This document shows positions 1-64,000 of a stretch of DNA of 64,000 nt, in pieces (within the stretch, counting starts at the first letter, position 1; every line of letters begins with the position of its first letter). This DNA comes from Phenylobacterium sp. Its GTDB lineage: Bacteria; Pseudomonadota; Alphaproteobacteria; Caulobacterales; Caulobacteraceae. The notes beneath the pieces were generated by a model. The model ran no database searches. It worked only from the letters and a program-made list of their open reading frames with translations, and was not told where the DNA came from. The stretch lies in NCBI RefSeq assembly GCF_030681155.1, contig NZ_JAUXXE010000039.1:1-64000 (forward strand), given 5' to 3'. Both the position numbers and the translations under genes were made by a program.

Positions 1-18
1 CTGGCGGGGCTTTTTTAT
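1..18 (+). terminator. 3' half of an intrinsic terminator (cut by window edge)
   Basis: The window opens with a GC-rich arm (GGCGGGGC) followed by six T residues. This looks like the descending arm and U-tract of a rho-independent terminator for a gene to the left. The ascending arm lies outside the window, so the hairpin cannot be confirmed. Confidence 0.4.
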
Positions 19-120
19 GTGTGATTTCAACCCCAACACACACCAATACATTGCAATGGGCCGTAGCGCTCGTAGTGTTGATTGCCCGGCGCCAACGCCG
101 GGTCGCAAGACAGGAGCACA

Positions 121-441
121 GTGATGGCGCTCATGGTCACGTATGACGAGCCCAATGTCAGCCGCGAAGACTACGACTCGGTGCGCGCGCAGGTAGGCTG
201 GGAAGCCGCCCCGCCATTGGGATGCCTGCTCCATATGTCCTACTTCGACGATGCCGGCTTCCACACCGTCGACATCTGGGACTCGCAGGCCGAGCTGGAC
301 GCCTATCTGGCCAAGCGGTTCAACCCCGCCTTGAAGGTCCTGCAGCTTCCAGACGCGGCGCCGAAGGCGATGGAGCTTCATCTTGTCGCCGCCTCCCCCG
401 CTCTGGAGAAGTACTTCCTGCCGGCCGCGACGGTCGACTAG
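121..441 (+). CDS. conserved hypothetical protein, small alpha/beta type
   Basis: Protein of about 106 residues. A CAGGAG ribosome-binding site at 111-116 points to the GTG at 121 or the ATG at 124; an in-frame ATG at 82 has no such site. The sequence (MALMVTYDEPNV..., then MSYFDDAGFHTVDIWDSQ) has the short beta-alpha-beta pattern seen in dimeric alpha/beta-barrel proteins, but I do not recognise a named family and assign no function. No signal peptide or membrane segment is visible. It converges with lpxB, and the two stop codons share the same CTAG at 438-441, leaving no room for a conventional terminator. Confidence 0.7.
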   Translation: MMALMVTYDEPNVSREDYDSVRAQVGWEAAPPLGCLLHMSYFDDAGFHTVDIWDSQAELDAYLAKRFNPALKVLQLPDAAPKAMELHLVAASPALEKYFLPAATVD

Positions 442-1595
442 GCGGGCCTGGCGAGCAGCGTGAGGACGGCGTCGGCGGCCGCCTCGGAGGGGTCTGGCCC
501 ACCGCGCCCCATCTTCAGCAATGCAGCCGCCTGCGCCTCGACCTGGCGCCGGCGCAGCTCGGGATCGTCCAGACGCTTGGCGACTTCACGCGCCAGTGCT
601 GGGCCGTTGCAATCGTCCTGGACGAGTTCTGGCGCCACGAAGTCCTTCGCGGCGATGTTGAAGAGCGTGATGTAGGGCGTGCGGATTAGGTGCTTGAGGA
701 TGGCGTGGGTGAGATTGCCCAGCCGGTAGCCCACCACCATCGGAACGCCGGCCATCGCCACTTCCGTCGTCACCGTGCCCGAGCAGGCCAGCGCGACGGT
801 CGCGGCCTTCATGGCGTCGAGCTTGCCGCGCTCGCCCTCGACGATGTGCGCCCAACCTCCGGCCTGGGCCTTCACGGCCTCGGCGACGGTAGGAGCGGCC
901 GGGATGACCACGGCCAGGTCTGGGTGGCTCGCCTTCAGGATCGCCACGGCGTCTGCGAAGGGCGGTAAAATTCGTGAGATTTCACTTGGCCGGCTACCCG
1001 GCAGCACAAGCAGCAGCGGGACGTCGAGCGCCACGCCCAGCTCTCGCCGCAACCGCTCGCCGTCTGCACCCGAAAAATCGAGCGTAAGCGCCGAGTTGCC
1101 CACAAAGGTCGTCGGTAGACCCTCGGCCTCGAAATAAGGCGCGTCGAACACGTGGATCGAAAGCAGATGGTCGACGCTGGCGGCCAGGGTCTTGGCGCGG
1201 CCCGGCCGGGTCGCCCAGACCTGAGGCGCTACGTACTTCACCAGCGGCAGTTTCGGATCGAGCTTTCGCAGGCGCTGGGCTACGCGCAGGGTGAAGCCCC
1301 AGGAGTCGATCAGCACCACCACATCGGGCTTCTCGCGGGCCGCCAGGGCCACGGTGTCCTCGACCCGCGCCATCACCCGCCGATAGGCCAGCAGGCCTTC
1401 CAGCAGGCCCAGGATCGACAGCTGGGAGATATCGAACGGGCTTTGCACGCCCTCGGCGGCCATGCGTGCGCCACCGACGCCCACAAACCGCACGCCATCT
1501 CCCAGGCGTCGCCTCAACGCCCGGGCCAGACCGGCCCCTCGATCATCGCCCGAGGCCTCCGCGGCCACCAGCATGACGCACAGCGGCTTGGTCAC
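438..1595 (-). CDS. lpxB: lipid-A-disaccharide synthase LpxB
   Basis: LpxB, a GT19 glycosyltransferase, condenses UDP-2,3-diacylglucosamine with lipid X to form the tetra-acyl disaccharide of lipid A at the inner face of the inner membrane. The 385-residue length fits the family. The N-terminal nucleotide-fold motif AAEASGDDRGAG (residues 11-22), the LLGLLEG-like segment and the LPGSRPSEI motif near residue 200 are typical. Translation starts at a GTG that overlaps the lpxI stop as GTGA, so the two are coupled. It is the last gene of the lipid A / Bam run. Confidence 0.95.
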   Translation of the reverse strand: MTKPLCVMLVAAEASGDDRGAGLARALRRRLGDGVRFVGVGGARMAAEGVQSPFDISQLSILGLLEGLLAYRRVMARVEDTVALAAREKPDVVVLIDSWGFTLRVAQRLRKLDPKLPLVKYVAPQVWATRPGRAKTLAASVDHLLSIHVFDAPYFEAEGLPTTFVGNSALTLDFSGADGERLRRELGVALDVPLLLVLPGSRPSEISRILPPFADAVAILKASHPDLAVVIPAAPTVAEAVKAQAGGWAHIVEGERGKLDAMKAATVALACSGTVTTEVAMAGVPMVVGYRLGNLTHAILKHLIRTPYITLFNIAAKDFVAPELVQDDCNGPALAREVAKRLDDPELRRRQVEAQAAALLKMGRGGPDPSEAAADAVLTLLARPA

Positions 1596-2434
1596 GGCGC
1601 GGTCGACGGCTCCACGCCCACCACAAACAGGCCCAGCTCGTCGGCCAACTCGATCACGGCGTCGCGGTCGAGCACCAGCAGCCCCCCGGCCTGCCCTGCA
1701 ACCCCTGCCAGGCCCGCCTGAGCAGCCCTGTGGATGGTGTTGAGGCCGATGGTCGGCAGATCGATGCGGGTCTCCTGGATCGGCTTGGGCGCCTTGGCCA
1801 GCACGCCGCGTGGCGCGTCCGGAGCACCGCGCAGGTTTCGGGGCAGTTCAGCCACCCGTCGCAGCATGGCGTCGGTGCCTTCCTGCGCCTCGACCGCGAG
1901 AACCAGGCCCTCGCAAACCACGGCGCCCTGCCCCACATCCAATTCGCCGACGGCGCGCGCGACCTTCAGGGCCCGCTCGACATCGGCCATTTGCTGGGCG
2001 TTGGGCGTGACACGGCCCAGCGCGCCCACCGGCAGCGTCAGGTCGCCCATCACCTCATGGGCGCCTTCGACCGAGAAGCCTTCCTTCTCGAATTCCCCGA
2101 CCAGGGCGCGCAACAAGGCGTCGTCGCCCTTGCGGGCGGCGGCGATGACGCTCGGCAGGGCCATCAGGCCCCTCAGGTCGGGGGTCAGCGACTTGAAGTC
2201 CGGACGATCGACCGTCCCGACCAGGGTCACGGCCTTGCAGCCGGCGCGCTTCAGCGCCTTGAAGCACTTGCCGAGCTCAGCCAGGCCGATGTCGGCGCCG
2301 GGATAGCGGGCGATGTCCGGACCGGAAAAACCCTTTAGCCGTACGATGAAGAATGGTCGTCCGGACTGTTCGCAATGCTGCGCGATCTCGACAGGCAGAT
2401 TCCCGCCACCTGCGATGAGCCCCAGTTTCTGCAC
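1592..2434 (-). CDS. lpxI: UDP-2,3-diacylglucosamine pyrophosphatase LpxI
   Basis: LpxI hydrolyses UDP-2,3-diacylglucosamine to lipid X, the substrate of the adjacent LpxB. It is the alphaproteobacterial replacement for LpxH, first characterised in Caulobacter. The 280-residue protein starts at a GTG 3 nt after the lpxA stop. It shows the family's N-terminal GLIAGGGNLPVEIA (about residues 5-18) and the AVVCEGLVLAVEAQEGTD segment of the C-terminal domain. The position between lpxA and lpxB is the usual one. There is no lpxH in the window. Confidence 0.95.
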   Translation of the reverse strand: MQKLGLIAGGGNLPVEIAQHCEQSGRPFFIVRLKGFSGPDIARYPGADIGLAELGKCFKALKRAGCKAVTLVGTVDRPDFKSLTPDLRGLMALPSVIAAARKGDDALLRALVGEFEKEGFSVEGAHEVMGDLTLPVGALGRVTPNAQQMADVERALKVARAVGELDVGQGAVVCEGLVLAVEAQEGTDAMLRRVAELPRNLRGAPDAPRGVLAKAPKPIQETRIDLPTIGLNTIHRAAQAGLAGVAGQAGGLLVLDRDAVIELADELGLFVVGVEPSTAP

Positions 2435-2437
2435 GTC

Positions 2438-3235
2438 CTAGATCTCCCGCACCGGCAAACACAGCGGCCGGCTGGCGTCCGCACGGATGAAGTCGATGAT
2501 TTCCATCACCTCCGGGGTTCCCGAATAGGTCTCGACCGTGTCGTCGAGCCGCTCCTGGAATGTCCCCTCGTCGGCGAACAGCATCCGATAGGCCGCCCGC
2601 ATGATGTTGATGGTCTCGCGGCTGAAGCCCCGGCGCTTGAGACCCAGCAGGTTCAAGCCCTCCAGGTGGGCGTGGTTGCCCCACACCGAGCCATAGGGGA
2701 TGACGTCCTTCACAACGGCGGCCAGGCCGCCGACCATGGCGTGGCGCCCGACGCGGGTACGCTGGTGAATCGCCGCCAATCCGCCGACGATCACATAGTC
2801 GCCGATGTCGCAGTGCCCGCCCAGGGTCGCCTGCTTGGTCAGGATCACCTGATCGCCAACCACGCAGTCATGGCCGACATGGCTCTCGATCATGAACAGG
2901 CCGTCCGACCCGACCCGTGTGACGCCGCCGCCACCGACCGTGCCGGTGTTCATCGTCGCATGTTCGCGGATCAGGTTACGATCGCCGATCACCAGCTCAG
3001 TCGGCTCACCCTTGTAGGCGGTGTGCTGCGGTGGGCCGCCCAGCATCACGAACGGATAGAGGACATTGTCCTCCCCGACCGTAGTGCGGCCATCGACGAC
3101 CACGTGGGACATCAACTTGGTGCGCGGGCCAAGCTTCACATCGGGGCCGACCGAGCAGAACGGGCCGATGACGACGCCGTCGGCGAGTTCCGCCTTCGGA
3201 TCGACGACGGAGCTGGCGTGAACCTCGACGCTCAT
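2438..3235 (-). CDS. lpxA: acyl-ACP--UDP-N-acetylglucosamine O-acyltransferase LpxA
   Basis: LpxA transfers 3-hydroxyacyl from ACP to UDP-GlcNAc, the first step of lipid A synthesis. The 265-residue product is a left-handed parallel beta-helix of hexapeptide repeats. The catalytic histidine is H122 in [11 protein letters not shown], equivalent to E. coli H125. The open frame runs upstream into fabZ, but the ATG at 3235 gives the normal N-terminus ([11 protein letters not shown]) and overlaps the fabZ stop as ATGA. The C-terminal helical domain (about residue 195 on) is intact. Confidence 0.96.
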
Positions 3236-3699
3236 GGCGTTTCCACCAGCATGGCCGCGAACTCGGCCTCGGCGGCGGTCTTGTCGCCAACCATCGCCTT
3301 GCCCTGGAACTTGAAGAGGCCGCCCCGCACCCGCAGGACCTTGACGTGCATGTTCAGCACGTCCCCCGGGCGAACGGGTTGGCGAAATTTGCAGTTGTCG
3401 ACCGAGGTGAAAAGGATGGTCTTGCCCGCCCGGTCGACGTTCAGCGACTTGGACATCAGGAGGGCGCCCGTCTGGGCCATCGCCTCGACGATCAAGACCC
3501 CTGGCATCACCGCATAGTCCGGGAAGTGCCCCTGGAAGAACGGCTCGTTGATGGTCACGCACTTGATGCCGACAATCGATTCATTCTGGCGATACGCCTC
3601 GGCGCGATCGACCAGCAAAAAGGGGTAGCGGTGCGGGATCCGCTCCATGATCTCGCCGATATCGATCGAAATCTCGGCCTCAGCCACATCAGTGCTCAT
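3232..3699 (-). CDS. fabZ: 3-hydroxyacyl-[ACP] dehydratase FabZ
   Basis: FabZ is the hotdog-fold dehydratase of fatty-acid elongation; it competes with LpxA for hydroxyacyl-ACP, which explains its place in the lipid A operon. The 155 residues include [11 protein letters not shown] (21-31) and the catalytic pair H58 (in QGHFP) and E72 (in [12 protein letters not shown]). It is coupled to lpxD upstream and lpxA downstream by ATGA overlaps. It has an N-terminal extension of about ten residues before the core. Confidence 0.96.
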
Positions 3700-4712
3700 T
3701 TGTCCGCTCCCTTGCGGTTGGCCGATCTAGAGAGCCACGCGACTTCACGCATCCAGCGGCGAATAGGTTGGCCCGGGAATCCGCCCCAGGTTTCTCCGGC
3801 GGGAATATCACGGAACACGCCCGCGGCGGCCGCAACCTGTGCGCCATCCCCGATGCTGACGTGATCGGCGACCCCGGCGCGACCGCCAAAGGCTGCGCCG
3901 TCCCCGATGGTGACACTGCCAGATATCCCCGTGTGGGCGGCCATGACGCAGTTGCGACCCACCCGGACGTTGTGGGCGATCTGCACTAGGTTATCGATCT
4001 TGGTGTTCTCACCGATCGACGTGTCGTCGAAAGCGCCCCGGTCGATGCAGCTATTGGCGCCGACCGTGACCCCGTCCTGCAGGATCACCCGGCCGAGTTG
4101 GGGGATATCCACCACGCCCTTGGTCCCGCCGGCCGCCCCGAAGCCTGGCTCGCCGATGACCGCGCCGGCAAGGATCCGAACCCGGTCCCCGAGCAGCGCA
4201 AAGCCGAGGGTGACATTGGCGCCGATGACGCAATCTCGGCCGATGGTGACGCCCGGACCGATGACGGTATTGGCGCCAACCAGCGTACGCGCGCCAATCC
4301 GCGCGCCAGGGCCGACCACCACGCCGGGGGCGAGGACGACATCCTCCTCAAAAACCGCGTCGGCCGAGACGGCCTGATCGCCCAGATGGCGTCTGGGCCG
4401 ATGCAGGCGATTGGCCGCGCCGGCATAGGCCGCCTGGGGAACGGGCGTAATCAGCGCCGCGCAGCCCTCAGGCGCCAGATCGGCGTCCCGCTGGGTTAGG
4501 AAAACCGCGCCGGCCTTTGAGCTGGCGAGCTCGGCGGCGTGCTTTCGGTCTGAAAGGAAGCTGATCGTGTCGGGCTGGGCGCTGGCGAGGACAGCGACGG
4601 CGCGCACCTGGCGGGCGCCATCGTCAGGCGCCAGGAGTTCGGCGCCTGTCAGGCTCGCGAGCTCGGCGAGCGTGACAGGGCCAAGGTCTTCAAAGAAACG
4701 GGGGTCGGGCAT
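3696..4712 (-). CDS. lpxD: UDP-3-O-(3-hydroxyacyl)glucosamine N-acyltransferase LpxD
   Basis: LpxD adds the second hydroxyacyl chain, on the nitrogen, in lipid A synthesis. The 338-residue protein has the N-terminal uridine-binding domain (to about residue 100) followed by hexapeptide beta-helix repeats. The catalytic-histidine region IAHNVRVGRNCVMAAHTGISG lies near residues 235-255. It follows skp by 42 nt, and its stop overlaps the fabZ start. Confidence 0.95.
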   Translation of the reverse strand: MPDPRFFEDLGPVTLAELASLTGAELLAPDDGARQVRAVAVLASAQPDTISFLSDRKHAAELASSKAGAVFLTQRDADLAPEGCAALITPVPQAAYAGAANRLHRPRRHLGDQAVSADAVFEEDVVLAPGVVVGPGARIGARTLVGANTVIGPGVTIGRDCVIGANVTLGFALLGDRVRILAGAVIGEPGFGAAGGTKGVVDIPQLGRVILQDGVTVGANSCIDRGAFDDTSIGENTKIDNLVQIAHNVRVGRNCVMAAHTGISGSVTIGDGAAFGGRAGVADHVSIGDGAQVAAAAGVFRDIPAGETWGGFPGQPIRRWMREVAWLSRSANRKGADK

Positions 4713-4754
4713 CGAAATCCTTCGGCTCGACCCGCCTTTATCGCGAGTCGCGCC

Positions 4755-5396
4755 CTACTTGCGGGTCGCGGGCGCCGGAGTTTGCGCGGGCGCCGCCGCC
4801 TGGTCCAGACGTTCCCGGTCGAAGTTGAACTGGGTGATCTTGGCGTTCAGGGCGGTGACGACCGGCTGGCTGATATCCATCGCCGGATTGGCGATGACGA
4901 CCGAGTCGCGGTTGAGCAGCAGGCTGCACTGACGCTGTTGATAAACCTGACGGATGATCGGGTCGAGTTCCTGACCGACGCGGCCAAGAGCCTTTTGCTG
5001 GGTGGCTCCGAGTTCGCGCTCACGCTGCTGGGCCTTGCGCTGGAAAGCATTGGCCTTGGTTTGCAGGGCGTTGGCGCGCGTCTCAAAGGTGGCTTGATCG
5101 AGCGAGGCGCGTTGACCTTCGAGGGTCTTGGCTTCGTTCTGAAGGGCGGCTTCTTCGGCCTTCAGTTCGGCCTGAACCTGGGTCGCGATCTGCTGCAGGC
5201 GCGTTTGCACGTACTTGCCGACCGTCGAACCGGTGATCGCGCCTTCCAGCGAGATCACGCAAACGCCGGGAAGCGCCGGGCCATGACTGACCGCCGGGGC
5301 GGCGGCTGGAGCCGCGGCCTGGGCGAAGGCCGCCGTCGACACGGACGCGGTGATGGCGGCGACGCAGGTCGCCGCAACTAGGGCTTTGATCGTCAT
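4755..5396 (-). CDS. skp: OmpH/Skp-family periplasmic chaperone
   Basis: Skp-type chaperone that holds unfolded outer-membrane proteins in the periplasm for the Bam complex. The 213-residue protein starts with a signal peptide (MTIKALVAATCVAAITASVS..., probable cleavage after AFA near residue 25). A long, charged, coiled-coil region (about 75-150, rich in Q, E, A and K) corresponds to the tentacles. The last 15 residues are Ala/Pro-rich. It lies 9 nt after bamA, as in most proteobacteria. Confidence 0.9.
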   Translation of the reverse strand: MTIKALVAATCVAAITASVSTAAFAQAAAPAAAPAVSHGPALPGVCVISLEGAITGSTVGKYVQTRLQQIATQVQAELKAEEAALQNEAKTLEGQRASLDQATFETRANALQTKANAFQRKAQQRERELGATQQKALGRVGQELDPIIRQVYQQRQCSLLLNRDSVVIANPAMDISQPVVTALNAKITQFNFDRERLDQAAAPAQTPAPATRK

Positions 5397-5405
5397 GAGG
5401 AGATA

Positions 5406-7817
5406 TTAGAACCTGGTTGAGGTTGAGAACCGGAAGGTTTCGGTCTTGTCGTAGTCTTCTTTGGCCAAAACTTGGCTGAAGTCGAATCGGATGGGGCCCA
5501 TCGGCGACCGCCAGAAGATCGACAGGCCGGCGGTGGCGCGCAGAGACAGGTCGTCCTTGATGGCCGGGTCGACAGTGCCGTCGGCCTTCAGCTTGTACTC
5601 GTCATCCAACAGGCCGAGCGTACCGACATCGCTGAACAGCGCGGCCTTGATGCCGTACTGCTCGGGCAGGAACGTCGGAATGGTCAGCTCGGCGGTGCCG
5701 ATCGCATAGGCACGGCCCCCCAAGGAGTCGGAGCGGCCGAAGTTGGTGTCACGCGGGCCGATACCAGCGGTTTCGAAGCCGCGGAAGGTGTTGCCGCCCT
5801 TGTAGAAGTGGCTGTTGACCCGAATGGTGTCCCCGTTCCAGCCGGCGATGTAACCGCCCTGGCCGGTCAGGCTGAAGATGAAGTCCTTGTTGAACCCGTG
5901 CCACCAGCCGCCAGTCACTTCGGTGCTGATATAGTTCACGTCGCCGCCCAGACCCGCCAGATCCTGGCTGATGTCGAAGCGGAAGCCACGGGTCGGATTG
6001 ATCGGGTCGTTCCGGCGATCGTACAGATAGGTGTAGCCGATCAGCGACGTCAGGTACTCGCCGCGCTGGTCGCAGATCGAGCGCGACACCAACGGCGCGG
6101 CCGGATCGCAGTAGGAATCGTCGATCTGGACGTCTTCCTGCCGGAGCGTATAGCGCGTCGACATCCGCGAGTTCAGCGTCAGCGGGAAGGCCAAACGCAG
6201 GTTCCCGCCGACTGTGACGGTCTTGTAGGACGTGTATTCGGTCAGGTCGTAGCGGTACGAGTAAAGGTCGATGCCGGCGCCCAGGTCGCGGCCCAGGAAC
6301 CGCGGCTCGGTGAAGCCGAAGTCGATCTGCTGACGCAGCGAACCGACCGACACCCGAGCTCGAACGCTCTGGCCGCGACCACGGAAGTTTCGCTCGGTCA
6401 CGCCCAGGTCGAGCACCAATTGGTCGACGGACGAATAGCCGGCGCTGAAGGAGAGTTCGCCCGTGGGCTGCTCTTCAACCTGCACTCGCAGGCCGGTCCG
6501 GTCAGGCGCCGAGCCTGGCATTTCCTCGATGTTTACGTCCTTGAAGAAGCCAAGGGCGCGGACATTGTTGCGCGAACGATCGACCAGAGCGCGGTTGTAG
6601 GCGTCGCCCTCCACGATGTTCAGTTCACGGCGAATGACGGAGTCCAGCGTGCGCGTGTTGCCGGTGATGTCGATGCGCTCGACATAGACCCGCGGTCCTT
6701 CGCGAACCTGGAACACCACATCGACGAGGCCCGTCTCGCGGTTGGCGACATAGCGCGGACGCACGTCCACGGCGGCGAAGCCGGCGGCGCCGGCGGCGAA
6801 GGTCAGCGAGTCGGTCGCCGCCTCGATCTTTTCGTCCTGGTAGATTTCGCCCGAGCGGATCGGGACCAGCTGCAACAGGACATCCTTGTCCAGCTTCTGG
6901 AGTTCGGTTTCGACCGAGATCTTCCCGAACTTGTACTCCTGCCCCTCGTCGAGGGTGTAGCTGATCACGAAGCCGTTCTTGTCCGGGGCCAGCTCGGCGA
7001 TCGCCGAGACCACGCGGAAGTCATAGAAGCCGCGGTTGCGGTAGTGCTTACGCAGCTGTTCCTTGTCGTACTCGAGCCGGTCCGGGTCGTAGTTCGCGTT
7101 GGTCGAGAAGAACTTGTACCAGCTCGACTGCTCGGTCACGACGACGTCGCGCAGGTCGTTGTCCGAAAATTCCTTGTTGCCCAGGAAGTTGACGCGCAGC
7201 ACGCCGCTCTTGGGGCCTTCATTGATCTCGAAGATCAGGTCGACGCGCTTTTGGGGCAGTTCGACGATCTTCGGCGTGACGGTGGCCGAGATCCGGCCCG
7301 ACCGGCGATAGAGTTCGACGATGCGCTGAACGTCAGACTGCACCTTGGCGCGGGTGAAGATGCCCCGCGGGCGAACGCTGACCTCGTCGCGAAGCTTTTC
7401 TTCCTTGAGGCCGGAGTTCCCCTCGAAGACCACCTTGTTGATGATCGGGTTCTCGACGACCGTCACGATCATGTCCGAACCCTGAAGATCGATCTTCACG
7501 TCGGCGAACAGGTCGGTGCGGAACAGGGTCTTCAGCGCCAAGTCAGCCTTGGCCGGGTCCAGGACCTCGCCCGGCTGGATAGGCAGGTAGGACAGCACGG
7601 TCGATTGCTCGATCCGTTCGTTTCCGCGCACGATGATCCGCTGGACCACGCCCGACTGCTGGCCCTGCACCTGCGGCGCGGCCTGAGCGGCCGGTGCAGC
7701 CGGCGTTGGAGCAGCCTCCTGCGCCAGCGCGGCGCCAGGCAAGGTGAGCGCCGTCGATCCCATCAACAGGGCGAGGCCGGAGGCGAGCGCGGCGCCATTG
7801 GCGCGGGTTCTTTGCAT
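5406..7817 (-). CDS. bamA: outer-membrane protein assembly factor BamA
   Basis: BamA is the essential Omp85 protein that folds and inserts outer-membrane beta-barrels. From the ATG at 7817 it is about 803 residues; an in-frame TTG 15 nt upstream is less likely. It has a signal peptide ending near ALAQ, an Ala/Pro/Gln linker, five POTRA repeats (roughly residues 50-430), and a C-terminal 16-strand barrel ending in the expected phenylalanine (FSTSTRF). The barrel carries the VRGF/Y-type loop (TFRGFETAGIGPRD). It sits between rseP and skp. Confidence 0.96.
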   Translation of the reverse strand: MQRTRANGAALASGLALLMGSTALTLPGAALAQEAAPTPAAPAAQAAPQVQGQQSGVVQRIIVRGNERIEQSTVLSYLPIQPGEVLDPAKADLALKTLFRTDLFADVKIDLQGSDMIVTVVENPIINKVVFEGNSGLKEEKLRDEVSVRPRGIFTRAKVQSDVQRIVELYRRSGRISATVTPKIVELPQKRVDLIFEINEGPKSGVLRVNFLGNKEFSDNDLRDVVVTEQSSWYKFFSTNANYDPDRLEYDKEQLRKHYRNRGFYDFRVVSAIAELAPDKNGFVISYTLDEGQEYKFGKISVETELQKLDKDVLLQLVPIRSGEIYQDEKIEAATDSLTFAAGAAGFAAVDVRPRYVANRETGLVDVVFQVREGPRVYVERIDITGNTRTLDSVIRRELNIVEGDAYNRALVDRSRNNVRALGFFKDVNIEEMPGSAPDRTGLRVQVEEQPTGELSFSAGYSSVDQLVLDLGVTERNFRGRGQSVRARVSVGSLRQQIDFGFTEPRFLGRDLGAGIDLYSYRYDLTEYTSYKTVTVGGNLRLAFPLTLNSRMSTRYTLRQEDVQIDDSYCDPAAPLVSRSICDQRGEYLTSLIGYTYLYDRRNDPINPTRGFRFDISQDLAGLGGDVNYISTEVTGGWWHGFNKDFIFSLTGQGGYIAGWNGDTIRVNSHFYKGGNTFRGFETAGIGPRDTNFGRSDSLGGRAYAIGTAELTIPTFLPEQYGIKAALFSDVGTLGLLDDEYKLKADGTVDPAIKDDLSLRATAGLSIFWRSPMGPIRFDFSQVLAKEDYDKTETFRFSTSTRF

Positions 7818-7846
7818 CGTATCAGCCGTCAACGGAAATGGGCGGG

Positions 7847-9064
7847 TCAGGAGAACACGCCGCCAAGGATTTTGAACACACGCATCTGCTGCAGATCGTT
7901 CCAGGTGGCGAACAACATCAATCCCAGCAGCAGCGCAAGCCCCACACGGTAACCGGCGGCCTGCACCTTGGCCGCCACCGGCCGGCGGGCCACCGCCTCA
8001 TAGGCGTAGAACAGCAGGTGCCCCCCATCCAGGACAGGGACTGGCAGCAGATTCATGAAGCCGATACTCACCGAAATGAACGCAGCGAGTTGGAGCAGAT
8101 TAACGCCGCCGCCGAGGATCATACTCCCGACGTCGGGCGCACCCTCCGCGCCAGCCTGGGCCACCTTGCCTGAGATTCGCGCGATTCCCAGCGGTCCGCT
8201 GAGCTGGTCGGCGGCCACCTGGCCGGTCACCATGCGGCCGAGATAGTAGACCGTTGTCTCAAGCGTCCGCCAAGTACGCTCTACCCCGCCGGCCACCGCC
8301 TGGATCGGGTTGTAGCGAACGTGAATGTAGTCGTTCTTGGATTGCGCCGGCGACAGGCCGAGCATGCCCTGACGGCGCTCGCCCGCGACCTGGTCGGTGC
8401 GCATAGCCCACTCAGGCGTGGCGACAATCTCGATCTCTCGCCCTGCCCGCTCGACGACGAAGTCGGTCGGGACATTGGCGCGCACCTGGACCAGCTGCGC
8501 GAGTTCATCGAAACCCTTGATAGGGCGGCCCTCGGCCTTGAGGACCAAGTCCCCAGGCAGGAATCCGGCCCGCTCGGCCGGGCTGCCCGGCTGCACGGCG
8601 GCGATCTTGGGCGGCAGGACGTACTGGCCGAACGCCAGCAACAGCGCGGCAAAGAGTGCGATGGCCAGGGCGAAGTTGGCGAATGGTCCGGCGGCCACCA
8701 CGATGGCCCGCTGCCAGAGCGGCTTGAAATGGAAGTAGCGAAGGACCGCCTCACGTCCCTCCTCGGCCTCGATATCCCGGCGCAGATTCGCCAGGTTTTC
8801 GCTGTCGGGGACGCTGGCGGCGTTGTCGTCGCCTGAGAACTTGACGTAGCCGCCCAGCGGGATCCAGCCGACCCGCCATTCGACGCCCGACTTGTCAGTC
8901 CATGAGGCGATCGCCTTGCCAAAGCCGATGGAGAACCGGTCGATCGCCACGCCAAAGCTCTTGGCGGCCAGGAAGTGGCCCAGCTCGTGGATGGTCACCA
9001 CCAGTCCCAACACCAGGACGAAGGGAACCACGAACGTTAGAGCGGTGAGGATGAAGTCGATCAC
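7847..9064 (-). CDS. rseP: site-2 protease RseP (regulator of sigma-E protease)
   Basis: Intramembrane zinc metalloprotease that cleaves anti-sigma factors or signal-peptide remnants within the inner membrane. The 405-residue protein has the HELGH zinc motif at residues 26-30 in the first membrane helix, one periplasmic PDZ domain (about 145-215, containing GSPAERAGFLPGDLV), and the second metal-ligand motif LPVPVLDGGH near residue 350. It starts at a GTG preceded by GGAGGA. The neighbours (dxr upstream, bamA downstream) are standard for alphaproteobacteria. Confidence 0.94.
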   Translation of the reverse strand: MIDFILTALTFVVPFVLVLGLVVTIHELGHFLAAKSFGVAIDRFSIGFGKAIASWTDKSGVEWRVGWIPLGGYVKFSGDDNAASVPDSENLANLRRDIEAEEGREAVLRYFHFKPLWQRAIVVAAGPFANFALAIALFAALLLAFGQYVLPPKIAAVQPGSPAERAGFLPGDLVLKAEGRPIKGFDELAQLVQVRANVPTDFVVERAGREIEIVATPEWAMRTDQVAGERRQGMLGLSPAQSKNDYIHVRYNPIQAVAGGVERTWRTLETTVYYLGRMVTGQVAADQLSGPLGIARISGKVAQAGAEGAPDVGSMILGGGVNLLQLAAFISVSIGFMNLLPVPVLDGGHLLFYAYEAVARRPVAAKVQAAGYRVGLALLLGLMLFATWNDLQQMRVFKILGGVFS

Positions 9065-9085
9065 AGGCGGTAGTCCTCCAGGACC

Positions 9086-10279
9086 CTAGCGGGTCAGGCC
9101 GCTGACGACGTCATTGGCCACACGGCGAGCGATCGAGTCTGTGTGCCGCGCGGTTTCGAGCGTGTCGCCATCGGTTGCCGCGGCCAAGCCCTGAGCGTCC
9201 ACGCGTTCAAGCGTCTCGGCCACCGTGGTGGCAATATCGAGAAACCCAATCTTGCGGTCAAGGAAGGCGGCCACAGCGACCTCGTTGGCGGCGTTCATCA
9301 CCGCGGGCGCGGCCCCACCGGCCGCCAATGCTTCTTTGGCGATCTTCAAGGCGGGAAAACGGCGCAGGTCGGGTTCTTCGAAGGTCAATTGGCCGATCGA
9401 CGCCAAATCCAGCTTCGGCGCCGGCCAAGGCAGGCGATCAGGCCACGCGAAGGCGCAGGCGATAGGCGTGCGCATATCCGGCGCGCCCAGTTGGGCCAGG
9501 GTCGAACCGTCGGCGTATTCCACCAGGCTGTGGATGATGGACTGGGGATGCACCAGGACGTCCACCCGCTCGGCCGGCATCGCGAACAGATAGGCCGCCT
9601 CGATCATCTCGAGGCCCTTGTTCATCATCGTCGCCGAGTCGATGGAGATCTTTACGCCCATGTCCCACTTCGGATGGGCGACCGCCTGCTCCGGCGTCGC
9701 ATGGGCCATCTGCTCCATGGTCCAGCCTCGGAACGGGCCGCCAGAGGCCGTCAGAATCAGGCGGCTCACATGCTGGGCATTCATCGGATCCAGCACTTGG
9801 AAGATCGCCGAGTGCTCCGAATCGACCGGGATCACCGCCCCGCCCGCGAACTTCGCGGTTCGAAGCAGCGAGGGTCCCGCGCAGACCAGGCTTTCCTTGT
9901 TGGCCAAGCCTATAACGGCGCCGGCCTTGGCCGCCGCCATGGTCGGCGCCAGGCCCGCGAACCCAACGATGGCCGACATAACCCATTGGGCGTCGCCAGC
10001 GGCCGCGTCCGCCACCGCGCCTGAACCAGCAGCCGTCTCGACGCCAGAGCCGGCTAGGCGTGCCCGCAGTTCGTCGTACTTGGTTTCATCCTCGATGACC
10101 GCCAACTTCGGCCGCCAGCGAAGGGCCTGCTCGACCAGACGTTCTACGTTCTTGCCCGCCGTCAGCGCCGAGACCTCGACCTCCGCACCGGCCTTGTCCA
10201 GCAGGTCCAGGGTGGAAACCCCGACCGAGCCTGTAGAACCCAGAACGCTGACGCGACGCGGTAGAGTCAATTTGCCCAT
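9086..10279 (-). CDS. dxr: 1-deoxy-D-xylulose 5-phosphate reductoisomerase Dxr/IspC
   Basis: Converts DXP to 2-C-methyl-erythritol 4-phosphate with NADPH, the committed step of the MEP isoprenoid pathway that feeds UppS two genes upstream. The 397 residues show the NADPH fold [13 protein letters not shown] (about 14-26), [11 protein letters not shown], the metal-binding [10 protein letters not shown], and the flexible-loop SGGPFRGW. It overlaps the 3' end of cdsA by 13 nt. Confidence 0.96.
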
Positions 10280-11109
10280 CCCAGATGGTTGATCAGGCGG
10301 GCGGCGGCCAAGACGACGGCGGCGAACATCAACCCATCGACCCGATCAAGCAATCCTCCATGGCCCGGAATGAGATCGCCGGAATCCTTCACGCCGAAGC
10401 GGCGCTTGAGCATCGATTCCCAGAGGTCGCCGGCCATGGTCGCCAGACCGCCGACCAGACCGATCAGGGCGCCGGCCTGCAGGCTGAGTACGATGTCGCT
10501 GAATGCGGCCATCGCCACGCCAGCGCCAGCCGCCGCGATGAGCCCGCCGATGAACCCGGACCACGTCTTGTTTGGGGAGAACCGAGGCCACAGCTTCGGC
10601 CCCTTAAGCGCGCTGCCCACCGCGAAGGCCGCGATGTCCGCCGACCATGCGACCACGAACAGCAGCACCGTCCATTGCCGGCCTTCCGGCATCCAGCGCA
10701 GCCACACCAGGCAGATGACGGGAATGGCCAGATAAATCACGCCAAATGCAGCGTTGGTGGGCCGTTCGGCGACACCCCGCGCAACCAGCGCGGCGGCAAG
10801 AGCGCCAAGAGCCGCCGCCCCCCAGGCCAACGGCATATGACCGGAGTGCGCCAAGAACGCCCCCGCCAGGATCGCCACGGTCAGGGCGGTCGAAACCCGG
10901 ATCGGCGCATGCGGCGCGGTCATCGCACCCCATTCGATGGCCAGCAGCGCGACCGCGACCGCGACCAGCACCAGGAATAGCCAACTCAGGCCCGGATAGT
11001 CGGCAAACCAGACAGCACCCAGCACCGCGGGCACCAGGACCGTGGCCGAGGCGACGCGGATCGCCAGATTGGACCAGTCGAAACGTCTAGCCGGTGGCAA
11101 GGACATCAT
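10267..11109 (-). CDS. cdsA: phosphatidate cytidylyltransferase CdsA
   Basis: Makes CDP-diacylglycerol from phosphatidate and CTP for phospholipid synthesis in the inner membrane. It is 280 residues with about eight membrane helices. The family signature is clear near the C-terminus: [14 protein letters not shown] followed by [13 protein letters not shown]. The start (two adjacent ATGs, 11109 and 11106) overlaps the uppS 3' end by 20-23 nt, and its own 3' end overlaps dxr, giving tight coupling. Confidence 0.94.
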
Positions 11110-11842
11110 CGGCCACGGCGCCGCCGTATCGCCGCTCGCGCTTGTAAAACTCGTCGATGGCCGCCTCTAGGTGCTCGGCGCCGTAGTCCGGCCAGAGAAC
11201 ATCCTGGAACACGAACTCGGAATAGGCCGACTCCCACAGCAGGAAGTTGGATAGCCGCTGCTCGCCGGAGGGGCGAATCACCAGGTCAGGCGCAGGTCCG
11301 GCCCCAGTCGACAGATGCGCAGCGAAAGCCGCCTCGTCGAGGTCCCCGGGCGAGGCCCGACCGGCCGCCACCTCGGCCGCGAACTTGCGCGCCGCCTCGA
11401 CGATGTCCGCCTGGCCGCCATAGTTGAAGGCGATCTGCAGGAAGAACTTGTCATTGTGGGCGGTACGGCGCTCGGCCTCGTCCAGCATCTTCACCAGATC
11501 GGCCGAGAGCCCTTCTCGCCGGCCCAGCACCCGGACACGCACGCCGTCGCGCTCAAGCCGCGCAAGGTCGCTCTCGAAGTAGCGCTTTGGCAGCGCCATC
11601 AGCTCGCTGACCTCGGCGGCGGGGCGGCTCCAATTCTCGGTCGAGAACCCGAAGACCGTCAGCCATCGGACATTGAGGTCCGGCGCGGCGGCCACAGTGC
11701 GCTTGAGCGATTCGACCCCAGCGCGGTGGCCGAGCGAGCGCGGAAGACCGCGACGCTTCGCCCAGCGCCCGTTGCCATCCATGACGATGGCCACGTGCAA
11801 GGGCGCGTGCGCCTGGGGCTGCTCTTGATCGACCGTAGCCAT
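11087..11842 (-). CDS. uppS: undecaprenyl pyrophosphate synthase (cis-prenyltransferase)
   Basis: Builds the C55 lipid carrier for peptidoglycan and O-antigen by cis-condensation of isopentenyl diphosphate. The 251 residues contain the catalytic HVAIVMDGNGRWAKRRG (Asp22), GHRAGVES, and the C-terminal RPSGEQRLSNFLLWESAYSE and WPDYGAEH signatures. It lies between frr and cdsA, as is usual in proteobacteria. Confidence 0.96.
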   Translation of the reverse strand: MATVDQEQPQAHAPLHVAIVMDGNGRWAKRRGLPRSLGHRAGVESLKRTVAAAPDLNVRWLTVFGFSTENWSRPAAEVSELMALPKRYFESDLARLERDGVRVRVLGRREGLSADLVKMLDEAERRTAHNDKFFLQIAFNYGGQADIVEAARKFAAEVAAGRASPGDLDEAAFAAHLSTGAGPAPDLVIRPSGEQRLSNFLLWESAYSEFVFQDVLWPDYGAEHLEAAIDEFYKRERRYGGAVADDVLATG

Positions 11843-11878
11843 GGGGTTCCCGTTCGTCCTCCCGCCTATCTAGGACGA

Positions 11879-12445
11879 TTAAACCTGCATGATCTCTTGT
11901 TCTTTGGTTTTCAAGGCTTCGTCGACGCGCTTGATCGACTCGTCGGTGAACTTCTGAACCTCGGTTTCCATACGCCGCTGTTCGTCCTGGGTGATCGTGC
12001 TGTCCTTCTCGGCCTTCTTCAGGTCGTCGTTGGCGTCACGTCGAACGTTGCGAATGGCGATTTTCTGCTGCTCGGCGTACTTCGCGGCGATCTTAGCCAA
12101 GTCCCGACGACGCTCTTCCGTCAGCGGCGGAACCGGCACGCGCAGGCTTTGTCCGTCCACGACCGGGTTCAGGCCGAGGCCGGCGTTTCGAATCGCCTTC
12201 TCGATCGGGATCACCATGGCGCGGTCCCAGATGCTGACGCTGATCGAGCGCGGTTCAGGCACGCTGACCGACGCCACAGTGTTGATCGGCACTGACGAGC
12301 CATAGGCCTCGACCATGACCTGGTCGAGCAGGCCAGCCGTCGCACGTCCGGTGCGCAGGCTCGCGAACTCGTCCTTGAGGGCGCTGATGGCCTTGTCCAT
12401 ACGATCCTTGTAACGAGCCAGGACCGGCTTTTCCGCAGCAGCCAT
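11879..12445 (-). CDS. frr: ribosome recycling factor
   Basis: Frr splits the post-termination ribosome together with EF-G. The 188-residue length and the coiled-coil three-helix domain with the central beta domain are typical. LRTGRATAGLLDQVMVEAYG (about residues 30-49) and IRNAGLGLNPVVDG, RVPVPPLTEERRRDL are family hallmarks. A GGAGAAG-like ribosome-binding site precedes the ATG. It is 40 nt downstream of pyrH. Confidence 0.97.
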   Translation of the reverse strand: MAAAEKPVLARYKDRMDKAISALKDEFASLRTGRATAGLLDQVMVEAYGSSVPINTVASVSVPEPRSISVSIWDRAMVIPIEKAIRNAGLGLNPVVDGQSLRVPVPPLTEERRRDLAKIAAKYAEQQKIAIRNVRRDANDDLKKAEKDSTITQDEQRRMETEVQKFTDESIKRVDEALKTKEQEIMQV

Positions 12446-12485
12446 AGGAGCTTCTCCCGTATTTCTAGTGTGTCTGGACCAGGCG

Positions 12486-13214
12486 TCAGGCGATGGTGGT
12501 GAAGACGCCCTGTCCCTTTAGTACTTTGAGGAAATTACCCCGCTCGCGGATAGAAAACACCACGATCGGGGTCTTGTTGTCTCGCATCAGGGCGATGGCT
12601 GAAGCGTCCATGACCCGCAGGTCTTTGGCCAGCACTTCCTGATAGCTCAGCGTTTCGTAGCGTTGGGCGCTCGGGTCCTTCTTGGGGTCGGCCGTATAGA
12701 CGCCGTCCACGCTGGTCCCTTTGAAGAGCGCGTCGCAGCCCATCTCGGCCGTGCGCAGGGCCGCGGGCGTATCGGTCGTGAAGAACGGCGCGCCGAGCCC
12801 GGCGGCGAAAATCACCACCCGCCCCTTTTCCAGATGGCGCAGCGCGCGGCGGCGGATGTAGGGCTCGCACACCGCGTCCATCGGGATCGCCGACTGTACG
12901 CGGGTATAGACCCCCACCTTTTCCAACGCGCCCTGCAGCGCCAGCGCATTCATCACCGTGGCCAGCATGCCCATATAGTCGGCGTTGGCGCGGTCCATCC
13001 CCTTCCCGGCCAGCGAAACGCCACGGAAGATGTTGCCGCCGCCGATCACCAGGCAGAGTTCGATGCCGTGTTCGACGACTTCCTTGATGTCCTCGGCGAC
13101 CGCTTCGATGGTCTTGGTGTCGATGCCGAACAGCGCGTCGCCCATCAGGACCTCGCCCGACATCTTCAAGAGGATCTTCTTGTAGCGGGGCTGGGCTTCG
13201 GGCATCGGCGGCAT
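12486..13214 (-). CDS. pyrH: UMP kinase PyrH
   Basis: Phosphorylates UMP to UDP for pyrimidine supply. About 242 residues of the amino-acid-kinase fold, with [45 protein letters not shown] and a C-terminal [15 protein letters not shown]. Two nearby ATGs (13214 and 13205) are possible starts, and neither has a strong ribosome-binding site. A strong hairpin lies between it and tsf upstream, so it probably has its own promoter as well as read-through. Confidence 0.96.
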
Positions 13215-13244
13215 CCGTCGAGAATCTGGGCTGTACTACATAAA

Positions 13245-13283
13245 CCAAGGGCGCCGTGCGCGTCGAACGCACGGCGCCCTTGG
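13245..13283 (-). terminator. tsf terminator/attenuator hairpin
   Basis: A perfect 16-bp stem (CCAAGGGCGCCGTGCG and its complement) closes a 7-nt loop between tsf and pyrH. On the minus strand it is followed by TTTATGTAG, a short U-rich run. It should terminate or attenuate transcription leaving tsf. Confidence 0.75.
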
Positions 13284-13303
13284 GGCACTCAATTTGGGCT
13301 AAA

Positions 13304-14239
13304 TCAGCCCTGGCCGGTCATCGACGCCACTTCGGCGGCGAAATCGTCCACTTTCTTCTCGACGCCTTCGCCCAGGGCGAAGCGCACGAACGCCTTCACG
13401 GTCACCGGCGAGCCGGTTTCCTTGGCGGTTTCAGCGATCAGCTGCTCAATGGTCTGATCCGGGTTCATGACGAAGGGTTGCTTCAGCAGCACCACTTCTT
13501 CCTGCCACTTGCGGATGCGGCCTTCGATCATCTTCTCGACGACGCCGATGGGCTTGCCCGATTCCAGCGCTTGGTCGGTCAGGAACTTCTTTTCCTTCTC
13601 GACGGCGGCCGGATCGAGGTCGCCCTCGTTCAGCGCCAGCGGCGGGGTCGGAGTGCCGGCCACGTGCAGAGCGATCTTGCGGCCGACATCCTTCAGCACG
13701 GCTTGATCGCCAGCGCCTTCCAGAGCCACGAGCACGCCCAGACGGCCGACGCCTTCGCCCTGCGCGTTGTGCAGGTAGAGGGAGACGGCGCCTTCGCTCA
13801 CCGACAGGCGAGCCGAGCGACGCAGACGCATGTTCTCGCCGATGGTCGCGATCAGGTTGGTGATCACGTCGCTGACGACTTCACCCTTGGCGGTCTTCGC
13901 CGCGGTGATGGCGTCCACACCTTCGATTTCCAGGCCGATGGCCGCGAAGTCGCGGGCCGCGGTCTGGAACAGATCGTTCTTCGACACGAAGTCGGTCTCG
14001 GCGTTCAGCTCGATCAGCACGCCGGTCTTGCCGTCGTCGCTCAGCTTGCCGGCCACGAGGCCTTCGGCGGCCGCGCGGTCAGACTTCTTGGCGGCCTTGG
14101 ACAGGCCCTTGGTGCGCAGCCAATCGACGGCTGCTTCCATGTCGCCGTTGTTTTCCTGCAAGGCCTTCTTGCAGTCCATCATGCCGGCGCCGGACTTCTC
14201 GCGCAGGTCCTTGACCAGCGCAGCGGTGATTTCCGCCAT
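13304..14239 (-). CDS. tsf: translation elongation factor Ts
   Basis: EF-Ts recharges EF-Tu with GTP. The 311-residue protein has the N-terminal UBA-like domain ([27 protein letters not shown], residues 7-33), the signature [13 protein letters not shown], and two alpha/beta core domains. A clear AAGGAG ribosome-binding site precedes the ATG. It follows rpsB, separated by two hairpins. Confidence 0.97.
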
Positions 14240-14267
14240 AGTCAGCTCCTTCTAGTCGGAATGGTTT

Positions 14268-14293
14268 GACCGGACCCCTTATGGGGCCCGGCC
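14268..14293 (-). terminator. second hairpin in the rpsB-tsf spacer
   Basis: An 11-bp stem with two G-U wobbles (GGCCGGGCCCC on the minus strand) and an ATAA loop lies 29-54 nt upstream of the tsf start. There is no U-tract, so an attenuator or an mRNA-processing/stability structure is more likely than a full terminator. Confidence 0.45.
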
Positions 14294-14315
14294 ATGATCG
14301 TTTGACGTCAACCGG

Positions 14316-14335
14316 TGAGACGCCGAAGCGTCTCA
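14316..14335 (-). terminator. UUCG-tetraloop hairpin after rpsB
   Basis: Read on the minus strand, TGAGACGC-TTCG-GCGTCTCA forms an 8-bp stem closed by the extra-stable C(UUCG)G tetraloop, 3 nt after the rpsB stop. No U-tract follows. It could stabilise the rpsB 3' end or weaken read-through into tsf, setting the S2/EF-Ts ratio. Confidence 0.5.
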
Positions 14336-14338
14336 GGC

Positions 14339-15169
14339 TTAGGCTTGGTCGGCGGCCGGAGCTTCGGCGGCCGGAGCCTCCGAGGCGGCTTCGGCAGCTT
14401 GGGGCTCCGGCGTGAGCTCTCGCGCCAGAGTCGGCTCGATCGGCGCGACGGAAGCGCCCAGGTCGACGCCCGAGGCCGATTGGCCGGCGGCGAGACCGTC
14501 GAGGACCGAGTCGGCCATCAGGTCGCAGTAGAGCTGGATGGCGCGCGCGGCGTCATCGTTGCCTGGGATCGGATAGGTGATGCCGTCCGGATCGCAGTTG
14601 GTGTCCAGGATAGCGATGACCGGGATGTTCAGCTTGCGAGCCTCTTGGATCGCGATCGACTCCTTGTTGGTGTCGATCACGAACATCAGGTCCGGAATAC
14701 CGCCCATGTCCTTGATGCCGCCGAGGCTCAGCTCGAGCTTATCGCGCTCGCGAGTCATCTGCAGCAGTTCCTTCTTGGAACGGCCTTGGCCTTCGCCTTC
14801 CAGCAGGCCTTCCAGCTCACGCAGACGCTGGATGGAGCCCGACACGGTGCGCCAGTTGGTGAGCGTGCCGCCCAGCCAACGGTGGTTCACATAGTATTGG
14901 GCGCTGCGCTTGGCGGCGATGGCGACCGGCTCGGAAGCCTGGCGCTTAGTACCCACGAACAGCACGCGACCGCCGCCGGCGGCGACTTCGCGCACCTTGA
15001 CGAGAGCTTGGTGCAGCAGCGGGATCGACTGCGACAGGTCAATGATGTGGATGTTCGACCGCGAGCCGAAGATGTAGCGGTCCATCTTCGGGTTCCAGCG
15101 GTGGGTCTGGTGGCCGAAGTGGGCGCCAGCTTCCAGGAGCTGACGCATGGAGAATTCAGGAAGCGCCAT
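14339..15169 (-). CDS. rpsB: 30S ribosomal protein S2
   Basis: S2 binds the 30S head-body junction. The ATG at 15169 ([21 protein letters not shown]) is the conserved N-terminus; the frame stays open a further 70 codons upstream, but that part is not S2-like. It is 276 residues, slightly longer than E. coli S2 because of an Ala/Glu/Pro-rich tail of about 30 residues typical of alphaproteobacteria. Core motifs [19 protein letters not shown] and [10 protein letters not shown] are present. It has a promoter of its own at 15294-15322 and a structured leader. Confidence 0.97.
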
Positions 15170-15293
15170 AGGCTTTTTCGTCCTTTTTCCGGTTAACCTC
15201 CGCAGGCAAACCCTCCTGATGGAGGACCGGAATGGATACGAGCGGGATTTCTCCCCGCGCGTCGCCAAACGCCTACGTGTGGAATGAGGCGGG
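15170..15293 (-). other. structured 5' leader of rpsB
   Basis: Between the probable promoter and the start codon the minus-strand RNA can form a GCGGG/CCCGC hairpin (15242-15258) and a CCTCC-ATCA-GGAGG hairpin (15212-15225). A second GGAGG near 15197-15201 could pair with the same CCTCC, which gives two mutually exclusive structures close to the start. Autoregulation by S2 through such a leader is known in other bacteria; here it is inference. Confidence 0.4.
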
Positions 15294-15322
15294 CAAATAG
15301 GGGTTTGCCGCGCAAAATGCAA
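15294..15322 (-). promoter_or_regulatory. probable rpsB-tsf promoter
   Basis: On the minus strand, -35 TTGCAT (15322-15317, in context CTTGCA) and -10 TATTTG (15299-15294) are separated by exactly 17 nt. CTTGCA-type -35 elements are common at strong alphaproteobacterial housekeeping promoters. The spacing and the position 125 nt before rpsB support it. Confidence 0.55.
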
Positions 15323-15402
15323 GCCTTGCCCTGCTTTGGCGCCGGCCCGGCGCTTGCAGAGCCTGCGCCGCCAGTTCACTCTCTGGTGGTCGGAGGATCA
15401 AA

Positions 15403-15720
15403 ATGACACCTATCATAGTGCTCGGCGCGGGACTGGCCTTCCTGGCCGGCGGGACCCTGGTTCCGTCGCAAGGCACCTTCGGGCAACCGACGGGCACGCT
15501 AAGGCCAAGCCCGACCTATGCGCCGACCTATACCGCGCCGCCACCGCCCGCGCGCTACACCCCGCCGCGTACATATTCCGCTCCACAACCGCCGCCGACC
15601 GTGGGTCCCGACCGCTTCCGGCCCTACGAGCCGCAGTCGGTCTATTCCAACCGCGGCGGCGTCAACGGCTATCCCAGCGCGCCCAAACCGCCAGGCTACA
15701 TCAGCCCCTACGGCAAGTGA
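15403..15720 (+). CDS. small proline-rich, probably exported protein
   Basis: A 105-residue protein with a good GGAGG site (about 15391-15395) before the ATG. The N-terminus (MTPIIVLGAGLAFLAGGTLV) is a plausible signal sequence or membrane anchor. The rest is low complexity, rich in Pro, Tyr, Thr and Arg with repeated PPP and YxPP-like segments (about residues 35-65), and ends in PGYISPYGK. I recognise no family. It is divergent from rpsB and convergent with the VOC gene. Confidence 0.65.
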   Translation: MTPIIVLGAGLAFLAGGTLVPSQGTFGQPTGTLRPSPTYAPTYTAPPPPARYTPPRTYSAPQPPPTVGPDRFRPYEPQSVYSNRGGVNGYPSAPKPPGYISPYGK

Positions 15721-15726
15721 CGTTGC

Positions 15727-16095
15727 TTACTGGTGGACGGCTTCCAGCCGGTAGCCGTCCGGATCAGTGACGAAGGCCGCGTAGTAGGCCGGGCCATAGT
15801 CCGGTCGTGGCCCTGGCGCGCCGCGATCGGTTCCCCCCGCGGCCAGCGCCGCGGCATGAAAGCCATCCACCGCATCACGATCTGGCGCATCGAAGGCCAG
15901 GTGGAACCCTGGACCTGGCGCTCGCGCGTCTAGGTAAGGAAACAGGTTGAGTTTTTCGCCCCCGCCGGGCGGCCCATAGCCTAGACCTCGGGGACTATCC
16001 CACAGCCGAACCCAGCCGAGCGGCGCCAGCACCGCATCATAGAACACTCCACTTCGGGCGAGGTCGCGCACGCCGAAAGAGATGTGCCCCAGCAC
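15727..16095 (-). CDS. VOC-family (glyoxalase/bleomycin-resistance-like) protein
   Basis: A 122-residue metal-dependent-enzyme-fold protein of the vicinal-oxygen-chelate superfamily. It begins GHISFGVRDLARSGVFYDAVLAPLGW, with the first metal-ligand position His at residue 4, and ends with FVTDPDGYRLEAVHQ, where the usual GN.(I/L)E ligand motif appears as GYRLEAV. The start is a GTG 4 nt after the dnaE stop, so it is likely a passenger on the sidA-dnaE transcript. Substrate unknown. Confidence 0.8.
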   Translation of the reverse strand: MLGHISFGVRDLARSGVFYDAVLAPLGWVRLWDSPRGLGYGPPGGGEKLNLFPYLDARAPGPGFHLAFDAPDRDAVDGFHAAALAAGGTDRGAPGPRPDYGPAYYAAFVTDPDGYRLEAVHQ

Positions 16096-16099
16096 CGGC

Positions 16100-19000
16100 C
16101 TAGAGGTCTTCGACGAACGAGACGCCGGGCGAGGTCTTCAATGCTCCGCGCACCGCGCCATCCAGTGTGAAGCGTCCAGGCAGCTTCATCTCCACCTCGC
16201 GCCCGCCTTCGATGGCGGCCACCAGAATGATCTCGCCCCCGCGTGGATTGGCGACGCCCAGCCGCTTCTTGATCGCCTCGATCTCGGTGCTGCGCGGGAC
16301 CAAGTGAACTCTTAGCGCGGCGACCGCATTCTCGATCGCCTTGTCGACCGGCTCGCAATCATCGCCAAAGAACCGCACCTCGCCGTCGCGAGCCTTGGCC
16401 CGCACCTTCAGGGAGACCGCCATTCCGGGCTCTAGCATGTCGCGGCACTTGCGCAGCGACTCCGGCGGGAACAGCACCTCGTACTCACCGGTCGGGTCCG
16501 ACAAGGTGACGAAGGCGAATTTCTCCCCGCTCGACTGCGAGGCGCGTTCCTGCTTGCGACGCACGACCCCGGCCATCCGGAACGCCTCGGCGCCGGCCTC
16601 GGCCTTAGGGATCACTTCGGCCAGCAGGTCGGTCCGGCGACGACGCAGCGCCTCGACCATGTCGTCCAGCGGGTGCCCCGACAGATAGAAGCCAACCGCC
16701 GCCAGTTCCTCGTCGAGCCGCTGGACCGGGGTCCACGGATCGCTCTTCGGCATCTTCTTTTTCTGGGCTTCGACTTGGAAGTCGCCAGCCGCGAAAAAGT
16801 CTTGCTGGTCTGAGTTCCGTTGCGCGGCGACCGACTGGCCGTAGGCGACCAGGAAGTCAGCGGCCCCAAAGACTTGCGCGCGATTGGGATGGATGGAGTC
16901 GAACGCCCCTGCCCGCGCCAGCGTCTCGAACGCGCGCTTGTTGACCTGCTTGGGGTCCACCCGCTCGACAAAGTCGAAGATGTCCTTGAACGGGCCGCCT
17001 TCGTTGCGGACCGCCACCACGTGTTCCATCGCCTGGAGGCCGACATTGCGGATCCCGCCGAGCGCATAGAGAACCTCGCCGTTCTCGACCTCAAAGTCCG
17101 CGCCCGAGCGGTTCACGTCGGGACTGCGGACCTTCACCTTGAAGCGCTTGGCGTCCTGGTAGAACACCGCCAGCTTGTCGGTGTTGGAGATGTCGAGGCT
17201 CATCGAGGCCGCGAAGAACTCGACCGGCGCGTTCGCCTTCAGCCAGGCGGTTTGATACGACACATAGGCGTAGGCGGCCGCGTGGCTCTTGTTGAAGCCG
17301 TAGCCGGCGAACTTGTCGACGAGATCGAAGATCGACCCGGCCTGCTCGGCGGGCACGCCTTTCTCGGACGCACCGGACACGAAACGGGCCCGCTGGAGGT
17401 CCATCTCCTCCTTCTTCTTCTTGCCCATCGCCCGGCGCAGAAGGTCGGCTTCGCCGAGCGAATAGCCCGCCAGGATCTGGGCGATCTGCATCACCTGTTC
17501 CTGGTAGACGATGATCCCGTAGGTCTCCTTCAGCACCGGCTCAAGGGTCGGATGCAGATAGTCGATCTCACGACGACCAAACTTGCAGTCGATGAAGGCC
17601 GGGATGTTGTCCATCGGGCCTGGCCGATAGAGCGAAACGACCGCGGTGACGTCCTCGATGGACCCCGGGCGAAGCTGCCGCAGGGTGTCGCGCATCCCTT
17701 GCCCTTCAAGCTGGAACACCCCCACGGTGCCGCCGCTGGACATCACCTCGTAGGCCGGCGCGTCGTCGAGCGGCAGGGTCGCGAAGTCCACGATCTCACC
17801 GCGCTTCTTCAGGAACTTCAGCGCCCGGTCGATGACGGTCAGGGTCTTCAGACCCAGGAAGTCGAACTTCACCAGCCCGGCGCTCTCGACCCACTTCATG
17901 TTGAACTGGGTCGCCGGCAGCTCCGAGCGCGGATCGCGATAGAGCGGCGTCAGCTCGGTCAGCGGCCGGTCGCTGATCACCACGCCGGCGGCGTGGGTCG
18001 AGGCGTTCCGATAGAGGCCTTCCAACTGCAGGGCGACGTCCAGCAGCTGGGAAACCGCTTCGTCATCCTTCTTGGCCTGTTTCAGGCGCGGCTCGATCTC
18101 GATGGCCTTGGCCAAGGTCACCGGATTGGCCGGATTGGCCGGCACCATCTTGGCCAGCCGGTCGACCAGGCCTAGCGGCAACTGCAGCACCCGGCCGACG
18201 TCGCGCAGGACGGCGCGGGCCTGGAGCGTACCGAAGGTGATGATCTGGGCCACGCGGTCGCGGCCGTAGTGCTGCTGCACGTAGGAGATCACCTCTTCCC
18301 GCCGCTCCTGGCAGAAATCGATGTCGAAGTCGGGCATGGACACCCGCTCGGGGTTCAGGAACCGCTCGAACAGCAGGCCGTAGCGCAATGGATCAAGGTC
18401 GGTGATGGTCAGCGAATAGGCGACCAGCGAACCAGCCCCGGAGCCCCGCCCCGGCCCGACCGGAATGTCGTGATCCTTCGCCCACTTGATGAAGTCCGAC
18501 ACGATCAGGAAGTAACCGGGGAACCCCATATTGGAGATGACCCCGATCTCCCGCTCCAGCCGCGCCTCGTATTCCTCCGGCGGGAAGGCGCTGGCCTGGC
18601 CGCGCGCGATGCGAGCCTTCAACCCCTCGCGCGCCTGATAAGCCAATTCGTCGGCCTCGGAGCGACCGCCTGCCGTGTCGAAGCGCGGCAGGATGGGGTC
18701 GCGCTTCTTGACCATGAAGGCGCAGCGGCGGGCGATATCGAGCGTGTTGTCGCAGGCTTCCGGCAGATCGGCGAACAAGGCCCGCATGTCGGCGGCCGGC
18801 TTGAACCAATGTTCCGGCGTCACCCGCCGACGCTCGTCCTGCATGATGAAAGCGCCGTCGGCGATGCACAGCAGCGCCTCGTGAGCGGCGTACATCTCCT
18901 GCTTGGCGAAATAGATGTCGTTGGTCGCGACCAGCGGAACATCGTGGTCGTAGGCGAAGGCGACGAGTTCGCCCTCGGCCGCCGCCTGCGACGGCAGGCC

Positions 19001-19543
19001 ATGGCGCTGTAGCTCGACATAGAACCGGTCGCCGAACACGCGCGCCATTTCAGCTAGCGCCGCCTTGCCTTCCGGGATCTTGCCAGCGGCCAGCAGCGGA
19101 TCGACCGGTCCATCGACCCCGCCCGAAAGCAGGATCAAACCTTCGTTGTGTTCGACCACCTTTTGCCAGGGGACCGAAACGTCCTCGCTGCCATCGGCCT
19201 CAAGGTAGCAATAGGAGGAAAGGACGCTGAGATTGAGATAGCCCTGCTCGCTTTGGGCCAGCAGAACAATGGTCGGAACCTTGGCCCAGCGTTCGGTTTG
19301 GCCGCCGCCGATCCCAGTGACCGGGAGCGCGCAGCCGACGATCGGCTGAACCCCCGCGTCCTTGCTGTAGACAGAAAATTCAAGCGCGCCGAACAGATTG
19401 GCCCGGTCCACCAGGGCCACGGCCGGCATTCCCGCCGCCGCCGCCAGACTGCTGACCTTGTCGGCCTTGATCGCACCTTCCAGCAGCGAATAGGCGGAGC
19501 GGACCCGCAGGTGGACGAAGCCGTCGTTCACCGCATCGCTCAC
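16100..19543 (-). CDS. dnaE: DNA polymerase III alpha subunit
   Basis: The replicative C-family polymerase, about 1147 residues. It has an N-terminal PHP domain ([16 protein letters not shown], degenerate for metal ligands), a polymerase palm with the catalytic aspartates in MPDFDIDF (about 400) and [10 protein letters not shown] (about 555), an HhH and OB-fold region, and a short C-terminal tail. The frame opens at a TTG (19549), but the GTG at 19543 is better placed 7 nt after GGGGG. It is only 16 nt downstream of the SOS microprotein sidA, so part of its transcription probably comes from the LexA-controlled promoter. Confidence 0.96.
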
Positions 19544-19559
19544 CGCCAAACCCCCGCTG

Positions 19560-19649
19560 CTAAGCCGCCAACTGAGCGACCATACACATCATCCACACAA
19601 AGCCGGCGACCGACATAAAGGCCAGCGATTCCCGAGCTAGACGAACCAT
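19560..19649 (-). CDS. sidA: SOS-induced cell-division inhibitor SidA (29-residue membrane microprotein)
   Basis: An ORF of 29 codons plus TAG. The peptide begins [17 protein letters not shown], continues as a hydrophobic stretch VWMMCMVAQ, and ends LAA: a short positively charged N-terminus and one membrane helix. In Caulobacter crescentus SidA is a 29-residue inner-membrane peptide induced by the SOS response that blocks division through the FtsW/FtsN divisome. Length, topology and SOS control all match. An AAGAGAG ribosome-binding site (19664-19658) lies 8 nt before the ATG. Upstream are a good promoter and a LexA box. The identification rests on remembered family features, not an alignment. 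Confidence 0.85.
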
Positions 19650-19670
19650 GATCAGCACTCTCTTGTGGAA

Positions 19671-19685
19671 GTTCTTGGTTCGTTC
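19671..19685 (-). promoter_or_regulatory. LexA operator (alphaproteobacterial SOS box)
   Basis: GTTC-TTGGTTC-GTTC on the plus strand is an exact match to GTTC-N7-GTTC, the direct-repeat LexA site of Alphaproteobacteria. It overlaps the last base of the sidA -10 and extends past the expected start point, where a repressor would block RNA polymerase. Confidence 0.85.
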
Positions 19686-19713
19686 TTATTCTTGTTTTGT
19701 TCTCATCCGTCAA
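19685..19713 (-). promoter_or_regulatory. sidA(-dnaE) promoter
   Basis: On the minus strand, -35 TTGACG (19713-19708) and -10 AATAAG (19690-19685) are spaced by exactly 17 nt. The predicted start near 19678 lies inside the LexA box and about 29 nt before the sidA ATG. Confidence 0.75.
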
Positions 19714-19777
19714 GCGGTCTTGTGGATAATTATGAGGATGGATTTGTACGCTGGGAGGTTCGTTGAAGGGGCCTGTG

Positions 19778-19842
19778 GCGCGACGACGCCTCCCCCTCTC
19801 CGAACCTCTCCCTGGGAAGAGGTCAGCTGAGGGGCGTCGCGC
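19778..19842. repeat. palindromic extragenic element downstream of lolD
   Basis: An imperfect inverted repeat: outer arms GCGCGACG / CGTCGCGC (8 bp) enclose a CT-rich tract and an inner ACCTCT / AGAGGT stem (19804-19823). The CCTCTCCCTGGGAAGAGGT core resembles extragenic palindromes scattered in Caulobacteraceae genomes. It may end lolD transcription. It occurs once in this window. Confidence 0.5.
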
Positions 19843-19875
19843 AGCGACGAACGCGGCGTATCAGATGGTCCACAC

Positions 19876-20562
19876 CTAGAGCGTCTGCGGCTCTAGATGC
19901 CCGTCCTTCAGCGCCACGACCCGGTCCATGTGCCGGGCAAGCTCCAGATTGTGGGTCGCGACCAGCGCGGCCACACCCTGGCTGCGGGCAAGCTCGTAGA
20001 GGCTTTCAAACACCGCGCCCGACGTGTTCGGATCAAGGTTGCCGGTCGGCTCGTCCGCCAGCAGCAAACGCGGCGAGTTGGCCAGGGCTCGCGCGATCGC
20101 AACGCGTTGCTGCTCGCCGCCCGACATCTGGGCCGGCTGGTGGTTGACGCGTTCAGCCAGGCCAAGGCTCGACAGCAGCTCGTCGGCCCGCGCCCGGGCC
20201 GCCTTGCGCGAGCGTCCGGCGATCATCTGCGGCAGGGCGACATTGTCGAGGGCCGTGAACTCGGCCAGCAGATGGTGGGCCTGATAGACGAAGCCGATGG
20301 TGGCCAGCCGCACCCGTGTGCGCTGGCGGTCGCTGAGATCGGAGCAGTCCCGCCCCTCGATGATGATCTGGCCGGCGTCAGGATGCTCAAGCAGACCCGC
20401 GGCGTGAAGCAGCGAGGACTTGCCCGAACCAGAAGGGCCGATCAGCCCGACGATCTCGCCGGGCTTAACGTCCAGATCAACGCCGTTCAGGACAGTCAGG
20501 GTCTTGTCGCCGCTCTTATAGGTGCGGCTGAGACCACGGATCGAAAGGACAGGATCACTCAT
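19876..20562 (-). CDS. lolD: lipoprotein-releasing ABC transporter ATP-binding subunit LolD
   Basis: ATPase of the LolCDE-type complex that extracts lipoproteins from the inner membrane for delivery by LolA. The 228 residues show Walker [14 protein letters not shown] (about 42-54), the LolD-type [15 protein letters not shown] segment, ABC signature [15 protein letters not shown], and Walker [13 protein letters not shown]. Its start overlaps the lolC stop by 8 nt. Confidence 0.95.
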
Positions 20563-21853
20563 AGCGAAGCGCCTCCACCGGATCGAGACGCGAGGCGCGC
20601 CAGGCCGGCGGCAAGGTCGCCAGGAACGACATGGTCAGCGCCCAGAAGGTGATCACCCCAACCTCCTGCCAGTCGATCTTGGCTGGGATGCGGGTGAGGA
20701 AATAGATGTCGGAGTTGAAGACCTCCGCACCGGTGACGAACTCCACGAACTGCTGGATCTCACCGATGAAGATGCAGAACAGCGAGCCGATCAGCAGGCC
20801 GGCCAAGGTGCCCAGAACACCGACCGATGCGCCGGCCATGAAGAAGATCCGCAGGATGGAGCCCTGCCCCGCCCCCATGGTGCGCAGGATGGCGATGTCG
20901 CGGCCCTTGTTCTTCACCAGCATGACCAGGCCAGAAATGATGTTCATGGCCGCGATCGCCACCAGCATCATCAGGATCAGGCGCATCACGTTCCGCTCGA
21001 CCTTCAGCGCGCCCCAATAGGCCGAGTTCTTCTCGGTCCAGTCGGTGAGCAAGGCGCCCGGCCCGGCGACCCGCGCCACGTCCGCCTTCATGGCGATGGC
21101 CTTGTCGGGGTCCTGGAGCTTGATCTCCAGGTAGTCGACCCCGGTGTCCCGCCCGAAGAACAGTTGGGCCTGTTCCAGCGGCATGTAGATGAACGCCTGG
21201 TCGTATTCGCTCATCCCGACCGTGAAGGTGCCGGCGATGGTGTAGGTCTTGCGCAGCGGGGTTGCGCCGAACGCAGTCGCCCCGCCGGTCGGCGAGACAA
21301 GGCTAAGCTCGTCGCCAGGGCCGACTCCCAGCGTCTGGGCCAGGCGATCCCCGACCATGATCATTTCGCCGCCGTACTCACCCTCGCCGAACCCCGCCAT
21401 GGTGCCACGCGTGATGTTGCCGGATACGATCTTGGTGGCCTTCAGGTCAGACAGCGTGATGCCGCGCACGATGGCGCCGCTGATCTGGCCGTTGCCGAGC
21501 GCCATGGCCTGGGCCTCGACCACGGGGGTGACCTGGATGACGCCGGGCAGGTCGGCGATCTTCTTCACCACCATGTCGCGGTCAGGCGAGTTCAGCACGC
21601 CGCCGGCGACATAAAGGTGACCGCTGAAGCCCAGGATGCGCGACAGCAATTCGGCCCGGAAGCCGTTCATCACGCTCATGACGATGATCAGGACCGCCAC
21701 GGCCAGCATGATGCCGATGAAGGAAATCACCGAGATCAGCGCCACGCCGCCCTGGCTGCGCTTGGCCCGCAGGTAGCGCGCGGCCACCGAGCGTTCCCAT
21801 TGGCCGAAGGGAGGCGCCCGTCCGGAAGCCCCATTGGTCGCCTGGACGCTCAC
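20555..21853 (-). CDS. lolC: lipoprotein-releasing ABC transporter permease LolC/E
   Basis: FtsX-like permease of the lipoprotein-release system, about 432 residues from a GTG at 21853. It has one N-terminal membrane helix (ALISVISFIGIMLAVAVLIIV), a large periplasmic domain, and three C-terminal helices. QWERSVAARYLRAKRSQGG before the first helix is typical. As in many alphaproteobacteria, a single permease probably forms a homodimer with LolD. No ATG is available near the proper N-terminus. A 17-codon ATG ORF ends exactly on the GTG (GTGA overlap) and may couple translation. Confidence 0.9.
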   Translation of the reverse strand: MSVQATNGASGRAPPFGQWERSVAARYLRAKRSQGGVALISVISFIGIMLAVAVLIIVMSVMNGFRAELLSRILGFSGHLYVAGGVLNSPDRDMVVKKIADLPGVIQVTPVVEAQAMALGNGQISGAIVRGITLSDLKATKIVSGNITRGTMAGFGEGEYGGEMIMVGDRLAQTLGVGPGDELSLVSPTGGATAFGATPLRKTYTIAGTFTVGMSEYDQAFIYMPLEQAQLFFGRDTGVDYLEIKLQDPDKAIAMKADVARVAGPGALLTDWTEKNSAYWGALKVERNVMRLILMMLVAIAAMNIISGLVMLVKNKGRDIAILRTMGAGQGSILRIFFMAGASVGVLGTLAGLLIGSLFCIFIGEIQQFVEFVTGAEVFNSDIYFLTRIPAKIDWQEVGVITFWALTMSFLATLPPAWRASRLDPVEALRYE

Positions 21854-22172
21854 GCGGGGACCGCCCCGCCAGCGAGCGGCGTCAGAAATCTGGAAAAGCG
21901 CATATGGTAGGAAGAGCCCCAATGAGCTGCTTGAACGGCTCTGATAGCCATTGGTTCGCGAGCTTGGCAATGAAGCTGAGCGAAAAGAAGGCCGCCCAAC
22001 CTTTGGACGGCCTCCAAGTTCGGGGAAAACGCCACCGGCGCCCCGAAGGCCGCCCGTGTCTGTCACCACAAGTAACGTGAGTTACATTGGGTGCAGCGCC
22101 GCTTTCGACGAAGCCGCCCAGCGAAACCTCCGGCCGCTCAAAACTTGAGCGAGCCGCCGCAGCCTTGGGCGC
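21854..22172 (-). other. intergenic region upstream of lolC
   Basis: This 319-nt spacer contains no convincing long gene. It holds a 7-bp hairpin (22135-22151) after the DUF1467 gene, a GTAAC-GTGA-GTTAC inverted repeat (22072-22085), a terminator-like hairpin (21989-22013) and the short ORF 21850-21903. A weak promoter, TTGCCA-N18-TATCAG on the minus strand, lies between the terminator and lolC. Confidence 0.45.
21989..22013 (-). terminator. terminator-like hairpin upstream of lolC
   Basis: AGGCCG / CGGCCT arms with a further CCAA/TTGG pairing inside form a hairpin. On the minus strand it is followed by TTCTTTTCG. It would insulate lolCD from transcription of the mce-DUF1467 pair upstream. 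Confidence 0.55.
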
Positions 22173-22436
22173 CTAGCGCCAGCTACGCGGCACGTCGGGC
22201 AGTTGGATCAGCTTGAAATGCAGCACCAGGGCCAGGATCACCCACAGCACGGTGGCGATCATGGTGGTGGTCATGAACTTGCGCTTGAGCTTGGGGTCCA
22301 CCGGTGCGCCGGGATCGCCGCCGTCGCCGGGGTCGATGCCCGCTTCGGCATGGCTCGTCACGCCCAGCGGCAGGATCGAGAACAGCACGGTCCACCAGAT
22401 GGTGAAGTAGATCGCGATCCCAGTGAAAACCGTCAT
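22173..22436 (-). CDS. DUF1467 family small membrane protein
   Basis: An 87-residue protein with two membrane helices: residues 3-25 (FTGIAIYFTIWWTVLFSILPLG) and about 55-78 (MTTTMIATVLWVILALVLHF). They are separated by a Gly/Asp/Pro-rich loop and a basic KLKRK stretch. The IWWTVLF...LPLGV pattern is the DUF1467 signature. Function unknown. It is coupled to methylmalonyl-CoA epimerase by a TGATG overlap, an arrangement common in Rhizobiales and Caulobacterales. Confidence 0.85.
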   Translation of the reverse strand: MTVFTGIAIYFTIWWTVLFSILPLGVTSHAEAGIDPGDGGDPGAPVDPKLKRKFMTTTMIATVLWVILALVLHFKLIQLPDVPRSWR

Positions 22437-22858
22437 CAGTGCGCTTCCTTAGGGGCTTCCATCAGTTCAACGAGGACCCCGCCCATGTTCTTCGGATGGA
22501 CGAAGATCACCGGCGTGCCGTGCGCGCCGATCCGTGGCTCGCCCGTACCTAGCACCGTCGCGCCCTTGGCCCGCATGTCGTCGCGGGCCGCGATAATGTC
22601 GGCCACCTCGAAACAGACGTGGTGTTGCCCGCCGGCCGGGTTCTTCGCAAGGAACCCGACGAGCGGCGAATCGTCACCCAGCGGTTCGATCAGCTCGATC
22701 TGGCTGTTGGGCAGGTCCACGAAGCAGACATAGACGCCCTGCTCCGGCATCGCCTTGGTTTCGGTGATGTTGATGGCGCCCAGCACGTCGCAATACAGCT
22801 TCACGGACTCGGCGATGGAGGGGGTCGCGACCCCGACATGGTTCAATCTTCCGATCAT
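22436..22858 (-). CDS. mce: methylmalonyl-CoA epimerase
   Basis: Interconverts (S)- and (R)-methylmalonyl-CoA on the propionyl-CoA to succinyl-CoA route. The 140-residue VOC fold has the metal ligands H7 (RLNHVGVA), the QHHVCFEV histidine and the C-terminal LVELME glutamate. LNHVGVATPSIAESVKLY is diagnostic for this family rather than generic VOC proteins. No mutase or carboxylase gene is in the window. Confidence 0.93.
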   Translation of the reverse strand: MIGRLNHVGVATPSIAESVKLYCDVLGAINITETKAMPEQGVYVCFVDLPNSQIELIEPLGDDSPLVGFLAKNPAGGQHHVCFEVADIIAARDDMRAKGATVLGTGEPRIGAHGTPVIFVHPKNMGGVLVELMEAPKEAH

Positions 22859-22915
22859 GACCTGGGTATAGACCTCTCCATCACCGTACGCGAGATCACG
22901 TAACGGCGCCTGCCT

Positions 22916-24595
22916 CTAGACCCGCAGCACGGTCGTCTCGACCACGGGGCGGCGGCCCCAGACGCGCTGGCTGGCCTTCTTGACGGCGCGCGAGAGGGCG
23001 GTCTCGACCTCGCTGTCGATATCGCGCTGGTCGCCCTTCAAACGGCCGAACGCCTGCTGGGCCTCGCCCGCCAGATCGTCCAGCACCTCGTCCATCGGAT
23101 AGTCGTCATCGGCCGGCAGGCCGAGCGCGCGGACCAGGGGACCCGAGACGATCTTGCCGCGCCCATCGAGTACGACCGACACCGCCAGCACGCCATTGAA
23201 GGCCGCATGACGGCGCTCGCGCAGGGCGTCGCCGTTCTCCGGCGTCAGGACACCGGCGTCGACATAGATGCGGCCGGCCGGAACCTCGTCGATGATCTCA
23301 GCCCGGCCGGGCGCGAGGCGGACCATGTCGCCGTTGCGCGGAGCCACGGTCTGCGGGACCTGCAGGTCCTTGGCGAAGGCGGCGTGCTCGAGCAAGTGGC
23401 GGCGTTCGCCATGGGTCGGCACCGCGATCTGCGGCCGCGCCCAGTGATACATCCGCGCCAGCTCGTCGCGGCACGGGTGGCCGGAGACGTGGATACCGGG
23501 GTGATCGCGCTCGGTGTAGAGCCGCACGCCGCGGTCGGCGAGGCGGTTCTGCAGGTTGCGGATCGGGATCTCGTTGCCCGGAATAACCCGCGAGGAGAAC
23601 ACGCAGGAATCGCCCGCGCCCAGCTTCACATGCTGGTGGGTGCCGTCGGCGATCCGCGACAAGGCGGCGCGCGCCTCGCCCTGGCTGCCGGTGCAGAGGA
23701 ACAGCACCTCGTTGTCGGGCGCAGCCCCGGCCTGCTGGTCTGTCAGGAAGTCCTTGATGCCCACGAACAGGCCAACGGACTTCGCCGCCGCCGCCATCCG
23801 GTGCATCGAGCGTCCAACCAGGCAAACGCGACGACCGGCCGCCTCGGCGGCCCGGATCACGCTGTCCATCCGCGCGACGTTGGAGGCGAAGCAGGCCACC
23901 GCGACCTTGCCTCGGAGCCCGGAGATCAGGTCGGCCAGCGCGTCGCGCACGTCGGCTTCGGATCCAGCCTCGCCGTCCACGAAGACGTTCGTGGAGTCGC
24001 AGACCATGGCCAGAACGCCCTCGTCGCCCAACTTGACGATCGCCGCCTCATCGGTTGTCGAGCCCAGCACCGGATCCGGATCGATCTTCCAGTCGCCGGT
24101 GTGCAGGATCGTGCCCAGCGGCGTGCGGATCGCCAAGCCGTTCGGCTCGGGGATCGAGTGGGTCAGGGTGATCAGGTCGATCTCGAACGGGCCGAGCGTC
24201 ACCTTGCCGCCGAGCGGCACCTCGGTGATCTGAGCGTCGGCGCAGTCCTCGTTCTCACGCAGCTTCTCGCGCAGCAGGAAGGCGGTGAACGGCGTCGCAT
24301 AGAGCGGCGCGCGCAGTTGCGGCCACAGCCACGCCACAGCGCCGATGTGATCCTCGTGCGCGTGCGTCAGCACGATGCCAAGGATGTCCTTGGCGTGTTC
24401 GCGGATGAATTCCGGGTCGGGCAGGATGATCTCCACGCCCGGTGTCGTCTGGTCGCCGAAGGTGACGCCCAGATCGACTACGATCCACTTGCGCGCATGC
24501 GGCGGGCCGTAGCCGTAGAGATTGAAGTTCATGCCGATCTCGTTCGAGCCGCCGAGCGGCAGAAAAACGAGTTCGTCTTGGTCTTTTGCTTTCAT
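22916..24595 (-). CDS. rnj: ribonuclease J
   Basis: Metallo-beta-lactamase/beta-CASP ribonuclease with 5' exo- and endonuclease activity in mRNA decay and rRNA maturation. The 559 residues show FLPLGGSNEIGMN, the zinc motif HAHEDH (78-83), the HTGDWKID motif, the beta-CASP segment with SQGEARAAL and IHVSGHPCRDEL, and a C-terminal domain. It starts at an ATG sharing one base with the coaX stop (TAATG). Alphaproteobacteria commonly carry RNase J alongside RNase E. Confidence 0.95.
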   Translation of the reverse strand: MKAKDQDELVFLPLGGSNEIGMNFNLYGYGPPHARKWIVVDLGVTFGDQTTPGVEIILPDPEFIREHAKDILGIVLTHAHEDHIGAVAWLWPQLRAPLYATPFTAFLLREKLRENEDCADAQITEVPLGGKVTLGPFEIDLITLTHSIPEPNGLAIRTPLGTILHTGDWKIDPDPVLGSTTDEAAIVKLGDEGVLAMVCDSTNVFVDGEAGSEADVRDALADLISGLRGKVAVACFASNVARMDSVIRAAEAAGRRVCLVGRSMHRMAAAAKSVGLFVGIKDFLTDQQAGAAPDNEVLFLCTGSQGEARAALSRIADGTHQHVKLGAGDSCVFSSRVIPGNEIPIRNLQNRLADRGVRLYTERDHPGIHVSGHPCRDELARMYHWARPQIAVPTHGERRHLLEHAAFAKDLQVPQTVAPRNGDMVRLAPGRAEIIDEVPAGRIYVDAGVLTPENGDALRERRHAAFNGVLAVSVVLDGRGKIVSGPLVRALGLPADDDYPMDEVLDDLAGEAQQAFGRLKGDQRDIDSEVETALSRAVKKASQRVWGRRPVVETTVLRV

Positions 24596-25371
24596 TACGT
24601 CCTTGTCGCCGCGTTCCGGCGATGAATCTCGAGAAGACCGCGGATCGTCAGATCCGGGTCGAAGTGATCGATGGCCGTGGTGGCCCCGTGGAACAGCGAA
24701 GCCACGCCGCCCGTGGCGACGACGGTCATCGGAGCCTCACGCTCAGCCTTGATCCGGGCGATCAGCCCCTCGATCAGGGCCACATAGCCCCAGAACACCC
24801 CCGACTGCATGGCGCCGACCGTATCCTTGCCGACCACACGCTGGGGCTTCTGGATCGCGACCCGGGGCAGTTTCGCCGCCGCCGAGTGCAACGCCTCCAT
24901 AGATAGGTTGATCCCGGGCGCAATCACCCCCCCTTCGAACCCCCCGTCCGCAGCGATGACGTCGAAGGTAGTGGCCGTCCCGGAGTCGATGACGATCAGG
25001 TCGCCCGGATAGACGATGTGCGCGCCCAGGGCGTTGACCAGCCGGTCAGCCCCGGCTTCTGAGGGCTTGTCGATCCGAACCTCGATCCCCAGGTCGGCGT
25101 TCTCGCCGATCACCAGCGGCTCGACGTGCAGATAGCGTCTGGCCAGGTTGCGCAGGTTGAAGATCGACTGCGGGACGACGCTGGAGATGATGCAGGCCGT
25201 GAGCACCCCGAACTGCAGCCCGGCCATGTTCAGCAGCTGCGACAGCCAGACCGCATATTCGTCGGCCGTGCGGCTGGCGTCGGTCGCCGCCCGCCACTGA
25301 GCGATCCAGCTTTCGCCGTCGTGGACCGCGAAGAGCGTGTTGGTGTTGCCCTGTTCGATCGCCAGAAGCAT
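24595..25371 (-). CDS. coaX: type III pantothenate kinase CoaX
   Basis: Phosphorylates pantothenate in the first step of CoA synthesis. It is 258 residues from the ATG at 25371, giving the typical [16 protein letters not shown]; an in-frame TTG nine bases upstream is not needed. The ASKHA-fold motifs include [24 protein letters not shown] and [15 protein letters not shown]. The gene lies between birA and rnj, all closely packed, a conserved alphaproteobacterial order after nuoN. Confidence 0.95.
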
Positions 25372-25376
25372 CGGGT

Positions 25377-26117
25377 TCAAGCCTCCCCAAAGAAGATGTC
25401 GCCGGCGGTGATCCTCAGGACCGCGCCGTCATCGAGCCGAAGACGCAGGGCGCCGTCAGCATCTAATCCCTCGGCCACGCCCCGGTGCGTCTGGTTCGGC
25501 AACCGCGCCTCACAGGGTTGGCCCAAACCATGGGCGTAGGATGTCCAGGCCGCGGCGATGGGGCCAAATCCCTCCCGCTCCCACGCCGCTCGCCAACGCT
25601 CGAAGCTGCCGGCCAGGACTTCAAGGGCGTCGAGCGGCGCGGGGGGCGGGACCGCCATATGCTCGGCGAAGGCCGTGGCCGGACGTTCGACGTCCTGCGG
25701 GGCATGAGCCAGATTGATGCCGATTCCGACCGCCATCCACAGCGTCCCGTCGGGTCGCGCGCCGGATTCGATCAGTATCCCGACCGCCTTGCGGCCATAG
25801 ACCAGCACGTCGTTCGGCCATTTGAGACGCGCCGCGCCGTGGCCGAGGCAGGTGTCGGCCAGTTCGGCGGCGGCCAGCGCCGCCACGAACGACAACTGCG
25901 CCGCCTCGCCGGCCGGCTTGGCCGTCGTGAAGAGCAGGGTAGCGGCGAGATTGCCGGTGTTGGTCGACCAGGCGCGTCCCCGTCGCCCGCGTCCCGCCGT
26001 TTGCCGCGCCGCCGTGATCCAGACCGGACCGCCCTCCCCCGCCTCGGCGCGACGACGCGCCTCGGCGTTGGTGGAGTCCAGTTCGTCGTAGGCTTCGATC
26101 GGCGGGTGGACGCCCAC
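25377..26117 (-). CDS. birA: biotin--[acetyl-CoA-carboxylase] ligase BirA
   Basis: Activates biotin to biotinyl-AMP and attaches it to carboxyl-carrier proteins. The 246 residues lack the N-terminal helix-turn-helix of E. coli BirA, so this is a monofunctional ligase. [27 protein letters not shown] (42-57) and the catalytic KWPNDVLV are present. It starts at a GTG immediately after the nuoN stop and without a clear ribosome-binding site, suggesting coupled translation from nuoN. Confidence 0.93.
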
Positions 26118-27560
26118 CTAGGAGGCGAGCCCGAACGCGGCCGCCGCCGCCTTGGCCAGCGGGTCAAGGAAGACCAGCGCACCCAGCACGACCGGGAAGG
26201 AGAACAGCGCCGCACCGATGGCGACGGCCTTGGCCTCGCCCGGAATGGCGTCGGTGCCGCTCGGCGCGGGGTCGAACCACATCACCTTGATCAGCCGCAG
26301 ATAGTAGAACGCCGCCACAACGCTGCCGACCAGGCCGAGCACGGCCGCGATCTGGATCATCGGGTCGCCGACATTGATGGCGGCCTTGAAGACGTAGAAC
26401 TTCGCCCAGAAGCCGGAGAACGGCGGCAGGCCCAAAGCCGACAGCGAGAACACCGACATCGCCAGGGCGATCGCCGGACGTTCCTTGAACAGGCCCGCCA
26501 TGTCGTCGATCGTCTCCATCGGACGGCCCTCGCGCGACAGCGCGGTGAGGCAGGCGAAGAAGCCGGTCACGTCGACCATATAGAGCACCATGAAGACCAG
26601 CATGGCCTGCATGCCCTCGGCGTTGCCGGCCGCGAGGCCGAGCACCGCGTAGCCGATATTGGCGATCGAGGAATAGGCCCACAGGCGCTTCAGATTGGTT
26701 TGGGCGAGGCCGACGAAGGCGCCGACGAAGATCGACAGCAGCGCGATCAGCACCAGAACCTGGCGCCATTGATCGGCGGCGCCGGCGAAGCCTTCCGACA
26801 GCACGCGTGCCAGCAGCACCATGGCCGCCAGCTTCGGCGCGCCCGCGAAGAACGCCACGACCGGGGTCGGCGCGCCTTCGTAGACGTCCGGCGTCCACAT
26901 GTGGAACGGCGCGGCGGAGACCTTAAAGGCCAAGCCGCAGATCAGGAACACCAGGCCGAACAGAACCCCGGTGCCCGCGCCCGCCTGCACCGCCACGGCG
27001 ATGTCGTCGAACTTGGTCGAGCCGGCGAAGCCGTAGATCAGCGACGAGCCATAGAGCAGCAGGCCCGAGGACAGGGCGCCGAGCACGAAGTACTTCAGAC
27101 CAGCCTCCGAGGCCTTGGCGTCCTCGCGGTGCATCGCGGCCAGGACGTAAAGCGCCAGAGAGTGCAGTTCGACGCCGATATAAAGCGAGATCAGGTCGCC
27201 GGCAGAGGCCATCATGCCCATGCCCAGCGCGGCGAGCAGGATCAGGATCGGGAATTCGAAGTTCCGGATCGCCTTCCGCTCGAACCACTTCTGGCCGAGC
27301 GGGATGGCCACGGCGCTGGCGATGTAGATCGCCACCTTCGCGAAGGCGGAAGCCTGGTCGGAGATCATGCCTCCAGAGAAGCCGCGGCCGATCGGACCGA
27401 CGGCGGCGGCCCAGGCCGCCAGCGCCAGAGCGCCCATGGCGGCCAGGGCCAAGGCGCCCGTCTGCCGCGGCGCGAAAGCGCCGACGACGAGGAGGCCAAG
27501 CGCCGAGATCGCTAGGATCAGTTCGGGAACGGCGAGAGCGAGGTCGTTTGACAAGATCAT
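26118..27560 (-). CDS. nuoN: NADH-quinone oxidoreductase subunit N
   Basis: Antiporter-like proton-pumping subunit of complex I, 480 residues with about 14 membrane helices. The core includes the conserved segments SLYIGVELHSLALYVLAAMHR and LRVWAYSSIANIGY-like LKRLWAYSSIANIGY. It is the last gene of the nuo operon, 16 nt after nuoM. Confidence 0.96.
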   Translation of the reverse strand: MILSNDLALAVPELILAISALGLLVVGAFAPRQTGALALAAMGALALAAWAAAVGPIGRGFSGGMISDQASAFAKVAIYIASAVAIPLGQKWFERKAIRNFEFPILILLAALGMGMMASAGDLISLYIGVELHSLALYVLAAMHREDAKASEAGLKYFVLGALSSGLLLYGSSLIYGFAGSTKFDDIAVAVQAGAGTGVLFGLVFLICGLAFKVSAAPFHMWTPDVYEGAPTPVVAFFAGAPKLAAMVLLARVLSEGFAGAADQWRQVLVLIALLSIFVGAFVGLAQTNLKRLWAYSSIANIGYAVLGLAAGNAEGMQAMLVFMVLYMVDVTGFFACLTALSREGRPMETIDDMAGLFKERPAIALAMSVFSLSALGLPPFSGFWAKFYVFKAAINVGDPMIQIAAVLGLVGSVVAAFYYLRLIKVMWFDPAPSGTDAIPGEAKAVAIGAALFSFPVVLGALVFLDPLAKAAAAAFGLAS

Positions 27561-27576
27561 GACTTTACAGGTCCCC

Positions 27577-29064
27577 TCACCCGCCGATGGCCGCGCGGTA
27601 GACCGCGGCGAGGTTGTCGACCGAGGCTTGGGTCAGATCGAAGACGGCGGCCGGATAGACGCCGAGGTACAGGGTCATGGCGATCAGCGGGGCGAAGATC
27701 GCCACCTCACGCCAGTCGAGGTCGGTGATGTCAGCCAACGCCGGGTTGGTGATCTCGCCGAAGATGACCCGACGATAGAGGCTCAGGGCGTAGACGGCCG
27801 AGAAGATGACGCCGGTGGCGGCCACGACCGCGGTCCAGGTGGAGATCTCATAGACCCCGACCATGGTGGTGATTTCGCCGACGAAGCCCGACGTGCCCGG
27901 CAAACCGACATTGCCCATGGTGAAGAGCATGAAGGTCGCCGCGTACCAAGGCATCCGGTTCACCAGCCCGCCGTAGAAGGCGATCTCGCGGGTATGCATC
28001 CGGTCATAGACAACGCCGACGCAGAGGAAGAGCGCGCCGGAGATCACCCCGTGGCTCAACATCTGGAAGATCGCGCCCTGCACGCCCAGGGCGTTGCCGG
28101 CGAAGATCCCCATGGTCACGAAGCCCATGTGAGCGACCGACGAATAGGCGATCAGCTTCTTGATGTCGGTCTGACGGAAGGCGACCAGCGAGGTGTACAC
28201 GATCGCGATGACCGACAGAGCGAAGACCAGCGGCGCGAAGTAGTCCGAGGCCTGGGGGAACATCGGCAGGCTGAAGCGGAGGAAGCCGTAGCCGCCCATC
28301 TTCAGCAGGATGCCCGCCAGGATCACCGAACCGGCCGTCGGCGCCTCAACGTGGGCGTCGGGCAGCCAGGTGTGCACCGGCCACATCGGCATCTTCACCG
28401 CGAACGAGGCGAAGAACGCCAGCCAGAGCCAGGTCTGCACCTCCGGCGCGAAGCTGTAGGTCATCAGTTCCGGGATCGAGCTGGTCCCGCTGGAGCCGAT
28501 CATGAACAGGATCGCCGCCAGCATCAGGACGGAGCCCAGCAGAGTGTAGAGGAAGAACTTGTAGGCCGCGTAGACCCGCCGCTTGCCGCCCCAGATGCCG
28601 ATGATCAGGAACATCGGCACCAGGCCGAATTCGAAGAACAGGTAGAACAGCACCAGGTCCAGCGCGCAGAACACGCCGATCACCAGGGTCTCGAGGACCA
28701 GGAAACAGACCATATAGGCCGGCACCCGCTTCTCGATGGTGTTCCACGAGGCCGCGATGCAGATCGGCAGCAGGAAGGCGGTCAGCAGGACGAACAGGAT
28801 CGAAATCCCGTCGACGCCCATGCGGTAGTGCAGGCCCGCGAACCAGGCGTGGTCTTCCACGAACTGGAAGCCAGGATTGGCGGGGTCGTATTGGGCCACC
28901 AGCAGGACGGAGAGCGCCAGGGTCGCCAGCGTCGTGACCAGGGTGATCCACTTGACCGCGTTGATGGTCTTGGGATCGTCAGCCGGACGGAGCGCCTGCA
29001 GCAGCAGGATCGCCGCGACGCCGATCAGCGGCGAGTAGGTGATGAGGGAGAGAATGCCGGTCAT
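27577..29064 (-). CDS. nuoM: NADH-quinone oxidoreductase subunit M
   Basis: Second antiporter-like membrane subunit of complex I, 495 residues and about 14 helices. Characteristic stretches are [21 protein letters not shown], the proton-channel region [19 protein letters not shown] and [18 protein letters not shown]. It is separated from nuoL by 15 nt and from nuoN by 16 nt. Confidence 0.96.
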
Positions 29065-29079
29065 TGGATCGCCCTCCCC

Positions 29080-31161
29080 TTAAGCCCAGGCCCAGAGCGC
29101 GTAGGACAACAGTCCCGCCACGCCGAGCAGCATCACGAACGCATAGTGGTAGACGTACCCACTCTGAAGACGGCCAGCTCGCCGCCCCAGCTTGTAGGAC
29201 AGAGCCGACACACCATCGGGGCCCAGGCCGTCGATGATCTTCTGGTCGCCACCCTTCCAGAACAGGTCGCCCAGGAACTTGGCAGCACGCACGAAGGTCG
29301 CCTCATAGAGTTCGTCGAAGAACCACTTGTTGTAGAGGAAGGTCCAGAGCGGCCCCTTCCGAGCTGCGAGCGCCGCGCCGAGGCCCTCGCGCATGATGTA
29401 GACGTAGTAGGCGATCCCGAAGCCGACCGCCGACACCGCTAGCGGCGCCCACTTCACCCAGGTCGGGGAATGGTGAGCGTGCTCCAAGATGTGGTTGTCC
29501 GCGCCATTGAAGATCGCGCCGCGCCAGAAGTCCTTCCAGCCCTCGCCCACGAAGTGGTCGACGAAGACATAGCCGGCCGCCACCGCGCCAAAGGCGAGCA
29601 GGATCAGCGGAACGAGCATGATCCAGGGGCTCTCGTGCGGCTTGTGATCATGGCCGTGGCCATGGTCGTCGTGACCGTTCGGCAGCGGCTCGTCATGGCT
29701 CTCGATCTGCGCCGAGCTGGCGTGATCGTCGGCCGCATGGCCGTGATCGTGACCATGATCGTCATGAGCCCACTTCGGCGTGCCGTGGAAGGTCATGAAG
29801 GCCAAGCGCCAGGAGTAGAACGCCGTCAGGCCGGCCGCGAACAGGCTGATTACGAAGGCGAAGTACGCGACGCCGCCGAACTGCTGGCCCGCCGCGAAGG
29901 CGCTCTCGATGATGGTGTCCTTCGAGTAGAAGCCGGCGAAGCCCAGGTGCAGGCTCGGGATGCCGAAGCCGGTGATCGCCAGGGTGCCGATGGTCATGAC
30001 CACGTAAGTGATCGGCAGGTACTTCCACAGGCCGCCCATCTTCCGCATGTCCTGTTCGTGGTGCATGCCGTGGATCACGGAGCCGGCGCCGAGGAACAGC
30101 AGGGCTTTGAAGAAGGCATGGGTGAACAGGTGGAACATCGCCGCCTGATAGGCGCCTACGCCAGCGGCGAAGAACATGTAGCCGAGCTGCGAGCAAGTCG
30201 AATAGGCGATGACCCGCTTGATGTCATTCTGCGCCAGGCCAACCGTGGCCGCGAACAGGGCCGTGACGGCGCCGATCAGGGTGACGATCTGCTTGGTGTA
30301 GGGCGCGTACTCGAACATGGGCGAGAGCAAGCAGACCATGTAGACGCCCGCGGTCACCATGGTCGCGGCGTGGATCAGGGCCGAAACCGGAGTCGGGCCC
30401 TCCATCGCGTCCGGCAGCCAGGTGTGCAGGAAGAACTGGGCCGACTTGCCCATGGCGCCGACGAACAGCAGCGCGCAGGCCAGGTCCACCGCGTGCCAGT
30501 AGGAACCGGCGAACCACCAGCCCTGATTGGCGAACTCGGGAACCTTCGGGAAGATCTCGGCGAACTGGATCGTGCCGAACATCCAGAAGACGGTCATGAT
30601 GCCGAGCGCGAAGCCGAAATCGCCGACGCGGTTGACCACGAAGGCCTTGATCGAGGCGGCGTTGGCGGTGGGCTTCTTGAACCAGAAGCCGATCAGCAGG
30701 TAGCTCGCCAGGCCCACGCCTTCCCAGCCGAAGAACAGCTGCATGAAGTCGGCGGCGGTCACCAGCGCCAGCATGGCGAAGGTGAACAACGACAGATAGG
30801 CGAAGAACCGCGGCTTGCTGTCGTCCTCGGCCATGTAGCCCCACGAATAGACGTGGACGAGGCAGGAGACGCTGGTCACGACCACCAACATGACGGCCGA
30901 CAGACCATCGAGCCGGATCGACCAGTTGGACTGGAATTCGCCGATATTGATGAACGGCAGCAGTTGGATCGTGAACGGCTCAAGGCCGCCCCAGGTCCAC
31001 TGTGCGAAGATCGTCCACGAGAGGACGGCGGCCAGGATAAGCAGGCCGGTGGTCACGGTCTGGGACGCCATGTTCCCGATGCGGCGGCCGAACAGGCCGG
31101 CCACGATCGCGCCGATCAGCGGCGCGAAGACCACGGTGGTGATGAGAGACTGCGGTGTCAT
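29080..31161 (-). CDS. nuoL: NADH-quinone oxidoreductase subunit L
   Basis: Distal antiporter-like subunit with the long lateral helix, 693 residues and about 16 membrane helices. [38 protein letters not shown] and [15 protein letters not shown] are diagnostic. Between two C-terminal helices (about residues 459-510) there is a histidine-rich loop: 14 His in about 55 residues, with repeated HGHDH and [10 protein letters not shown]. It is much richer in His than usual NuoL loops and could bind metal ions. Confidence 0.96.
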
Positions 31162-31172
31162 GTCTAGGTCCG

Positions 31173-31481
31173 TCAGCCCTTCATCACTGAGACGTCGTCC
31201 ACGGCGATGTCGCCGCGGTTACGGAAGAAGGTGACAAGGATGGCGAGGCCGACGGCGGCTTCAGCGGCCGCCACGGTCAGCACGAACATCGCGAAGATCT
31301 GCCCCGTGACATTGTGAAGATAGACCGAGAAGGCCACCAAATTGATGTTCACGGCGAGCAGGATCAGCTCGATCGACATCAGGATGACGATGATGTTCTT
31401 GCGGTTCACGAAGATCCCGAACACCCCGATGGTGAACAGGATCGCGGCCACCGCGAGGTAATGGGTGAGCCCGATGCTCAT
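31173..31481 (-). CDS. nuoK: NADH-quinone oxidoreductase subunit K
   Basis: Mrp/MnhC-like membrane subunit of complex I, 102 residues, three helices. It carries the conserved glutamates in [17 protein letters not shown] and [18 protein letters not shown]. The ATG overlaps the nuoJ stop (ATGA). Confidence 0.96.
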
Positions 31482-32083
31482 TGGTCGATCCCCTCGCCCG
31501 ACTTGATCTGGACGATGCGCATGCCGGTCTTCGGCTCGCGGGCGACCTGATCCATGATGACCTGACGGCGAACGCCCGGCTTATGGCGCAGGGTCAGCAC
31601 GATGGCGCCAATCATGGCCACCAGCAGCACCAGCCCCGCGGCTTGGAAGAAGTAGACGTAGTCGGTGTAGAGCACCCGGCCGATGCTCTCGATGTTCGAC
31701 ACATCGCCATGCACCATCGGAGCGTTCTTGGTCGCGCCCTCGGTCGCCACTGCGCTCGCCACGACAATCATCTCGACCGCCAAGATGCCCGCCACCAGGC
31801 CGCCTAGCGGCATGTAGCGTGCAAAGCCCTGTCGCAGGGCGGCGAAGTCGACGTCCAACATCATGACGACGAACAGGAAGAGCACCGCGACCGCGCCGAC
31901 GTAGACGACGACCAGCAGCATTGCGAGGAACTCGGCCCCCAAGGTCACGAACAAGCCCGCGGCCGAGAAGAAGCTGAGGATGAGGAACAGCACCGAGTGC
32001 ACGGGGTTGCGGGATGAAATCACCCCGAACCCGGCGCCTACGGTCACCGCCGCCAGCAGATAAAATGCGATCGCCAAGGCCAT
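31478..32083 (-). CDS. nuoJ: NADH-quinone oxidoreductase subunit J
   Basis: Membrane subunit of complex I, 201 residues with five helices. [20 protein letters not shown] and [21 protein letters not shown] are family signatures. It is preceded by a 97-nt spacer after nuoI, the longest gap inside the operon. Its last four bases overlap nuoK. Confidence 0.95.
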
Positions 32084-32180
32084 GACGGCTCTTCTCAGCC
32101 CCTTAGTTACTTAAGTCGCCTGCGCCGGCCGGAGGCCCGCGAAAACGACAATGGTTCGTCTCGGAATCGCGCCCGGGTTC

Positions 32181-32672
32181 TTACCGGTAGGGCGCGTCCA
32201 GTTCCAGATTCTTAGCGATCTGCCGTTCCCAGCGGTCGCCGTTCGCGAGCAGGCGCTCCTTGTCGTAGTAGAGCTCTTCCCGCGTCTCGACCGCGAACTC
32301 GATGTTCGGGCCCTCGACAATGGCGTCCACCGGGCAGGCCTCCTGGCACAAGCCGCAGTAGATGCACTTCACCATGACGATGTCGTAGCGGGTGGTGCGG
32401 CGGCTGCCGTCGTCCCGCGGCTCGGCCTCGATGGTGATGGCCTGGGCAGGGCAGATGGCTTCGCAGAGCTTGCAGGCGATGCAACGCTCTTCGCCGTTGG
32501 GATAGCGGCGCAACACGTGCTCGCCACGGAAACGCGGCGATTGCGGGCCGCGCTCGTGCGGGTACTGCACGGTCGCCTTCGGCTTGATCATGTACTGCAT
32601 CGCCAGCCCGAAGGCGCCGACGAAGTCCATCAGGGCCGCGCCCCGAACCGCTTGTGAAATCCGCTGCATCAT
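32181..32672 (-). CDS. nuoI: NADH-quinone oxidoreductase subunit I (two 4Fe-4S)
   Basis: Peripheral-arm subunit carrying clusters N6a and N6b. The 163 residues contain two four-cysteine motifs, [12 protein letters not shown] and [12 protein letters not shown]. The N-terminal amphipathic segment and [18 protein letters not shown] are typical of the alphaproteobacterial/mitochondrial type. It starts at ATG 32672 or the adjacent ATG 32669, 7 nt after the small lipoprotein gene. Confidence 0.96.
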
Positions 32673-32679
32673 CTCGCGG

Positions 32680-32886
32680 TTACTTTCTCTTGCACGCGAA
32701 GTCGGACATGCGCTTGCCCGAGTTCAGGTCGTCCCGCACCAACTCGCCGCCCTTGGCCACGCAAGCCGCGCGCGCGTTCTTCAGCGCATCGTAGCTGGCC
32801 ACGCCGCCCAGCGGATCAGGTCCGCCGGTCGGCCCGGCGCAGGCCGAGAGGGAAATGAGGAGGAGGCTGGACATCAGGATCTTCAT
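32680..32886 (-). CDS. small predicted lipoprotein inside the nuo operon
   Basis: A 68-residue protein starting [19 protein letters not shown], a short lipoprotein signal with lipobox LSAC (Cys16). The mature part is about 50 residues with two further cysteines (AACVAKG and DFACKRK) that could form a disulphide. The ATG overlaps the nuoH stop (ATGA), and it ends 7 nt before nuoI, so it is certainly read as part of the nuo message. It is not a known complex I subunit. A longer upstream frame exists but runs through nuoH. Function unknown. Confidence 0.75.
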
Positions 32887-33968
32887 GCGCCGCCCGGTCC
32901 GAAGACCCGCCAGGCCGCGACCAGGATGACCGCCACGAGCGAGGTCGGCAGGAAGACCTTCCACCCCAGGCGCATCAGTTGGTCGTAGCGGTAGCGAGGC
33001 ACGATGGCCTTCACCATGGCGATCAGGAAGAAGAAGAAGCAGATCTTCACCACGAACCACATCAGGCCGTAGAAGCTCTGCACCGTGTCAGGCCAGGTGT
33101 GGACGAAGCCGAAGTCGATCGGCGCCTGCCAGCCGCCGAAGAACAGCAGCGAGATCAACGCGCACATCAGCACGATGTTGATCAGCTCGCCGATCATGAA
33201 CAGCAGGAACGGCGAGGACGAGTATTCGACCTGATAGCCGGCCACCAGCTCCGACTCCGCTTCCGGTAGGTCGAAGGGAGGACGGTTGGTCTCGGCCAGG
33301 GCCGAGATGAAGAAGATCACCGCCATCGGGATCATCACCAGGGCGAGCGGCAGGTTCTGTAGGCCCGGACCGCCGAAGACGTTCCAGTTCCAGAAGCCGC
33401 CAGCTTGCTGCTGCACGATGGTCTGCAGGTTCATGGTCCCGGCCAGCAGGATCACAGTGACGATCACGAAGCCGATGGAGACTTCATACGAAACCATCTG
33501 CGCGGCAGATCGCAGGCTGCCCAGGAACGGGTACTTCGAGTTCGAAGCCCAGCCGCCCATGATGATGCCGTAGACGCCCAGCGACGAAATCGCGAACAGG
33601 TACAGCACGCCCACATTGATGTCGGCGACCACCCAGCCCGGCGCGAAGGGGATCACCGCCCAGCCCACGAGAGCCAGGGTGAAGGTCAGCACCGGAGCCA
33701 GCAGGAAGACGAACTTGTCGGCCCCGTCGGGGATGACGATTTCCTTCAGCACGAACTTGATCAAGTCGGCGAAGGACTGGAGCAGGCCGAAGGGCCCGAC
33801 CACGTTCGGGCCTTTGCGCATCTGCACGCCGGCCCAGATCTTGCGGTCGGCCAGCATGAAGAAGGCCAGGGCCACGAGCAGCGGCAGGATCACGGCCATG
33901 ATCTGGGCGACCGTGATCAGGGTCCAACCGCCGGGCGTGGTCCAGAAGGTGTTGGCGACAGCGTCCAT
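32883..33968 (-). CDS. nuoH: NADH-quinone oxidoreductase subunit H
   Basis: Membrane subunit at the quinone-binding site where the two arms meet, 361 residues and about eight helices. [23 protein letters not shown] near residue 46 and the [21 protein letters not shown] loop are diagnostic. It starts 4 nt after nuoG and overlaps the lipoprotein gene at its stop. Confidence 0.96.
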
Positions 33969-33972
33969 GCCC

Positions 33973-36018
33973 CTACTCCGCCGCGATCTTGGCGGCGCCG
34001 GAAGCCACGGCGGCGCACTCAGCCATCGTCACGCTGGAGCGCGCGATGGGGTTGGTCAGATGGAAAGCCTTCACCACGCTCGCAAACGGCGCGTCGGAGA
34101 GCTCGCCCTTGGAACCCAGCAGCCCGAAGTCCAGCGAAGCCGCACCGGCAGGACCGGCCACATAGTCGACCTGGCCGAAGCTTGGGTGATCGGCGAACAA
34201 CTTGGCCCGGAGCTGAGCCAGGGTGTCGTAAGGCAGCTTGGCGCCGAGGCGTTCGGACAGCGCCCGCAGGATCGACCAGTCTTCCTTGGCCTGTCCCTTC
34301 GGGAACACCGCGCGATAACCGAACTGAACCCGGCCCTCGGTGTTGACGTAGATGCCGTCCTTCTCGGTGTAGGCGGCGCCCGGCAGGATCACGTCGGCCA
34401 GGTGGGCCCCCGCGTCGCCATGGGTGCCGAGGTAGACCGTGAAGGCGTCCGAGCCCTTGGCGTCGATTTCGTCGGCGCCCAGCAGGAACAGCACGTCGAG
34501 CGCGCCCTTCTCCACCATTTCGCCGGCGCTCTTGCCGCCCACGCCCGGGACGAAGCCCAGGTCGAGACCGCCCACGCGGGCGGCGGCCGAGTGCAGCACG
34601 TTCCAGGTCATGCCGAAGGTTTTGGCGGCGACGGCGGCGGCCGCCAGTACGGCCCCGCCGTCAGCCCGCGCCAAAGCGCCGGCGCCGACGATAATCGCCG
34701 GGTTTTTGGCGCCCTTCAGGGCGGTGACGAAGTCGTTCTTGGCGCGCGCGAGGCCCGAGAGGGTCTGCGGCCCGGCGCCGAGATAGTCGTAGCTATAGGT
34801 CAGGTCGGCCTGCTCGCCGATCACGCCCACGCGCAGCGCGCCGGCCAGCCAGCGCTTGCGCAGGCGGGCGTTAAACACCGGAGCCTCGACGCGCGGGTTG
34901 GTCCCGACCAGCAGGATGACGTCGGCCTCTTCGATGCCGGCGATGGTGGAGTTCAGCAGCCAGCTCTCACGCGGGCCGGCGCCCAGCGCCATGCCGTCCT
35001 GGCGGCAATCGAGGTTCTTAACCCCAAGGCCGCCGAACAGGTCGAGCGCCGCCTTCATGGATTCGGCGTCCTGGACGTCGCCGGCGATGACGCCGACGCG
35101 CTCGGGCGTGGTCGCCTTCACCTTGGAGGCGATCAGGTCGAAGGCCTCGGCCCAGGTCGCGGGCTGCAAGCGGCCACCCTTGCGCAGGAACGGCTGGTCC
35201 AGGCGCTGGCGCGAGAGACCATCGACCGCGTAGCGCGTCTTGTCGCTGATCCACTCTTCGTTGATGTCTTCGTTCAGGCGCGGCAGCACCCGCAGCACGG
35301 CCGGGCCGCGGCTGTCGACGCGGATCGACGAGCCCAGCGCGTCCATCACGTCCACGCTCTCGGTCTTCTTCAATTCCCACGGACGGGCGTTGAAGGCGTA
35401 GGGCTTGGAGGTGAGCGCACCGACCGGGCAGAGGTCGATCACATTGGCGGACAGTTCGGATGCGACCGACTTGTCCAGATAAGTCGTGATTTCAACGTCT
35501 TCGCCGCGAGAGATGAGACCGATGTCCGGCACGCCTGCCACTTCGGTGATGAAGCGGACGCAGCGTGTGCACTGGATGCAGCGGGTCATGACCGTCTTGA
35601 TCAACGGCCCCATATACTTCTCTTCGACCGCACGCTTGTTGTCGGCGTAGCGGCTGTCGTCGCGGCCATAACCCATGGCCTGATCTTGCAGATCGCACTC
35701 GCCACCCTGGTCGCAGATCGGGCAGTCGAGGGGGTGGTTGATGAGCAGGAACTCCATAACCCCTTCCCGCGCCTTCTTGACCATGGGCGAGTTGGTGATG
35801 ATCTCGTTGCCTTCGGCGGCCGGCAGCGCGCACGAAGCTTGCGGCTTCGGCGGACCAGGCTTCACCTCGACCAGGCACATCCGGCAGTTGCCGGCGATGC
35901 TGAGACGTTCGTGATAGCAGAAGCGCGGGATCTCTTCCCCGGCCAGTTCCGCGACCTGCAGAACCGTCATACCGGGTTCGAACTCGACCTCGACGCCGTT
36001 GACTGTGGCTTTTGGCAT
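33973..36018 (-). CDS. nuoG: NADH-quinone oxidoreductase subunit G
   Basis: Largest peripheral-arm subunit, 681 residues. The N-terminal 2Fe-2S domain carries cysteines in [21 protein letters not shown]. The His/Cys 4Fe-4S motif lies in [18 protein letters not shown], and a further 4Fe-4S set in [12 protein letters not shown] and [14 protein letters not shown] degenerate molybdopterin-oxidoreductase domain follows, without the extra N7 cluster cysteines seen in E. coli NuoG. Confidence 0.95.
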
Positions 36019-36022
36019 GCCG

Positions 36023-37339
36023 TTACTCCGCCGCCGCCAGGGTCGCGCCCTGCACGTGCGGCTTGCCGATACGGTAGTTGGTGATCCGCTCTTCGACCTC
36101 GTGGCGGAAGTGGCGGAACAGGCCCTGGATCGGCCACGCCGCAGCGTCGCCCAGACCGCAGATGGTGTGCCCTTCGACCTGGCTGGCGACGTCGAGCAGG
36201 AGATCGATCTCCTTCATCTCGGCCTCGCCCGTGGCCATGCGCTCCATCACCCGCCACATCCAACCGGTGCCTTCACGGCACGGCGTGCACTGGCCGCAAC
36301 TCTCGTGCTTGTAGAAGTACGAAGCGCGCGCGATGGCCCGGACGAGATCGGCGTCCTTGTCCATCACGATCATGGTGGCGGTGCCCAGGCCCGACCGGCG
36401 ACCGGCCAGGTCGTCGAAGTCCATCAGCGCGACCTCGGCCTCTTCGGCCGGGATCATGCGCATCGAGATCCCGCCCGGGATAACGGCCTTCAGATTGCCC
36501 CAACCGCCGCGCACGCCCCCGAAGTGGTCTTCGATCACCTGGCGCATCGGGATCGACATGGCCTCTTCGACCACGCAGGGCTTGTTGATGTGGCCCGAGG
36601 CCGCCATCAGCTTGATGCCCGAGTTCTTGGGACGGCCAAAGCCGGCGAACCAGTCCGCGCCGCGGCGCAGGATAGTGCCGACGACCGAGATCGACTCGAC
36701 GTTGTTGATGGTGGTCGGCGCGCCGTAGATGCCGGCGCCGGCCGGGAACGGCGGCTTCAGGCGCGGTTGGCCCTTCTTGCCTTCCAGGCTTTCCATCAGC
36801 GCGGTTTCGTCGCCGCAGATATAGGCCCCGCCACCGTGGGTGACGTGGAGGTCGAAGTCCCAACCGTGGACGTTGCCCTTGCCGATCAGCTTGGCCTCGT
36901 AGGCCTGCTTGATCGCCGCTTCCAGGCGCTCGCGCTCATGCACGTATTCGCCGCGGATGTAGATGTAGGCCGTGTGGGCGCGGATGGCGTAGCTGGCCAC
37001 CAGGCATCCCTCGATCAGCAGATGCGGATCGTTGCGGATGATCTCGCGGTCTTTACAGGCCCCCGGCTCGGACTCGTCGGCGTTGACGACCAGGAAGTGC
37101 GGTCGCTCGCTTTCGGCCTTCGGCATGAAGGTCCACTTCAGACCCGTGGGGAAACCGCCGCCGCCGCGTCCGCGCAGGCCCGATTCCTTGATCTGATCGC
37201 AGATCCACTCAGGGGTCTGCTTCAGCATTTCGCGGGTGCCGTTCCAGCAGCCGCGCGCCTTCGCGCCCTCTAGGCCCCAATCATGGACGCCGTAGAGGTT
37301 CGTGAAGATGCGGTCCTTGTCTTCGAGGATGCCGACCAA
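36023..37339 (-). CDS. nuoF: NADH-quinone oxidoreductase subunit F
   Basis: NADH- and FMN-binding subunit with cluster N3, 438 residues from a TTG at 37339 that yields the usual N-terminus ([20 protein letters not shown]). An AAGGGAG site lies 10 nt upstream. Longer in-frame starts run into nuoE and are not NuoF-like. [16 protein letters not shown] (NADH/FMN), [19 protein letters not shown], the 4Fe-4S motif [15 protein letters not shown] and [16 protein letters not shown] are all present. Confidence 0.95.
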
Positions 37340-37394
37340 GGCCCCTACACTCCCTTTTGCGCAGGGCGAACGCCCGCGACGAAAATCATGCTGC

Positions 37395-38078
37395 TCACGC
37401 CGCCGGCTCCGTGGCGCCCTTGGTAGGCTTGGGCGCGTTCGGGAGTGACTTGATGGGCTTGGCGCGGCTGCCGTCATACAGCGACGGATCGATAAGGACG
37501 AGCGGCCCGCCTTCGGGCGCCGAACCTTGACGGCCAGTGACCGAGCCAGGCGCCGGCGTGCGGCCTGCGGCGAACTCGTCGAGCAGCTTGTCGAAGCTCT
37601 CGACCGTCAGGTCTTCGTAGTAATAGTCGTTGATCATCGCCATCGGCGCGTTCGAACACGCGCCCAGGCACTCGACTTCCTGCCAGTAGAACTTTCCGTC
37701 GGCCGAGCGATGATCCTTCGGACCCAGCCGCTTCTTGCAGTGGGCCAGCAACTCGTTCGCGCCGCGCAGGGCGCACGGCGTGGTGCCGCAGACCTGGACC
37801 AGCGCATGGGTGCCGACCGGCTCCAGCATGAACATGGTGTAGAAGGTCGCGACCTCCAGCACCCGGATCTGGGCCATGCCGAGCATCTCGGCGACAGCGC
37901 GGATGGCGGGCTCGGAGACCCAGCCTTCCTGCTTCTGGACCAGCCACAGGATCGGGATCACCGCCGACTGCTGCTTGCCGGCCGGGTATTTCGAAATCCA
38001 CCACTGCGCCTGCTCCAGGCTCTCTTTCGAGAAGCTGAAGCTCGCGGGCTGGTTCGGGGAGAGGCGGCGAACGCTCAA
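37395..38078 (-). CDS. nuoE: NADH-quinone oxidoreductase subunit E
   Basis: Thioredoxin-fold subunit with the 2Fe-2S cluster N1a; cysteines are in [11 protein letters not shown] and [12 protein letters not shown]. It is 227 residues, longer than E. coli NuoE because of a Pro/Ala/Lys-rich C-terminal tail of about 50 residues (from [10 protein letters not shown] on). The start is TTG, 5 nt after a GAGGA site; no ATG exists near the conserved N-terminus. Confidence 0.94.
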
Positions 38079-38085
38079 GCGATCC

Positions 38086-38436
38086 TCACTTCACGAAGTC
38101 GACGCGGACGATCTTGGCGTCGGCGATGGTGTAGATGGCGGCGACCTCGAAGGGGTCGGCGTCAGGCGAACGCTTGACCCGCTCGTGGTCGATGACGTTG
38201 TTCCCGACCACGATGCGGTTCAGCAACTCCGCATGGTTCTGCGGAAAGTCCGCGAAAACCTGCTCGTACTTGGCGCGATAGGCGGCGATGCCGCTGATCG
38301 TCACCGCGCCGTTCAAATCGGCGACCACGATGTTGTCGGCGAAGCAGGCGCAGTGACCGTCAAGATCCTGGGCGTTGTAGGCCTCGAGTTGGGCCTCGGC
38401 CACGTCGAACGGGCTGATGCAGGCAGGCGCGCTCAA
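38086..38436 (-). CDS. NTF2/SnoaL-like protein embedded in the nuo operon
   Basis: A 116-residue protein that looks like an NTF2-fold (SnoaL / steroid delta-isomerase-like) small cone-barrel: [28 protein letters not shown], then an [19 protein letters not shown] helix, [20 protein letters not shown] strand pair, and a C-terminal strand [16 protein letters not shown]. The start is a TTG overlapping the nuoD stop as TTGA, so it is translated as part of the operon. It lies 7 nt before nuoE. No role in complex I is known to me; it may be a passenger or a small-ligand enzyme. Confidence 0.8.
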
Positions 38437-39647
38437 CGGTCGATCTCCCCGAACACGATGTCCAGCGACCCGAGGATCGCCGAGACGTCGGCCAGCATGT
38501 GGCCGCGATTGATCCAATCCATGGCCATCAGGTGCGGATAGCCCGGCGCGCGGATCTTGCAGCGATAGGGTTTGTTGGTGCCGTCCGACACCAGGAACAC
38601 GCCGAACTCGCCCTTGGGGGCTTCGACGCAGGAATAGACCTCGCCCGGCGGCGTGCGGAAGCCTTCGGTGTAGAGCTTGAAGTGGTGGATCAGCGCTTCC
38701 ATCGAACGCTTCATCTCACCACGACGCGGGGGGGCGAACTTGTTGTCCTCGGTCATCACGGGACCGGGGGTCTTCTTCAGCCGCGCGACGCATTGCTGGA
38801 TGATCCGCACGGACTCGCGCATCTCCTGCATGCGGCAGAGATAGCGGTCATAGCAGTCGCCGTTCACGCCCAGCGGGATATCGAATTCGAAGTCGTCGTA
38901 GCACTCGTAGGGCTGGTTGCGGCGCAGGTCCCAGGCGATCCCCGAGCCACGCACCATCACCCCGGAGAAGCCCCAGGTGATCGCCTCTTGCTTCGTCACC
39001 ACGCCGATGTCGACGTTGCGTTGCTTGAAGATGCGGTTGCCGGTGATCAGCTTGTCGATGTCGCCGATCGGACGCGCGAAGGCGTCGGCCCAGTCGCCGA
39101 TGTCGTTGACCAGCGCCTCGGGCAGATCCTGGTGGACGCCGCCGGGACGGAAGTAGTTGGCGTGCAGGCGAGCGCCGCAAGCGCGCTCATAGAACACCAT
39201 CAGCTTTTCGCGCTCTTCGAAGCCCCACAGCGGCGGGGTGAGCGCGCCGACGTCCATCGCCTGGGTCGTCACGTTGAGCAGGTGGTTCAGGACCCGGCCG
39301 ATTTCCGAGAACATCACCCGGATGATCGAGCCGCGGATCGGAACCTCAAGGTCCAGCAGCTTCTCGATGGCCAGGCAGAACGCATGCTCCTGGTTCATCG
39401 GCGCCACGTAGTCGAGACGGTCGAAGTACGGAATGTTCTGGAGGTAGGTCCGGTACTCCATCAGCTTTTCGGTGCCGCGATGCAGCAAGCCGATGTGCGG
39501 ATCGACCCGCTCCACGACTTCGCCGTCCAGCTCCAGGACCAGGCGCAGAACGCCGTGGGCCGCGGGGTGCTGCGGGCCGAAATTGATGTTGAACTTGCGG
39601 ACCGGGGTTTCCTGAATGGTCACGGGTGTCGAAGCGTCGTCAGCCAT
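38433..39647 (-). CDS. nuoD: NADH-quinone oxidoreductase subunit D
   Basis: 49-kDa quinone-site subunit related to NiFe hydrogenase large subunit, 404 residues from the ATG at 39647 (a GTG one codon upstream is equally possible). [45 protein letters not shown] and the C-terminal [13 protein letters not shown] are diagnostic. GGAGG lies 9 nt upstream. It overlaps the nuoC stop by one base. Confidence 0.96.
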
Positions 39648-40285
39648 CACTTCGTGCCTCCCGCTTGGGGCGCGCCGGCCCCGGCCACCTTCTCATCGCC
39701 AGGCAGCACGTAGTCGGCGCCTTCCCACGGCGAGAGGAAGTCCCAGTTTCGATATTCGACGGCCTTGACCGGTTCGTAGACGACGCGCTTCAGCTCATCG
39801 TCGTAGCGCAGCTCGACATAGCCCGTCATCGGGAAGTCCTTGCGCAGCGGATGGCCGTGGAAGCCGTAGTCGGTCAGGATCCGGCGCAGGTCGGGATGGC
39901 CTTCGAAGAAGATCCCGTACATGTCGAACGCCTCGCGCTCGAACCAATCGGCGCACGGATAGACGCCCGTGATGGTCGGAACCGGCGTGTCTTCGTCGGT
40001 CTGGATCTTCAGGCGGCAGCGGTAATTCTTGGTCAGCGACAGCAGGTGGTAGACCACGTCGAACCGCTGGATGCGGTCCGGATAGTCGACCCCGCAAAGG
40101 TCGATCAGTTGCTCGAAACCGAACTGATCGCGCAATTGGGTCAACGCCTGCACGATCCGGTTGGCCGGAGCCGTGAGGGTCAGTTCGCCATAGGCCACAT
40201 CATAGCCGGCGACAGCGCCGGCCGCGGAGGTGACGATCTCGTTGCCCAGCGCCTGCAGGGCGTCCTCGGTGACGGGCCAACTCAT
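39647..40285 (-). CDS. nuoC: NADH-quinone oxidoreductase subunit C
   Basis: 30-kDa peripheral subunit, 212 residues, separate from nuoD (not fused as in E. coli). [21 protein letters not shown] and the strongly conserved [27 protein letters not shown] are present. The ATG overlaps the nuoB stop (ATGA). Confidence 0.96.
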
Positions 40286-40842
40286 CGCTCGATCGTCCCC
40301 GTCCGGCGGATCTTTTTCTGCAACTGCAGAACGCCGTAGACCAGGGCCTCAGCCGTGGGCGGGCAACCGGGCACATAGATATCGACCGGAACGATCCGGT
40401 CACAGCCGCGCACGACGGAATAGCTGAAATAGTAGTAGCCGCCGCCATTGGCGCACGAGCCCATCGAGATGACGTAGCGCGGCTCCGGCATCTGATCGTA
40501 GACCTTGCGCAGAGCCGGGGCCATCTTGTTGCACAGCGTGCCGGCGACGATCATCACGTCCGACTGGCGCGGTGAGGCGCGCGGCGCGAAGCCGTAGCGC
40601 TCCAGGTCATAACGCGGCATCGAGGCCTGCATCATTTCCACGGCGCAGCAGGCCAGGCCAAACGTCATCCACATGAGCGAGCCGGTGCGCGCCCAGGTGA
40701 TCAGGTCGTCAGCGGCCGCAGTGATGAAGCCCTTGTCGGCCAATTCGCTCGACACGCCGTCGAAGAACGGGTCGTGGACTTTGGGGTCGTAGCCCTCGAC
40801 CGTCGTACGGCCGGCCGAACCCGCGGGAACGATCACTCCCAT
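40282..40842 (-). CDS. nuoB: NADH-quinone oxidoreductase subunit B
   Basis: Carries the terminal cluster N2: cysteines in [20 protein letters not shown] and [11 protein letters not shown]. It is 186 residues from the ATG at 40842, which overlaps the nuoA 3' end by 10 nt. A GTG seven codons upstream (40863) is also open. [25 protein letters not shown] is the family signature. Confidence 0.95.
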
Positions 40843-41210
40843 TCCAGGGCGCCTTTCTTCCACTCGTAGATGAAGCCGACAGTCAGAATGCCCAGGAAGG
40901 ACATCATCGACCAGAAGGCGAACTGGGCCACGTCCTGCGGCAGCTTCATAAGCGCCACGGCCCAGGGGAACAGGAAGGCCACTTCAAGGTCGAAGATGAT
41001 GAAGAGGATCGACACCAGATAGAACCTGACGTCGAACTTCATCCGCGCGTCATCGAACGCGTTGAAGCCGCACTCATAGGTCGACATTTTTTCCGGATCG
41101 GGAGCCGACGGCGCAAGCGTCGCTGACGCCACGAGGAAGGCGAGCCCCAAAACGGCCGCGATCCCCAGGAAGATCACGATGGGCAGATACTGCAAAAGAA
41201 AGGCGTTCAT
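40833..41210 (-). CDS. nuoA: NADH-quinone oxidoreductase subunit A
   Basis: Small membrane subunit next to the quinone tunnel, 125 residues and three helices. [43 protein letters not shown] is distributed over residues 41-83 and is diagnostic. The ATG at 41210 has GAGGA about 5 nt upstream; the longer frame upstream is not NuoA-like. It is the first gene of the 14-subunit operon. Confidence 0.96.
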
Positions 41211-41661
41211 GGAATCCTCGAAGGAGTCGCGCGCCCTTCTAGACCACCATTGCGCAGGGTTCAAACGGCGTGGTGCGACCGTTGGTATCGCAGCGCCACA
41301 TAAATAGCATCGGGTGAAAATTTCGACGCGTCTGTGAGGCTCAAGCCCTTTCCACGCCTTGGAAAACGCCCGTTTGCCGCGCGATTACCTTCACTCGCAC
41401 CTAGAGGCGCTAGTAATAATCACTCTCAACTGAAAGCGCCTTTTGGAGTGCCTAGCGGCGATTTGGCCCTCGCATTAGACCTGAAGAACGCCTTGTCACC
41501 CGTTTGACGCCCGGCTCTCCGCCCCCACCCGGTCCGGACTCCGCCCGCGCCGTGTAATTGGCGATCTTATGCACGGCCCTCTCGCCTTCATTTGCAGATG
41601 GCCGTTGACACGATTCAAGTCGGGTCATATCAGACGCCCCTCGCGGCGACGTAGCCGTCAC
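41211..41661 (-). other. nuo promoter region
   Basis: A 451-nt gene-free stretch between nuoA and tRNA-Asp. It must contain the nuo promoter and the tRNA promoter. I see a Fur-like site at 41414-41428 and a TATTTAT stretch near 41291-41297 on the minus strand that could be a -10, but no convincing -35 partner. Short open frames here show no coding character. Confidence 0.5.
41414..41428 (-). promoter_or_regulatory. candidate Fur box upstream of nuoA
   Basis: TGAGAGTGATTATTA on the minus strand matches 12 of the 14 defined positions of the classical 7-1-7 Fur site (TGATAAT-N-ATTATCA). It lies about 205 nt before nuoA in an unusually AT-rich patch. Complex I is rich in Fe-S clusters, so iron control is plausible. 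No binding evidence; a single degenerate site. Confidence 0.35.
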
Positions 41662-41738
<77 letters not shown>

Positions 41739-41800
41739 TTTCTTCTTTCGCTTCTCAGCGGTTCAAGTTCCGGTCCAACCGGGGTGCGAACAGCCGGTCT

Positions 41801-41877
<77 letters not shown>

Positions 41878-41892
41878 CCCTCCCCCTCACAA

Positions 41893-42331
41893 TCAAGACG
41901 CCCTGGTAGCAGCCTCTCCTGGCCGCAGGAACAGTCTCGCGATCTCGGGATGCTCCAGTTGCAGCTTCTCGCTCAAATCCTGGGCCGCGCGCTCGATCTC
42001 GCCACCGGGCAGATCGTCGTCGAAATCGATGGTCACCCCGGCGAGGATTTCCTGCGGCTCTCACGCCAGGCCACAGCGAACCAGGCGCTCTCGAAACCGA
42101 TGGCCACGCCCGGCATCAGGAAATTGATCCACGGCTTGGTCAACGGCTCGGGGTTAATGATCTTGAGAAAGCCCTCGGAGATCGAGAACGCGCCGCCCAA
42201 GGCCAAGATCATCAGGGCTCAGTCAGCATGGCCGAACTGCCAGTGAACATGAAGGCGGCGAACTTGCTGGCTGCGATGGCGAGATTCCCCGCGGCGGCCG
42301 CGTAGATCGCGAAGCGTGAGTCCCCGGCCAT
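41893..42331 (-). pseudogene. decayed cation-diffusion-facilitator (CDF) transporter
   Basis: Three pieces in CDF order on the minus strand. (1) From the ATG at 42331, MAGDSRFAIYAAAAGNLAIA then KFAAFMFTGSSAMLTE, the N-terminal helix; this runs into TGATGA. (2) In another frame, LGGAFSISEGFLKIINPEP then WINFLMPGVAIGFESAWFAV, the mid-protein helices. (3) In a third frame, VTIDFDDDLPGGEIERAAQD then LEHPEIARLFLRPGE, the C-terminal cytoplasmic domain. An intact gene would be about 300 codons; about 145 remain, with at least one deletion and two frame changes. The identification is by remembered family pattern. Confidence 0.75.
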
Positions 42332-42440
42332 CAGCTACTCCCCTCGCCGCAACTCCCTGTACCATCCACGGTTCCGCCGGGCTTGACCATTCCAGCCGGG
42401 AGGCGATCCTGCATCACTGCTCAGCTTGAGGTGCGCTGCC

Positions 42441-43061
42441 ATGAAAACCTATCGCTCGGTCGCCGCGCTCGTCGTGTGGTTCGGCTTGCTGCTGCAGTAC
42501 TTCCTGATGGTGCGAGGACAGAGCGGCGAGGCGCTAGCCACGCGCACCATCAACTTCCTCAGCTACTTCACCATCTTGAGCAATCTGCTGGCGGCTGTCG
42601 CCCTTTCGGCCCCAGCGGTCGCTCCGGGCGGTCCCATTGGGCGCTTCTTCGCCAAGCCCTCGGTACGCACCGCCGTTGTGCTCTACACATCGGTGACGGC
42701 GGCGACCTACATCGTGATCCTGCAAGGCCTGTGGAATCCGCAGGGCCTGCAATGGGTGGCGGACACCACCCTGCACTATGTGACGCCCGCGCTCTTCCTC
42801 ATCGACTGGCTGCTGTTCACCCCGAAGGGCGCCCTGCGCTGGCGCTCGGTGCTGCCGTGGCTGACCTTCCCGCTCGTCTACGGTCTCTACAGCATCTTCC
42901 GTGGGCCGCTTTCGGGCTTCTATCCCTATCCGTTCCTCGACGTTTCCAACCTTGGATTGGCCCGGGTGGTGGCCAACATGGCGGCGATGAGCGGCTTCTT
43001 CCTGGCGATGGGATTGGCCTTCGTTCTCATCGACCGCCTGTTGAAGCGCCGGCGCGCCTAG
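42441..43061 (+). CDS. Pr6Pr-family six-helix membrane protein
   Basis: A 206-residue polytopic protein with about six membrane helices. INFLSYFTILSNLLAAVAL near residue 40, the QGLQWVADTTLHYVTPALFLIDWLLF region near 105-125, and WLTFPLVYGLYSIFRGPLSGFYPYPFLD are the hallmarks of the Pr6Pr (FAR-17a/AIG1-like) family. Function unknown. The start is the ATG at 42441 with GAGGT 11 nt upstream; an in-frame GTG five codons earlier lacks a ribosome-binding site. It converges on the FMN reductase gene and shares CTAG stop codons with it. Confidence 0.85.
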   Translation: MKTYRSVAALVVWFGLLLQYFLMVRGQSGEALATRTINFLSYFTILSNLLAAVALSAPAVAPGGPIGRFFAKPSVRTAVVLYTSVTAATYIVILQGLWNPQGLQWVADTTLHYVTPALFLIDWLLFTPKGALRWRSVLPWLTFPLVYGLYSIFRGPLSGFYPYPFLDVSNLGLARVVANMAAMSGFFLAMGLAFVLIDRLLKRRRA

Positions 43062-43630
43062 CCCGCCGCGCGCATCGCCTTCAGTGCGCCGCCCCAGCGC
43101 ACCAGTTCGTCCAGCATCGCCTTGGCCGAAGTCTCATGCAGGTCATTCGGCGTGAAGGTCTTCTCAGCGTCCAGGTGTTGCGGGAACATCGGGATCGTCA
43201 CCTGCTCGGGCAAAGGCATGATCTTGAAGCTGGTCAGCATCAGCTTCTCGGCCTGGACCGCGCGCAGCCCGCCTGAAACGCCGCCGTAGCTGACAAAGCC
43301 CGCGACCTTGTTGCCCCACTCATGAACCAGATAGTTCATCGCGTTCACCAGCGAAGGCGGCGGGCCGTAGTTGTATTCCGGGGTCACGAAGACGAACGCA
43401 TCGCCGCTCTCGACGCTCGCGCTCCAGGCCTTGGTGTGCTCGTGCTCGTACTTCCGCAGCCGCGGGTGGTGCGGCTCGTCGTAGACGGGCAAGTCGAAGT
43501 CGGCGAGATCGACCAGTTCGACCTCGAAGCCGCCATGCGCCTTCGCATAGGTCTCGAACCACCGGCCGATCGAAAGCCCGACCCGGCCGGGGCGAGTGGA
43601 GCAAACGATGACGTTGAGCTTCAGGGACAT
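43058..43630 (-). CDS. NADPH-dependent FMN reductase family protein
   Basis: Flavodoxin-fold reductase of about 190 residues. LNVIVCSTRPGRVGLSIGRWF is the FMN-phosphate loop and VFVTPEYNYGPPPSLVNAMNYL the flavin-ring loop. Such enzymes reduce flavins or quinones with NADPH. The ATG at 43630 has GAGG at the right distance; an ATG four codons upstream does not. It could supply reduced flavin to neighbouring oxygenases, but that is inference. Confidence 0.88.
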   Translation of the reverse strand: MSLKLNVIVCSTRPGRVGLSIGRWFETYAKAHGGFEVELVDLADFDLPVYDEPHHPRLRKYEHEHTKAWSASVESGDAFVFVTPEYNYGPPPSLVNAMNYLVHEWGNKVAGFVSYGGVSGGLRAVQAEKLMLTSFKIMPLPEQVTIPMFPQHLDAEKTFTPNDLHETSAKAMLDELVRWGGALKAMRAAG

Positions 43631-43682
43631 AGTCGACCTCATCGAGTGCAGAGGTCAGCTATAGCCTGTTGAGCGCCGACCG

Positions 43683-44093
43683 CTAGCCGGGCGGACCCTG
43701 TGGGAACGCTGGAAGGCCCGGAGTGAGCTGGTGCCAGGGCGGCGCCTCGGCGGTCCAGATGTGCATGGCCGGCGACGGCTCCCCCGGATCATCCAGGCTG
43801 CCGACCTTCACGGCCAGAAACGGCATGGCCAATGGGTCCGAATAGAGCGGCGTACCGCACTCGGGGCAGAACACTCGCTCGACGTCCGAGCCGCTGCCGC
43901 CGGGACTCTTGAAGCCCTTCGGGTAGCCCTTGGTGAGTTCGAAGGCCGTACGCGGAGCGAGCGCGACGTAGTTCGGCCCGCCGCCGGAACTGTACTGACA
44001 CTGTCGGCAGTGGCAGACCCCGACCGCCATGGGCGGCTGGGTGATCTTGTAGCGCACAGATCCGCAGGCGCAGCCGCCTTGCAACTCGCTCAT
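43683..44093 (-). CDS. GFA/CENP-V family zinc-binding protein
   Basis: A 136-residue protein with the family cysteine set: GGCACGSVRY (C8, C10), VCHCRQCQ (C27, C29, C32) and FCPECGTPLYSD (near residue 80). Proteins of this family bind structural zinc. Glutathione-dependent formaldehyde-activating activity is claimed for one branch only, so no substrate is assigned. It is 13 nt after the monooxygenase gene, likely cotranscribed. Confidence 0.9.
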   Translation of the reverse strand: MSELQGGCACGSVRYKITQPPMAVGVCHCRQCQYSSGGGPNYVALAPRTAFELTKGYPKGFKSPGGSGSDVERVFCPECGTPLYSDPLAMPFLAVKVGSLDDPGEPSPAMHIWTAEAPPWHQLTPGLPAFPQGPPG

Positions 44094-44106
44094 GTCGTCC
44101 CTTCCC

Positions 44107-46029
44107 TTATCCGACCAGTTCGGCGCTTTTGGTAAGTACGAAGTCCTTCGGATCCGGTGCCAAGGTCGCGCGCCAATAGTCCACGAGGGCGAAGGGCCAG
44201 TTCTGGCTCACCCGGCCCTTCTCGTTCTTGTACCAACTGGTCACTTGCGGCGCGCCCCAGGCCATCAGGCTGTTGCCCGCGTCGACCTTGGCGTTGAAGG
44301 CGTCATGAACGTCCTGCTTCGGCTCCATGGCCGCCGCCCCGGTCTCGGCCAGCAATTTCAGGCATCCGAGGATGTAGCGAACGCTGCATTCGGAGAAGAA
44401 GATGATGGAGCCATTGACCACGATATTGGTGTTCGGTCCGTAGATCATGAAGAGGTTGGGGAAGCCCGGCGTCGTCATGCCCAGGTAGGCGCGAGCGTCG
44501 CCATCCCAGCTGGCATGAAGGTCCGCGCCGTCGCGGCCAATGATCTTCATCGGCCACAGGAACTTCGAGGCGTAGAAGCCGGTGCCGTAGATGATCACGT
44601 CGAACTCGCGGCTCTCGCCATCGACGGTGACGATGCCCTGCGGGGTGATTTCGGAGATGCCCTCCGTCACCAGCTCGACATTTTCGCGCTTCAGCGCCTC
44701 GATCCACACGCCGTTGTCCAGCAAGGACCGCTTGCCGCCGACCGGATAGGTAGGGATCACCTTGGCGATCAAGTCGGGACGATCTGGCGCCTGGGCGGCT
44801 ATGGCCTGCGCGATCATCTCGCGGAAGCCGAAGTTCATTTCGCTGACCGCCGTCGACGGTCCGGTCCAATTGGGGTCGGCGGTAACCATCGGCAACAGCC
44901 CATCGGTTACGGTCCAGAACATCCAGAAGCGGTACCATTTGTCGTAGAACGGCACGTGCTCCATCAGCCAGTTCATCCCGGCCGGCACGTCCTCGTGATA
45001 GTGCGCCACCGGGAAACCCCACGGCGGCGTGCGCTGGAACACGGTCAAGCTGCCGACCTTTCTCGCGATCTCCGGCACGAACTGGAAGGCGCTGGCTCCC
45101 GTGCCGATCACGGCCACCCGCTTGCCAGTCAAATCGACGTCGTGCCGCCACTCGGCCGAATGGAAGGCCGCGCCCGCGAACCGTTCGCGCCCCTTGATGT
45201 CGGGATAGCGGGGCCGGTTGAGCTGGCCGACAGCGGTGATGACCGCCTGGGCTTCGACATGCTCGATCCCTGACGGGGTCTTCAGCCGCACTTTCCAGAC
45301 CGCGCGCGGTTCATCCCAGACCATTTCCTCGACCGTGGTTTCGAACCGGACGTGCTTCTTGACGTCGTGGCGAGCGGCGACGCCGCGGAAGTAGTCCAGC
45401 AGCACGGGCTGGGTGGAGAAGTGCTGGGGCCAAAAGTGGTTCGGCTCGAAGCTGTAGGAGTACATGTGATTGGAGGAATCCACCCGGCAACCCGGATAGG
45501 TGTTCTCCAGCCAGGTGCCTCCCACATCGGCGTTCTTGTCCACGATCTCGAATGGCACGCCGGCCTGGGTCAAACGGATGGCCGCGAGGATGCCGGACAT
45601 CCCGGCGCCGACGACCAAGACGTTCAGGCGCCGCGCCGCGGCCTTGAGCTGCGGCGAGGACCATTGCGGGTCTTTTGAACTGTGGCCATCGAGCGCAAGC
45701 TCATCGGTGAGAAACTCGCCATAGCCGTCGGGAATGTCCGCGCCGGCAACGAAGCTCATCATCTGGCGGACGGCTTCGGGCCCTGGTATCGGCGCCATCG
45801 ACCGCTTGCCGGTCAGATAGTCGGTGATCGCGATCTTGGCGGCCGCTCGCATCTTGGCCTGCTCGGCCTCGGACACGCCTGTCTCGCCACGCGAGAGCGG
45901 CATGTAGGTCGGCCGCCACTCTGGCCGCAGCCAGGTCATATCACCCGTCAGATGCACCAGGGCCGCCGACAACGCCGGCAAATGGGCGCTCTCCAAAGCC
46001 TGATCGAGGGGGGTCAAATCGACCGCCAT
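44107..46029 (-). CDS. flavin-containing Baeyer-Villiger-type monooxygenase
   Basis: Class B flavoprotein that inserts oxygen into ketones using FAD and NADPH. It is 640 residues. After an N-terminal extension of about 135 residues come the FAD Rossmann motif VVGAGMSG (139-146), VGGTWLENTYPGCRVD, the Baeyer-Villiger fingerprint FAGAAFHSAEW (284-294, FxGxxxHxxxW), and the NADPH motif VIGTGASAFQ. The extension is the long-N-terminus type seen in cyclopentadecanone- or phenylacetone-like relatives. Substrate unknown. Confidence 0.9.
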   Translation of the reverse strand: MAVDLTPLDQALESAHLPALSAALVHLTGDMTWLRPEWRPTYMPLSRGETGVSEAEQAKMRAAAKIAITDYLTGKRSMAPIPGPEAVRQMMSFVAGADIPDGYGEFLTDELALDGHSSKDPQWSSPQLKAAARRLNVLVVGAGMSGILAAIRLTQAGVPFEIVDKNADVGGTWLENTYPGCRVDSSNHMYSYSFEPNHFWPQHFSTQPVLLDYFRGVAARHDVKKHVRFETTVEEMVWDEPRAVWKVRLKTPSGIEHVEAQAVITAVGQLNRPRYPDIKGRERFAGAAFHSAEWRHDVDLTGKRVAVIGTGASAFQFVPEIARKVGSLTVFQRTPPWGFPVAHYHEDVPAGMNWLMEHVPFYDKWYRFWMFWTVTDGLLPMVTADPNWTGPSTAVSEMNFGFREMIAQAIAAQAPDRPDLIAKVIPTYPVGGKRSLLDNGVWIEALKRENVELVTEGISEITPQGIVTVDGESREFDVIIYGTGFYASKFLWPMKIIGRDGADLHASWDGDARAYLGMTTPGFPNLFMIYGPNTNIVVNGSIIFFSECSVRYILGCLKLLAETGAAAMEPKQDVHDAFNAKVDAGNSLMAWGAPQVTSWYKNEKGRVSQNWPFALVDYWRATLAPDPKDFVLTKSAELVG

Positions 46030-46123
46030 GCTCTTTCTCCCTGGATAATCATTGTTCTTTCAAGGGAGCTTACGCCTCTCGCGGGCGAGGAAAAGGGCGC
46101 CCTGGCGTCAGGGCGCCTGCCGC

Positions 46124-47383
46124 TCAGGCGACGATCCGAACCGGCAGGGTCTCGTAGCCCTTCACGAAACTGGACCGCACCCGGCGTGGCTCTTCCACCA
46201 CCTCAATCCGCTCGAACCGCTTGAGGATCTCCTCCCAGACGACGCGGAGCTGCATTTCCGCCAGCCGATTGCCGACGCAACGGTGGATGCCAAAACCGAA
46301 AGAGAGATGCTGACGGGGTCGCTCGCGATCGATGATGAAGCGCTCGGGCTCGGCGATCGTCTCGTCGTCGCGGTTGCCCGAGACGTACCACATGACGACC
46401 TTGTCGCCCTTCTTGATGGTCTTGCCGCCCAGTTCGAAGTCCTCGGTCGCCGTCCGGCGCATATGGGCGAGCGGCGTTTGCCAGCGGATGATCTCGGGCA
46501 CCATCGAGGTGATCAGCGAGTGATCGGCGCGCAGCTTGTCATACTGTTCGGGATTCTGATTGAGGGCGTAGAGGCCGCCGGACATCGAGTTGCGGGTGGT
46601 GTCATTGCCGCCGACGATCAGCAGGATGATGTTCCCGAGATACTCGTCGGGCGTCATGTTCCTCGTAGCCTCGCCGTGCGCCAACATAGAGATCAGGTCT
46701 CCGCGCGGCGGCTCATTGACCCGCTGGTTCCAGAGCTCTGTGAACTCGGCCAAGCACTCCATGAGTTCGGCCTGACGCTCATCCTCTGTCTCGCAGATCC
46801 CGCCCGGCATCGGGATGCAGGTCGCTACGTCCGACCAGCGGGTGAGCTTGCGCCGCTCCTCGAAGGGGAAGTCGAACAGGGTCGCCAGCATCTGGGTTGT
46901 CAGTTCGATCGACACACGGTCAACCCAGTCGAAGGTCTCGCCCCTCGGCAAGGCGTCCAGGATCTTGGCCGCCCGCTCGCGGATGATCGGCTCCATCATG
47001 TGCAGGTTCGCCGGCGAGACGATCGGGCTGACCGTCTTGCGCTGCACGTCATGGCGCGGAGGATCCATGGCGATGAAGCTTGGCCTGCGCAGGTCCGGCC
47101 GCGCATCGCGAATGGTGATGCCGCCGAGCGCGGCCTCCGACGAGAAGACCCCGTGGTTGGTGTCGACCACCATGATGTCGTTGTACTTGGTGACCGACCA
47201 ATAAGCCCCGAACTCGGAGTCGGCGCAGTAGTGGACGGGGTCCTCCCGCCGCAGGCGTTCGAAATAGGGCCAGTGGGTGTTGGTTCGGAACAGCTCCGGA
47301 TCGCCCGGATGCATTTCCTCAAGCGGCATTGAGTAGGCGCGAGCCCGCGCTTCGTCGGCCAGCTTCATGGCGCCGTCAGCCAT
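46124..47383 (-). CDS. cytochrome P450
   Basis: Class I bacterial P450, 419 residues, soluble. Heme-ligand motif FGFGIHRCVGNRLAE (Cys369), I-helix VGGNDTTRNS for oxygen activation, and K-helix EIIRWQTP with the ExxR-type pair are all present. The pattern resembles terpenoid- or steroid-side-chain P450s of proteobacteria. No ferredoxin or ferredoxin reductase gene is adjacent, so electron donors lie elsewhere. GGGAGGATCGA precedes the ATG. Confidence 0.93.
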   Translation of the reverse strand: MADGAMKLADEARARAYSMPLEEMHPGDPELFRTNTHWPYFERLRREDPVHYCADSEFGAYWSVTKYNDIMVVDTNHGVFSSEAALGGITIRDARPDLRRPSFIAMDPPRHDVQRKTVSPIVSPANLHMMEPIIRERAAKILDALPRGETFDWVDRVSIELTTQMLATLFDFPFEERRKLTRWSDVATCIPMPGGICETEDERQAELMECLAEFTELWNQRVNEPPRGDLISMLAHGEATRNMTPDEYLGNIILLIVGGNDTTRNSMSGGLYALNQNPEQYDKLRADHSLITSMVPEIIRWQTPLAHMRRTATEDFELGGKTIKKGDKVVMWYVSGNRDDETIAEPERFIIDRERPRQHLSFGFGIHRCVGNRLAEMQLRVVWEEILKRFERIEVVEEPRRVRSSFVKGYETLPVRIVA

Positions 47384-47510
47384 TCGATCCTCCCTGGTGC
47401 GGCGCCTGGTTTTCGGCTGGGAGGCCGTGACCGGCGTCGTTCAGGCGATGAAATCCCAAACGAGACGCGGTCACAACGCCTTAAAAATCCAAACTAGGTT
47501 CGGTTCGGCC

Positions 47511-47975
47511 TCAAGGGCGAAGCAATCGCCAAGCCGCATAGGGAGACTCTTGGTCGGCGCCGACGGGTTGGTGGCGCACGTCGAGCGCCTGATCTTCGAG
47601 TGGCTTGGCGAGCTCGGCATACACCGTCGCGGTCGAAAGCCCGAACGGCTCTCCATCTTCATTGGAGTAGGCGAACCTGACGGCGCTCACACCAGTCAGG
47701 TACATGGCCGACAGGCACATCGGGCATGGCTGCCCGCTCGCATAGACGACGCACCCGTCCAGCCGCGGGGCGCCCAGCACCTGGGCGGCCTTGCGGATCG
47801 CGGAGAGTTCGGCGTGGGCCGTCGGATCTCCCGTCGCACCGATCTCATTCACCCCCGTGGCGATCACCTCGCCGTCCTTCACGACCAGCGCGCCGAAGGG
47901 ACGTCCGTCGTGGTCGCGTACATTGGCGAGCGCCAGGTCGATCGCTTGCCGCAGGAAGTGCTCCTCAGTCGCCAT
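47511..47975 (-). CDS. CMP/dCMP-type (guanine deaminase-like) nucleoside deaminase
   Basis: Cytidine-deaminase-fold zinc enzyme of 154 residues. The zinc and proton-shuttle motifs are TAHAE (H54, E56) and PCPMC (C84, C87). The overall length and the VRFAYSNEDGEPFGL segment resemble guanine deaminase/tRNA adenosine deaminase relatives rather than TadA proper. A general role in nucleobase salvage is likely; substrate not assigned. Confidence 0.88.
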   Translation of the reverse strand: MATEEHFLRQAIDLALANVRDHDGRPFGALVVKDGEVIATGVNEIGATGDPTAHAELSAIRKAAQVLGAPRLDGCVVYASGQPCPMCLSAMYLTGVSAVRFAYSNEDGEPFGLSTATVYAELAKPLEDQALDVRHQPVGADQESPYAAWRLLRP

Positions 47976-47984
47976 AGCCGCCTC

Positions 47985-48893
47985 CTAACCTTGCGCCCGC
48001 GCTATCTGATCCAGCACCTCCCGCGACAGGGTCATTCCTGAGGCGTCCAGGTTTTCGATCAAGTGCGCCATCCTGGTGGTCCCCACCACGGCGCACGACA
48101 CATTCGGATCGGACAGCACATAGGCGAGCGCCGCCTGCGCCGCCGTCATGTCCGGGATCTGCGACAAGAACCCGAACCGCGCACCTCTGGCGACATCGGC
48201 CCGATGGTTCTTCATTGCCCGCAGCGCATACCAGACATCCCTCGGCGCGCGCAGGCGAAGGACTTGGCGATTGGCGTGCCCCATGGCCAGCGCCATCCCG
48301 GCCAGTACGCCCTTCCCCTGCCCCGTCGCCCTGGCGATCAGCGGCGCGCGTTCGGGGCGTAGGACATTGTAGTCCACCATCACCACGTCAAAGACCGGTA
48401 GGCCGACCACATGCTCGATCAGGGCCGGGTCGAAGCTGTTGACGCCCAGCGCCTGTACTAGCCCGCGGCGCTTCAGACCGCCCAACATGGCCAGCATCTT
48501 GTCATCGAGTTCAGCCGCCGCCGGTCCATGGAGCTGGAGAAGCGGCAGCGTCTCAAGGCCAAGGTTGCGCAGGCTGCGCTCGACGCTCGCCTCGATGCCC
48601 TCAAGGGAAAAATCACGGATCACACGGCGGCCGTCATGCCGCGTCCCGGCCTTGGTGGCGACCACGACCCTGTCCAGGTTCCGGCCTTTGAGCGCTCGGC
48701 CCAGTCTCGGCTCGGCCGCCCCGCCCGAATAGGCGGCGCCGGTGTCGAAGAACGTGACGCCATGGTCCAGCGCCGCATGCACCAGCTTCACGGCTTGGCG
48801 CTCGTCAAACGCCTTCTGACCCCACCAACTCGCGCAGCCGAGCCCGATCTCTGAGACGATCAGGCCGGTCTTGCCGAGCGGTCGGTAACGCAT
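47985..48893 (-). CDS. aldo/keto reductase family oxidoreductase
   Basis: NADPH-dependent TIM-barrel reductase, 302 residues from the ATG at 48893 (MRYRPLGKTGLIVSEIGLGC). The catalytic tetrad is visible: Asp in FFDTGAAY, Tyr in the same segment, Lys in VATKAGT and His in LLQLHGPA. The C-terminus keeps the VVGTTRMAHLIENL cofactor loop. It lies 9 nt upstream of the deaminase start on the same strand. Physiological substrate unknown. Confidence 0.9.
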   Translation of the reverse strand: MRYRPLGKTGLIVSEIGLGCASWWGQKAFDERQAVKLVHAALDHGVTFFDTGAAYSGGAAEPRLGRALKGRNLDRVVVATKAGTRHDGRRVIRDFSLEGIEASVERSLRNLGLETLPLLQLHGPAAAELDDKMLAMLGGLKRRGLVQALGVNSFDPALIEHVVGLPVFDVVMVDYNVLRPERAPLIARATGQGKGVLAGMALAMGHANRQVLRLRAPRDVWYALRAMKNHRADVARGARFGFLSQIPDMTAAQAALAYVLSDPNVSCAVVGTTRMAHLIENLDASGMTLSREVLDQIARAQG

Positions 48894-48964
48894 TTGAGGG
48901 ACACTTCTTGGCAAGGCCCGCCCTAAGCGTAACCTACGAGCCGGGCCCACGCGTGGGCGAAGAA

Positions 48965-49041
48965 TGGTGGGCGGCGAGGGGCTCGAACCCCCGACCCCCT
49001 GGGTGTAAACCAGGTGCTCTGACCAACTGAGCTAGCCGCCC
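48965..49041 (-). tRNA. tRNA-Val (TAC)
   Basis: A 77-nt tRNA with encoded CCA. Acceptor GGGCGGC pairs with GCCGCCC, the anticodon loop is TTTACAC between CCTGG and CCAGG stems (anticodon TAC), and the T loop is TTCGAGC. Discriminator A73. Confidence 0.97.
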
Positions 49042-49075
49042 GATCGCGCCAAAAATGGCGCGCCTATAGATAGCG

Positions 49076-49108
49076 AAAAGGGCGACCTCCGGGTACGGAA
49101 GCCGCCCT
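49076..49108 (-). terminator. HU gene terminator
   Basis: AGGGCG / CGCCCT arms with an inner TCCG / CGGA stem, followed on the minus strand by TTTT. It lies 27 nt after the HU stop and before tRNA-Val. Confidence 0.65.
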
Positions 49109-49134
49109 GAATGCTAAGACCGCTTGCACAAGCC

Positions 49135-49407
49135 TTAGTTCAAAGAGCCCTTCAGGCCTTCGCCGACGCGGAAACGCGCGGTCTTCGAAGCCGGACGGCT
49201 AACCGTCTCGCCGGTACGCGGGTTGCGCGCGGTGCCAGCGGCGCGGTTCACAGGCACGAAGCTGCCGAAACCGACGAGTCGAACTTCTTGTCCCGCCTTC
49301 AGCGACTCGGTGACGCTGTCGATGAACGCTTCCAGCGCGTCCTTCGCCTGCGCCTTATTCAGGCCCGCCTTATCGGCAATCGCCGTGACGAGTTCGGCCT
49401 TGGTCAT
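49135..49407 (-). CDS. hup: DNA-binding protein HU
   Basis: Nucleoid-associated protein of 90 residues that bends DNA as a dimer. MTKAELVTAIADKAGLNKAQ at the N-terminus and the DNA-arm region GFGSFVPVNRAAGTARNP (about 47-64) are typical of HU-beta. It is downstream of lon in the same orientation, an arrangement conserved in many proteobacteria, but with its own terminator and a 159-nt spacer. Confidence 0.96.
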   Translation of the reverse strand: MTKAELVTAIADKAGLNKAQAKDALEAFIDSVTESLKAGQEVRLVGFGSFVPVNRAAGTARNPRTGETVSRPASKTARFRVGEGLKGSLN

Positions 49408-49513
49408 TGTTTGTCTCTCCCAGCCCGTTATCTCAAACCGCGAACCTCTCGCGGAAGCGCGAGGCTGCTTCGCGTCGCGCGATTATGGCGGGCGATTCCC
49501 CCGCGTCAAACAA

Positions 49514-49542
49514 AGGCGGCGCGGGAAATACCCGCGCCGCCT
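49514..49542 (-). terminator. lon terminator
   Basis: A perfect 12-bp stem (AGGCGGCGCGGG and complement) with a 5-nt loop lies 24 nt after the lon stop. It is followed on the minus strand by TTTGTTTG, a good intrinsic terminator. Confidence 0.85.
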
Positions 49543-49566
49543 GAATTTACCTCACTTTTCCACCGA

Positions 49567-51966
49567 TTAGTGGGTGATGACCGCCTCGTCGCCAGCGTCA
49601 TCGACCGCAACCGATACCGGCGGTTGGTCGGCTGGGTTCCAGTCGATGGGCGTCAGGGGCTGAATCAGCGCCTGCGCCAGGACTTCGTCGACGTTGGAGA
49701 CCGGGATGATCTCCAGGGCTGACTTCACATTCTCAGGAATGTCAGCCAGGTCCTTCACGTTCTCCTGCGGGATCAGCACGGTCTTGACGCCTGAACGGTG
49801 GGCCGCAAGCAGCTTCTCTTTCAGACCGCCAATGGCCGTCACCCTGCCCCGCAGGGTGACCTCGCCCGTCATGGCGATGTCCTTGCGGATCGGGATGCCC
49901 GTCAGCACCGAGACGATGGCGGTGGCCATCGCCGCGCCGGCCGAGGGGCCGTCCTTTGGCGTCGCGCCGTCCGGCACGTGGATGTGCACGTCGGTCTTCT
50001 CGAAGATCGGCGGCTCGATGCCGAAGTGGGTCGCGCGGCTGCGAACATAGGAATTCGCGGCCGAGATCGACTCCTTCATCACATCCTTCAGGTTACCCGT
50101 GATGGACATGCGGCCCTTGCCGGGCATCTTGACCGCTTCGATGGTCAGGATGTCCCCGCCGAACTCGGTGTAGGCCAGGCCGGTGATGATGCCGACTTGG
50201 TCTTCCTCGTCCGTCTCGCCGTAACGATACTTCTGAACGCCCGCGTACTTGGCCAGCCGTTCGGCGTCGATGGTGATCGACTTGACGTTTTCACGCGCCA
50301 GGTCACGCACCGTCTTCCGCGCCAGGTTGCCCAACTCCCGCTCAAGCGAGCGGACGCCGGCTTCCCGGGTGTAGTAGCGGATCAGGTCGCGCACCGTTTC
50401 GGTCGGCACCACGAACTCCTCGGCCGTCAGGCCGTGGTCCTTGGTCAGCTTGGGCAGCACATGCCGCAGCGCGATCTCGACCTTCTCATCCTCGGTGTAG
50501 CCGGGGATGCGGATGATCTCCATGCGGTCCAGCAGTGGCTGGGGCATGTTCAGGCTGTTGGCCGTGGTGACGAACATCACTGGCGACAGATCGTAGTCTA
50601 CTTCGAGATAGTGGTCCGCGAAGGTCGAGTTCTGCGACGGATCCAGCACTTCAAGCAGGGCCGAGGACGGGTCGCCGCGATAGTCGGAACCCATCTTGTC
50701 GATTTCATCCAGCAGGAAGAAGGCGTTGGTCGACTTGGCCTTCTTCATCGACTGGATGATCTTGCCCGGCATGGAGCCGATATAGGTCCGGCGGTGACCG
50801 CGGATCTCGGCCTCGTCACGCACCCCGCCCAGGGAGACCCGGACGAATTCACGGTTCGTGGCCTCGGCGATCGACTTGCCCAGCGAAGTCTTACCCACCC
50901 CCGGAGGACCGACGAGGCAGAGGATCGGCCCCTTCAGGGAACCGGTCCGGGCCTGCACGGCCAGGTACTCCAGGATGCGTTCCTTGACCTTCTCCAGACC
51001 ATAGTGGTCGCGGTCGAGGACCTCTTCGGCCTTCACCAGGTCGATAGTCTTGGTCTTCGCCTTGCCCCACGGGATCGAGAGCAGCCAGTCGAGGTAGTTC
51101 CGCACGACGGTGGATTCCGCCGACATCGGGCTCATGTTGCGCAGCTTCTTCAGCTCCGCATCAGCCTTGGTGCGGGCTTCCTTGGTCAGCTTGGTGCGCT
51201 TGATGCGCTTTTCCAGCTCGAGCAGTTCGTCGCGTTGATCGTCCTGCTCGCCCAGCTCGCGCTGGATCGCCTTCATCTGCTCGTTGAGATAGTACTCGCG
51301 CTGGGTTTTCTCCATCTGGCGCTTCACGCGGTTACGGATTTTCTTTTCCGTCTGCATGACGCTGATCTCGCCCTCCATGAGGGCGTAGACCTTCTCCAGG
51401 CGCTTCACGACGTTGAAGACCTCAAGCAGGCTCTGCTTTTCAGCGATCTTCACCGACAGATGGCTGGCGATGCGATCGGCGAGTTCGCCGGGCGCGTCGA
51501 CTTGCGGCATCGAAGCCAGGGCTTCCGGCGGCACCTTCTTGTTCAGTTTGACGTAGTTCTCGAACTGCTCGACGACCGCACGCGACAGGGCTTCGGCCTC
51601 GGCCGACGCTCCGCCGTCTTCGGAAATGAAGGCGATCTCGGCTTCGTAGAACTCTTCCTGTTCGGTGAAGCGGGAAATGCCGGCGCGAGCCTTGCCTTCC
51701 ACCAACACCTTCACAGTGCCATCGGGCAGCTTCAGAAGCTGCAGAACCGTGGCGACCACACCGACGTCATAAATGGCTTCGGGCGACGGATCGTCGTCGT
51801 CCTTGTCCTTTTGGGTGGCCAGAAGGATCTGCTTGCCTTCGCCCCGCATCGCCTCTTCGAGCGCGCGTACGGATTTCTCCCGGCCCACGAAGAGCGGCAC
51901 CGGTTGATGCGGGAAAACCACGATGTCCCGCAGCGGTAGAATGGGAAGGGTCTTAATCTCGGACAT
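49567..51966 (-). CDS. lon: ATP-dependent protease Lon
   Basis: AAA+ serine protease that degrades misfolded proteins; in Caulobacter it also turns over DnaA, CcrM and SciP. The 799 residues comprise the N-terminal LON domain, coiled coil, Walker [14 protein letters not shown] (about 355), sensor regions, and the protease domain with the Ser-Lys dyad in [11 protein letters not shown] (Ser near 675) and [16 protein letters not shown]. The leader carries three hairpins and a possible heat-shock promoter. Confidence 0.97.
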
Positions 51967-52006
51967 GATGCATTCAACTCCTGCCGGCCTGTTGGGGAGT
52001 CAGGCT

Positions 52007-52062
52007 CGGCCCCCGGGCCGTGGTCACATCAGACGATGCGTCTGAGTCGGACGACCCGTCCG
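52007..52062 (-). other. three tandem hairpins in the lon leader
   Basis: Within 56 nt, 41-96 nt before the lon ATG, are three inverted repeats: CGGCC-CCCG-GGCCG (52007-52020), TCAGACG-ATG-CGTCTGA (52029-52045) and CGGACG-ACC-CGTCCG (52048-52062). The last two share a GACG/CGTC core, so alternative pairings are possible. They could act as an RNA structure affecting translation or stability, or as DNA operators. Confidence 0.45.
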
Positions 52063-52090
52063 CCTTGGTTGGCGGCTTGTTGGTTCATTT

Positions 52091-52118
52091 ATGTGGACGC
52101 TTCTGCTGCGCATTCAAG
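52091..52118 (-). promoter_or_regulatory. candidate heat-shock (sigma-32-like) lon promoter
   Basis: On the minus strand CTTGAA (52118-52113) and CCACAT (52096-52091), spaced by 16 nt, resemble a sigma-32 promoter (CTTGAA / CCCCAT). lon is heat-inducible in many bacteria. The -10 is imperfect. Confidence 0.35.
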
Positions 52119-52170
52119 CGTGGCGGCAAAAGGCTGCGGCGTTCTGTCTAGGAAGTGTGGCGCCCGATAC

Positions 52171-53619
52171 TCAAGCGCCTTCCCCTTTTGCGACCTGTTC
52201 GCGAGCGTTTTTCAGCATTTCATCCAGGGCCGTGCGATCAAAGTACCGCCCTTTCAATACGATACCGTGGATCTTCCGCGTAGCGGCGATGTCGGCCAGT
52301 GGGTTCTGGTCCAGAATCAGGATGTCGGCGGTCTTGCCTGCGGCCACGGCGCCGTAGTGCTCGGTCTTGCCCAGAAACCGCGGGCCGTTGATCACGGAAG
52401 CTTGCAAAGCCTGTAGCGGCGTCAGCCCGCCGTCCACGAACACCTGAAGCTCGTCGTGCAGGCCAATACCCGGATAGTTGAACGAGTTCAGGAAGCCGGC
52501 GTCGGTGCCAGCCAGGATGGAGACCCCAGCTCCCTGCAGCAAAGGCAGGAGCGAGACGTTCTTCTCATAGATCGCGTGGCGACGGGCGATGGCGGCCGCG
52601 TCGTCCTTGGCCGCTCGCTCTACGCGCCAAGCATAGGTGCCTTTCAGGCCAGGGCCGATATAGGCGAGGTACGGATCGGCGGCGTGGTTGTCCTGGTCGA
52701 GATAGGCGGTGATGCGGCTGCCGTTCAGGGTCGGAGTGACGAAGGTTCCCCGCGCCGCCAGGCCGCGATAGGCGGCGATGGCGGTGGCTTCATCAAACGT
52801 CGCCAGGGTGCGTGCGGTGGCTTCGGCTCCGGTGATCCGGCCGGCGGCCACGTCGGCGGCGATCTGCGCCTCCTGCGGCGAACCCATTTTCAGCGCGTAT
52901 CCCATGTGTTCGATCGAGCCGAGACCGGCTTGGCTCGCCTGCTCCACGGTGATCGCGGCCGGGATATGCGCCGAGGTCGTCAGCCCTCGGGCCTTCGCCT
53001 GCTTCAAAGTGTAGAGAAAGAGGTCCGGCTTCAGGGTGTTGTCGGTCACCTTCACGAAGTCCACGCGCAGGCCCTGCAGCTTGGTCAGGGCGGCGTCCAC
53101 CTCGGCCTCGGTTCCAACCTCGAGGGTTCCTTTCCAGATCGGCTTGAGGCCTTCGATCTTGGGTCCGGAGCTATAGATCGTCGGTCCAAGCAGCTTGCCG
53201 GAGGCCACCTCGCCGCGCCACGCCAAGACATCCTGCGGCAGGTCGCCGGAGGCGTCGCGCACGCTCGTGACGCCATGCGCGAGGTAGAGCGGCAGGAGCG
53301 CCTTGTTCTCGCCAATCAGATCCGGCCCGCCGCCAAAGTGGACGTGATTGTCCCAGAGCCCCGGCATCACAAAGCGGCCGCCGGCCTGAACAACCTGAGA
53401 CGCGGTGTAGGTCTTGCGGGCCGCTGCAGTCGGCGCCACGGCGACGATGTCCCCGCCACGCACCGCGACAGCGCTCTTGGGCGACAAGGCGCCCGTCGCC
53501 ACGTCGATCACCGTCACGTCAAGGATCAGCAGATCGACCCGCTCAGCCGCCCGCGCGGCGAAGCCGCCGAGGCTGAAAGCCGTGGCGAGAGCGATGGAAA
53601 GCAGCGGACGACGACGCAT
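52171..53619 (-). CDS. exported amidohydrolase-family metalloenzyme
   Basis: A 482-residue enzyme with an N-terminal signal peptide (MRRRPLLSIALATAFSLGG..., cleavage after ARA near residue 24). The amidohydrolase core has GLWDNHVHFGGGPD (first metal His pair, near residue 95), a VDFVKVTDN lysine segment, SAHIPAAITV and IEHMGYAL histidines, and AGTDAGFLNSFNYPG with the catalytic Asp. It resembles imidazolonepropionase-like or Xaa-Pro/organophosphate amidohydrolases of Caulobacteraceae. Substrate unknown. Confidence 0.88.
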   Translation of the reverse strand: MRRRPLLSIALATAFSLGGFAARAAERVDLLILDVTVIDVATGALSPKSAVAVRGGDIVAVAPTAAARKTYTASQVVQAGGRFVMPGLWDNHVHFGGGPDLIGENKALLPLYLAHGVTSVRDASGDLPQDVLAWRGEVASGKLLGPTIYSSGPKIEGLKPIWKGTLEVGTEAEVDAALTKLQGLRVDFVKVTDNTLKPDLFLYTLKQAKARGLTTSAHIPAAITVEQASQAGLGSIEHMGYALKMGSPQEAQIAADVAAGRITGAEATARTLATFDEATAIAAYRGLAARGTFVTPTLNGSRITAYLDQDNHAADPYLAYIGPGLKGTYAWRVERAAKDDAAAIARRHAIYEKNVSLLPLLQGAGVSILAGTDAGFLNSFNYPGIGLHDELQVFVDGGLTPLQALQASVINGPRFLGKTEHYGAVAAGKTADILILDQNPLADIAATRKIHGIVLKGRYFDRTALDEMLKNAREQVAKGEGA

Positions 53620-53700
53620 GGAGGGCCTCTGGTTCGAGAATCCTCCCCCTGTTAGCGCCTCAAAGCCGCCTCGTCGCGCCGGGGCCAGCGGAATTCACGG

Positions 53701-54282
53701 CTATTTCGTCGCGGGCGGCCCGGCCGACGGGGCGTACATGAACGTCCCGCAAAGCTCGTTCTCGGGAGAGTTTACCGACGGCGGGCTCGCGCCGTTGAAG
53801 GCGACCAGGAACAAGGCCGGAGCGCCGCCGCTATCCACGCCTTCGTGGGTCACGATGAAGGTCGTCGGGGCCGCGCCACAGAAGCCGCCGTTGCGTGCCT
53901 GGGCGTGATCTTCCTTGGTGACGCGGAAAACGTCCAACACCGCGGCGTCGGGCACGTTGATTAGACTTGAGAAGCTCGCCTTGGTGTCGGCGTAAGGATC
54001 TGCGCCGCTGGCCGTGCCGACGCCTTCCAAACCGTAGATCTGTCCCTGCGAAAAAGCGAAACCGGCGTCCGTGGCGCTCAGGTCGCCAGTCACCCCCATC
54101 GCCGTAGTGGATATCGCATCGAACTTGCCGCGCGGAGCCGCCAGCGTTGGCGTTGGGACGCCTGCAGCCACAGGGGCGGCCACCGGCTGCGACGGGACCG
54201 GCTTGGCCGGCTCGGCCGACCGGTCGCAACCAGCCTGAAGCGCCACAACCATGGCCAGGACCGCGGCGGCGAGCACGCGCAT
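53701..54282 (-). CDS. predicted lipoprotein of unknown function
   Basis: A 193-residue protein with a lipoprotein signal (MRVLAAAVLAMVVALQAGC, lipobox LQAGC, Cys19). A Pro/Ala/Val-rich linker (about 20-50) leads to a globular domain with two further cysteines (GGFCGAAPT and ELCGTFMY). I recognise no family. Its ATG directly abuts the stop of the DUF3011 gene upstream (TAGATG), so the two exported proteins form an operon. Confidence 0.75.
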   Translation of the reverse strand: MRVLAAAVLAMVVALQAGCDRSAEPAKPVPSQPVAAPVAAGVPTPTLAAPRGKFDAISTTAMGVTGDLSATDAGFAFSQGQIYGLEGVGTASGADPYADTKASFSSLINVPDAAVLDVFRVTKEDHAQARNGGFCGAAPTTFIVTHEGVDSGGAPALFLVAFNGASPPSVNSPENELCGTFMYAPSAGPPATK

Positions 54283-54912
54283 CTAGTTCAGCTCCACATT
54301 GGCGTAGCGACCATCGAAGTCGCAGTCGAAGCTGTAGGTCACGGTCCGCGGCCCGACGTCGGCGGCGACATAGCCCTGAACCGAATAGCCGCGATTCTGC
54401 GCGCGGGCCGAGGTGATGCGGTCGATCCGCGCCCGCGAGCCATAGCGCGAGGCCTGGCTCATGGCCTCGTTCGAGCAGCTGTCGACCGCACGGCGGGAAT
54501 CCCCGCTCCAGGAAGACCCGCTGCCGTTGTCGTTGTTGTTGTTCTTGGAGTTTGCCGCCAAGGCCCCGAGCAGCAGCCCGCCGATCAGCAGTCCGCCGAC
54601 CACGGCGGCGGTGTTGTCCTTATCCTTGCCGCCTCCTGAGTAGCGATCCTCGACCCGGAAACGCCCACGGCATCCGCGATCCACCCAGATGCCGCGCCCG
54701 TCTTGGCCCCAGGTCTGGTTCTCAATGCATGGGCCACGATCGTTGCTGTACTGGCGATCCAGCCACACCCGGCCGCGGGTGTTCACCGAGCAGTAGTTGC
54801 GGCCATAGCCGCTGGACGAACAGTCAATGTAGGAGTCGGCTAAGGCGACCGTAGGAGGCGCCGCGCCCCATAGCCCGAGGATCGTCGCCGTAATCATCAA
54901 GCCGACGCGCAT
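54283..54912 (-). CDS. DUF3011 domain exported protein
   Basis: A 209-residue protein with a signal peptide (cleavage after ALA near residue 25). The DUF3011 pattern follows: IDCSSSGYGRNYCSVNTRG, WLDRQYSNDRGPC, WGQDGRGIWVDRGCRGRF. A Gly/Leu-rich probable membrane or hydrophobic segment (AAVVGGLLIGGLLLGALAA, about 103-121) and an Asn/Ser-rich linker precede a C-terminal domain with an NEAMSQASRYGS helix. Function unknown. Confidence 0.82.
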   Translation of the reverse strand: MRVGLMITATILGLWGAAPPTVALADSYIDCSSSGYGRNYCSVNTRGRVWLDRQYSNDRGPCIENQTWGQDGRGIWVDRGCRGRFRVEDRYSGGGKDKDNTAAVVGGLLIGGLLLGALAANSKNNNNDNGSGSSWSGDSRRAVDSCSNEAMSQASRYGSRARIDRITSARAQNRGYSVQGYVAADVGPRTVTYSFDCDFDGRYANVELN

Positions 54913-55030
54913 GGTGGTCTCCGCTAACGCTGATCAACACCCTAACGCGAACATCCTTACGTTGAGAATAGACCTTGTCATCGGCGCCCAATCGAACTCA
55001 CATCATGGGAGAGCTGGGCGAGGTTTCCAC

Positions 55031-55834
55031 ATGCGGCACGGTTTGCTTACGAGCGCCATCCTGGGGCTGACTCTCTTGGCCGGATCGGCGGGAGCACAGA
55101 CCTTTGACGCGGCCGTCAAGCGGGGCGCCCTGAAAGTCTGCATCGTCGAGACCGCTCCCTACGCGATCAAGACCCCCCGCGGACACTGGATCGGCCACGA
55201 GGTCGATGTCGCCAAGCGTTTGAGCTCAGACTTCAATCTGACCCCTGAATTCGTGCCGGTCACCTATGAGGACATGATGGGCCGACTGGCGAAGGGGGAC
55301 TGCGACCTGATCGCCGCCTCCCTGGCCATCGAGCCTGATCGCCTGCGCCAGGCCTGGTTTACCCGTCCCTATGGCGAGAGCGAGGTCAGCATCGTCACCG
55401 CCGGCGCCCACAAGCTCGCCGATCTGGACAAGGCCGGGACGATCATCGGCGCCGTGGCGGGCACGCCGGCCGCCGACTTGGCCAAGGCCCGGCTGCCGCT
55501 CGCCACCATCGAGATCTTCCCAGACCTGATCGCCGCCGAGCGGGCGCTGGAGTCCGGGGCGGTCATGGGCCTGGCATACAAGGCGCCCATCCCGCGCCTG
55601 ATCGCGGCGAAAAGCCCTGAGAAATATATCGTGGTCGCCGGCGACCCGCTAGCGGGCACGGCCGACGCCTTTGCGATCCGAAAGGGAGACGCCGACCTGC
55701 TCAACCTGCTCGATGGCTGGATCGAGGCGCGCCGCAGCGACGGCTTCCTGGCGCGAACAGACCGCTATTGGCTGACGACGCTGGACTGGATGGAACGGAT
55801 GAAGCCGCGCGCGCCCGCCGCCCCCGCGAAATAG
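55031..55834 (+). CDS. periplasmic amino-acid-type solute-binding protein
   Basis: A 267-residue family-3 extracellular solute-binding protein. The signal peptide (MRHGLLTSAILGLTLLAGSA) is cut near GAQ. The mature part has GALKVCIVETAPYAIKTP, WIGHEVDVAKRLSSDF and MMGRLAKGDCDLIAASLAI, the usual ligand-pocket strand order. GCGAGG precedes the ATG at 55031; a longer upstream frame is not signal-like. No permease or ATPase gene is adjacent, so it may serve a distant transporter or act alone. Confidence 0.85.
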   Translation: MRHGLLTSAILGLTLLAGSAGAQTFDAAVKRGALKVCIVETAPYAIKTPRGHWIGHEVDVAKRLSSDFNLTPEFVPVTYEDMMGRLAKGDCDLIAASLAIEPDRLRQAWFTRPYGESEVSIVTAGAHKLADLDKAGTIIGAVAGTPAADLAKARLPLATIEIFPDLIAAERALESGAVMGLAYKAPIPRLIAAKSPEKYIVVAGDPLAGTADAFAIRKGDADLLNLLDGWIEARRSDGFLARTDRYWLTTLDWMERMKPRAPAAPAK

Positions 55835-55841
55835 CCGCGGC

Positions 55842-57278
55842 CTAGTCGCTCTTGGCTGCGGTCGATCTGATCGTCACGGCCCCTATCAGACCCGCCGCAG
55901 CCGCCGCCATCGCGGCGACCTTCATGGCCGCCTCGTAGCCTTGGGCCAGGCCCGACGCCGCGCCGTCGCCTGCGCCCATCGCCAGCACAAATCCGGCAAG
56001 CGCCACCGCCGCCAACCCGCCGATCCTGGCCGTCGCATTGTTCACACCCGACGCCGCCCCCTCATAGGCGGCCGGGGCGGCGCCCAGCACCGCATCCGTC
56101 AACGGCGCGACAGCGACGCCCATTCCGACGGCCAATAGGGTCAGGCCGGGGAAGACTCCGCTCCAGTAGCTGGCCTCACCGGCCCTGACAGCGAGCAGCA
56201 CGAAGCCTCCGGCCGCCAGCAACGGACCGACGGTCAGCATCAGGCGAACGCCGACCCGCGCGGTCATCGCCCCGGCCAACGGCGACAGAACCGCCAGCCC
56301 GATAGAGAGCGGCAGCAAGGCGGCGCCTGCACTGGCGGCGGCGTAGCCATGGACGTCGATCAACTGGAACGGCAGCAGGAACAATGCGCCGCCGAACGCG
56401 GCGTAGAGCAGGAAAGTCAGACCGTTCGCCCCGGCGAATGTCGCCGAGCTGAACAGCGAGAGCGGAACCATCGGGCTCTCGGCTCGGCGCTCGATCACGA
56501 CGAAGGCCGCCAAGGCCCCGACGCCCAGCAGCAAGCCGGCGATCACCGGCTCGGCGGTGAAGCCGCGCGCCGGCGCTTCGGTGAGGCTCCAGGTGATGGC
56601 GGCCAAGCCCAAGGTGACGCTCAAGGCGCCGGCCCAGTCGATCGGCCCGGCCTGGGGCGCCTTACTCTCGCGCGCACCGGCCAGGATGAACCCGATCGCC
56701 AGCGCCGCCAGCGGCAGATTGATCAGGAAAACGGCCCGCCAGCTCACCGTGTCAGTCAGCCAACCGCCCAGCACCGGTCCGATGGCGCTCATCAGCCCCC
56801 CTGCCCCCGCCCATATGCCGATCGCCTTGGCGCGGCCCTCCTTGTCGAAGGATGCTCCGAGAATGGCCAGGCTGGCGGGAACGAGCATCGCGGCCCCAAC
56901 GCCCTGAAGCGCTCGCGATGCGATCAGCAGGTGCAGGCTTGGCGCCAGGCCGCAGAGGGCTGAGGCGCACGAGAAGATGATCACCCCGACTACGAACACG
57001 CTGCGGCGGCCATAGCGGTCCGCCGCCGCCCCGCCCGCCAGGACCAGGGCGCCGAGAAAGAGCAGATAGGCGTTCATGATCCACTGCGCTGAGGCGGCGT
57101 CGCCGCCAAGCTCCCGCTGGATGACGGGCAGTGTCAGATTGACCGCTGAGCCGTCGATGAACGCCAGGCTCGACCCCAGGACCGTTCCGATCAGGACCAG
57201 CGGCCCCTTCGCCGCGCCCGTGCGTCCCTCCGTCGTCGCGACCACGCCGCGGTCGCAAGGCGGGGCGACGTAGGTCAT
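55842..57278 (-). CDS. MFS exporter, DHA2/EmrB-QacA type, 14 TM
   Basis: A 478-residue proton-driven drug exporter with about 14 helices. LGSSLAFIDGSAVNLTLPVIQ (motif D1-like, near 34-54), NAYLLFLGALVLAGGAAADRYGRRSVF (motif A) and GPVLGGWLTDTVSWRAVFLINLP (motif C) are diagnostic. No membrane-fusion partner is adjacent. It converges with the solute-binding protein gene with only 7 nt between stops. Confidence 0.88.
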   Translation of the reverse strand: MTYVAPPCDRGVVATTEGRTGAAKGPLVLIGTVLGSSLAFIDGSAVNLTLPVIQRELGGDAASAQWIMNAYLLFLGALVLAGGAAADRYGRRSVFVVGVIIFSCASALCGLAPSLHLLIASRALQGVGAAMLVPASLAILGASFDKEGRAKAIGIWAGAGGLMSAIGPVLGGWLTDTVSWRAVFLINLPLAALAIGFILAGARESKAPQAGPIDWAGALSVTLGLAAITWSLTEAPARGFTAEPVIAGLLLGVGALAAFVVIERRAESPMVPLSLFSSATFAGANGLTFLLYAAFGGALFLLPFQLIDVHGYAAASAGAALLPLSIGLAVLSPLAGAMTARVGVRLMLTVGPLLAAGGFVLLAVRAGEASYWSGVFPGLTLLAVGMGVAVAPLTDAVLGAAPAAYEGAASGVNNATARIGGLAAVALAGFVLAMGAGDGAASGLAQGYEAAMKVAAMAAAAAGLIGAVTIRSTAAKSD

Positions 57279-57297
57279 CGTGGATCACGCAAAGAAA

Positions 57298-57328
57298 AAG
57301 GCCCCACGGAACCGGTCCGTGGGGCCTT
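57298..57328 (-). terminator. clpX terminator
   Basis: A perfect 13-bp stem (AAGGCCCCACGGA and complement) with a 5-nt loop, followed on the minus strand by TTTTTCTTT. A textbook rho-independent terminator 24 nt after clpX. Confidence 0.92.
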
Positions 57329-57352
57329 GATCATGTTCAGACGTCCCGGCTC

Positions 57353-58615
57353 TTAAGCCGCGCCGCCCTTGTCTCGACGCTCGGCATAGATGACCAACGG
57401 CTGAGCGCGGCCCTCTACGACCTCGGCGTTGACGACGATCTCTTCGACCCCGTCATAGGTCGGCAGCTCGTACATGGTGTCGAGCAGGATGCCTTCCAGG
57501 ATCGAACGCAGGCCGCGCGCGCCGGTCTTGCGGATGATGGCCTTGCGGGCCACCGCGTTGAGCGCGTCGTCGGTGAAGGTCAGGCCGACATTCTCCATGT
57601 CGAACAGACGCTGGTATTGCTTCACGAAGGCGTTCTTCGGCTCGGTGAGGATCTTCACCAGGGCCGGTTCGTCCAGGTCGTCCAGGGTGGCGATCACCGG
57701 CAGACGGCCAACAAATTCCGGGATCAGGCCAAAGCGCAGCAGATCGTCCGGCTCCACCTGGCGGAAGACTTCGCCCGTGCGGCGTTCGTCCGGGTCCGAC
57801 ACCTTCGCGCCGAAACCGATCGAGGTGCCTTGACCGCGCGCCGAGATGATCTTCTCGAGCCCGGCGAAGGCGCCGCCGCAGATGAACAGGATGTTGGTGG
57901 TGTCGACCTGCAGGAATTCCTGCTGCGGATGCTTGCGCCCGCCCTGCGGCGGCACGGAGGCGACGGTGCCTTCCATGATCTTCAGCAGCGCCTGCTGGAC
58001 GCCCTCGCCCGACACGTCGCGGGTGATCGAGGGGTTGTCCGACTTGCGGCTGATCTTGTCGACTTCGTCGATGTAGACGATGCCGCGCTGAGCCCGCTCG
58101 ACATTGTAGTCGGCGGCCTGGAGCAGCTTCAGGATAATATTTTCGACATCTTCGCCGACATAGCCGGCTTCGGTCAGGGTCGTGGCGTCAGCGACCGTGA
58201 ACGGAACATCGATGATTCGGGCCAGGGTCTGGGCCAGCAGCGTCTTGCCGGTCCCGGTCGGGCCGATGAGCAGGATGTTCGCCTTGCCCAGTTCGACGTC
58301 GTTATTCTTCGTCGCGTGGTTCAGACGCTTGTAGTGGTTGTGAACGGCGACCGACAGCACCTTCTTGGCGTGGTCTTGGCCGATCACGTAATCGTCGAGA
58401 ACTTCGCGGATCTCTTTGGGCGTTGGCACGCCGTCCTTAGACTTCACGAAGGAAATCTTGTGTTCTTCGCGGATGATATCCATGCACAGCTCTACGCATT
58501 CATCACAGATGAACACGGTCGGGCCCGCAATTAACTTGCGGACCTCATGCTGGCTCTTGCCGCAGAAAGAGCAATAAAGAGTGCTCTTGGAGTCCCCGCT
58601 TGCGGCCTTGGTCAT
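57353..58615 (-). CDS. clpX: ClpXP protease ATP-binding subunit ClpX
   Basis: Hexameric AAA+ unfoldase that feeds ClpP. In Caulobacter ClpXP degrades CtrA and is essential. The 420 residues have the N-terminal zinc-binding domain (C15, C18, C37, C40), Walker [13 protein letters not shown] near residue 120, the pore loop GYVGEDVE, Walker B VYIDEVDK and the RKH-type loop. It is the sole gene of its transcript and is separated from clpP by the cicA cluster. Confidence 0.97.
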
Positions 58616-58955
58616 GGTCGTTTCTCACTCTCTCGACGACATCGACGCATTATCGTCATCGCTCGGCCCGGAGGCGTCCCTGAACGCCATCAATACAGGA
58701 TACGCGCCCGGGGTTGTCTAATCCTTGACATTCCCCGATCCGAGACACGATCACAAGCCTTCGCCGGTGCTCAGTGACAAATGGTGTCGCGGCGCCCGAT
58801 GGCGAGCCTATCCGAATCTCTAGATGGGAACCGGTTAAAGCGGTGCAAGTGAGCTGTCGCTGATGTCGCACCGGCTCCTCCCCAAAGGCCGAAACGGCGT
58901 CGCGAGGCTTGGCTTGAAGTTGACACACGCGCCGGGGCGGCGTGTTGGGGGTAGT
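58616..58955. other. divergent intergenic region clpX / cicA
   Basis: A 340-nt gene-free stretch. For clpX (minus) TTAGAC (58721-58716) and TGTATT (58697-58692) spaced by 18 nt could be a promoter. On the plus strand a perfect TTGACA lies at 58725-58730, but no good -10 follows at 17 nt. Open frames here have no coding character. Confidence 0.4.
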
Positions 58956-59621
58956 ATGGCCAGGCGAAATCTACGGCGCATAGGAGCCTCGCCCATCGAA
59001 TCCTTGAACGAACACATCGAGGACGCGGGCGTCGTCGCCTTCGACTTCGACGGCACTCTAACGGTTCGCGACAGTTTCACCGCCTTCCTGAAGTGGCGAG
59101 CGGGCCCGGCCCGCTACAATCGCGGCCTGGTCAAGCTGATCCCCGCCGCGATCTCCTATCTCGGCCACCGCAACCGCGGGCGGATCAAGGCCGCGGCGGT
59201 GCGCGAGTACCTGACCGGCGTGCCGCGCGAGCAGTTGGAGGCCGAGGCGCGCCAGTTCGCCGAGATCATGGCCCCTCGCCTGCTGCGGCCGGACGCGGTC
59301 CGCACTTGGCGGCGCTGGGATCAACGCCGGGCCAAGCTGGTGATCGTCACCGCCTCGCCTGACATCGTCGTCGCGCCATTTGCGCGCGGGCTGGGCGCCG
59401 ACCTGCTGATCGGCACCGAACTGGCCTTCGACGAGCATGATCGCGTGGCGGGCGGTTTCGTGGGCGCGAACTGCCGGGGGCCGGAGAAGGTCCGCCGGCT
59501 GCAGGCGGTGTTTGGCCCCGACATCCATCTGGCGGCCGCCTATGGCGACACCAGCGGGGATCGTGAGATGCTGGCGATAGCCGACGAGGCTGGCTACCAG
59601 GTCTTCAAGGAAAAGCCCTGA
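58956..59621 (+). CDS. cicA: HAD-superfamily phosphatase CicA
   Basis: A 221-residue HAD-IB phosphotransferase. The catalytic motif DFDGTLTVRDS has D30 and D32; motif II is VIVTASPD, and motif III/IV is AAYGDTSGDREML. In Caulobacter crescentus a gene of this family, cicA, sits between clpX and clpP, and its dose affects growth and cell shape. Position, size and family agree. The ATG at 58956 has a GGGGG-rich site; a start 31 codons upstream is also open. Confidence 0.85.
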   Translation: MARRNLRRIGASPIESLNEHIEDAGVVAFDFDGTLTVRDSFTAFLKWRAGPARYNRGLVKLIPAAISYLGHRNRGRIKAAAVREYLTGVPREQLEAEARQFAEIMAPRLLRPDAVRTWRRWDQRRAKLVIVTASPDIVVAPFARGLGADLLIGTELAFDEHDRVAGGFVGANCRGPEKVRRLQAVFGPDIHLAAAYGDTSGDREMLAIADEAGYQVFKEKP

Positions 59622-59664
59622 CATAGCTGGCTCGGTCACCTCGATGACGGAGCACGACACGCCC

Positions 59665-59973
59665 ATGATCACCGGCCCCCAGATCACCGCCGCCCGCGCC
59701 CTGACCGGCGTCAGCCAGACCAAGCTGTCCATCCGCTCTGGCCTGGACCTGGCCGCGATCCGCCGCCTGGAGGCCAAGCGCGCCGTCCACAGTGAGGACA
59801 ATGAGGCCCTGATGGCGGCCCGGCGGGCGCTGGAGGAGCTGGGCGCGGTGTTTATCGATGAGAGCGGCGGCTTTGGCGCCGGCGTCCGCCTGAAGTTCAG
59901 CCGCAGCCAGGCCCGCGCGATCGGCGCCTGGGAAGGCGAAGGCGGCGTTCCGGCCGACGACGACGTCCAGTAA
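59665..59973 (+). CDS. small HTH (XRE-like) transcriptional regulator
   Basis: A 102-residue protein. Residues 1-40 (MITGPQITAARALTGVSQTK, then IRSGLDLAAIRRLEA) form a lambda-repressor-like helix-turn-helix. The C-terminal part has the common ALEELGAVFIDE...GVRL ending. The GGAG at 59647-59650 suggests the ATG at 59665; an ATG seven codons upstream (59644) is possible. It lies 2 nt before the MazG-like gene. Confidence 0.78.
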   Translation: MITGPQITAARALTGVSQTKLSIRSGLDLAAIRRLEAKRAVHSEDNEALMAARRALEELGAVFIDESGGFGAGVRLKFSRSQARAIGAWEGEGGVPADDDVQ

Positions 59974-59975
59974 GG

Positions 59976-60365
59976 ATGCGCTTTCGTGTCCAGAAGCTGA
60001 TCCGCGACCGTCTGCCCGCCATCATGCGCGCCCAAGGGCTGCAGGTCTTCGACCGCCGGCTGAATGCTGCCGAGTTCATCGCCGCGCTCAAGGACAAGCT
60101 GGTCGAAGAGGCGCAGGAGGTCGGCGCGGCCACCGGCCGGGCCGACCTCATCGACGAACTTGCGGACGTCATGGAGGTGATCGCCGCCCTGGCCGAGGCG
60201 AGCGGCGTGACGCCGGGCGAGATCGAGGCGCGCCGGCGGGCCAAACGAGCTGAACGCGGCGGCTTTGATGAGCGCGTCTTCAACGCCGCCGTGGAAGCGC
60301 GCGACGGATTGCCGGCCGCCGAATACTATCTGGCGCGGCCGATGCAGTATCCCCGCGAGGATTGA
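59976..60365 (+). CDS. MazG-like nucleotide pyrophosphohydrolase
   Basis: A 129-residue all-alpha NTP pyrophosphatase-type protein. VQKLIRDRLPAIMRAQG at the N-terminus, KDKLVEEAQEVGAATG and LIDELADVMEVIAALAE give the EExxE...ExxD metal-binding pattern of phosphoribosyl-ATP pyrophosphohydrolase/MazG relatives. It probably cleans up non-canonical nucleotides; the exact substrate is unknown. It follows the HTH gene by 2 nt with an AAGG site inside that gene's stop. Confidence 0.85.
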   Translation: MRFRVQKLIRDRLPAIMRAQGLQVFDRRLNAAEFIAALKDKLVEEAQEVGAATGRADLIDELADVMEVIAALAEASGVTPGEIEARRRAKRAERGGFDERVFNAAVEARDGLPAAEYYLARPMQYPRED

Positions 60366-60373
60366 GCCACAGC

Positions 60374-60634
60374 ATGAAGCACGCGGGTCCGCAGGCTTTG
60401 GACGGGCTGGAGCCCCTGATCGCCCAACTGCGCACGCTTCCGGGCATGGTCGAAAAGAAGCGCGGCGTCTTCTACCGCAAGTCCAAGGCCTTCCTGCACT
60501 TTCATGAAGACCCAGCCGGGCTGTTCGCCGACCTACGCGCGGCCGAGGGCGGGGACTTCGACCGCTATGACGTCAGCCTGCCGGCCGCGCGCCAGGCGCT
60601 GATCGCCATCGTCGCCGCTCGCCTCAAGGCCTAG
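60374..60634 (+). CDS. small conserved-type hypothetical protein
   Basis: An 86-residue protein (KHAGPQALDGLEPLIAQLRT, then MVEKKRGVFYRKSKAFLHFHEDP and FDRYDVSLPAARQALIAIV). The pattern of a short predicted-binding domain with RKSKAFLHFHED suggests a small alpha/beta protein. I know similar ORFs only as hypotheticals. ATG 60374 is 13 nt after GAGG; a TTG at 60362 overlapping the upstream stop is the alternative. It ends inside the 3' end of the convergent gene. Confidence 0.7.
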   Translation: MKHAGPQALDGLEPLIAQLRTLPGMVEKKRGVFYRKSKAFLHFHEDPAGLFADLRAAEGGDFDRYDVSLPAARQALIAIVAARLKA

Positions 60635-61151
60635 CCGACCAAGGCTCGACCTGCCCAATGATCGTCAGCGGCCGGTCGCTGACGACCGCGTCCAGCACCC
60701 CTCGCCAAATCTCGGCGTTCGTCAGCCATCGCGAGGCGCCATCGGCTACCTTGAACCCAAGAACCACCTGCCGGAGCCGACAATCGGCAAGGTCGGCGGC
60801 CACAGCGGCGGCCCGCTCCAGGCGATCAGGATGCGCCGGGTCGGCGGTGGCGCTGCCCAGGACCTGGAACAGGCGCCCCTGCACCTGCTCGGCAAGCAGC
60901 CGGGGCGCGGCGATTTTCAGGGTGTGGAACCAGGCGATGGCCAGATCCACCGGCCCTGAACGCTCGACAGCAGCGGTGAGCGCAGCGGCGAACGCCTGCT
61001 GGTCATGATAGTCGCAATCGAAGCCGGACTCGCCAAACGCCTGCGAGGCCCGGCGCGACAAAAGCGAAAGGCGCCCGCCGTCGCTGGCGAGCGCCTCCAC
61101 AAGTTCTGAAAGCATGCCTGTGCCGCCCACCACCAGGATGTGCGCCGGCAT
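60624..61151 (-). CDS. SDR-like NAD(P)-binding protein
   Basis: A 175-residue protein with an N-terminal Rossmann motif ILVVGGTGMLSELVEAL (residues 4-20) but without a visible YxxxK active site, so it may bind the cofactor without classical SDR catalysis. The middle reads DLAIAWFHTLKIAAPRLLAEQ. It starts 5 nt after the clpP stop on the same strand and is probably read through from clpP. Confidence 0.75.
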   Translation of the reverse strand: MPAHILVVGGTGMLSELVEALASDGGRLSLLSRRASQAFGESGFDCDYHDQQAFAAALTAAVERSGPVDLAIAWFHTLKIAAPRLLAEQVQGRLFQVLGSATADPAHPDRLERAAAVAADLADCRLRQVVLGFKVADGASRWLTNAEIWRGVLDAVVSDRPLTIIGQVEPWSARP

Positions 61152-61156
61152 CGGCC

Positions 61157-61771
61157 TTAGTCGTCCGAGCGCGTCTCGTAGACGTGGTCGACGAGGCCCC
61201 ACTCCTTGGCTTCCTCAGCGGTCATGAAGGTGTCGCGGTCGAGCTTTTCCTCGACCTCGTCATAGGTCCGGCCGGTGTGCTTGGCGTAGATTTCGTTCAA
61301 GCGGCGCTTGGTCTTGATGATGTCCTCGGCGTGGCGCTCGATATCGGAGGCCTTGCCCGAGTAGCCGCCCGACGGCTGGTGGACCATGATGCGGGCGTTG
61401 GGCAGCGAGATGCGCGAGCCCTTTTCACCGGCCATCAGCAGGAACGAGCCCATCGACGCGGCCATGCCCATGCAGAGCGTCACCACCGGCGACTTGATGT
61501 ATTGCATGGTGTCGTAGATCGCGAGGCCCGACGTCACCACTCCACCAGGGGAGTTAATGTACATCTGGATCTCTTTCTTGGGGTTCTCGGCTTCGAGATA
61601 GAGCAGCTGGGCGCAGATGAGCGCCGACATGCCGTCCTCGACCGGACCGTTCAGGAAGATCACCCGTTCCTTCAGCAGGCGGGAGAAAATATCGAAGGCG
61701 CGTTCGCCGCGGCTGGTTTGCTCCACGACCATGGGCACCAGGTTCAGCGCGGTGATCTGCGGGTCACGCAT
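61157..61771 (-). CDS. clpP: ATP-dependent Clp protease proteolytic subunit
   Basis: Barrel-forming serine protease that pairs with ClpX and ClpA. The 204 residues contain the triad Ser106 (GMAASMGSF), His131 ([10 protein letters not shown]) and Asp180. The ATG at 61771 gives the typical [27 protein letters not shown] order; the longer frame upstream is not ClpP-like. It is downstream of tig, with a terminator between. Confidence 0.97.
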
Positions 61772-61877
61772 AGAAGAAAGCCTCTCTGGATTGGTCGACT
61801 CTGCGCGCAGAGCCGCGTTCCCCACCGATATCGCGTGGCGGAGGGGCCAACGCAAGGTGACCGATGGTCCTAAAGAA

Positions 61878-61904
61878 AATCCCTCCCCTGTTCGGGGAGG
61901 GATT
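61878..61904 (-). terminator. tig terminator
   Basis: A perfect 11-bp stem (AATCCCTCCCC and complement) with a 5-nt loop, followed on the minus strand by TTTTCTTT. It separates tig from clpP. Confidence 0.88.
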
Positions 61905-61933
61905 CTGATGGTTCGGCAGACGTTTTTTGACGC

Positions 61934-63298
61934 TTAGGCGCCGTAGCCGTCCGGCATGTCGTCTTCCTTGAGCAGGTCTTCTTTGGAAACCTTCTCGTCG
62001 GTCACGGTGGCCTTGTTGACGATCAGGTCGACAACCTTGTCCTCGAAGATCGGGGCGCGAAGCTGAGCCTGCATGTTCGGGTTCTGACGGAACATGTCGA
62101 AGATCTGCTGGGCTTGCTGGCCGTAGCGCATGGCTTCGGCGCGCATGGCTTCCAGCAGTTCCTGCTCGGTGACCTGCACTTCGTTGGCGCGGCCGATCTC
62201 AGCGAGGACCAGGCCGAGGCGCACGCGGCGCTCGGCGATCTTGCGGTACTCGGTCTGCAGCTGGTCGTCCGACTTCTCGGAATCTTCCGGCGGCAGGCCG
62301 CCACGTTCCTTGTCCTGCTGAACTTGCTGCCAGATGGCGGCGAACTCAGCTTCCACCATCTTCGGCGGCAGCGGGTAGTCGGGGCGCTCGTCGAGCACGT
62401 CCAGCAGAGCGCGCTTCAGCTTGAAGCGCGAGGCGCCGGCGTACTGCGACTCCAGGTTCGTCTTCAGCAGTTCCTTGAGCTTATCGAGGCTCTCGATGCC
62501 CAGGCGCTCGGCCATGGCGTCATCGATCTTCGATTCCACCGGGGCGCGGACTTCCTTCACCGTGGTGGTGAACTCGGCGTCCTTGCCGGCCAGGTTGGCG
62601 GCTTGGTAGTCGGCGGGGAAAGCCACCTTCACGATGACTTCGTCGCCGGCCTTGGCGCCGACCAGTTGTTCTTCAAAGCCCGGGATGAACTGACCCGAAC
62701 CGAGCACCAGCTCCGAATCGGTGGCCGTGCCGCCTTGGAACGCTTCGCCGTCGATGCGACCGACGAAGTCGATCACGATCTGGTCGCCGTCCTTGGCCTT
62801 CACCGACTTGCCGGTGCGCGGCTCGTAGGTGAGGTTTTGCTTGCCGAGCTCTTCGACGGCCTCTTCGACTTCAGCGTCGGTCGGCTCGTAAACCGGACGC
62901 GTCAGCGCGATCTTGGTCAAATCGGTCGGCTCGAAGTCCGGCATGATTTCGACAGCGATCTCGTAGGAGAGGTCGGCCTTGCCGTCGATCACCTGGGCGA
63001 TGTCGCCCTCGGGCTTCAGGTCAGGCTCGCCCGCAGGGCGCAGCTTGTTGTCTTCCAGCACCTTCTGGGTGGTCTCGGTGATGGTTTGCTCCACCACTTC
63101 GGCCATCAGAGCCTTACCGTGCAGGCGACGGACGTGGGCGGCCGGAACCTTGCCAGGACGGAAGCCCTTGATGTTGAGCTGCGGCGTGATCTCGACGATC
63201 CGCGCCTCAAGCCGTTCGTTAAGGTCCGCGACCGGGACGGTCACGCCGTAGACGCGGCTCAGGCCTTCGCCAGACTTTTCAACGATCTGCATCGACAT
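61934..63298 (-). CDS. tig: trigger factor
   Basis: Ribosome-associated chaperone and peptidyl-prolyl isomerase, 454 residues. The N-terminal ribosome-binding loop includes [19 protein letters not shown] (about 43-61, with the GFRxGKxP signature). The FKBP-type domain covers about 160-245 ([20 protein letters not shown]), and the C-terminal chaperone arms follow. Two ATGs two codons apart (63298, 63292) can serve as the start. The tig-clpP-clpX grouping is standard. Confidence 0.96.
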
Positions 63299-63497
63299 TC
63301 TCGAAATTCCGGAGTGCGGCGCTACCTCGCGCCAGCAGATCCGCCCTAGGGGTGAAACGATGGTCGCCGCCGAACAAGCGGCGGCGAGCGGGCGCTCTTA
63401 TGTCATTTCGCACGCGCCAGTCCAAGCGCAAAGACGGCGCTTTCCGACGGTGTTTCCGAACCCTAGGCTCCAAGCACGGCTTCGGAAAGCGAGCTTT

Positions 63498-64000
63498 ATG
63501 ACCCAGTCCATCGCAAAGACGGACCCGACGCGCGGACAAGCGTTCAACGACCTCGACGTCGCCAGGGCCTATGCGAATCGCGCGCCCTACCCTCCGGAGC
63601 TCTTCCGCCGCCTTGGCGAACTCGCCCCGAACCGCAACCGTGCGCTGGATCTCGGCTGTGGTCCGGGCAAACTGGCCCGGCCGCTGGCAGACATGTTCGC
63701 AAAGGTCGAGGCCGTTGATCCAGCCACCCCGATGATCGCCGTCGGGCGCGAGTTGGACGCCGGCGCCCATGCAAATATCGGATGGTGTCGACGGCCGAAG
63801 CCGCGCCGCTTTCCGGGCCATATGATCTGGTCGTGGCGGGCGTCAGCATCCACTGGATGGACCACGAGGTCCTGTTCCCCCGGCTTTGCACGGAGATGGC
63901 CGAAGGCGGCGTTATGGTCATCGTCGGCGGCGACGAGGCCAGCGATCCGCCCTGGGCGCGCGAGTGGCCCGAGCTGATGCGTCGATGGATAAGCCGTATG
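63498..64000 (+). pseudogene. class I SAM-dependent methyltransferase, frameshifted and cut by the window edge
   Basis: Starts MTQSIAKTDPTRGQAFNDLD, with the SAM-binding motif I ALDLGCGPGKLARPL near residue 50. At about 63776-63783 homology jumps to another frame: MVSTAEAAPLSGPYDLVVAG, then SIHWMDHEVLFPRLCTEMAE, then GGVMVIVGGDEAS, which is the normal continuation (motif IV DLVVAGVSIHWMD). One lost base near 63779 explains the shift. Beyond the shift the original frame is GC-rich non-coding translation. It is either a recent pseudogene or a sequencing error. The 3' end lies outside the window. Confidence 0.75.

Follow-up and report, generated by a model that had tools for sequence, protein, structure and literature searches.

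The minus strand of the window (the whole stretch of DNA that was analysed, 64,000 nucleotides) carries a 29-codon gene, sidA, followed directly by dnaE. The sidA gene is preceded by a promoter that is overlapped by two LexA-like boxes, one exact and one imperfect. The features are as follows:

16100–19549, minus strand: dnaE, DNA polymerase III alpha (NF004226.0, 1459.6 bits, cut-off 1002)
19560–19649, minus strand: sidA, 29 codons plus stop (full-length match to NF033228.1; kept in relatives)
19658–19662, minus strand: GAGAG, a weak ribosome-binding site 8 nt 5′ of the ATG (read from the sequence)
19671–19685, minus strand: downstream LexA box GAACGAACCAAGAAC, an exact GAAC-N7-GAAC (GTTC-N7-GTTC on the plus strand), covering the expected start point
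19685–19690, minus strand: -10 element AATAAG (read from the sequence and from a box-centred alignment of relatives' promoters), sharing three bases with the end of the upstream box and a single base with the downstream box
19688–19702, minus strand: candidate upstream LexA-like box GAACAAAACAAGAAT, which departs from GAAC-N7-GAAC at one position and is spaced 17 bp from its downstream neighbour
19708–19713, minus strand: -35 element TTGACG (read from the sequence)

The sidA reading frame starts with an ATG at 19649–19647 and ends with a TAG at 19562–19560, matching base for base the 29-codon frame of the preliminary description, which had also placed the ribosome-binding site where GAGAG (19662–19658) is found. 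If translation began instead at an in-frame GTG at 19658, the product would have 32 residues. In two relatives (L002 and L007) the codons preceding the ATG differ from those of the window and include no start. The aligned first methionine is replaced by another codon in 11 of 169 loci, and in all eight of these that were read an ATG lies directly before the aligned position. The peptide has the size and hydrophobicity of a SidA protein: it is 29 residues long and contains a single hydrophobic stretch (best 19-residue Kyte–Doolittle mean of 1.88, starting at residue 9), and its insertion as a helix is predicted.

The curated NCBIfam equivalog NF033228.1 ("cell division inhibitor SidA") matches the peptide over its full length, positions 1 to 29 of 29, and the score of 63.6 bits, where the cut-off is 35, places the peptide within the family. 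The gene had been called too short to be annotated; this is wrong, as NCBI holds a 29-position model with its own score cut-off for exactly this family. A search of Pfam-A with the peptide gave no match at E 1. The alignment with Caulobacter SidA that had been proposed was made with four Caulobacter-type sequences rather than with that of NA1000, and the window peptide is 72–83% identical to them (L034, L043, L108 and L143). The highest value, 83%, belongs to L143, a locus labelled C. vibrioides T5M6, a label that is possibly wrong; identity to L043 is 72%, and the FtsW numbering of the L043 genome agrees with that of PMC4211646. By its sequence, the gene is an unexceptional orthologue belonging to a curated family that was already known. 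Its host is probably a Phenylobacterium-type bacterium, a genus suggested by the closest dnaE loci that carry a name.

Several small division inhibitors can be compared with this peptide. SidA of C. crescentus has been described as a 29-residue inner-membrane inhibitor of FtsW (PMC4211646). The window peptide shares with it the length, the full-length match to the family model, the hydrophobic helix and the LexA-box promoter, while differing from Caulobacter-type sequences to the extent given above and being known here from sequence. DidA of C. crescentus is also a small transmembrane division inhibitor that acts on the FtsW/FtsI/FtsN group. However, DriD induces DidA without the SOS response, and DidA binds FtsN (PMC4211646), whereas the window gene matches SidA and has a LexA box, which argues against DidA. 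YneA of Bacillus subtilis and SosA of Staphylococcus aureus are likewise SOS-induced division inhibitors, and YneA interacts with FtsW, as stated at title level (PMC13396833, PMC6851548), but the SOS box of those species is CGAACN4GTTCG (PMC9578287).

When whole genomes were searched with NF033228.1 at E 0.01, a match was obtained in 326 of the family's 390 genomes (above the cut-off in 209) and in one of 14 control genomes, that of Caulobacter vibrioides. The remaining 64 family genomes, some incomplete and some from divergent genera, gave no match at E 0.01. In genus g16, which we take to be Brevundimonas, the model finds a match at E 1 in 58 of 61 genomes, but just one of the 61 exceeds the cut-off; the E 1 threshold is loose, since seven of the 14 control genomes also match, so that weak rows need context. 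Such context is found in the 30 g16 loci that were fetched (L061–L090): sidA is present in all, with a LexA box upstream (exact in 25, with one mismatch in five) and with dnaE next downstream (28 by motif, two read). In genus g14, presumably Asticcacaulis, an alignment-based SidA model matches 24 of 25 genomes at E 1. Of the 20 g14 loci given, 19 are long enough to read, and each of these has dnaE downstream and a pair of boxes spaced 18 bp upstream. This known checkpoint peptide is thus widespread in the family, and the NF033228.1 cut-off misses most of at least one genus. Outside the family, an order-wide draw of 299 genomes gave weak partial matches in three (E 0.002–0.01), which were judged to be chance. 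Five genomes (G025, G071, G158, G295 and G296) have two or three SidA matches, reflecting contamination, assembly duplication or real duplication.

Conservation was analysed over 170 loci, 90 fetched by SidA (L001–L090) and 80 by dnaE (L091–L170), with L001–L060 and L091–L170 overlapping in species. A sidA match is present in 169, the exception (L136) being a record that begins 65 bases before the dnaE match. Six residues are nearly invariant among 102 unique peptides: F17 and V18 (101 each), W19, S13 and A25 (100 each), and R6, within the same range of 99 to 101. Codon differences cluster at third positions, and 54% of them (53,095 of 98,114) are synonymous versus 25% when single changes are made at random; the count covers non-independent pairs among 109 of the 140 unique coding sequences, those with at least 60% peptide identity to the window. 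Judged from these codons, sidA is under purifying selection. The preliminary description would have been contradicted by a peptide that is unconserved at this locus; the relatives show the opposite.

The stop codon of sidA lies 10–16 nt before the start of dnaE (GTG at 19543 or TTG at 19549), a gene that had gone unnoticed. Each of the 169 loci where sidA was matched has dnaE directly downstream (166 by motif, three read); this adjacency is circular for the loci fetched by dnaE, and the 90 found by SidA are free of the circularity. The short gap leaves no room for a promoter, and dnaE possibly belongs to the same transcript as sidA. The essential dnaE may be read from a LexA-controlled transcript, or it may depend on a promoter located within or above sidA. 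This gene order raises the question of how cells express a polymerase that they cannot do without when its gene follows a repressed one; PMC12700426 makes no mention of dnaE in its main text. Upstream of sidA, on the same strand, are genes for a LolD-like ATPase (its best model scores 264.3 bits, short of the cut-off of 307.75) and for a LolC/E-type permease (473.2 bits, above its cut-off).

The promoter is present as it had been described, with TTGACG and AATAAG separated by a 17-nt spacer, and so is the exact GTTC-N7-GTTC box at the -10 element and start point, which has one base in common with the -10. A consensus scan of 19480–20000 reported no sigma-70 promoter, because its rule requires the final T that AATAAG lacks. 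GTTCN7GTTC has been described as the LexA motif of C. crescentus (PMC12700426 and PMC9578287). The genome of the window encodes lexA, with the same exact motif just upstream of it, and further exact boxes precede ssb, recN, a YifB-family ATPase gene and a repair-type radical-SAM gene, so the motif is very likely the LexA operator in this organism. The recA gene appears in this genome as a fragment at a contig end, plus three weak matches elsewhere. Among relatives, a LexA box stands no further than 150 nt from the sidA start in 168 of 169 loci, 126 of them exact and 42 with one mismatch, a class that also occurs in about 10% of shuffled promoters, so that a single weak match means little. The only locus without a scored box, L152, has merely 24 nt of upstream sequence. 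Two other exact matches in the window, at 42234–42248 and 63618–63632, lie inside frames of uncertain status and are probably due to chance.

The bare motif is hardly enriched, with three exact matches in the window versus 1.81 expected and 133 in the genome versus 114 for a reversed control pattern. This would suit a chance reading frame lying beneath a chance box, and the case for the gene therefore rests on the peptide and its conservation. The equivalog match, the conserved peptide and the recurrence of the box in relatives leave such a coincidence a practically negligible probability. A second alternative takes the frame as a leader peptide whose translation regulates dnaE, rather than as a division inhibitor. 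The 10–16 nt gap and the constant position of dnaE, including the 90 loci fetched by SidA itself, would agree with this proposal. However, amino acids are kept while codons vary, the matching equivalog is named after a characterised inhibitor, and the peptide has a hydrophobic helix. In addition, no Rfam family reaches its gathering score over 19400–20000, and the single terminator-like hairpin within the frame is close to chance (one versus a shuffle mean of 0.3). A leader peptide is therefore very improbable. The identification as SidA, upheld by the equivalog model, by conservation in the family and by the recurring LexA boxes, makes it almost certain that this is a sidA orthologue, whose product would act, as in C. 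crescentus, as an SOS-controlled, FtsW-directed division inhibitor.

Where the preliminary description saw a single-box operator, there are probably two boxes. A second GAAC element, 16–18 bp away, was seen when the promoters of relatives were aligned on their best box, and in the window it corresponds to the LexA-like box at 19688–19702. When each box is allowed no more than one mismatch, a pair spaced 16–18 bp is found in 138 of 145 unique promoters, versus 0.02% of shuffles (100 per promoter, keeping base composition alone). The 145 promoters are those left after removal of L071 and L152, which have short upstream sequences, and of 22 duplicates in the last 90 nt; the pair was not found in seven of them (L019, L090, L148, L149, L150, L158 and L167). 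The pair at sidA is the only one in the 64-kb window on either strand. It is also absent from 20 other exact boxes of the same genome, hand-chosen for spacers with at least four A/T in seven positions from 100 listed of the 133. Five of these 20, the lexA box among them, precede recognised SOS-type genes; ten reading frames neighbouring the comparison boxes were run against NCBIfam, where five were unmatched and one was PurN, which is not an SOS gene. In 137 of the 138 paired promoters a TTG or TTGAC starts 7–12 nt ahead of the upstream box. The g14 promoters L254, L256, L257, L258 and L259 and the g24 group L031–L043 have a third LexA-like box in series; in L254 and L256 it lies 19 bp beyond the 18-bp pair.

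The upstream element GAACAAAA...GAAT could instead be a promoter element of other use, with the operator consisting of the single exact box, an alternative that concerns the tandem reading only. Its right half is GAAT rather than GAAC in 99 of the 138 pairs and overlaps the -10 in the window, and about 97% of C. crescentus SOS promoters have one LexA box each (PMC12700426). Against this, the left half is GAAC in both boxes of all 138 pairs, although the one-mismatch filter favours GAAC, and eight promoters have both boxes exact at the 16–18 bp spacing. A GAAT right half is also what overlap with the -10 would be expected to favour. The single-box operator is thus possible but rather unlikely. 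With a probability of roughly 0.6, sidA would be locked, in contrast to the 20 comparison sites of the same genome, by a tandem LexA operator whose boxes, 16–18 bp apart, cover spacer, -10 and start point; this arrangement would be kept in at least four genera of the family and could serve as a fail-safe against leakage. Such an operator was not found in the literature searched on the Caulobacter SOS response and sidA; Modell et al. 2011 or da Rocha et al. 2008 may show it.

The candidate tandem operator and the sidA–dnaE arrangement are, at the level of sequence, what this locus adds to the known family. In the tandem reading the right half of the upstream box incorporates the -10 hexamer, so that promoter and operator may constrain each other. 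According to PMC12700426, sidA is an early SOS gene with a promoter that exceeds that of uvrA in strength, and a strain without lexA filaments through constitutive sidA expression, which makes the cost of sidA leakage visible. Two boxes would more tightly lock a gene that, if it leaked, would stop division. If real, the tandem operator offers a concrete, testable reason why an early promoter stronger than that of uvrA can stay silent. Given the 10–16 nt gap, the same lock may also shape dnaE expression.

The proposed sequence of events takes LexA binding, induction, membrane insertion, FtsW contact and the division block from C. crescentus. While the DNA is intact, LexA would sit on the sidA promoter and keep the gene off, probably occupying two adjacent boxes that span most of the core promoter. 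Upon DNA damage, RecA would trigger LexA self-cleavage and the promoter would open. The 29-residue peptide would then insert as a single helix into the inner membrane, where it would hold FtsW/FtsI/FtsN inactive, so that the septum would stay unbuilt until repair ends.

The putative target was analysed at the positions where mutations of C. crescentus FtsW suppress SidA, namely A31K, F145L and A246T (PMC4211646). A31, F145 and A246 are conserved in all seven FtsW sequences aligned, that of the window's own genome included, and in genome G331 they fall at exactly the published numbers. This conservation fits the SidA mechanism without proving it, and it may reflect the function of FtsW itself. 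Two g16 sequences score just under the FtsW cut-off (334.9 and 330.9 versus 337.5), and the two g16 genomes with divergent SidA also keep the same three residues.
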